Shown here piece after piece: positions 1 to 35,834 of a stretch of 35,834 nt of DNA. Within the stretch, counting starts at the first letter, position 1; the number at the start of each line of letters is the position of its first letter. The notes under the pieces are model-generated. The model worked only from the letters and a program-made list of their open reading frames with translations. It did not search any database and was not told where the DNA came from. Origin of the DNA: Candidatus Aenigmarchaeota archaeon LH_S6 (GTDB taxonomy: Archaea > Aenigmatarchaeota > Aenigmatarchaeia > QMZS01); assembly GCA_023659935.1 (NCBI GenBank), contig JAGXOK010000006.1, positions 1 through 35,834 on the forward strand. Direction: 5' to 3'. A program made the translations under genes and the position numbers.

Positions 1-581
1 AAATTAGATAGATCTTGTTCAGCTCTTTTGAGTTGTTCTGCTCTTTTTTTAAAAAAATTTGCTTTTTCTCTATTTTTGCTTTCAAATTCAAATTCTTGTT
101 TTTTTGATAAAAATTTATTTTCCAATTCTGAATTTTTTTTGTTAAGTAAAAATGATTCTCCCTCCTTCTTATTTATTAATTCTTCTCTTTTTTCTCTTTT
201 AAGTTCTCTATCACAGGTTGGGCACTTCTCTTTACTCTCTTTTAGGTTTTTTATAGCATTATCCAAACCTTGTTTTTTCAATTTATTGTTAATTAAGGTT
301 TCTTTTAATTCCTCTATCTCTTTTTCCAACAAGCTAAATTTTTCTTCATCAAAAGTTTGTAAAAATAATTCTGCTTCTTTTTTCTCCCTAACCCTCTTCT
401 CTGATTCATTTATTTTTGAGTGTAGGGTGAACTCTTCTCTTTCTCTCTTTAATTCCTTTTTTTCAAGATTGTTAAAAACCGTTTCTTTATTTTTTAATTC
501 TTTTTCTACTTTCCCTACTCTTTTTTTTGGAGTTTCTTTTATTTCATTCTTAAAAACCGAAATTGTTGTCTTTAATTCAAT
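1..581 (-). pseudogene. rad50: Continuation of Rad50 in the same frame after the TAA (coiled coil and zinc hook CPTC); runs off the window edge
   Basis: Frame read through 582-584 gives IELKTTISVFKNEIKETPKK...KESKEKCPTCDRE; hook codons at 213-224 are in the same frame as the upstream ORF. Confidence 0.7.
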
Positions 582-1349
582 TTATTTGTTTTTCTTTTCT
601 TCTATTTTAATTTTCTTTTCTTTCAAATTTTTTAATTTTTCCATATTTTCTTTTAACGTAGCGTCTAATTTTTTTATTTTATCCTTAGAAGAAGATATTT
701 CATCATTTAATTTACCTAAATAATCTTCCGCTTCTTTTTTGGTATTTTTTAGCTCATTTTCATCAAAACCTGAGAGGGTTTCTTCTTTTGCATTTTTTAA
801 ACTCTTAAATTTATTTGATATTGAAGTTGTTTTTATCCTCGCCAACTCAAATTTTGAAAGTTTTAACAATTGGTCTATATATTCTATCCTGTTCCCTGGA
901 GGAAGGGTCAAAAAATAATCTAGATGGTCTTGCTCAGCATAGATTGCTCTGGAGAATAATTCATAATCTATTTTTAAAATGTGTTCAACTGCCTCTGTAA
1001 CCTGTGCTTGGTTGATTGCTATTAATTTTTCATTTTCCCTCAATTCTGCGTTTGGGGGTCTATCCAAACAAATTTCCCTCCTTATTTCATACTTTTTTTT
1101 GTCTACTTCAAAATTTATTTTAATTTTTGCTGACTCTTCTCTAATAGGTTTATTCATTATCAAATCCGAAACCCTTATCTTCCTTTTATGTATTTTTGGT
1201 GTAGTCCCAAAAAATGCAAAGCAAATTGCATCAAGAATTGTGGATTTCCCAGAGCCAGAGATTCCTATAAATATATTATTCCTCTCCGTGAATTTCAGTT
1301 GGGTTTTTTTATGGGATTTGAAGTTTGATAGTTCGATTTCCTTGATCAT
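582..1349 (-). CDS. rad50: Rad50-like SMC ATPase, N-terminal part (Walker A, start of coiled coil); ends at an in-frame TAA
   Basis: MIKEIELSNFKSHKKTQLKF...GISGSGKSTILDAICFAFFG; Rad50/SbcC N-terminal ABC ATPase. Confidence 0.85.
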   Translation of the reverse strand: MIKEIELSNFKSHKKTQLKFTERNNIFIGISGSGKSTILDAICFAFFGTTPKIHKRKIRVSDLIMNKPIREESAKIKINFEVDKKKYEIRREICLDRPPNAELRENEKLIAINQAQVTEAVEHILKIDYELFSRAIYAEQDHLDYFLTLPPGNRIEYIDQLLKLSKFELARIKTTSISNKFKSLKNAKEETLSGFDENELKNTKKEAEDYLGKLNDEISSSKDKIKKLDATLKENMEKLKNLKEKKIKIEEKKNK

Positions 1350-1381
1350 AATTGGAATAAATAGAAAACTAAATCAATAAA

Positions 1382-1398
1382 TTATAACAGTGTAATAA
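1382..1398. promoter_or_regulatory. 17-bp palindromic motif copy 1 (TTATAACAGTGTAATAA)
   Basis: Between divergent rad50 and alba. Confidence 0.75.
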
Positions 1399-1495
1399 AA
1401 ACAATTTAAAGTTTTTTACGTATTTATAATTAGGCTAACAGCGACTAAAAGTAGTTCAACTACTCTAAATAGTTCCGTTGGTTAATAGGAAGAAA

Positions 1496-1765
1496 ATGGC
1501 AGATAACGAGATCTTGATAGGGAAAAAGCCTTTGATGAGTTACGTCCTCGCGGTTATAACTCAACTTTCAGAGGGCGGAGGTGAAGTAGTAATAAAAGCC
1601 AGAGGTAGAACAATCAGTACTGCAGTTGACATTGCGCAAATTGTTAAAAACAAATTTGCTAAGGATGCAAAGGTAGGTCAAGTGAAGATTGGTACAGACG
1701 AATTAGATGCAAAGGAAGGTGGAAAAATAAATGTTTCAACAATTGAGATACCTGTGAGTAAATAG
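1496..1765 (+). CDS. albA: DNA/RNA-binding protein Alba
   Basis: MADNEILIGKKPLMSYVLAVITQLSEGGGEVVIKARGRTISTAVDIAQIV. Confidence 0.93.
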   Translation: MADNEILIGKKPLMSYVLAVITQLSEGGGEVVIKARGRTISTAVDIAQIVKNKFAKDAKVGQVKIGTDELDAKEGGKINVSTIEIPVSK

Positions 1766-1784
1766 TTTTTATTTTTAATTTTTA

Positions 1785-2156
1785 TTGATTTTTTGTATGT
1801 TGACAGATAAATTGATTATTAGGTTATCGTTGGTTGTTATTATTCTTGGTTTAGTTGGGCTGTATTTAACAAGTATTTTTGTAGAGCCTGAGTTTGTTGA
1901 ATTATCTGAGATTAGTACAAAAAATGTTGGGGATGTTGTAAAAACCAGAGGCATAATCTCGAACTATTCTTTTTCAGAAAAATCTAAAACTTTGTTTTTA
2001 GATCTAGAAGAAAATGGAAAAAAACTAAGCGTTGTACTATTTAATTTTGATGAAAATCTGTTTGAGAGGGGAGATGAAGTTTCTGTAAAAGGAGAGGTTT
2101 CTGTTTATGAAGGGAAATTGGAGATTATTGCCAGAGATATTGAGAAGATTAAATAG
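1785..2156 (+). CDS. Membrane-anchored OB-fold nucleic-acid-binding-like protein
   Basis: One N-terminal TM segment, then a GDVVKTRGIISNY...VKGEVSVYEGKLEIIARDI OB-fold pattern. Confidence 0.6.
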   Translation: MIFCMLTDKLIIRLSLVVIILGLVGLYLTSIFVEPEFVELSEISTKNVGDVVKTRGIISNYSFSEKSKTLFLDLEENGKKLSVVLFNFDENLFERGDEVSVKGEVSVYEGKLEIIARDIEKIK

Positions 2157-2270
2157 AATATAAAGTTTTCCTCTGCCACGCTGCGCTCTCACCTAATCGG
2201 TCGGGTAATTAACAGGAATTTAACGGTTGCACTTGCTCCGCCTAAATCTCAACTTATATATTTGTATATT

Positions 2271-3917
2271 TTATAAACAACTTCTCACAAAACCATAAAA
2301 CAAAGGTGACGGTTTTAGCGGATTTGATTTAAATTCTGGGTGTGATTGGGTTGCTACAAAGAATTTGTGTTTTGGGAGTTCCATAAATTCCATTAATTTT
2401 GTCCTGTCTTTTCTTAAGTGATAACCTGAAAATATTAACCCTTTCTCTTCCAGAATAGGTATAAACTCTGGATTTATTTCATACCTGTGCCTGTGCCTCT
2501 CAAAGATTTTGTTACTTTTAATCAAATCAAAGTTTTTATACAATTCATGAACTTTTAAATTCTCTTTTAAAATTGTTGGGTAACCCCCAAGTCTCATCGT
2601 TGCTCCATATCTGTTATTCTCTAACACTTGTTTTTGTTCTGGTAAAATAGCTATAACTGGATTTTTTGTATTTTCATCAATTTCTATTGAATTTGCATCT
2701 CCCAAACCACAAACATTTCTGGAAAATTCAATAACTGCCAGTTGCATTCCTAAACATAGACCCAAAAATGGGATTTTGTTTTCTCTTGCATATTTTACAG
2801 CAGAGATAATACCTTCAACTCCCCTGCTTCCAAAACCTCCTGGAACTATTATTCCATCATATTGGCTCAAGGTTTTTATTGAATTTAAATCCTCTTCAAA
2901 GTGTTGAGAATTTACCCATGTTAAATCAGGACTAACACCATTAGCCCAACATGCATATTTTATTGCCTCAATTACAGAAATATAAGAATCAGATAAAACA
3001 AAATCCCCAGTTGCAAAATATTTTCCAACAACTGCAATCTTGATTTTTCTTTTTATTGATTTTATTTTCCTGATAAGTTGCTTCCAATCCTCCAAATCTG
3101 TTTTTTTGGGACTTAAACCAAATTTTTTAAGAATTTTAGTGGCAAGGTCTCCTCTATCTAAATTCAAAGGCACCTCATAAATAGAATCTACATCAGGGAC
3201 AGAAATAACATTCTCATTGGGCATATTACAGAATATTGATAATTTTTTCTTCCTCTTTTCATCAAGAGGCCTTTCTGCTCTTGCAAGTATAAAATCAGCC
3301 TGAATACCTGCCGAGTTTAAAGACCTGGCTGCATATTGAGTTGGTTTTGTTTTCATCTCACCAATTTTTTCAGGGATGGGTAAATAGCTAACTAAAATAA
3401 ATAAAACATCCTTTGGTTTTTGTAACCTCATCATTCTGGCAGCTTCTAAAAATAAAAGATTTTGATACTCTCCTACTGTTCCACCAATCTCTATTAAAAC
3501 AAAATCAGCCTGGGTTTTTTGAGCTACTTTTTTTATTCGTAAAATTACCTCCTTGGGAATATCAGGCACCACCTCTACACATCTTCCCCTATATCCTAAA
3601 TTCCTTTCTCTTTCTATTACTGCCTGATAAACTCTGCCGGTAGTAATATAATTATCAGTTGACAAGTTCTCATCTAAAAATCTCTCATAATTTCCAACAT
3701 CCTGATCACATTCCGTGCCATCATCAGTTACAAAAATTTCCCCATGTTCAACAGGGTTCATCGTTCCTGCATCAACATTGACATAAGGATCAATTTTAAT
3801 TGCTGTAACTTTAAATCCTCTTGATTTTAAAATCCTGCCAATAGAAGCCACTGTAGTCCCCTTTCCAACAGAAGACATCACTCCACCAATCACAAAAATA
3901 TATTTTATCTGCATCAT
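2271..3917 (-). CDS. pyrG: CTP synthase
   Basis: IFVIGGVMSSVGKGTTVASIGRILKSRG...DPYVNVDAGTMNPVEHGEIFVTDDG; GATase domain GLCLGMQLAVIEF. Confidence 0.97.
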   Translation of the reverse strand: MMQIKYIFVIGGVMSSVGKGTTVASIGRILKSRGFKVTAIKIDPYVNVDAGTMNPVEHGEIFVTDDGTECDQDVGNYERFLDENLSTDNYITTGRVYQAVIERERNLGYRGRCVEVVPDIPKEVILRIKKVAQKTQADFVLIEIGGTVGEYQNLLFLEAARMMRLQKPKDVLFILVSYLPIPEKIGEMKTKPTQYAARSLNSAGIQADFILARAERPLDEKRKKKLSIFCNMPNENVISVPDVDSIYEVPLNLDRGDLATKILKKFGLSPKKTDLEDWKQLIRKIKSIKRKIKIAVVGKYFATGDFVLSDSYISVIEAIKYACWANGVSPDLTWVNSQHFEEDLNSIKTLSQYDGIIVPGGFGSRGVEGIISAVKYARENKIPFLGLCLGMQLAVIEFSRNVCGLGDANSIEIDENTKNPVIAILPEQKQVLENNRYGATMRLGGYPTILKENLKVHELYKNFDLIKSNKIFERHRHRYEINPEFIPILEEKGLIFSGYHLRKDRTKLMEFMELPKHKFFVATQSHPEFKSNPLKPSPLFYGFVRSCL

Positions 3918-3946
3918 TAATATAAAATAATTTTTAATTAAGAAAG

Positions 3947-3961
3947 TATAACAGTGTTATA
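3947..3961. promoter_or_regulatory. Palindromic motif copy 2 (TATAACA-G-TGTTATA, perfect dyad)
   Basis: 30 bp upstream of the pyrG start. Confidence 0.75.
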
Positions 3962-4121
3962 AAACCAAAATTTCGTTAGAGTTGAATATCCTAAATCAAT
4001 TATAAATTGTCAACTTTTACCGATATTGTCTTTATTCCCCCATATCTCTAAAAATTTTGATGGTCTAAAAATTGAAGTAAAATTATGTTGGACACCGTCC
4101 AATAATAAATAAAGTATATTT

Positions 4122-4421
4122 ATGGTGAAAGAAAAAAATAGAAAGAAAATAAAGAAAATTTTGTTGACTCTAGTAAAAACTCCAGAAGGGTTGTGGGTTA
4201 GAGAGATAGCAAGAGAGACAGGTATTGCTAAATCCACAGTCCATTATTATATAGATAAAGTTATAAACGAAATCATAGAAAATATTGGTGTAAAAGATAA
4301 GTCTGGTAGGTATTTTGGTGTAAGAATTATAAGATTAAAGCCTAAAATAAGAGATACTATTGAAAAGGAAGGTTTGAAAAAGGTATATAAATTCTTAAAA
4401 ATATCTAAAAATAGTACGTGA
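4122..4421 (+). CDS. Winged-helix/HTH DNA-binding protein
   Basis: VKTPEGLWVREIARETGIAKSTVHYYIDKVINE, typical HTH. Confidence 0.75.
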   Translation: MVKEKNRKKIKKILLTLVKTPEGLWVREIARETGIAKSTVHYYIDKVINEIIENIGVKDKSGRYFGVRIIRLKPKIRDTIEKEGLKKVYKFLKISKNST

Positions 4422-4752
4422 ACTGGATGTGAATAGCGTGAAATTCACGTGAACTGGATGTGAACAGCGTGAACTTTAGGTGAACTTGGCGTGAATAGCG
4501 TGAACTTCAGGTGAACTGGATGTGAATAGCGTGAACTTCACGTGAACGTAAAGTCCAAAATTTCAGGGTTATAGTTAAAATAAAAGGGTCGTGTGAATCT
4601 AGCGTGAATAGCGTGAAATTCACGTGAATTGGATGTGAACAGAGTGAACTTCAGGTGAACTTGGCGTGAATAGCGTGAACTTCAGGTGAACTGGATGTGA
4701 ACAGCGTGAACTTCACGTGAACTCGATGTGAACAGCGTGAACTTCACGTGAA
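4418..4752 (+). repeat. Iteron-like array, left part: 13 GTGAA (4418-4546) and 16 GTGAA (4593-4752) in 11-9-11 bp spacing
   Basis: GTGAA starts at 4418, 4429, 4438, 4449, 4460, 4469, 4480, 4491, 4500, 4511, 4522, 4531, 4542 and 4593, 4604, 4613, ... 4748; 31-bp period. Confidence 0.95.
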
Positions 4753-4892
4753 GTAAAAAGACGTTTTATATAATGGATTTTCCAAAAAAATAAATAAATA
4801 TTTTTTTGATTTGTTGTTTTGATATAAATTTGGTTTTTTATTTATATATAACTATATAATTATGTAGCCTGTAGATAACTATCAAAATATAA
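4753..4892. other. AT-rich segment between the two repeat blocks (candidate DNA-unwinding element)
   Basis: Near-uninterrupted A/T between repeat blocks, e.g. aaataaataaatatttttttgatttgttg and tttatatataactatataatt. Confidence 0.5.
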
Positions 4893-5001
4893 ATGAACTT
4901 CAGGTGAACTTGGCGTGAACAGCGTGAATTTCACGTGAACTGGATGTGAATAGCGTGAACTTCACGTGAACTGGATGTGAATAGCGTGAACTTCACGTGA
5001 A
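4893..5001 (+). repeat. Iteron-like array, right part: 10 GTGAA plus one degenerate ATGAA, same 31-bp register
   Basis: GTGAA at 4904, 4915, 4924, 4935, 4946, 4955, 4966, 4977, 4986, 4997. Confidence 0.95.
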
Positions 5002-5015
5002 CTAAAAAGATAAAG

Positions 5016-6077
5016 ATGGATGAGATAGAAAAATACCAAAAATGGTTGGATAAACAAAATCTTAGAAGAAACCCTTTTACTTTAGAGATAAATCCTTCGA
5101 TAATAGTTGGGTATAAAGAACAAATAACAAAATTGCTAAAAAATATTAACCAGCAGCAAAAAATAATTTTACTCACAGGAGCCACTGGAAGTGGAAAAAC
5201 AAGTATAGTTTCTTATTTAACTTTAACAAATAAAGATTACGTAATATTAAACAAACCACCAAGGGAAGTTTCAAAGTTATTAAATATTTCAAGTTATTTT
5301 ATCAAAGATCTACCTTTTTTAGCTAAGATTTTTGTGAGAAAACCAAAAAAAATAGATGATTTTCCTGATTTTTTAAATAAAATTATAAAAAAACCAAAAG
5401 TTTTGTTTATCGATGAATCTCACGAGGCAAGTATTGAGGTTTTGGAATGGCTTAGAATTATCTCTGACCAAGTACAAAACCTAACTATTGTATTCTCCGC
5501 TCTTCCTGTATTTAATGAAATTTTGAGTAAAAATCTGGAAACATTAAAAAAAAGGATCATAGAAACTGTTGAATTAGAGGCCTTAACAAAAGAAGAAGTA
5601 GAAAAATTGATAAGAAAGAGGATGGAAAGTGCTGGTGGAACTGATATAAAACCCTTCACTTACAATATAATAGAATATATTTATTCTAGAACCGGAGGAT
5701 TCCCAAGAGCTGTTGTAACATTATGTAATAATCTAATAAATCTTGGCGCTGAGAATGAGGCTGAGAGAGTAGATATGAACTTAATATCTAAAAAACCCCC
5801 AATAAAACGAGAAAAAAAGCTAAATATAGAAAATTTAAAGGATTTATCAAGTAAGCAAATAAAGATTATTAATACTCTTGCAGAATTCGAACCCCTCACA
5901 CCTAATAAACTTATAAACTATTTTCCAGATTATCCCTCAGAAAAACATGGGTTAAGAGCAATAAATAACCTACTAAGAAGGCTTGTAAAAGAGGGTTATA
6001 TTGAGAGGGAAAGAAAAGGAAAAAGTTATTATTATAAACTAAATCCTTCTACTAGAACAGTTTTGGTAAGATCTTAA
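5016..6077 (+). CDS. AAA+ ATPase with C-terminal winged helix (Orc1/Cdc6-like or ExeA-like initiator candidate)
   Basis: Walker A GATGSGKTS, Walker B VLFIDES, RTGGFPRAVVTLCNNL lid, C-terminal wHTH RRLVKEGYIERERKGKSYYYKL. Confidence 0.75.
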   Translation: MDEIEKYQKWLDKQNLRRNPFTLEINPSIIVGYKEQITKLLKNINQQQKIILLTGATGSGKTSIVSYLTLTNKDYVILNKPPREVSKLLNISSYFIKDLPFLAKIFVRKPKKIDDFPDFLNKIIKKPKVLFIDESHEASIEVLEWLRIISDQVQNLTIVFSALPVFNEILSKNLETLKKRIIETVELEALTKEEVEKLIRKRMESAGGTDIKPFTYNIIEYIYSRTGGFPRAVVTLCNNLINLGAENEAERVDMNLISKKPPIKREKKLNIENLKDLSSKQIKIINTLAEFEPLTPNKLINYFPDYPSEKHGLRAINNLLRRLVKEGYIERERKGKSYYYKLNPSTRTVLVRS

Positions 6078-6213
6078 TTATATATAGAGTTGTTGTTTAT
6101 TATACCTTATCACAGAGTGCAGATAAGTCAAGTCAAACTTAAAAATACAGAGAATTTATCTTGCTTAGAACTATCAATCACCAAAAACACATCATTATGT
6201 AACAAGTTTATAA

Positions 6214-6230
6214 TTATAACGCTGTAATAA
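6214..6230. promoter_or_regulatory. Palindromic motif copy 3 (TTATAACGCTGTAATAA)
   Basis: Intergenic, upstream of the transposase remnant. Confidence 0.65.
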
Positions 6231-6282
6231 GAGATTACTCAGACCCTTAGTTTTCTTGTGGAGATAAACTGTCTTTAATAAT

Positions 6283-6528
6283 AAGTTCAAAAATGGTTCA
6301 AGAAAAACAAAAGTTAGATTAAGACAAAGATTTCTATGCAAGGATTGTAAAAAAACTTTTGTTTTAGAAGTTATCAAAGGAAAGAAAGCACAAACAGATA
6401 TAATAACCTTAACTATGGATTTATATTTCAAAACTTTTTCATTAAGAGATATTAGAGATACAATCAGCCAACATTTTAATATTAATTTATCCCATGAAAC
6501 AATTAGAAGGTGGATAAGCAGTTTATGA
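6283..6528 (+). pseudogene. Transposase remnant (zinc-ribbon/HTH N-terminal part only)
   Basis: Translated KFKNGSRKTKVRLRQRFLCKDCKKTFVLEV...LYFKTFSLRDIRDTISQHFNINLSHETIRRWISSL*; DDE catalytic region absent. Confidence 0.6.
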
Positions 6529-6598
6529 ATAAAATGAATGAATAAAGTATATATCCTACTACTAAAATCCTTAAATATAAGTAATAAGTATATATATT

Positions 6599-6847
6599 AT
6601 GGTAGAAAAAGTTGATGAGATGGATAAAAAGATTACAACAAAAGAAATAGACATAGTTGAGAATATACAAGAACTTATAACAAAAAATCCAGATGTTGAA
6701 TTTCCAGAAAAAAAGTTGGAAGATTTAGTCATGAATAGTAAAAAGGGAAATATCTTAGAGATAACTATGAGTATAGGGTCTCCGATAAAGATAATTAATG
6801 TTGAAGTAGTAAATGAAGAATTTTTTGAAAAGAACCTTTTTATTTAA
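6599..6847 (+). CDS. Hypothetical small acidic protein
   Basis: 82-aa ORF, TATA-like sequence upstream; no recognised family. Confidence 0.5.
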   Translation: MVEKVDEMDKKITTKEIDIVENIQELITKNPDVEFPEKKLEDLVMNSKKGNILEITMSIGSPIKIINVEVVNEEFFEKNLFI

Positions 6848-6854
6848 TTTTACT

Positions 6855-7331
6855 ATGGTTAGAGTTTATTATCCTTATCGTATTTTAGTAGATTATTTTT
6901 TTGTTAAACAATGGATAAGTGAAGGTAAGAGGTATGAAATATTTACTAGATTAATGAAAACTAAAGCTACTTCTTCAATACATAAGAAATCACATAATTT
7001 AATGTTAGATGAAGATTTTGATAAAATAGTAACCGACAAAAAACTAAACTCAAATATTTTAGGAGCTATGGTAAAAAGGATAGATATACCTCCGTCTTTA
7101 AAAGAAATAAAAGACCCTATAACTAAAACCATCTTATTTTCTATCAGATTGAGTTCTATAGCACCTTATGGTGTTTATATATTTACAAATGAGGAAACGA
7201 AAGAGAAATATGAAAATAATAGACACTATATAGGTATAAAATCTGTAGTAGCTGTACCTTTTCGGAAAGCCTTAAGAATTGTAGATAGTTTCCATAACTT
7301 ACTTATCGGAGAAAGAGATCTTTTTCGGTAA
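6855..7331 (+). CDS. Hypothetical protein, likely translated from MVRVYYPYRILVDYFF
   Basis: Second ORF of a two-gene unit; no recognised family. Confidence 0.55.
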   Translation: MVRVYYPYRILVDYFFVKQWISEGKRYEIFTRLMKTKATSSIHKKSHNLMLDEDFDKIVTDKKLNSNILGAMVKRIDIPPSLKEIKDPITKTILFSIRLSSIAPYGVYIFTNEETKEKYENNRHYIGIKSVVAVPFRKALRIVDSFHNLLIGERDLFR

Positions 7332-7412
7332 ATTTGGATAAATTCAACTTATCAACCGCATTTGACAGTTTTATTTATCAACCGTAGATTAGACAGAAAG
7401 AAGTTTATAATT

Positions 7413-7429
7413 TTATAACATTGTAATAA
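7413..7429. promoter_or_regulatory. Palindromic motif copy 4 (TTATAACATTGTAATAA)
   Basis: In the candidate origin. Confidence 0.75.
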
Positions 7430-7530
7430 CTTAGGATGTTTTGAAGTTAAAGAAAACCAAAAATTTCTTTCAACCGAATGCGACACTTTTATCTATCAAC
7501 CTTAATTGCGACAGAAAGAAAAATATTATA

Positions 7531-7547
7531 TTATTACATTGTTATAA
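7531..7547. promoter_or_regulatory. Palindromic motif copy 5, reverse orientation (TTATTACATTGTTATAA)
   Basis: In the candidate origin, 118 bp after copy 4. Confidence 0.75.
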
Positions 7548-7573
7548 TGTATGGAAATAAGATAATATTATAA

Positions 7574-7598
7574 CATTCCAATGGAAACAAAGGGGAGT
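7574..7598 (+). promoter_or_regulatory. ORB-like origin recognition box upstream of orc1/cdc6
   Basis: cattccaatggaaacaaaggggagt resembles the archaeal ORB core (TTCCAnTGGAAACnAAnGGG). Confidence 0.8.
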
Positions 7599-7681
7599 CC
7601 CACTAACATTCCAAAATACATTTTCTAAAAGATATAATAAAAAACCAAAAACTATATATAATTTCCATACGAAATATAGGT

Positions 7682-8878
7682 ATGCAAAAGAAACTTAAAA
7701 AATATTTTTTGGAATACCTTAACAAACAAGGTTTTTTTATTAATAAAAATCTACTAACCCCTAATTATATACCAAATGAAATCTTACACAGAGATGAGCA
7801 AGTTTCAAATATTGCAAAGGTTCTAGCCCCAGCATTGAAAGTAGAGCAACCCTCAAATTTATTTATTTATGGGACAACAGGAACAGGAAAATCTGTTGCT
7901 ATAAAATATATTTTTAATGAATTAATAAGTACAAAAAACACAAATTTTAAACTCATTTATATAAACTGTAAATTAAAGAAAACATCAGATACAGAATATA
8001 GAATGTTGGCTTATATACTTAAAGAATTAAATTTTCCAGTTCCAGATACGGGATTGCCAACAGAAGCCCTATATAACAAATTGTTTGAGTTACTAGACAA
8101 TAAAAAACAAATTTTCCTACTTGCTTTGGATGAGTTAGACGCACTTGTTAAAAAAATAGGGGATGGGCTTTTGTATAATCTGACAAGGATAAACACAGAA
8201 TTAAATAAATCAAAAATTAGCATTATAGGAATATCCAACGATATTTCATTTACAGATTATTTAGACCCAAGAGTAAAAAGTTCATTATCTGAAGAGGAGA
8301 TAATTTTTCCTCCTTATAATGCAATGCAATTAAAAGATATTTTACAAGAGAGGGTAAGAATTGCATTAAAACCAGGAATTTGTTCTGAGGGGGTTATAAG
8401 TAAATGTGCAGCTATAGCAGCTCAAGACCAAGGAGATGCGAGAAGGGCTTTAGATTTATTAAGGGTTGCAACAGAAATTGCTGAAAGAAATGAAGATATA
8501 GAAATTACAGAAAATCATGTAACTATTGCAGAGCAGAAATTAGAATTAGATAGGGTTGTGGAGTTAGCGAAAGTTCAACCAAAGCATTCACAATTAACTC
8601 TTTATTCAATTTTAAAACTTTTTGAAAAAGGTACCGAGCAGATTTTGACAGGAGATGTTTATGAAATCTATTATTTACTTTGTAAAAGAAATGGGTATAG
8701 ATTTTTAACCCAAAGAAGGGTTTCTGATTTAATTTCTGAATTAGATATGCTTGGGCTGATTTCAACAAAAGTTGTTTCAAAAGGAAGATATGGGAGGACA
8801 AGAGAGATTAGAATAGCAATCGCAAAAAAACCTTTTGATGTTTTAAAATCATATTTTTCCAATTTGTTTGAAATATGA
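7682..8878 (+). CDS. cdc6: Orc1/Cdc6 replication initiator
   Basis: LHRDEQVSNIAKVLAPALKVEQPSNLFIYGTTGTGKSVAIKYIF; LDELDALV; GDARRALDLLRVATEIAE; C-terminal wHTH. Confidence 0.95.
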   Translation: MQKKLKKYFLEYLNKQGFFINKNLLTPNYIPNEILHRDEQVSNIAKVLAPALKVEQPSNLFIYGTTGTGKSVAIKYIFNELISTKNTNFKLIYINCKLKKTSDTEYRMLAYILKELNFPVPDTGLPTEALYNKLFELLDNKKQIFLLALDELDALVKKIGDGLLYNLTRINTELNKSKISIIGISNDISFTDYLDPRVKSSLSEEEIIFPPYNAMQLKDILQERVRIALKPGICSEGVISKCAAIAAQDQGDARRALDLLRVATEIAERNEDIEITENHVTIAEQKLELDRVVELAKVQPKHSQLTLYSILKLFEKGTEQILTGDVYEIYYLLCKRNGYRFLTQRRVSDLISELDMLGLISTKVVSKGRYGRTREIRIAIAKKPFDVLKSYFSNLFEI

Positions 8879-9423
8879 CATTAACTTATGAAATAATTAG
8901 AGAAGTTAAACAAAAAGAAAAATCAGAAAAGTTGCAATACCTCCCAGAAAATTTTTTTGAAGATGTAGCGGAATATATCAAACTAAAAAAAGGAGCCATA
9001 GAAGAAACAGCTGCGAAAAATCTTGTCCAGAGCATCTTTGAATTAAGAAGAAAGAAAATTTTAAATATTGCTTCAGTCTCCTACAAAACAGAAAAAATAC
9101 CTGAAAACTTGGAGGAAAATGAAAAAAGATTATATCTAAATATAATCAAACTTTTGAGAGAAAATTTTGAAAGAAAAACAATTATATCTTCTGAAAATAA
9201 AGCTCCACAGAATAAAAAAGAAGTAAAAAAACCAGAAGAAATTCAGAACTTAGAGGATAAAAAAACAAGATTAACTAAAACAAAGGTCATGTTTTTAGCA
9301 GATATCCCTGAAATATTTTTACCCTCTGGCAACTCTTGTTCTTTTAAAAAAGGAGAAGAAAAAGAAATTGATTTGAAAGTTGCCAAAGTTTTAGAAGAAA
9401 AAGGATTTTGTAGATTAGTATGA
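8875..9423 (+). CDS. Archaeal GINS complex subunit
   Basis: 4-bp overlap with cdc6; C-terminal VMFLADIPEIFLPSGNSCSFKKGEEKEIDLKVAKVLEEKGFCRLV. Confidence 0.8.
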   Translation: MTLTYEIIREVKQKEKSEKLQYLPENFFEDVAEYIKLKKGAIEETAAKNLVQSIFELRRKKILNIASVSYKTEKIPENLEENEKRLYLNIIKLLRENFERKTIISSENKAPQNKKEVKKPEEIQNLEDKKTRLTKTKVMFLADIPEIFLPSGNSCSFKKGEEKEIDLKVAKVLEEKGFCRLV

Positions 9424-9440
9424 TTATAACAGTGTAATAA
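9424..9440. promoter_or_regulatory. Palindromic motif copy 6 (TTATAACAGTGTAATAA)
   Basis: Immediately downstream of the GINS stop; same 17 bp as copy 1. Confidence 0.75.
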
Positions 9441-9507
9441 TTAAAGTATGACTGGTTAAAAAGAGTCAAGTTGGGCTAGAAAGAAGAGATATAGATTATA
9501 CTTAACC

Positions 9508-9822
9508 AAAGTCAAGAAAACTACCGATTTAAATCGTGGAGATGAATTGCCCCTTAAATACTTTTAAAACATAATTAAATATGGACGGACATGTCCTGTA
9601 TTGTCTTCTGGGTATATCTTGGAAGACGGGGTTGCTGACCCTACAATAGTGAAATAAGGCGTCTGAAAAAGGTGACTCAGCCCTAAACTAAAGCGTGTTA
9701 GACCAAAACCTCTGCTACGGTAAGTTTTGTTAGCGACTTTAGAACCTCGTTAGCCTTCTGTATTCAAAACAGTGTTTTGGTTAAGGAAGCTCCTGAATTT
9801 ATTCAGGGAGAGGAAGTCACAA
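9508..9822 (+). mobile_element. ORF-less IS200/IS605-like element (left hairpin ... right omega-RNA-like hairpin)
   Basis: Left gtcaagaaaactaccgatttaaatcgtggagatgaattg and right ggaagctcctgaatttattcagggagaggaagtcac match both ends of the 33.6-33.95 kb element. Confidence 0.55.
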
Positions 9823-9839
9823 TCAGGGGTCAGACTTAT

Positions 9840-11459
9840 CTATTTCAAACTCAAATACTCTTTTCTCTTTTTCTGTTCAACATCTAACCGGCTTCCAAAT
9901 TTGTTTGCTTTAAATCTTCCTGTTTCAGGATCTCTTCTAAAAGTTATATTGAAATTCCTTAAAAAATCGTTTAAACCTTCATAAGTTTTGAGTATTTCTG
10001 CTTCTCCAATCTTTGTTGGTTTTCCTCTGAATAGCAAAACTCGGTTGGAAATCTGGTATAGAAGATGTAAATCATGGTCAACAATTACAGAACTTGCCTG
10101 TTTGTTTTTGATTATTCTGCCAAGAATTTTAACTAACTGCAATCTGTTTTCAATATCTAAAAAAGCAGAGGGCTCATCTAAAAGATACAAATTTGCTTCT
10201 TTTGATAAACAGAGAGCAATGGCAAGAGTCTGCAATTCTCCTCCAGACAAGTCTTCAACTCTTTTCTTGTATAAAGTTTCAAGATGAAAAGGATAAGCTA
10301 TCTGTTCTTTGAAATCTCTTGTTTTTGGAACAATTTCCTCAACCAAACCTGAAAAATCTGGATAGAGATATTGTGGTTTATAAGAAACTAACTGTTTTCC
10401 TGATATTGCTCCTTTATCTTGTTTTATTTTGTTGGCAAGAGTTTCTATAAAGGTTGTCTTACCAATTGCATTGGGTCCTATAACTCCTAAAATTTCATTT
10501 TTATAAATTTCTCCGCTTTTAACTTTTAATCTGAAGTCTCCCAGCCTTTTCTCCAAATTTGAGAAAGAAACTAATTCATCCACTTTTACTTCCTCTTGTA
10601 AACTAATATTAAATCTTATTCTCTCTCTTCTCAATCTAACATTTTCTGCTGGCAGATAACCTGTAAGATAAGAGTTTATCCCTCTTAAAGAAGGGTATAG
10701 AGTAGAGACCACCCCATACACTCCAGGAGAACCATATAATAGATAAACTTCATCAGCAAGGTAATCAAGAATGGCGAGATCATGCTCAACAATAATTACT
10801 TCCTTTCCTACTAATTTATTCCTTATCAAATTTGCTACTTTTAATCTGGAAACAACATCCAAATAAGAAGAGGGTTCATCCAACAAATACAAATTTGCAT
10901 CCTTTGATAGACATAGACCTATATTTAATATCTGTAACTCTCCCCCAGAATAACTATCTTTTTTCTTTATATTAAACTCCTTTATTATTGACTTATCTAT
11001 TTTTTCTACATCAACCTGCTCCAAAACCTGAGGCTTGTAAGAAATTGTTTTTTCTTCTTTTAAATAAACCTTTAAAATTGTTGGAAAGTTTTCAGGTATA
11101 ATTTTTATTTTTTTTGCGAGGATTTTTATTGCTGTTGATTTCCCTATTCCATTTCTTCCAACTAAGCCTATAACAATACCTTTTTTTGGAACTGGGAGGT
11201 TATATAGAGCAAATTTATTTTCTCCATATCTATAAACCAAATTTCCAATTTTTTCTGGAGTATTTACAATTTTTATTGCACTAAAAGGACATCTGTTTGC
11301 ACAGATACCACAACCAACACAGAGTTTCTCATTTATCTTTGCAGTTTTATCTATTATTATACATTTTTCTTTTAATTTATTTCTTGGGCAGATTTTTTCA
11401 CATAAGTTGCCACATTTCTCTGGATAACATTTTTTTTCATCAATAACTGCTAATCTCAT
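9840..11459 (-). CDS. ABCE1/Rli1 ribosome-recycling ATPase
   Basis: N-terminal ferredoxin clusters CVGCGICANRCPFSAIKIVN; two ABC domains with SGGELQ signatures. Confidence 0.97.
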   Translation of the reverse strand: MRLAVIDEKKCYPEKCGNLCEKICPRNKLKEKCIIIDKTAKINEKLCVGCGICANRCPFSAIKIVNTPEKIGNLVYRYGENKFALYNLPVPKKGIVIGLVGRNGIGKSTAIKILAKKIKIIPENFPTILKVYLKEEKTISYKPQVLEQVDVEKIDKSIIKEFNIKKKDSYSGGELQILNIGLCLSKDANLYLLDEPSSYLDVVSRLKVANLIRNKLVGKEVIIVEHDLAILDYLADEVYLLYGSPGVYGVVSTLYPSLRGINSYLTGYLPAENVRLRRERIRFNISLQEEVKVDELVSFSNLEKRLGDFRLKVKSGEIYKNEILGVIGPNAIGKTTFIETLANKIKQDKGAISGKQLVSYKPQYLYPDFSGLVEEIVPKTRDFKEQIAYPFHLETLYKKRVEDLSGGELQTLAIALCLSKEANLYLLDEPSAFLDIENRLQLVKILGRIIKNKQASSVIVDHDLHLLYQISNRVLLFRGKPTKIGEAEILKTYEGLNDFLRNFNITFRRDPETGRFKANKFGSRLDVEQKKRKEYLSLK

Positions 11460-11477
11460 TATAGAAATATGATATTT

Positions 11478-11609
11478 TTAATGCATTGGAAACGACACCC
11501 AATTTAAAGTACTTGTAGATATAGTTAACAATATTACAAAAGCGATTATACAAGCTACTATAATTACAACCCAGATAAGTGGTAAAGATAAAACCTGCTC
11601 TTCAACCAT
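11478..11609 (-). CDS. 43-aa single-TM microprotein
   Basis: MVEEQVLSLPLIWVVIIVACIIAFVILLTISTSTLNWVSFPMH*; not in the supplied ORF track. Confidence 0.45.
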   Translation of the reverse strand: MVEEQVLSLPLIWVVIIVACIIAFVILLTISTSTLNWVSFPMH

Positions 11610-11612
11610 AAA

Positions 11613-12359
11613 CTATAAATTATAAAAATTTACTGCATTTTCTGTTGTCCTCTTGTCAACTTCTTCAAAACTCAAATTTTTCAATTCTGCAATTTTTTCA
11701 ATAACCAATTTTACAGAATTTGGAGTGTTTCTTTTTCCAAATCCAAGCCAAGGTGAATCTGTCTCTGTCATCAATTTCCAAATCGGAATTTTTTTCACAA
11801 TTTTTTTAATATTTTTACTTCTAAAAATTGAGGTGTTTACTGAGACAAAATAGTTGTTTTTAATCACTTCTTGAATCAGATTTTTGTCTGAAAAAAAATG
11901 GAGAAGAATTTTTTTTGGTTTTTGTTCCACCAGAATTTTTAGGCAGTCTTTCTCAGCATCCCTTGAATGCACAACCAAAGGCAAATTCAATTTATTTGCA
12001 AGATTAATGTGTTTAACAAAAAGTTTTTTCTGCTCTTCTCTTAATTTTGAGTCTTTAGTCCAGTGATAATCTAGACCACACTCACCAATTCCAACCACCA
12101 TCTCTTTGTTTTTTTCTATCTTTTCTAAATATTTATTTATTTCCTCTTTGGAAAGAGCAGAAATGAATTCTGGATGAAAACCTAGGGTTAAGAAAACAAA
12201 ATCTTTATGTTTTTTAGCTAATTCCAGACTTTTATCAAAATCTTTTGGATGGGCGCAGCAGGTAATCACAGCCTTTAATTCTTTCCTACAATTCTTGATT
12301 ACCTCTTCTATATCTTTATCATAATCCTCTTGTTCCAGATGGCAATGAACATCTATCAT
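11613..12359 (-). CDS. TatD-family DNase
   Basis: MIDVHCHLEQEDYD...LGFHPE...VGIGECGLDYHW...HSRDAEKD...TETDSPWL. Confidence 0.93.
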   Translation of the reverse strand: MIDVHCHLEQEDYDKDIEEVIKNCRKELKAVITCCAHPKDFDKSLELAKKHKDFVFLTLGFHPEFISALSKEEINKYLEKIEKNKEMVVGIGECGLDYHWTKDSKLREEQKKLFVKHINLANKLNLPLVVHSRDAEKDCLKILVEQKPKKILLHFFSDKNLIQEVIKNNYFVSVNTSIFRSKNIKKIVKKIPIWKLMTETDSPWLGFGKRNTPNSVKLVIEKIAELKNLSFEEVDKRTTENAVNFYNL

Positions 12360-12382
12360 TAACTTATTTAAAAGTTCAATAA

Positions 12383-13018
12383 TTAAAAATCAAGTTTGGG
12401 AAAAGTTTTTTTCTCCTCATAGAAATAGTGCTTTTTTTCTTCTAGTTCAGTAACAAGATCAGCAATTTTAGTAATCCTTTCTGAAGCAAATCTTCCTGTT
12501 AAAATAAAATGGATGCTTTTTCTTCTCTCCAGCAAGGAAATAACTTCATCCTCATTTACAAGTTTGAATTTTATTGCATACAAAATTTCATCCAAAATTA
12601 TTAACTTGTATTTGTTCTCAAGTAAAAGTTTTTTTGCAAACTCCATTCCTTCCTTCGCTTTCTTTTTGTGCGTACCAAAAGAACTTTTTTTTAAACTTGA
12701 TGCTAATTTGTCTGCAACAACCCTATTTTTTATCCTCTTTCCTGAAAACAAATCCAAAGAAACAAATTTTATCCTCTTTCCTTTAATCCAACCACCAAGA
12801 GTTGCCTGAGTTGTAACCAAGAAGTAAGGAGGCCCAAATAAATATAAATCAATTAATTTATTGTTTTCAAAAAATTTGTGTTCTCCAGTTTTCCTACCCT
12901 TCATAAACTGCAGGATAGCAACTTTTTTTCTATAACCTGAAAATCTTATTGCATGGCCGAGTGCTGCTGTTGTTTTTCCTTCTCCATTCCCTGTGTAAAT
13001 GAGAATTTTTCCAAGCAT
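12383..13018 (-). CDS. CobO/BtuR-type cob(I)alamin adenosyltransferase-like P-loop protein
   Basis: LIYTGNGEGKTTAALGHAIRFSGYRKKVAILQFMKG...LIILDEILYAI. Confidence 0.8.
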   Translation of the reverse strand: MLGKILIYTGNGEGKTTAALGHAIRFSGYRKKVAILQFMKGRKTGEHKFFENNKLIDLYLFGPPYFLVTTQATLGGWIKGKRIKFVSLDLFSGKRIKNRVVADKLASSLKKSSFGTHKKKAKEGMEFAKKLLLENKYKLIILDEILYAIKFKLVNEDEVISLLERRKSIHFILTGRFASERITKIADLVTELEEKKHYFYEEKKTFPKLDF

Positions 13019-13043
13019 AATTAACTATGCTCTATTTTATAAA

Positions 13044-13247
13044 TCCCGCGAGCCAGATTTCCAATTTTAGTTTCTTTTGGCTTATTTGAACTGGCAACCG
13101 CTCGGTCTCTAAATTAGAACACCTGCGTTTGTGCAAAACCAAGATGTTAAGCGCTACAGCCGAGTGCTCTACCGTTACTCCGGCCCTTTATTTTCCTATC
13201 AACGCTTTTTAACGGAATAATAAAAGTGCCGATTGAGCCACCGCGGG
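13044..13247 (-). tRNA. tRNA-Tyr(GTA) with three candidate introns (D-loop about 57 nt, 37/38 about 47 nt, T-loop about 27 nt)
   Basis: Exons CCCGCGG TG GCTC AATCGG | TA GAGC A CTCGG CTGTAG | A CCGAG CGGTT GCCAG TTCAAAT | CTGGC TCGCGGG A; all stems pair. Confidence 0.85.
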
Positions 13248-13307
13248 ATAATATAAGTTGTTTTTAATTTTTATTTGGATGTAAATTAATTTAATTTAAG
13301 CTTTTTA

Positions 13308-13700
13308 ATGGAATATAAGGAAATGCTAAACAAAGTATATGAAAAAGTAAAAAAAGGAGGAGCTAAAAGTAGAGTAAATATAATAAAGGTAAATATTTCG
13401 TTTAATGGAAACAAAACGATTATCTCAAATTTTGAGAAATTCTGCTCTTCTATCAGGAGGGATAAAAAGCATGTTGCAAAATTTTTGTACAGAGAACTGG
13501 CTACCTCTGGATCTGTTGAAGGAGGAAAACTGATTCTGCAGACAAGGTCTCCAATAATAGAAGACAAAATCCAAAAATATCTTAAGAATTTTGTTTATTG
13601 CCATGAATGCGGTAAACCAGACACAATTCTTCAAAAAGAGGATAGATTTTATGTTTTAAAATGTGAGGCTTGTGGAGCAAGGAGAAGAGTAAAATTATAA
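13308..13700 (+). CDS. Translation initiation factor aIF2 subunit beta
   Basis: HVAKFLYRELATSGSVEGGKLILQ...YCHECGKPDTIL...LKCEACGARRRV. Confidence 0.95.
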   Translation: MEYKEMLNKVYEKVKKGGAKSRVNIIKVNISFNGNKTIISNFEKFCSSIRRDKKHVAKFLYRELATSGSVEGGKLILQTRSPIIEDKIQKYLKNFVYCHECGKPDTILQKEDRFYVLKCEACGARRRVKL

Positions 13701-13706
13701 ATAAAT

Positions 13707-14495
13707 ATGAAAATAACTTTTCTTGGAACTGGAGGGGGAAGATTTGTTGTTTTGAACCAGTTGAGGGCAACTGGCGGATTTCTCATAGAAAGTAAAAATC
13801 TGAATATGCATGTTGACCCAGGACCTGGAGCATTGGTTAGAGCAAAGGAATTTAAAAAGAATCTGATAAAACTGAATTCTGTTTTTGTTTCTCATCGTCA
13901 TCCTGACCATTATATTGATTTGGAAGTGGTAATAGAATCTATGACTGGAGGGGCAAAGAAAAAGAGAGGAATTTTAATTTCAAATGAAAGTGTTAGTAAA
14001 GGTTCTTGGGATGAGCCTGCTGTTCTTTCAAAGTTTCACCTCGATGTCCTTGAAGAGATTTACATTTTAAAACCAGATGAGGAGATTTCTTTTCTAAACA
14101 CAAAATTGAAAACAACAAAATGTGTTCATGCAAATGGAAAGAGTATGGGCTTTGTTCTTGAAGATGAAAAGAAGATTGGTTATACAGCGGACAGTGAGTA
14201 TTATAATGGGCAGGAAGACTACTTTAAAAAATGTGATTGCTTGATTATAAATTGTCTGAGACCAAGAAACGCAGAACCTTACGGGCATATGACTGCAGAC
14301 AAAGCAAAAATTTTGATTGAAAAAACAAAACCAAAATTGGCAATTTTACAACATTTTGGAATGAGAATGCTCTTTGGAGTTTCAGAGAGAGTGGCAAAAT
14401 GGATCGAACAGGAAACAGGAATAAAAACAGTTGCTGCCAGAGATGGGCAGGTTTTTGAATTGGATAGGGAAAATAAAAGTTTGGCAAATTTCTAA
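13707..14495 (+). CDS. MBL-fold metallohydrolase (RNase Z-like)
   Basis: MKITFLGTGGG...VFVSHRHPDHYIDLEVV...IGYTADSEYY...LAILQHFGMRM. Confidence 0.85.
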   Translation: MKITFLGTGGGRFVVLNQLRATGGFLIESKNLNMHVDPGPGALVRAKEFKKNLIKLNSVFVSHRHPDHYIDLEVVIESMTGGAKKKRGILISNESVSKGSWDEPAVLSKFHLDVLEEIYILKPDEEISFLNTKLKTTKCVHANGKSMGFVLEDEKKIGYTADSEYYNGQEDYFKKCDCLIINCLRPRNAEPYGHMTADKAKILIEKTKPKLAILQHFGMRMLFGVSERVAKWIEQETGIKTVAARDGQVFELDRENKSLANF

Positions 14496-14551
14496 TCAGA
14501 ACTTACTTTTCAAAAAATAGATTAAGTTTATTTTCAATCCTGTAAAAAATT

Positions 14552-14905
14552 CTAGTAGTTTTCTTCTTTATCCTCTAAATTACGTTCATAGATCTCAACA
14601 CACAAATCTGAAATATCTTTTGCAACTTTTGTTCCTTCTTCACAATTATTTTCATTACAATTTCTTAAAAAATATTTTACTAATTCTTTACCTCTTTCAA
14701 ATCTGTAAATTCTGTATCCACTTAAAAGATTTGTTGCTACATCTAGAACCTCTCCTGCTAACTTATTTTCGTATGGGTAAGTCTTATATCTTTTCTGATT
14801 TGAGTAACATCTATTACAATGAGTTTCTAAAATAGTGCCCATTCTCACCAAATATTGTGTTTCTTCTTCAGTCTTCACTTTTGGTAGGTCACTTTCTTTT
14901 ACCAT
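14552..14905 (-). CDS. Hypothetical protein with Cys-rich motifs
   Basis: 117-aa ORF; HCNRCYSNQKRYK. Confidence 0.5.
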   Translation of the reverse strand: MVKESDLPKVKTEEETQYLVRMGTILETHCNRCYSNQKRYKTYPYENKLAGEVLDVATNLLSGYRIYRFERGKELVKYFLRNCNENNCEEGTKVAKDISDLCVEIYERNLEDKEENY

Positions 14906-15009
14906 AAAATAATAAATAAAACTTTAAATATTTCCATTATTTTAGAAGGAACAAAATTTTTTAATTTCTTGAGTAATTTTCTTTTGTTTATTGGACTTTG
15001 TAAAAATTA

Positions 15010-15306
15010 TCAGAAAATTCTGCTTTTTCCAAAAACTATATCAATTTTATATTCTTTATTCCAAATGAAAGTGTGGTCATCCACATAATTTTCTATTTTA
15101 TCTTCTTTTGTTTCATCAGATTGAGGGTAGTTATCTTTATCAAAATAGATAGGTCTACCAAATTCACAAACACTACTACTACGCTCTTCAAATCCTAAAT
15201 TTATAAGGAATTTTCTGAAATAACCAAAAAATTCTTGTCTTTTCTCCAGACAATAATAATTACGATTTTTAGATCTGTTCAACCCAAATAGTTTTAGCTT
15301 TCTCAT
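15010..15306 (-). CDS. Hypothetical protein
   Basis: 98-aa ORF only. Confidence 0.35.
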   Translation of the reverse strand: MRKLKLFGLNRSKNRNYYCLEKRQEFFGYFRKFLINLGFEERSSSVCEFGRPIYFDKDNYPQSDETKEDKIENYVDDHTFIWNKEYKIDIVFGKSRIF

Positions 15307-15330
15307 AGTTGGTGAGGTTTTAAAAAAGGA

Positions 15331-15665
15331 TGTGAGGTAGTAGTAATCTACCTTTTGTTTACCCTCCGAGCCTTCTACTGGTCACATTTATCAAAAAGGC
15401 TCGAGCTAAAAAGAACTCGATAACCTTTTTAAAAGGCTTCAGCCAAAAATCTTTTTGGCTCACTGGCAGGGATAAAGACATTTTTCTAAGCACCCAATGG
15501 CTTGCATCTCATTTTAGGGAAACCTATCTCCCAGTCTAAGATTGCTTTATTGATGAAAACAACCTTAGAGTTTTTCTCTTCCGGTTTCCTTAGTCCTCTC
15601 GGACTATTTCTAATCAATGGGTAGAATTTTCTCCTTTCAAAGGAAAGTCTTTCTCCACCTCACAA
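15331..15665 (-). ncRNA. rnpB: Probable RNase P RNA
   Basis: Closing stem TGTGAGGT/ACCTCACA; minus-strand ggtttccctaaaatgagatgcaagccattggg resembles the RNase P GGUAAACCC..GAGCAAGGCCAAAnnGGG core; 3' acaaaaggtagattac resembles ACAGAAnnnGGCUUAC; no ORF. Confidence 0.6.
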
Positions 15666-15788
15666 AATAATCAGGATTTATTAGTATATATCTTTTTCTG
15701 TGGGGAATTATATATAATTTAGTAAATACAATATTTATATGATATTTCAATAAAAGGACTAATTCTAAATAATCTTAATTTCTAATAA

Positions 15789-17486
15789 TTGAATCTTACT
15801 ATAATTATGTCATTTAATATATTTAATAAACCTATTAAAAATAAAACAGGGAAGTATACGATAGGAGTTAGTTCTGGTCTGTTTGGGATGGCAAAGCCAG
15901 AGGAGAAAATTTCTCTTATAGATTTATCCCAAAAAGGTTTTTACTCCGCATTAAAAGGGGTTAAGTTCACTCAAATTGACTTGGAAACCGCTACTGAACT
16001 AGATTCACCTGACATAGACAATAGACTAGAAAGAATTAGAGGTTTAGGGATAAGTTATGCATTTCATGGTGAAACCCCTGCGATGGGAGGCGCACAGATT
16101 GCCTTGACTTCTGCAATAGAAGACCAGTATAGAACAGGACATAAAAGATTTGTTAAAAATTTAGAAGGAAGTGGTAGATTAAAAGCTGTTTATTATTTGC
16201 AGCACTCCTGTGAAGGTCCTCCTGCAGAAACTCCATATATAAGACTTGGAGAAAGTATGCAACCAACTTCTGTAGTTGATATTTGGGGCAGGAGATTATA
16301 TATATTTTTAGATGAAAAAGATAAAGAATATTTGCAAGACTGGGCTATAGAGCAGGAAGAGATAACAACGGCCTTCAGAGTGGGTAGCCCTAAAGAATTA
16401 AGTAAAAATCCGAAATTTATGAAGGGTTTGGAGGAGGAGTGCAAGGCTGAGGTAGCTGAAAGATGGAAGAAGGAAGGAAAAGAAATAAAGAGTGGAGAGG
16501 ATGAGGTAAGATTTAAGGAGGAAGTAAAAAGGAAGGTGGATGAGAGAGCTCTTCCAAGAGCAATAGAAAGCGTAAAGAAAGATTTACTCGAGAGCTTGCA
16601 TCTATCCAATATGGTTTTTGGTGCAGAAAAAATTCCATATTTGATAATTGGAAAATGGATGTCTGACAAAAAGGATCCAATATGGGTAGGAATTGTAGGG
16701 AATAAAAAATTTGAGAGTGTTAAAGAAAATCCTCCGGATTGGGTTCCTGCTGTTGCAGCAAAATATATTTGGGGACATCTTAATCCTCTACCAAGTATGG
16801 AAAACAAATTTAAAGATCCTAAGAAAATTTTAGAGAAATATAATTTTGATTTGGTTATTGAAACTCCAATGGTTTCAAAAGGTATGGAAGAGGAATACAG
16901 ACTTGTGAAACCAAAACATTTTGCTATTTTATGCAAAAATTCAGGAACAAAACATTGTGGAGTTGTAATAGATTTTGAGCATTGTTTAGGGGCAGGCATA
17001 AACCCAGATAAAGAAATAGAAGAATTTTGTTCTGATGGTGGAAAATATGTTAAGGCTTTACATGTTGGATGGCCTACACCTTTACAACCTGCCCATGTCC
17101 CGCTTCCTCTGGGTTCAGAGCAACAGGAATGGTTATATAGATGGATGCTTGCTCTGAGAAAAAAGGGTTTTAATGAAAGGGAAAATAGGTATATAATTTT
17201 TGAGAGGGGCGGAGGTGTTGGAGGGGATCCAGTAGACCAGTCAACTCTTGCACTGAAAAAAATTGTTGAATTTTTAAGACAAGATAAAAACCCAGATGAA
17301 TTACCAAAAGAATTTTTTGGGATGGAGGATAAAATAATAAAAATGCAGGAAAGCGAGATCAGGGAACACGCTTTTGACCCTGTAAAAGGTTTACTTGCCG
17401 TTCCTGAAGAAAAGCATGGATTTTTGAGTAAGGCTGCAGTAGGAAAAGGAAAGGAAAAAGAATGGGAAACTGAGAAGTATAGATAA
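15789..17486 (+). CDS. Large TIM-barrel-like protein (xylose-isomerase/AP-endonuclease-like), uncharacterised
   Basis: 565 aa; YAFHGETPAMG, LVIETPMVSKGMEEEYRL, VIDFEHCLGAGINP, KALHVGWPTP barrel-like motifs. Confidence 0.55.
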   Translation: MNLTIIMSFNIFNKPIKNKTGKYTIGVSSGLFGMAKPEEKISLIDLSQKGFYSALKGVKFTQIDLETATELDSPDIDNRLERIRGLGISYAFHGETPAMGGAQIALTSAIEDQYRTGHKRFVKNLEGSGRLKAVYYLQHSCEGPPAETPYIRLGESMQPTSVVDIWGRRLYIFLDEKDKEYLQDWAIEQEEITTAFRVGSPKELSKNPKFMKGLEEECKAEVAERWKKEGKEIKSGEDEVRFKEEVKRKVDERALPRAIESVKKDLLESLHLSNMVFGAEKIPYLIIGKWMSDKKDPIWVGIVGNKKFESVKENPPDWVPAVAAKYIWGHLNPLPSMENKFKDPKKILEKYNFDLVIETPMVSKGMEEEYRLVKPKHFAILCKNSGTKHCGVVIDFEHCLGAGINPDKEIEEFCSDGGKYVKALHVGWPTPLQPAHVPLPLGSEQQEWLYRWMLALRKKGFNERENRYIIFERGGGVGGDPVDQSTLALKKIVEFLRQDKNPDELPKEFFGMEDKIIKMQESEIREHAFDPVKGLLAVPEEKHGFLSKAAVGKGKEKEWETEKYR

Positions 17487-17587
17487 AATAAGTTGATATA
17501 ACTACAAAATAGTGTTATTTATATTTTATAATTATAGTATGTCCAGAAGAACGGGTTGATAAGAATTGGTATCTCAAAAAAGAAGGG

Positions 17588-17995
17588 TTGGATAAACTCG
17601 CTAAACTTATAGAGGATAGAAACTATCGAAGTGATAATGGAAATCCTTTATCTACACGAATACTAGAAACCCTTAAAGGAGAGTATAATACTTCTCATTT
17701 GACTTATACCGATTTAGATAAATATCTTGATCCAAGAAAACAGTGTTCAATTGGCTTAGAAGAAGAAGTAAATTATTTTAATAGTAGAAGAAAATTTTAT
17801 AGAGAAAGAAATAAAAGAAAGGAAGAAGCTGAAAGAGCATTCCAAGAGTCATTAAAAGAATTACCTATATGTGAAGCTTTATCCTATGCTACTGAACATT
17901 TCAAAGGTGACCCAGAATCTTTATTCAACGATCCTGACTTCATAGAGAGACTTATAGGTGTTAAATGTAAAGGTGGTAAACGAGTTAATGATTGA
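17588..17995 (+). CDS. Hypothetical protein
   Basis: 135-aa ORF; frame is open upstream so the start is uncertain. Confidence 0.5.
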   Translation: MDKLAKLIEDRNYRSDNGNPLSTRILETLKGEYNTSHLTYTDLDKYLDPRKQCSIGLEEEVNYFNSRRKFYRERNKRKEEAERAFQESLKELPICEALSYATEHFKGDPESLFNDPDFIERLIGVKCKGGKRVND

Positions 17996-18110
17996 TGAAG
18001 TTTAACTACCATATTTTAAGTAGCCCTTATCTATTTTAGATTCCTCAATAATTTTTCGGTCAATATAATTAGTTGAAGTTAAAAAATTAACAAAATATAA
18101 TAATATATTT

Positions 18111-18917
18111 ATGCTAAACTTTGAAAAAGTTGGGAAGGATAACAAATTTTATATCATTTTTACAGATTTGGATGGCACCTTGCTTGATAAAAATTATTCT
18201 TATAAAAAAGATTTACCTGTTTTAAAAATTTTGAGAAAGAAAAAAGTGCCAATAATTTTTTGCTCTGCAAAAACTAAAGCAGAACAGGAGGTTATCAGAA
18301 AAAATATGAAGATAAACCATCCATTTATTGTTGAAAATGGCTCAGCAATTTACTTTCCTAAAGGATATTTTAGTAAAAAAGTTGGTGAAATAAAAGGCAG
18401 GTATGAAATAATTGTTTTGGGTACTAAATCTGAAGAACTAAGAAAAGAAATTAAAAAACTCAAAAAGAAATACAAAATAAAAGGTTATCAAGATATGAGT
18501 GATAAAGAAGTTGCAGAGGTAACTGGTCTTGATTTAAAAAATGCAAAGTTAGCAAAGAAAAGAGAATTTGGGGAAACAATAATTGATGCAGATAAAAAAG
18601 CATTAGAAGAATTAAAAAAGAAATTTAATGTTGTGAAAGGTGGAAGATTCATACAAGTCTTTGGTTATAGGGCAGATAAGGGAAAAGCTGTTAAAATATT
18701 ATCTAACCTATATAAAGAATTTGAAAAGATAACAACAATAGGAATAGGAAACTCTCAAAATGATGAACCAATGCTCAAAGTTGTTGACATACCTGCAATA
18801 GTGAAAAATCCTGATGGAAACTGGGCTGATTTAAAAATTGATGGGATTTATAAAAGTAGGGAAGTTGGTCCTGAAGGATGGGTTAAGGTTGTGAAAAAAT
18901 TTGTTTTGGATAAATGA
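18111..18917 (+). CDS. HAD-family mannosyl-3-phosphoglycerate phosphatase-like
   Basis: IIFTDLDGTLLDKNYSY...PFIVENGSAIYFP...IGIGNSQNDEPML. Confidence 0.85.
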   Translation: MLNFEKVGKDNKFYIIFTDLDGTLLDKNYSYKKDLPVLKILRKKKVPIIFCSAKTKAEQEVIRKNMKINHPFIVENGSAIYFPKGYFSKKVGEIKGRYEIIVLGTKSEELRKEIKKLKKKYKIKGYQDMSDKEVAEVTGLDLKNAKLAKKREFGETIIDADKKALEELKKKFNVVKGGRFIQVFGYRADKGKAVKILSNLYKEFEKITTIGIGNSQNDEPMLKVVDIPAIVKNPDGNWADLKIDGIYKSREVGPEGWVKVVKKFVLDK

Positions 18918-18960
18918 GTTTGATGAGATTTTAAATTATAATAGTTATAATTAATAAATT

Positions 18961-21540
18961 ATGTCTAAACAAAAACTTAGTATAACTAAAAACAATGAAA
19001 ACTTAAAGATTTATTTAGTTCCCCATACACACTATGATGCAATATGGGTTTTCACAAAGGAAGATTATTTTTATATAAATATAGATTTGATTCTGAAAAA
19101 GGTTGTTGACCTGCTTGAGAAAAAGATAGACTACAAATTTCTTATAGAACAAACTTATCTTCTGGAAAAACTTGAAGAGAGATATCCTGAATTTTTCAAA
19201 AAAATTACAAAATATGTAAAAGAAAAAAGAATTGAAATTGCAGATGGGGAATACTTAATGGCTGATACAATGCTTCCACAGGGAGAAACATTGATCAGGG
19301 AAATAATGTTTGGCAAGCAATTTGTAAAAAAGAAGTTTGGTGTTGATGTTCCTGTAATGTGGCAGGCAGATAGTTTTGGTTTGAATGCACAACTTCCGCA
19401 GATATATAGAAAGAGTGGTTACAAATACCTTGCATTCAGGCGGGGATGCCCAGAGAAAAAACCTTCTGAATTTATATGGAAGGGTTTAGATGGAACAAGG
19501 ATCATATCTCATTTTATGCCCTTAGGTTACAGAGCGGGTCTAAATTTAAGTAAATTAGGAGAAAATTATATAAAAATGAAGAATGTATCTGCAACAGATA
19601 GAATACTCATGCCCTGTGGTAGTGGTGTTACAATGCCGCAGGAAGAAACAGTAGAAGTGGTTAAGAACTGGAACAAAAAGAATAAAACCAAGATAAAAAT
19701 TGCAACCCCCTCGGAATTTTTTAAGAGGGTTGAAAAATATGAAAAAAAACTAAAAATCAGAAAAGGTGAAATGTATTCTGGAAAATATTCTAAAATATTT
19801 CCTGATGTTGCATCAAGCAGGATATGGCTTAAAAAAAATTTAAGAAAATATGAAACTAAACTACTAGGTCTTGAGAAGTTTTGTACAATTAATTCTTTTA
19901 TAGATAGCTACTATCCAGAAGAATTAAGAGAATGCTGGAAAAAGGTATTATTTTTGGGTTTTCATGATGTCGTTCCTGGTACAGGAATGGATGAAGGATA
20001 TGAAGAAGCAAAGCAACATATAGGTTTCCTAAATACCAAAATTAAATATCTAATTCCATCTGTTTTGAAATCTATTGTTGAAAATGATTCAAATAATGAA
20101 ACTTTTGGAGATCTTGCAGTATTTAATCCTTTATCTTGGGAGGTAAGTAATTGGGTGGAAGTTAACTTGAAATTTAACAAAGGGCAGGTATTTAAAATAG
20201 AAGGAGTTAAGAATAGGGATGAAGTAAGAGAAGTTGAAGTTATAAGATTTGCAAGGTATGAGGATGAATCCTTAAAAAGAGTAAAAATAGGTTTTGTCGC
20301 AAATGTTCCTCCAACAGGATACAAAGTTTACAAAATTATAGAATCAATAACAAAAGTTGAAAAAAATTCATTTATAAAAATAATAGGAAACACGATTGAA
20401 AACAAATTTTTTAAACTCAGGTTTTCTTCAGATACAGGACTTATAGAAGTATTTAAAAATAACAAGAGGATATGTAAAGGAAATGAGTTAGTAGTTGAAG
20501 AAGAAAGTGGAGACCTCTATTATCATAGAGAAAGACTTGGAATTCCTTTAAAGACAGAGAGGGGAGAAGGAGTCAAATATGGTTCTTTTAAGGTAAATAA
20601 CTTCTGGATTGATAAATCTCCATTAAGGAGAGTTATAAATATAGAAAGCGATTACTATTCTTTAAGATGGCCTTATAGATTAACAGACAAAACAAACACA
20701 AAAATCTGGAGACAAAAGTTTATAAAATTTAAAAAGAAAATAATCATTTACAAAGATATTCCAAGAATAGACTTTATAACCTATGTTGAAAATAATCATC
20801 CAATGATAAGATTAAGGGTAAAATTTGATACAAACATTAAAAAAACAGAATATACATGTGAAACACAATTTGGGGCAATAAAAAGAAAAACTAATCTCTA
20901 TTATCTAAAGCCAAAAGGATGGGTAGAAGAACCTTCTGGAATATTCCCTTCTCTAAGATGGATCGATTATAGTGATAAAGAAGAGGGACTGACGCTTATA
21001 AATAGTGGGAACCCTGAAAATGAAGTAAGAGATAAAACAATATATTTGACTTTAATGCGGTCAGTTGAAATGCTTTCTTCTGATGGGGAATCTGGACCAG
21101 TAATCCCTGTCTCTTATGCAAGGGAAATCAAGAAATATAATTTTACATATTCTATATATCCTCATAAGAAAAACTGGAAAAAGGCAAACTCTTACAAACA
21201 GGGATATGAATTCAATTATAGCCTAATTGCCTTGCAGTTACAGAGAAAAAAGAAATACAAGAGGGAAAACTCATTTTTGAAAGTCTCTCCAGATAATGTT
21301 ATTGTAACTGCACTAAAAAAGAGTGAAGATGAAAAAGGAATAATAATCAGGTTTTATGAAGTACAGGGCAAAAAAACAGAAACTACTTTAACTTTGTTTA
21401 AAAAACCAGAAGAAGTGCAAGTAGTAAACTTAATAGAAGAAAAAGATAAAGAATTTGATAAAAAAATTGAAATTAAGGAAAACGAAATTAAGTTAAATAC
21501 TGCTCCTTTCGAGATTGTGAGTTTAAAAGTGAAATTATAA
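18961..21540 (+). CDS. GH38 family alpha-mannosidase
   Basis: VPHTHYDAIWVFTKEDYF...EIADGEYLMADTMLPQGETLIREIMFG...MWQADSFGLNAQLPQI. Confidence 0.92.
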   Translation: MSKQKLSITKNNENLKIYLVPHTHYDAIWVFTKEDYFYINIDLILKKVVDLLEKKIDYKFLIEQTYLLEKLEERYPEFFKKITKYVKEKRIEIADGEYLMADTMLPQGETLIREIMFGKQFVKKKFGVDVPVMWQADSFGLNAQLPQIYRKSGYKYLAFRRGCPEKKPSEFIWKGLDGTRIISHFMPLGYRAGLNLSKLGENYIKMKNVSATDRILMPCGSGVTMPQEETVEVVKNWNKKNKTKIKIATPSEFFKRVEKYEKKLKIRKGEMYSGKYSKIFPDVASSRIWLKKNLRKYETKLLGLEKFCTINSFIDSYYPEELRECWKKVLFLGFHDVVPGTGMDEGYEEAKQHIGFLNTKIKYLIPSVLKSIVENDSNNETFGDLAVFNPLSWEVSNWVEVNLKFNKGQVFKIEGVKNRDEVREVEVIRFARYEDESLKRVKIGFVANVPPTGYKVYKIIESITKVEKNSFIKIIGNTIENKFFKLRFSSDTGLIEVFKNNKRICKGNELVVEEESGDLYYHRERLGIPLKTERGEGVKYGSFKVNNFWIDKSPLRRVINIESDYYSLRWPYRLTDKTNTKIWRQKFIKFKKKIIIYKDIPRIDFITYVENNHPMIRLRVKFDTNIKKTEYTCETQFGAIKRKTNLYYLKPKGWVEEPSGIFPSLRWIDYSDKEEGLTLINSGNPENEVRDKTIYLTLMRSVEMLSSDGESGPVIPVSYAREIKKYNFTYSIYPHKKNWKKANSYKQGYEFNYSLIALQLQRKKKYKRENSFLKVSPDNVIVTALKKSEDEKGIIIRFYEVQGKKTETTLTLFKKPEEVQVVNLIEEKDKEFDKKIEIKENEIKLNTAPFEIVSLKVKL

Positions 21541-21589
21541 TCGGTTTATTTTTAATTAACAGATAAAAACTTAAAATTAAATATTGTAT

Positions 21590-21761
21590 GGGCTCGTGGT
21601 CTAGACAGGATTTTTATAATCTTGGGATAGTTGGTTAGGACGTCGCGTTGACATCGCGGAGATCAGGAGTAAAGTTTTTAAAAAACTTTCCTGAATTCAA
21701 ATCTGGCAAATCAAAGATTTGTAACTTTCCGATTTGCCAATTGGAAATCTCCTCGAGCCCA
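21590..21761 (+). tRNA. tRNA-Val(GAC) with three candidate introns (D-loop about 26 nt, T-loop 5' about 26 nt, T-loop 3' about 46 nt)
   Basis: Exons GGGCTCG TG GTCT AG | TTGGTTA GGAC G TCGCG TTGACAT CGCGG AGATC AGGAG | TTCAAAT | CTCCT CGAGCCC A. Confidence 0.85.
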
Positions 21762-21832
21762 TTTTGAAATATTTAAAATTCTACAAAGAAGTTTTTTATA
21801 GAAAATAGACAATTTCAATAAAAAATAAAAAA

Positions 21833-22078
21833 CTAAAGTTTCTTTACTAGTTTATCACAATCTTTAACTATTGAATCACAAGCGTTTTCTATTGCTTTTT
21901 TCAAGTTTTTTCCTTCAACAAGCAGTTGCATTTTTTCCAAAAAAGGGTGTTTGCTCCCATAAGCAGTCTTTTCTATTCCTTTCTCATTCCAGAGTCTATC
22001 AACCAACAAATTTAGTAAAGTTGAAGTCTCCTCTGTTTCCATAACTATTTTATCGTTTTTACTCTCAACAATTTTCAT
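21833..22078 (-). CDS. rpoL: DNA-directed RNA polymerase subunit L (Rpb11-like)
   Basis: MKIVESKNDKIVMETEETSTLLNLLVDRLWNEKGIEKTAYGSKHPFLEKMQLLVEG. Confidence 0.8.
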   Translation of the reverse strand: MKIVESKNDKIVMETEETSTLLNLLVDRLWNEKGIEKTAYGSKHPFLEKMQLLVEGKNLKKAIENACDSIVKDCDKLVKKL

Positions 22079-22104
22079 ATAATAATTTAAAATTAAATAA
22101 TAAA

Positions 22105-22347
22105 ATGGGAACAATTGCAGCTCTTGTAAAAAAAGCAGCAAATCTGGAAAAACTCGCAAAAAAAGAAAAACAAGAAGAAATTGTCGGAGACATATCCCTA
22201 GAAAAAATAAAGGAAATTGCCAAAAACAGTGAAATTCCAGGGAATTCTGCTAATGCAAAAATCAGGCAAATAATAGGCTCCTGTATCTCATATAAAATTA
22301 CAATTGACGGAAAAGACCCTAGAGAATTTAAGAATTATCAGGAGTAG
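22105..22347 (+). CDS. Ribosomal protein L11 C-terminal domain only (N-terminal domain missing)
   Basis: IAALVKKAANLEK...VGDISLEKIKEIAKNSEI...IGSCISYKITIDGKDPREF aligns with the archaeal L11 C-terminal half. Confidence 0.75.
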   Translation: MGTIAALVKKAANLEKLAKKEKQEEIVGDISLEKIKEIAKNSEIPGNSANAKIRQIIGSCISYKITIDGKDPREFKNYQE

Positions 22348-22370
22348 AATAAAGGATAAGGAAGAGTCTA

Positions 22371-23615
22371 TTATACTTCAACTCTATCTCCTATTTTTGG
22401 AGCCAAAGTTTCAATATTTAATTTTTCTTTAATTTCCTCGGCGAACTTGATTGTGTTATCTCCATGAACACAAATAACTTTTTTTGGTGAAAGTCTTTTT
22501 ATTAAGTTGAATAATTCACTTCTACCAGCGTGAGCGCTAAAATCAAATTTCTGAATTTCTAAGTTAACCTTGAATTTAGTTTCTTCATTTTCAAAGTATC
22601 TTGTTTTAAGTAATTTTTCTCCAGGAGTTCCCTGAGCCTGATAACCTGTCATCAATAAACAAGTATTTTTCCTATTCCTACTATTTTTTAAATAATATAC
22701 TATTGGACCTCCGCTAAGCATTCCCGCTGTTGTAATAACAATTCCTCCCTCTCTAATAATTTTATCTCTCTGCCTCCTTGTTCTTACAAAGTTTACCCTC
22801 TTTAAAACTTTTTTTAAAGCATCTGAGTCTCTTATGTAATTTTTATGGTACAAAATTATATCCGCTGCTTTCTGACCCATTCCATCCAAATAAATTTCTT
22901 TTTTAATTCCATATGAATAAAGCATTAGTAACAACTCCTGAGCCCTACCAACTGCAAAAGTTGGAAGTAAAATGAGTCCATTTTCATATTCTTTAATTTT
23001 CTCTATAAATCTATTTTCTTCTATTTTTCTATCTAGATGCTCCCTCTCAGAGTAAGTTGACTCTGTAATCAAACAATCTATTTTAGGATATTTTATTTCC
23101 TTATAACCTAACAGATAGGTTGGTATTGTATTAATATCCCCTGTATATAAAATTCTCTTTGAGCCAGAAAGATAAACAGAAGCAGAACCTGGAATATGAC
23201 TTGCATCAAAAAGTTTAGCCTCTAAATTACCAACTCTAAAGAGTTGGTTGTAGACACAAGGTACAAAACTCTTATTCATTTTAGTGATATCATATTTTTG
23301 GTATTCTGAAAAACCCCTGTTAAGCCCAGCAACTTTTATATAATCCTCTAATAATAGATTCATCAAATCCAAGGTCGCAGGTGTAGCATACAAATTCGGG
23401 TTCTGCATTTTATAAGTTAAAGGAACCATCCCAGAATGGTCAAGATGTGCATGGGTAACAAAAATTCCAGCTAATTTTACTGTTGGAAGTGATGGAATCC
23501 GTATCCTTGGCTGCAACTCTACTCCATAGTCCAGAACAATATTTGTATTTTTATCCTTTACTAAAAAAGCTTCTCTTCCAATTTCTCTGCATCCTCCTAA
23601 AAAATCTATAATCAC
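22371..23615 (-). CDS. Beta-CASP metallo-beta-lactamase ribonuclease (aCPSF2/RNase J-like)
   Basis: FVTHAHLDHSG...DASHIPGSASVYL...RILYTGDINT...TFAVGRAQE...FSAHAGRSEL. Confidence 0.9.
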   Translation of the reverse strand: MIIDFLGGCREIGREAFLVKDKNTNIVLDYGVELQPRIRIPSLPTVKLAGIFVTHAHLDHSGMVPLTYKMQNPNLYATPATLDLMNLLLEDYIKVAGLNRGFSEYQKYDITKMNKSFVPCVYNQLFRVGNLEAKLFDASHIPGSASVYLSGSKRILYTGDINTIPTYLLGYKEIKYPKIDCLITESTYSEREHLDRKIEENRFIEKIKEYENGLILLPTFAVGRAQELLLMLYSYGIKKEIYLDGMGQKAADIILYHKNYIRDSDALKKVLKRVNFVRTRRQRDKIIREGGIVITTAGMLSGGPIVYYLKNSRNRKNTCLLMTGYQAQGTPGEKLLKTRYFENEETKFKVNLEIQKFDFSAHAGRSELFNLIKRLSPKKVICVHGDNTIKFAEEIKEKLNIETLAPKIGDRVEV

Positions 23616-24469
23616 TTTTCTCCCTTAACAACTCTCTTTCTAGTTTTTGATTTGCCCCTCCCCCTCACAGATTTTCCTGTTTTCTTTGTTTTTCTAGATT
23701 TCTTTTCTCTGCCTGACTTGGAGACTTCTAGATAAAAAGAGCAAATCAAAAGAACAAGTAGAGGTACAATCAAAAAATAATTTAGAATAACTCCCACTAT
23801 CGGAATAAAACTCAACAAAGATGAAACATAGAACAAAATTGGTAATAAGATTAAATCCAAATAATATTTTTTTCCAAGAGTAAAACTTTGTGATACCGAA
23901 TTAAAAATAGATTTTCCCTCTATAACCCCTGGAAAAATAAAAATAAAAAAAGGTGCTATTAATAAAAAGATCATTAGATAGACTACAGAAAGAAATAAAG
24001 TGATTTTTAACGGATAAAATAAACTATAAAAAATTAATATCAGAGGAAGTGAAATTGCAACTATTATTAAGAGTACTAAGATACTTGCTAAAAAATAAGA
24101 AATCCCCCTCTCTCTAATTGTAGTAAAAAAGAGGCCTGTAGAAACTTTCTTTTTAATCCCCTTTAAACAAATCCCCCAAAATCCAGCCTCAAGGAATATT
24201 ATTATCTCAACTAATATTGTTATAATCGCTCCCAAAAATAAAAAGAAGAAACCAAGATTTTCCATATTTATAGAGTCTAAAGATTCTGGAGATTCAAAAT
24301 CTGTGGTTCCTTCACTTATTATGTAATGATTCAGTCCTTTTGTTGCACCTCCTGCTCCTACAAGCAAGAAAAGAATTATTATTATTAAAGCCATAGAAAT
24401 AATAACAGGTTTAAAGTTTGTCTTGTAAGCCTCCCAGGCCTTTTTAAAATGATTTAAAATTTTTAACAT
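23612..24469 (-). CDS. Multi-TM membrane protein with basic C-terminal tail
   Basis: Several hydrophobic segments; tail REKKSRKTKKTGKSVRGRGKSKTRKRVVKGEK; 4-bp overlap with beta-CASP gene. Confidence 0.65.
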   Translation of the reverse strand: MLKILNHFKKAWEAYKTNFKPVIISMALIIIILFLLVGAGGATKGLNHYIISEGTTDFESPESLDSINMENLGFFFLFLGAIITILVEIIIFLEAGFWGICLKGIKKKVSTGLFFTTIRERGISYFLASILVLLIIVAISLPLILIFYSLFYPLKITLFLSVVYLMIFLLIAPFFIFIFPGVIEGKSIFNSVSQSFTLGKKYYLDLILLPILFYVSSLLSFIPIVGVILNYFLIVPLLVLLICSFYLEVSKSGREKKSRKTKKTGKSVRGRGKSKTRKRVVKGEK

Positions 24470-24609
24470 AATATAATATCTAAAAAGTATATATGAGCCT
24501 TTTTTATGAAGTAATTGACAAAAGGCTCAATCCAAAAACCTAATCAATTTCTTAATTTTGGCTCAAGCCTTTTTCTAAAAGGCTTGTATATTTAAATTTT
24601 TATTAAATT

Positions 24610-25182
24610 ATGGAATTTAAACTGTTTGGAAAGTGGGTATTTAATATAGAAGTAAATGACCTGGGTCTGAAGAGTTATATTAATCTGGAACAGAGAATTC
24701 TACCAAAAACAGATGGAAGAACAAAAAATAAGCACATTATTGAAAAACTTATAACCCATCTGATGATACCTGGACACAGAGGAAAAAAACACAAACTCAC
24801 TTCTGGAAGGTGTACTGGAAAATACCAGACAATTTATAACATAGTTGAAAAATCCTTTGATATTATCGCTGAAAAAACAAAGAAAAATCCAATAGAAGTT
24901 TTTATCAGGGCAATAGAAAATTCTGCACCCTATGAATTAACGGTTTCCCAACAGGTTGGGGGAATTGTCGCAAGAAAACCTTCAATTTGCTCTCCAAAAA
25001 AGAGATTAGACCTTGCCTTGAGAAGACTTGTTCAGGGAAGTTATGCAAAAGCTTTTAATAAAAAGAAAAAAATGTATGAAGTTCTGGCAGAAGAATTTAT
25101 AAATGCGGGTAAAAATAGCACAGAAAGTAATGCTGTAGCAGAAAGACAGAGAAATGAAAAAGAGGCTGAAGGGGCAAGATAA
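24610..25182 (+). CDS. 30S ribosomal protein S7
   Basis: EKLITHLMIPGHRGKKHKLTSGRCTGKYQTIYNIVEKSFDII...NAVAERQRNEKEAEGAR. Confidence 0.93.
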   Translation: MEFKLFGKWVFNIEVNDLGLKSYINLEQRILPKTDGRTKNKHIIEKLITHLMIPGHRGKKHKLTSGRCTGKYQTIYNIVEKSFDIIAEKTKKNPIEVFIRAIENSAPYELTVSQQVGGIVARKPSICSPKKRLDLALRRLVQGSYAKAFNKKKKMYEVLAEEFINAGKNSTESNAVAERQRNEKEAEGAR

Positions 25183-25221
25183 TTCTAAGAGTTGATGCTT
25201 AAATATTTTTAATCTTAAATT

Positions 25222-25557
25222 ATGACAGAAGATGTTAAGTCTTTATATGGACTTATAGAGAAAGTTGCAGAGAAAGGTAAGATAGCTAAAGGTGTAAATG
25301 AGGTTACAAAACAGGTTGAAAAGGGAGATGCCAAACTTGTGGTAAATGCTCAGGATGTTGACCCAAAAGAAATATTGATGCATATTCCAATTTTGTGCAA
25401 AGAAAAAGGGATTAAATTATTAGAAGTTCCTTCAAGATCAGAACTTGGAAAGTCAGCAAAATTATCTGTTAATTGTTCTAGTCTTGCAATTACTGATTTT
25501 GGAGGTTTGGATAAAGAAGCAGAGCAGATAACTACAAAACTAATAAAAGAAAATTAA
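25222..25557 (+). CDS. Ribosomal protein L7Ae
   Basis: KGVNEVTKQVEKGDAKLVVNAQDVDPKEILMHIPILCKEKGIKLLEVPSRSELGKSA. Confidence 0.93.
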   Translation: MTEDVKSLYGLIEKVAEKGKIAKGVNEVTKQVEKGDAKLVVNAQDVDPKEILMHIPILCKEKGIKLLEVPSRSELGKSAKLSVNCSSLAITDFGGLDKEAEQITTKLIKEN

Positions 25558-25654
25558 TAGTTGTTTATATTTATGAAATTATTCTACCTAAAGCCTGTTT
25601 TGGAATCTTTTAAGCACCACAAGCAATTAGATATAACAAGTTTCTATCTAATTT

Positions 25655-26467
25655 ATGAACCCTTATCTAAAGTTAATTAGGCCAAGCGTTTGCTTATTAT
25701 CTATTTTTGGATTAATTGTTGGTTTACTTTTGGTAGGTATTCCTTTTGAGTTATGGATTTTGCCGGTTTTAGGGATTTTTTTGTTTTCTGCTTCTGGTAA
25801 TACAATAAATGACTTCTTTGATTTTGAGATAGATAAAATAAACAAACCTGAAAGACCTCTTCCATCAGGGAAAATATCTAAAAAAATAACAATTGGTTTT
25901 TATTTAAGTCTTGCTTTAGTTGGTCTGGTAATATCATTTTTTGTCTCTCTGAATTTTTTTATTCTAGCTTTACTTAATTCAATTTTGATTTTTATGTATT
26001 CGAGAAAATTCAAAAAAACCTTACTTGGAAATCCTGTAGATAGCTGGCTCGCCTGCTCTGTTTTTTTGGCACCAGTTTTGATTTCTGGTGGTCTTACCGA
26101 ACTTCTAACATCAACTACAACAATTCTTGCAATAATCGCTTTTTTTGGAAATTATGGGAGAGAAATTCTCAAGGATGTTGAAGATATAAAAGGGGATAAA
26201 ATTATTAGAGCAAGAACTTTGCCAATTGTTTTTGGTGAATTTAAAGCAACAATCTTGGGGAAAATTTTGATGATTGTTGGCTCGGTTTTTTTGTTTCTCC
26301 CTTTCTTTTTTAAAGGGTTTGGATTAATTTATTTGGTTCTTGCTATTTTGTGTTTTTTTATTTGTCTAAGTATATTAACTGTTAGGGATGTAAAAGTTGC
26401 CCAAAAATTAATTAAAGTTGTTATGTTCCTAGTTATTTTTTCTTTTTTAACTTCTTTATTTTTTTAA
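25655..26467 (+). CDS. UbiA-family prenyltransferase (archaeal DGGGP synthase-like)
   Basis: NTINDFFDFEIDKINKPERPLPSGKIS...NYGREILKDVEDIKGDK; multi-TM. Confidence 0.9.
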   Translation: MNPYLKLIRPSVCLLSIFGLIVGLLLVGIPFELWILPVLGIFLFSASGNTINDFFDFEIDKINKPERPLPSGKISKKITIGFYLSLALVGLVISFFVSLNFFILALLNSILIFMYSRKFKKTLLGNPVDSWLACSVFLAPVLISGGLTELLTSTTTILAIIAFFGNYGREILKDVEDIKGDKIIRARTLPIVFGEFKATILGKILMIVGSVFLFLPFFFKGFGLIYLVLAILCFFICLSILTVRDVKVAQKLIKVVMFLVIFSFLTSLFF

Positions 26468-26479
26468 AATAAAAATTGT

Positions 26480-28513
26480 ATGGTTCATTTAGTCCTTGCA
26501 GAGAAACCTACAGCGGCGAAAAAAATTGCGGAGTCTATTTTAGAAAAATATACTACAAAGAAAAAATATTCTACTAATTATTATGAATCCCCCTCTGGAA
26601 TTATTGTTACATCAGCGGCAGGTCACCTTTTCACTTTAAAAGATAAAATAAGAAAAAAGTACCCAAATTTTGATTTGGAGTGGCAACCAAGTTTCAAGAA
26701 AAATAAATTCACAAAAAATTTCTATCAACTCCTATCTTATTTAGGAAAGTTTTCTGAGGAAGTAACAATTGCGACAGATTTAGATGTTGAAGGAGAAGTT
26801 ATTGGATACAATATCTACCGTTTCCTCTGCAAAAAAGCAAAAGTCTCGAGAATGGAATTTTCCACCTTAACAAAAGATGAACTTCAAAAAGCGTTTCTGA
26901 AGAGAAAAAAAGGTTATAATCGTGGGCTTGCTGAATCTGGTTTAACCAGACATTATCTAGATTATTTCTACGGAGTTAATATTACCAAAGCATTAACAGC
27001 TTCCATAAAAACTGCTTCAAATAGATATTACTTGCTTTCTTCTGGCAGAGTCCAGGGGCCAACCTTAGCAATTCTTGCAAATAGAGAAAAAGAGATAGAA
27101 GAGTTTGTTCCTATTCCCTTTTGGCAATTAAATTTTCTAACTTCAAAATCAGAAGAAAAAGAATTTCCAGAACCTCTAACTTTTAATTATAGCATAAGTA
27201 AAATCTGGGAAAAAGAAAATGCTGAAAAAATATTTGGAGAGTGTAAAGACAAAAATGCTGTTGTTTCTGAAATAAAAACAAAAAAAATGCACCTTAATCC
27301 TCCTGTACCTTTCAACTTAACCAACCTACAATTAGAAGCCTATAAAGTTTTTGGTTTTAGTCCATCAAGAACACAGGCAATAGCACAGAGATTATACCTA
27401 CAAGGTTTGATTTCTTATCCAAGAACAAGTTCCCAAAAATTACCTTCCTCAATACACTATAAAAAAATTATTAAAAAATTAAGTAAAATTTTTGAGGTTG
27501 GAAAAAAATTGTTAAAAAAAGAATTAAAACCAATGGAAGGAAAAAAGAGTGACCCCGCACACCCTTCAATACATCCAACAGGAGAACTTCCAAAAAAACT
27601 CAAAGGTGAAGAAGAAAAAATTTATTCTCTAATCGTTCACAGATTCTTTTCTGTTTTCGGAGAGCCTGCAGAAAGGTTATCTGTAAAAATTTTTGCAAAT
27701 ATAGAAAAATATAATTTTTATTGTTCTGGTTCAAAAACAGTAAAAAAGAATTGGCTTGAATTTTATCCTTTTGCAAAAATAGAGGAAATTGAACTCCCAG
27801 ATTTAAAAGAGGAGGAAGTCTTGATTGTTGATAAATTAAATTTGTTGGAAAAAGAAACCAAGCCACCAAATAGATATACTCAGGCAAGTCTTGTAAGAGA
27901 ATTAGAGAAAAGAAATCTTGGTACAAAAAGTACAAGGGCTATGATTATTAAAACGTTGTATGATAGGAATTATTGTGAAGGACAAAAAATAAAAGTTACG
28001 AATTTAGGGGTAAGAATTGTAAAAACTTTAGATAAATATGCTCCAGAATTCTTGTCTGAAGACCTCACAGCAAAATTTGAGAAAGAGATGGAAGCGGTTG
28101 AGCAAGACAAAAAAAAGAGAGAAAAGGTTTTGGATGAAGCCAAGGAAATACTTGAAAAAACTTTTGGAAAATTTAAGGAAAAAGAGATTGGTAAATCCCT
28201 CTTAAGTTCTGTTGAAGAAACAAAAGAAAAACAAAACGTAGTAGGAGAATGTAAATGTGGTGGACAACTGAAATTTATAAAGATGTATAATGGCTCAAGA
28301 TTTGTTGGATGTTCTAACTACCCTAAATGTAAAAATGCCTTCCCTCTACCAAGAAATTGCGGAATAGAAAAAACAGGAAAAATCTGCAAGGATTGTGGCA
28401 CACCAATTTTAAAAATAATCAGGAAAGGCAGGAGACCTTTTAATATGTGCTTGGACCCAAAGTGTAAGAGTAAAGAAAACTGGAGGGAGAAAAAATCTAA
28501 AAAAGAGAAATAA
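26480..28513 (+). CDS. topA: DNA topoisomerase I (type IA) with C-terminal zinc fingers
   Basis: MVHLVLAEKPTAAKKIAESI...ATDLDVEGEVIGYNI...LISYPRTSSQKLP...CGGQLKFIKMYNGSRFVGCSNYPKC. Confidence 0.95.
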   Translation: MVHLVLAEKPTAAKKIAESILEKYTTKKKYSTNYYESPSGIIVTSAAGHLFTLKDKIRKKYPNFDLEWQPSFKKNKFTKNFYQLLSYLGKFSEEVTIATDLDVEGEVIGYNIYRFLCKKAKVSRMEFSTLTKDELQKAFLKRKKGYNRGLAESGLTRHYLDYFYGVNITKALTASIKTASNRYYLLSSGRVQGPTLAILANREKEIEEFVPIPFWQLNFLTSKSEEKEFPEPLTFNYSISKIWEKENAEKIFGECKDKNAVVSEIKTKKMHLNPPVPFNLTNLQLEAYKVFGFSPSRTQAIAQRLYLQGLISYPRTSSQKLPSSIHYKKIIKKLSKIFEVGKKLLKKELKPMEGKKSDPAHPSIHPTGELPKKLKGEEEKIYSLIVHRFFSVFGEPAERLSVKIFANIEKYNFYCSGSKTVKKNWLEFYPFAKIEEIELPDLKEEEVLIVDKLNLLEKETKPPNRYTQASLVRELEKRNLGTKSTRAMIIKTLYDRNYCEGQKIKVTNLGVRIVKTLDKYAPEFLSEDLTAKFEKEMEAVEQDKKKREKVLDEAKEILEKTFGKFKEKEIGKSLLSSVEETKEKQNVVGECKCGGQLKFIKMYNGSRFVGCSNYPKCKNAFPLPRNCGIEKTGKICKDCGTPILKIIRKGRRPFNMCLDPKCKSKENWREKKSKKEK

Positions 28514-28516
28514 TAA

Positions 28517-29038
28517 TTACCAAGGTTTGTTCTTTAATTTCAGTAGAAAAGCGCATATATTTGCAGAATAATGGATTAGAGGAGTAACTATTACAAGGAA
28601 AATTACCCAAGACAACTTTAAATCTATTATAATAGAAACAATAACTAAAGCCAAAATTAGAAAATCTAGTTGATCCAAAATAGGTGTTGGATCTCCTCTC
28701 TTAATTCTAAACCTCCTCTTAGTAAAGGAACCAACTATATCTCCTAAAATTGCTCCAGTGGTTAATAAGAAGATTGTCAAAAAATTGTGCTGAAAATGTA
28801 AAGCGTAGAATTGAGTTATAAAAGGCTGTAAATAAATAAGTAATAATCCTATAAAAATTCCGAAAAAAACACCCCCAAAGAGACCCTCTATTGTTTTTCC
28901 ATCTCCAAACAATCTAAATCCATCAACAAAATTCTTTCTGAAATCTATTGGATATTTTCCTTTTAATAAAACTGGGGAGAGGTTAGCACAATAAGCAGGA
29001 ATAATCAACCAAAAACTATTAATTATAATATCTAACAT
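28517..29038 (-). CDS. carS: CDP-archaeol synthase
   Basis: NSFWLIIPAYCANLSPVLLKGKYPIDFRKNFVDGFRLFGDGKTIEGLFGG...GDIVGSFTKRRFRIKRGDPTPILDQLDF. Confidence 0.92.
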   Translation of the reverse strand: MLDIIINSFWLIIPAYCANLSPVLLKGKYPIDFRKNFVDGFRLFGDGKTIEGLFGGVFFGIFIGLLLIYLQPFITQFYALHFQHNFLTIFLLTTGAILGDIVGSFTKRRFRIKRGDPTPILDQLDFLILALVIVSIIIDLKLSWVIFLVIVTPLIHYSANICAFLLKLKNKPW

Positions 29039-29139
29039 AATAATAAAAACTAAAATCCTATAAAATATTTCTATGATGGATATAAAGGTCCCTTGTTTTG
29101 TAGTTGTTGTGGAAAACCTTTAGATTGTATATTGAATGA

Positions 29140-29386
29140 TGGGCTCGGAGAGATTTCCCCTCTTCTGCACCAATTTCGGTGCAGTTCTTGTTTTTTCAGA
29201 GAAAAAACAGATGTTCTATCTTTGATAGAATAACCTTTTCCTGAGAAAAGTTGCATTGAACTCTCGATCTTCGCGAATTTCAGAGTTTAGATTACCACCA
29301 CTATTTAATTATTTTTCTTAAAGAAAGAAAAGCTCCTGTGAACGCGACGTTTGCTATTGAAATCTTAGCCACTGGACCACGAGCCC
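29140..29386 (-). tRNA. tRNA-Val(CAC) with three candidate introns (D-loop about 13 nt, 37/38 about 60 nt, T-loop about 101 nt)
   Basis: Exons GGGCTCG TG GTCC AGTGGCTA.. | ..C G TCGCG TTCACA | T CGCGA AGATC GAGAG TTCAA | AT CTCTC CGAGCCC A. Confidence 0.8.
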
Positions 29387-29557
29387 ATAATTAGTTTCCG
29401 CAATTTATTAACCATTTAATTTAACTGCTATGCTTTGGAAAAATATGTTAGTTTGATTTTTGCATTAAATAAAAGAGTTATAAAGGTGCATACCATTTTT
29501 TAAGCCTTTTTATCTATTCAATAAAAGCCTTAACTATTTAAAAGTTTAGTAAATATT

Positions 29558-30166
29558 ATGGAAGGTAAATTACTAAACACAGGGACAACGACAGTAGGAA
29601 TGGTTTGTAAAGAAGGTGTTTTACTTGCCTCTGAATCCAAAGCTTCTATGGGTAATATGGTAGTAAACAAGGATGTTCAGAAAGTTTTTAAGATAGATGA
29701 TAAAATTGGGATAACAATTGCAGGAATGGTAAGTGATGCACAGCAATTAATAAATATTTTGAAAGCTGAAATTTCACTTCACAAACTGGAGACGAATGAA
29801 GAAATGAATATTAGTGCTGTAGCACATTTGTTATCCCAGATTATGTACTCAAGAAGAATGTTCCCTTATTATACACAAATTATTATTGGTGGAATAGACT
29901 CAACCGGATCTTATATATTCTCGTTTGATCCAACAGGTTCCTGTATGAAAGAGAAGTATGTTTCTACAGGTTCAGGTTCTCCTTTTATTTATGGAGTTCT
30001 AGAAAAAGATTTTAGGGAAGGAATGACAATTGAGCAGGGAAAAAAGCTGATAAGAGAGGCTATAAAAAGTGCTACGCAGAGAGATATGGCTTCTGGAGGA
30101 GAAAAACTCTGGATTGTTGAGATTACAGAAAAAGGTTTTAAATTAGAAGAAGAAAAATTGAAATAA
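29558..30166 (+). CDS. psmB: Proteasome subunit beta
   Basis: LLNTGTTTVGMVCKEGVLLASESKASMGNMVVNKDVQKVFKIDDKIGITIAG. Confidence 0.94.
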   Translation: MEGKLLNTGTTTVGMVCKEGVLLASESKASMGNMVVNKDVQKVFKIDDKIGITIAGMVSDAQQLINILKAEISLHKLETNEEMNISAVAHLLSQIMYSRRMFPYYTQIIIGGIDSTGSYIFSFDPTGSCMKEKYVSTGSGSPFIYGVLEKDFREGMTIEQGKKLIREAIKSATQRDMASGGEKLWIVEITEKGFKLEEEKLK

Positions 30167-30257
30167 TTGTAGGCCCTAAAAAGAAAAAAGTGGAGATTAA
30201 CAAACTTCTCATTATTTTGGTTTTGTTACATAAGTGAGAAAGGAACTTGAAGTTATT

Positions 30258-30539
30258 TTAAATCTTTTTTAAAAACAGATAAATGTTTTTTCCAAATAGA
30301 TATAGTCCAAGGCTTAGAATTATAATCCCAAGAATTAGGATAAATAGCATCCCAAATTCAGGGAAGTCGCCAATATTTATCATACCAAAAAACCAGTATA
30401 TAGAACATACTGTGGGGTGAGATGGAATATTTACTAGACATCTTGTAAAAATAGTGCCTAAGCCTAAGATAATTAGAACTACTCCTGATATAATACTTAC
30501 GATTTTGTTTATTGTACTTTGCAAAGACATAGGTAACAC
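30258..30539 (-). CDS. Small membrane protein
   Basis: 93 aa, two or three TM segments. Confidence 0.5.
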   Translation of the reverse strand: MLPMSLQSTINKIVSIISGVVLIILGLGTIFTRCLVNIPSHPTVCSIYWFFGMINIGDFPEFGMLFILILGIIILSLGLYLFGKNIYLFLKKI

Positions 30540-30760
30540 TTCTATAAAAATATTAAGATAAAAAACTTTAAATAGGCTTAAGTGATTCTATCTAACTATC
30601 TTTAAACTCAAAATTAACAACAGGGACTAAAATTTCTGAACTATACCCACTTTATTATTGTCTTCCTTGTTGTGTTATAGATTTGGCATAGTCTATTTAC
30701 TCTTTCTACTTTATTCAGGTAATTTGTTGCTATATTATGTCTGAAACCTGTTATATTACG

Positions 30761-30802
30761 GGGATAACATCTCTTTTACCTGTATTCATAAAGATGTTAC
30801 CC
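30761..30802. other. Hairpin just upstream of the Taw1 gene
   Basis: GGGaTAACATCT ... AGATGTTACCC, stem with one bulge. Confidence 0.6.
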
Positions 30803-30827
30803 ATGTGCTTACAAATTACACATAATT

Positions 30828-31769
30828 ATGTTAAATGAAAAATTGAGAAAAGAATTAGAAAAAAAACACTATAAAATATTTAACCATTCAGGAGTACAGA
30901 TTTGTGAGTGGACAAAAAGAAGTCTAAGAGGGGAGGGTTTCTGCTACAAAGAAAAATTTTATGGGATTGACTGCCACAGATGTATGCAGTTTTCACCAAG
31001 TGTTGTTTTCTGCAACCTGAGATGTTTATTTTGCTGGTCTCCAAATGAACTTTTTAGGAACAAAATTCCAGAAGAAATTGACAAACCCGAGGAAATTGTA
31101 GAAAAACTAATTGAACAGAGGAAAAAATTACTTTCTGGGTTTGGAGGGAGTATCTCTGACAAAAAAAAGTTAAAAGAAGCTCTTGAGCCAAACCATTTTG
31201 CAATTTCATTATCAGGGGAGCCAACTCTTTATCCAAAAATTACAGAATTGATTGACTATCTAACAAATAAAGGTAGAACAGTTTTTTTGGTAACTAATGG
31301 AACAAGGCCAGATGTTTTGTCAAAGTTAAAACCAAAGAAAAATTTTCAGTTGTATATTTCTCTAAATGCCCCAAATGAAGAAAAATTTTTAGAAATATAT
31401 AGACCCCTAGGGGAAAATGCTTGGAATAAATTCAACGAAAGTTTGGAAATAATGCACAGTTTTAAAGGTAGAAGAATTTTAAGATTAACTTTAATTAAAG
31501 GTCTTAACAATTCCTCTGAAGATATAAAAGGATATCTAAAATTAATAAAAAAGGGGAACCCTGATTTTGTTGAAGTAAAAGCGTTTATGAGTTTGGGTTA
31601 CTCAAAAAAGAGATTGGGAGATGAAAAAATGCCTGATTTTGAAGAGGTAAAAAAGTTTGCTTTGGAAATTTCAAAAAAAAGTAATTACAAATTTGAAGAT
31701 AGGTCAGAGAATTCAAGAATTGTTTTGCTAAAGAATAAGGATTCTAAAGTTGTTAATAAATTTGAGTAA
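30828..31769 (+). CDS. taw1: Radical SAM tRNA-Phe 4-demethylwyosine synthase (Taw1/TYW1)
   Basis: FYGIDCHRCMQFSPSVVFCNLRCLFCWSP...FAISLSGEPTLYP. Confidence 0.93.
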   Translation: MLNEKLRKELEKKHYKIFNHSGVQICEWTKRSLRGEGFCYKEKFYGIDCHRCMQFSPSVVFCNLRCLFCWSPNELFRNKIPEEIDKPEEIVEKLIEQRKKLLSGFGGSISDKKKLKEALEPNHFAISLSGEPTLYPKITELIDYLTNKGRTVFLVTNGTRPDVLSKLKPKKNFQLYISLNAPNEEKFLEIYRPLGENAWNKFNESLEIMHSFKGRRILRLTLIKGLNNSSEDIKGYLKLIKKGNPDFVEVKAFMSLGYSKKRLGDEKMPDFEEVKKFALEISKKSNYKFEDRSENSRIVLLKNKDSKVVNKFE

Positions 31770-31795
31770 ATTTTTATTAGACTTTAGATAAGAGT

Positions 31796-32086
31796 ATGAG
31801 ATTCTACGAATATGTTCACAGAGATTCATTTGTTCATAGATTAGACCCCAGAGCAAAATTAATTTGGTTAATTTGTTTTTCCTGTTTGGTGTTTCTAACA
31901 TCAAATCCATACATTATAACAGCAACCTTGATTTTTACTTTACTTATTGGTGTCATTGCAAAACTGCCAAAAAAGCAGGTATGGGACAGCACAAAGATTT
32001 TTGTTATTTTGATGCCAATTGTTTATAGTCAATTGATTCAAGAGCCTTCAGGGCAAAAAAGAAAATCACTTATCCAAAAAGGCTGA
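31796..32086 (+). pseudogene. Truncated ECF transporter transmembrane subunit (EcfT/CbiQ-like)
   Basis: YVHRDSFVHRLDPRAKLIWLICFSCLVFLTSNP then frame lost. Confidence 0.6.
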
Positions 32087-32203
32087 AATTTAAATTTAAG
32101 GCGAGTGTTTTGTTTTTTGATAGTTGGGGTTTCGGTTTTGTTGTTTGAGTCCAGGTATTTGAAAAAAGTTTTTGTTTATATCTTATCTATAGTTATCTTG
32201 TAA

Positions 32204-32762
32204 AAATTTAAGACTAAAGATCTAGTTGTAATTGCTCTATTCGGTGCATTAGCATTTGTATTAGCTTTTGTTCTTGGTTCTGCTGTTGTTGTTGCAACTG
32301 GTATACCTACAACTGGAGGAATATTAAATATTTTTATAACAGCAGTTGTTGTTTTTATTGGTATTAATATATTTTATGAAAAATTTGGTTCAGGTATGCT
32401 AATCTGCACAGTGCTTTCTATATTAGCAGTTCCAACAGTGATCCTTGGACCCCCCCCCTAGTTTATTAAAAGTAATAATTGGTGTTTTATTTGATTTTAC
32501 ATTTGATATTGCTTTATTTTCATTGAAGAAAATAAAATTTCGTTTCGCCATTTCAGGTTCTTTAGGTGTGATTGTGGCATTCTGTTTAATGTACCTTATG
32601 TTTATTTTACTAAACTTACCAGAAGCTGGAAAGATGCAAACGTTGTTAATACCCTTGACTTTTATATATGCCTTACTTGATGCTGCCGGAGGTCATACGG
32701 ATTTTTTAATATTTGACAAAAGACTAAAAAACAAGGCATTTATTAAACAGATGCAAAACTAA
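32204..32762 (+). pseudogene. Membrane protein (ECF substrate-binding-subunit-like) frameshifted at a 9-C tract
   Basis: KFKTKDLVVIALFGALAFVLAFVLG...AVPTVILGPPP* then +1 frame PSLLKVIIGVLFDFTFDIALFSLKK. Confidence 0.65.
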
Positions 32763-33076
32763 ATAACAATTCCTTCTTTAACTGCTTCTCTAACAATTGT
32801 AACTTGTTTTCTTTTTTTCTCAAATTCTTCCGGGGTGTAGCAGAGGAAATCAACTGGATAATCCAAGTCCCAGTAATTATATAAAATAAGAGGTCTTCTT
32901 CTATGTTTCTGTTTTTTAAATTTAGAAGAGACTATTACAAGGTCAACATCACTGTACTCTCTGAATTTTCCGGTTACCCTTGAACCAAAAAATATTATTT
33001 TTTTTATTGGAAGTTCTCTTGAAACATTTTTTTTGAATTTTTCTAATTCACCAATTAAAGCTGTTTTTCTATCCAT
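32759..33076 (-). CDS. MNT-type nucleotidyltransferase
   Basis: KIIFFGSRVTGKFREYSDVDLVIVS. Confidence 0.9.
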   Translation of the reverse strand: MDRKTALIGELEKFKKNVSRELPIKKIIFFGSRVTGKFREYSDVDLVIVSSKFKKQKHRRRPLILYNYWDLDYPVDFLCYTPEEFEKKRKQVTIVREAVKEGIVI

Positions 33077-33429
33077 TTTAACACCTTCTCAGCATTCTCC
33101 AAATCATTTATAGCATCTTCCTCTGAGTACTCTTCAGCAGGTATTTTTTCACCTATATCAGGATACCTTGCCTCTGTGTAAACAGGATTAAGTTCCTTAC
33201 AAATTTCTATTAGAGAATTAGGTAGTTTTAATTTCTCTGCAAGAAAGAAAACATCATGAATCTTTATAAGTTTTCCAAATTTCTTAATGTAAAGGGATTT
33301 CAATGCTTTTTCAACAGACTGATGTGCAAGAAATGAGGCTACATAATAATCTCCTGAATTAAGTGAATGTTTTGCTGATTCCAAATCTCTTTTTGCCTGT
33401 TCCCACCAATTTTTGATTTCCTCTTCCAT
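33055..33429 (-). CDS. HEPN-domain protein
   Basis: WWEQAKRDLESAKHSLNSGDYYVASFLAHQSVEKALKSLYIKKFG; overlaps MNT by 22 bp. Confidence 0.9.
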   Translation of the reverse strand: MEEEIKNWWEQAKRDLESAKHSLNSGDYYVASFLAHQSVEKALKSLYIKKFGKLIKIHDVFFLAEKLKLPNSLIEICKELNPVYTEARYPDIGEKIPAEEYSEEDAINDLENAEKVLKWIEKQL

Positions 33430-33435
33430 ATTATA

Positions 33436-33601
33436 TTTAAGACTAAAGACTTAGTAGTTTGTGCATTATTTGGTGCCTCAATGTTTATAATAGCTTTTGT
33501 TTTAGGGCAGGTATTGGTTGCTATTAGTGGAATTCCAATGAGTGGAGGGATAGTACATGTACTAATTGAAGCATTTATGTTGATAATTGGGGTAATGCTT
33601 T
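33436..33601 (+). pseudogene. 5' fragment of a paralogue of the 32.2 kb membrane protein, cut by the adjacent element
   Basis: FKTKDLVVCALFGASMFIIAFVLGQVLVAISGIPMSGGIVHVLIEAFMLIIGVM. Confidence 0.7.
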
Positions 33602-33952
33602 TGACACTCTCCATGACTAAAATCAGGAGATTCTGAGATCGCACTCTGAACCCCTAAAGCCTGCTGACTTCTTTATGAACATAGCCTCAGTTCTGGGTGT
33701 GCCAAAACAACCCCTAGTTTAGACATATAGCCTAAACCTCGTTGGTCTTTTTCGTTGTATAAGCACCTTACCTCTATTTTAGGTGTTGCCAACGGTTTTA
33801 ACAGGTGTAGTGTTCTGAAGTTTTAACCTTTCTCCAGCACAGCTATAGAGAAAGAACTCTATAAATATATACAGAAAACTTTAACTATTCTTATCCTAAA
33901 CCCAATTCATCTACCCTTACTAAAGTCGGTAGCTTTCTTGGGACTTTATCTG
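33602..33952 (-). mobile_element. ORF-less IS200/IS605-like element, minus orientation
   Basis: End ttgacactctccatgactaaaatcaggagattctgagatcgcactctgaacc is repeated at 35757-35834; distal hairpin aaagctaccgactttagtaagggtagatgaattg shared with the 9.5 kb element. Confidence 0.6.
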
Positions 33953-33960
33953 TAAAAAAA

Positions 33961-34614
33961 TTATAAATTAGAAATTTTTCTTTTGAGCAAATAAATAAAG
34001 TTTTTTATTCCTTGTGTTATTGTAACTCCTTTTCGATATAGTGGAGAGTCTATTTTTATACAAGTATACTTTAATTTATTCCTGCCAAGTTCATAAACAA
34101 TTTCGGCTTCAATCTCGTACCTCTGTGCTTTTAAATTCAATTTCTTAAGGGCTTTTTTCGAAAATGCTTTATAACCACATTCTGTATCATACACTCTAGT
34201 TTTACAAATAATGTTTGTTAATAGAGTAAGCCAGAAATTTCCGAATTTTTTTATAAAAGGATATTTTTTTAATTTTCTTGCTCCTACAACCACTTCGTAT
34301 CCTTCTTTTATTTTTTCAATGAATTTTGGTATATCTTCGGGTTTATGCTGTAAATCATCATCTAAAGTTACAATTATATCGCCTCCTACTCTTAAAGCTT
34401 CTTTTATTCCTCTCCTCCTCGAATATCCCACACCTTTGTTTCCCCTATTATAAAAAACAACTGCCCCATCTTTCTCAGCAATTTTACCAATTTTTTTTGT
34501 AAAACTATCATCAATAACAATAACTTTATCGACATACTTAGAGGATTTTTTTATAACCGTTCCTACTGTTTTCTCTCCATTGTAACACGGAATTACTGCA
34601 ATAATTTTTAGCAT
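33961..34614 (-). CDS. Family 2 glycosyltransferase (dolichol-phosphate mannosyltransferase-like)
   Basis: IIAVIPCYNGEKTVGTVI...GDIIVTLDDDLQHKPEDIPKFIEKIKEGYEVVVGAR. Confidence 0.92.
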   Translation of the reverse strand: MLKIIAVIPCYNGEKTVGTVIKKSSKYVDKVIVIDDSFTKKIGKIAEKDGAVVFYNRGNKGVGYSRRRGIKEALRVGGDIIVTLDDDLQHKPEDIPKFIEKIKEGYEVVVGARKLKKYPFIKKFGNFWLTLLTNIICKTRVYDTECGYKAFSKKALKKLNLKAQRYEIEAEIVYELGRNKLKYTCIKIDSPLYRKGVTITQGIKNFIYLLKRKISNL

Positions 34615-34671
34615 AAATAAAACTTCAAAAATAAACGCAAGTGGTTAATTAAAAATTTCCTAGTTTAATTA

Positions 34672-35208
34672 ATGGAAAAAATAATTAAAATTCCTAAAGG
34701 AATATCTGTTTCTGTGGAAGGATTTAAAGTAAAGGTTAGAGGGAAACTTGGAGAGTTGGAGAGAGACCTGTATAATAGAGGAATTGCAAATATATTGAAA
34801 ATTGAAAAATTAGAAGATGAAATAAAACTTTCCTCAATACTGGAAAACAAAAAAGGAAGGGCCCTATTAGGAACAGTAGCCGCACATATATTAAACCTTT
34901 TTAAGGGTGTTGAATCTGGGTATAAATACAAGTTAAAAATTGTTTATACTCACTTCCCCCTCTTAATAGAACAAAAAGGAAACGAAATTATTCTGTCAAA
35001 TTTTCTTGGACAAAAAGTAATTAAGAAAATGAATATTCCTGCAGGAGTAAAAATAGAAATAAAAAAGGATGAAATAGAGGTTTTTAGTCTAAACAAAGAA
35101 CTTGCAGGACAAAACGCAGCAAGAGTAGAAAGATTAACAAAACATTCTAAGATGGATAGAAGAAGGTTTCAGGATGGTATCTTTATTTTTGACAAGCCAA
35201 AAGATTAA
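34672..35208 (+). CDS. Ribosomal protein L6
   Basis: IKIPKGISVSVEGFKVKVRGKLGELERDL...GKKxI-like GQKVIKKMNIPAGVKIE; RRFQDGIFIFDKPKD. Confidence 0.92.
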   Translation: MEKIIKIPKGISVSVEGFKVKVRGKLGELERDLYNRGIANILKIEKLEDEIKLSSILENKKGRALLGTVAAHILNLFKGVESGYKYKLKIVYTHFPLLIEQKGNEIILSNFLGQKVIKKMNIPAGVKIEIKKDEIEVFSLNKELAGQNAARVERLTKHSKMDRRRFQDGIFIFDKPKD

Positions 35209-35250
35209 TTTTCATTTTTTATTAAAGATGAAATTGCTGAAAGCAAAAAA

Positions 35251-35523
35251 TTAATCTCTCTTAGATTTCCTTGATTTTCCTGGTTGAGAAATCTTCCTGT
35301 GTCTCGCACAACTTAAACAAACATATAATCTCTTTGAAGGAAGCATCAATTTATTTTTGGACAATTCCTTTTTCATTGAGGGGTCTGATAAAGAAAATTT
35401 TCCTTTTTTCTCAAATGTTTTATATTTTGGAACTTTCTTCCCACAAAAAGAACATACTACCATTGGCTCATTTCCTCTCCCCTTTCCATGTTTGTGAATC
35501 CTCTTATAAGGCGCTTTCACCAT
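35251..35523 (-). CDS. Small zinc-binding ribosomal protein, probably S26e
   Basis: VVCSFCGKKVPKYKTFEKKGKFSLSDPSMKKELSKNKLMLPSKRLYVCLSCARHRKIS. Confidence 0.65.
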   Translation of the reverse strand: MVKAPYKRIHKHGKGRGNEPMVVCSFCGKKVPKYKTFEKKGKFSLSDPSMKKELSKNKLMLPSKRLYVCLSCARHRKISQPGKSRKSKRD

Positions 35524-35565
35524 AATTTAAAGAGAATTAAAAGAATTAACCCAGAATATAATTAT

Positions 35566-35725
35566 GCCTTGGTAGCTCAGTTGGTAGAGCAGCTGCCTCG
35601 TATGAGCCTTTTTATAAAAAGGGTTTGTAAGAAATAAATGTATTTTAGAGGGGAAAGCAGCAGGTCGCGAGTAAGTCTTTTAATCGCTAGATTATTAACT
35701 TTGTAATCAAATCTCGCCCAAGGCT
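35566..35725 (+). tRNA. tRNA-Thr(CGT) with two candidate introns (37/38 about 53 nt, T-loop about 34 nt)
   Basis: Exons GCCTTGG TA GCTC AGTTGGTA GAGC A GCTGC CTCGTA | A GCAGC AGGTC GCGAG T | TCAAAT CTCGC CCAAGGC T. Confidence 0.85.
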
Positions 35726-35756
35726 ATAAGATTAAAATATCTCCTTTTATAATTTA

Positions 35757-35834
35757 TTGACACTCTCCCCTCACTAAAGTCGGGAGATTCTGAGATCGCA
35801 CTCTGAACCACAAAAGCTTGCTGACTTCTTTATG
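35757..35834 (-). mobile_element. End of a second copy of the 33.6 kb IS200/IS605-like element (truncated by the window edge)
   Basis: ttgacactctcccctcactaaagtcgggagattctgagatcgcactctgaaccacaaaagcttgctgacttctttatg. Confidence 0.7.

Follow-up and report, generated by a model that had tools for sequence, protein, structure and literature searches.

A helically phased GTGAA array beside an AAA+ ATPase gene, a probable docking site for chromosome maintenance in Aenigmarchaeota

We describe an array of GTGAA pentamers, set at helical spacing between a gene for a small winged-helix protein and a gene for an AAA+ ATPase, in Candidatus Aenigmarchaeota archaeon LH_S6, a member of the DPANN group (Candidatus Aenigmarchaeota/Aenigmatarchaeota). 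The three-part module of array, AAA+ ATPase, and small winged-helix protein is single-copy in most genomes, extends across most of the phylum, and is tied to the orc1 region. On sequence grounds, we proposed that an undescribed system of chromosome maintenance probably docks at the array; in our leading reading, to which we would assign a probability of about 0.45, it is an origin-linked nucleoprotein scaffold of the module's own AAA+/winged-helix proteins, most likely centromere-like in role. To our knowledge, the copying and separation of chromosomes in DPANN archaea are largely unexplored, and, to judge from titles and abstracts, none of the open-access papers retrieved on replication origins or chromosome segregation in Aenigmarchaeota appears to describe this locus. 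Its spread and its tie to orc1 open the module to direct tests with purified proteins and by read-depth profiling.

The phased array and its neighborhood

The window (the whole stretch of 35,834 nucleotides that was analyzed) is contig C60 of the host assembly G000, which comprises 729 kb and is ~71% complete. On the + strand, the winged-helix gene (4122), the array, the ATPase gene (5016), two small unknown ORFs, the Orc1/Cdc6 gene (7682), and a GINS gene (8875) follow one another; the upstream side carries pyrG on the - strand and genes for an OB-fold protein, Alba, and a Rad50-like N-terminus. The main features are as follows.

4122..4421, + strand: 99-aa winged-helix (IclR/HTH_24-like) DNA-binding protein, first gene of the module (profile matches; 18-sequence family alignment)
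4418..4546, + strand: block 1, 13 GTGAA boxes at 11-9-11 bp (box starts 4418-4542)
4593..4752, + strand: block 2, 16 GTGAA boxes with the spacing of block 1 (box starts 4593-4748)
4753..4903, no strand: A/T-rich spacer with the TATA-like TTTATATATAA; best 60 bp 90% A+T
4904..5001, + strand: block 3, 10 GTGAA boxes (box starts 4904-4997), between the A/T-rich spacer and the 5016 start codon
5016..6077, + strand: 353-aa AAA_22 ATPase with a C-terminal winged helix (profile matches; homologue alignment)
7331..7681, no strand: probable Orc1/Cdc6-type origin region (ORB TCCAATGGAAACAAAGGG at 7577-7594, 78-bp direct repeat, two 17-bp palindromes)
7682..8878, + strand: Orc1/Cdc6 replication initiator (profile match)
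8875..9423, + strand: GINS subunit, Sld5/Gins23-like (profile match)

A recount in the letters of the window gave 39 GTGAA on the + strand at 4418-5001, in blocks of 13, 16, and 10 with box-to-box spacing of 11, 9, 11, 11, 9, 11... bp inside the blocks, in agreement with the sequence-only reading. Among 200 dinucleotide shuffles, the maximum was 5 GTGAA per 600 bp, compared with the 39 observed, and 2 consecutive 9- or 11-bp gaps, compared with 36. The palindrome TTCACGTGAA is present in 8 copies in the array, and the first GTGAA box overlaps the 4122 gene and supplies its TGA stop. The 31-bp register claimed for the array held within the blocks but not across the gaps: blocks 2 and 3, which start 175 and 486 bp after block 1, are offset from its register by 20 and 21 bp, and only a 10.33-bp phase persists. 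Computed from the box positions, the two distances are 16.94 and 47.05 times 31/3 bp (10.33 bp), near-whole multiples, which indicates that the helical phase is preserved across the gaps. The proposal that the boxes lie on one face of the helix, suited to a cooperative protein array, was likewise supported. When the whole 729-kb assembly was searched with the degenerate 31-bp unit, no second place was found. We rejected a CRISPR array, since the units run head to tail without spacers, and a structured RNA, since there was no Rfam match and helical spacing on both of the strands speaks for a site in DNA.

The A/T block between blocks 2 and 3, put at ~140 bp in the sequence-only reading, is present at ~150 bp, but has no clearly separate, distinct counterpart in other families. 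Its composition and TATA-like element suggest that it is probably an archaeal TATA-type promoter region of the 5016 gene, and it might possibly serve as an unwinding element. This layout bears on the idea that the array serves purely as a large cooperative operator for repression or autoregulation of the AAA+ gene by one of the two proteins. The array always lies on the promoter side of that gene, with block 3 following the TATA-like region and preceding the start codon, which favors this idea; however, 15-39 boxes over 300-1000 bp far exceed the usual need of an operator, 29 of the boxes in the window lie >250 bp upstream of the AAA+ gene, and the persistent orc1 linkage is left unexplained. 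We consider a purely regulatory array credible but less likely than the scaffold.

Conservation of the module across the phylum

The AAA+ gene was found in 111 of 156 Aenigmarchaeota genomes, usually as a single copy. Upstream of it, GTGAA outranked all other pentamers (512 in total) in 18 of 37 loci, and in 35 it was one of the four highest. Among the 32 genomes outside the host family, it was the most enriched pentamer (mean z 8.1), and same-strand distances between GTGAA peaked at 11, 21-22, 31-33, 42, and 52-53 bp, which indicates helical phasing; opposite-strand pairs were likewise phased. The strict phased-triplet pattern occurred in 63 of the 156 genomes, and nearly all of the places listed, when compared by eye with the ATPase coordinates, lay just upstream of the ATPase, whereas the reversed control pattern (AAGTG triplets) was found in only a handful of genomes. 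One genome of family f12 without the ATPase (G044) had 16 matches of the reversed control, perhaps representing another phased or tandem repeat.

The tie between the array and the flanking 4122 and 5016 gene families, as suggested from the window, was supported: phased GTGAA lies upstream of ATPase homologues in most other families, and the objection that homologues might lack the array mostly fails, with a weak array or none at a few distant homologues (L061, L046, and L047). The converse concern, a satellite present at many unrelated loci, mostly fails too, as phased triplets are seldom found at other places in the genomes; a neutral satellite is ruled out by the phylum-wide conservation.

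In the same genus and family, three loci (L011, L012, and L013) retained the order winged helix, array, ATPase, and their arrays consist of TTCACGTGAA palindromes and GTGAA half-sites. A 97% identical relative (G007) had fewer boxes than the window; the difference between the blocks appears to consist mainly of whole repeat units, and repeat collapse in short-read assembly is possible. In G004, the contig that carries the ATPase gene breaks off 132 bp upstream of it, and the winged-helix gene is at the edge of a different contig; this suggests that assembly breaks account for some of the absences in the genus. Such apparent variation by whole units between near relatives, and contigs of metagenome-assembled genomes (MAGs) that break inside the array, would fit a neutral tandem repeat or an assembly artefact; yet one motif, phasing, and gene are common to dozens of genera, and we regard this explanation as highly improbable.

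The ~100-aa winged-helix protein gave strong matches just upstream of the ATPase in many clades. Phased boxes also occurred in genomes without a winged-helix match at E<=1e-5 (G012, G013, G018, and G024; also G152 and G154), which indicates that the ATPase is the constant partner of the array. Two diverged ATPase loci were observed in G107 (C1, 255 kb and 461 kb); the two densest GTGAA clusters of this genome were each in a sampled stretch containing one of these loci, and a small winged-helix gene adjoins only the 461-kb copy.

Relation to orc1 and to replication origins

In 16 of 25 genomes (9 of 14 families), no more than 30 kb separates the module from orc1/cdc6, compared with ~7% expected by chance under a binomial that ignores shared ancestry; in G117 and G127 the module is far from orc1. 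In the window, a canonical ORB (Orc1 box) stands directly before orc1, 2.6 kb away and separate from the array. ORB-like sites precede orc1 in several families, and none was detected upstream of the AAA+ gene in the 37 loci searched. GTGAA was not enriched before orc1 (35 seen and 33 expected in 24 genomes), with G022 and G023 as local exceptions. The array is thus probably not the main origin, because the ORB sits separately upstream of orc1 and the arrays contain none; on the same ground, we rejected its membership among Orc1 origins. These ORB and GTGAA results set the array apart from the Orc1 origin and do not tell a replicator from a centromere.

Cumulative skew was mapped for four contigs, and three of these each make up a whole single-contig assembly. 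The module of G117, at 329 kb, lies near the GC-skew minimum (318.9 kb) and the TA-skew maximum (322.9 kb), with orc1 295 kb off and p=0.08 for the skew range. The GC skew of G107 was significant but about 70 kb off the module, and G103 and G074 gave no skew signal. The skew signals thus disagree among these genomes, and, with the ORB separate from the array and none in the arrays searched, the iteron-type main origin that had been suggested was not supported.

These data also bear on the possibility that the AAA+/winged-helix protein is itself an initiator, and the array with its A/T-rich gap its own origin or an initiation-control site beside the Orc1 origin. An AAA+ domain followed by a winged helix is the Orc1/Cdc6 domain order, archaeal origins typically adjoin the gene of their own initiator (PMC4010727), and the module is linked to orc1 and GINS; the skew extremes of G117 near the module, far from orc1, and phased boxes flanking an inverted ORB pair in G090 point the same way. 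However, a second origin at 2.6 kb from the first would be redundant, the absence of ORB from the arrays and of GTGAA enrichment before orc1 argues against it, as do the displaced or missing skew signals and the p value in G117, and the A/T-rich gap is not distinct in other families. We consider such a second replicator credible but less likely than the scaffold.

The locus in G090 (L190, C4 12391-12594) has phased GTGAA boxes on both sides of an inverted ORB-like pair, and could possibly be an origin with both signals; the adjoining long minus-strand ORF, read by eye, resembles a family B DNA polymerase.

Several other elements were observed around orc1 in the window. Direct repeats of 78 bp, 78% identical (7352-7429 and 7470-7547), immediately precede the ORB and orc1. 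A 17-bp palindrome unrelated to the array, TTATNACNNTGTNATAA, occurs at 1382, 3946, 6214, 7413, 7531, and 9424 (six copies in 8 kb around orc1, two of them just upstream of the ORB), with 0.13 matches per window expected by chance and only two further places in the rest of the genome; in G004, about 28 sites are spread over many contigs. This palindrome may be a site dispersed over the origin region, or else the operator of a regulator. Between the ATPase and orc1, a remnant at 6284-6530, read by eye, resembles the zinc-ribbon/HTH start of a transposase, and transposase-type inserts may account for the variable ATPase-orc1 distance in the genus.

Proposed role and comparison with known systems

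Across 39 aligned ATPase homologues, the Walker A glycines, lysine, and threonine, the Walker B DE, and R231 are invariant. The nearest model was the ExeA-like pepcterm_ATPase (TIGR03015, 4e-24), followed by a phage DNA transposition ATPase family (1e-16), and profile matches place the protein on the ExeA-like side of AAA_22. Assignment to Orc1/Cdc6 was rejected (Orc1 model only 0.009; 26% probability in profile comparison with Orc1), so the gene adjoining the array is not Orc1/Cdc6 by these profile tests, which covered Orc1/Cdc6 only, with WhiP outside the search. A structure model, built from three sequences, had a mean pLDDT of 42.6, too poor for fold comparison. Phages gave no match, plasmids distant ExeA-like ATPases only, and viral contigs two weak matches. 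Two transposition ATPases of this broad clade, MuB and TnsC, assemble into helical filaments on DNA, which we take as a lead only.

We proposed that the array is bound by the module's own proteins, most likely by the 5016 AAA+ ATPase with its C-terminal winged helix, joined in many clades by the ~100-aa winged-helix protein (4122). One winged-helix domain would dock per GTGAA box, and, with boxes one helical turn apart, neighboring subunits would touch and build a one-sided filament or scaffold, which the boxes and the TTCACGTGAA dyads would nucleate and whose polarity the dyads would reverse. With the Orc1/ORB origin a few to ~30 kb distant, this scaffold would most likely have a centromere-like role, organizing or separating the origin region once it has been copied, and block 3, next to the promoter, would also let it regulate its own gene. 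Against a centromere-like scaffold, no ParA adjoins the array and the ATPase belongs to a class other than ParA. More tentatively, and with some doubt on our part, the module may represent a new partition or origin-control class, in which an AAA+ ATPase of ORC/ExeA/MuB-like type, carrying a winged helix of its own, polymerizes on a helix-phased GTGAA array and replaces ParABS/SegAB across Aenigmarchaeota.

Compared with bacterial ParABS, TTCACGTGAA equals the center of parS, TGTTTCACGTGAAACA, with the inner 10 bp identical, and both systems pair a site near a replication origin with an ATPase, the module being near orc1 in the 16 of 25 genomes noted above. However, the bases outside the inner 10 bp differ from parS (GTTCACGTGAAC), the array consists of tens of phased half-sites whereas parS sites are separate 16-bp sites, and its ATPase is AAA+ (AAA_22) rather than ParA-like. 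ParB (PF17762) was absent from all host-family genomes listed, which are incomplete MAGs (G000 ~71%), and gave only a few convincing matches in the phylum. Because ParB is missing from the host family, we rejected ParB/parS membership and read the likeness to the parS core, seen at the sequence level, as a resemblance; a parS-like center in lineages without ParB would represent convergence, worth a structure. Near-full-strength matches to PF13614 (ParA-type) occurred in only six genomes, with one intermediate; this profile mostly detects MinD-like proteins, so there is no clear anti-correlation, and we rejected the proposal that the module replaces ParA.

Archaeal SegAB resembles the module in having sites just upstream of a segregation operon, but SegA is ParA-like, SegB is unrelated, and neither is in the module; no segA or segB was found at the site, the neighbors being pyrG, winged-helix, AAA+, orc1, and GINS genes. 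An archaeal Orc1/Cdc6 oriC likewise has boxes, an A/T-rich stretch, and an adjacent AAA+ winged-helix gene, but the array lacks ORB and its ATPase is not Orc1/Cdc6 by profile. Plasmid iteron origins share direct repeats on one helix face near the gene of a DNA-binding protein, but iterons are ~20 bp long, whereas the array is chromosomal with a 5-bp box every 9-11 bp, and a profile search of the neighboring genes gave no match to a Rep family.

In the AspA-ParB-ParA system of pNOB8, AspA is a small winged-helix protein that is encoded beside its site and spreads along DNA, forming a helical array of protein (PMC5120986). The small winged-helix gene of the module also lies beside its site, but the AspA site is one 23-bp palindrome, and the module is without ParB or ParA. 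The small winged-helix protein had no sequence match to a solved AspA at E<=1, and comparison with the C-terminus of the ATPase revealed no kinship. A short palindrome precedes the small winged-helix gene (TTGGACACCGTCCAA at 4084-4105 in the window, and an GAACACTGTTC-type in L011, L012, and L013), and is perhaps this gene's own operator.
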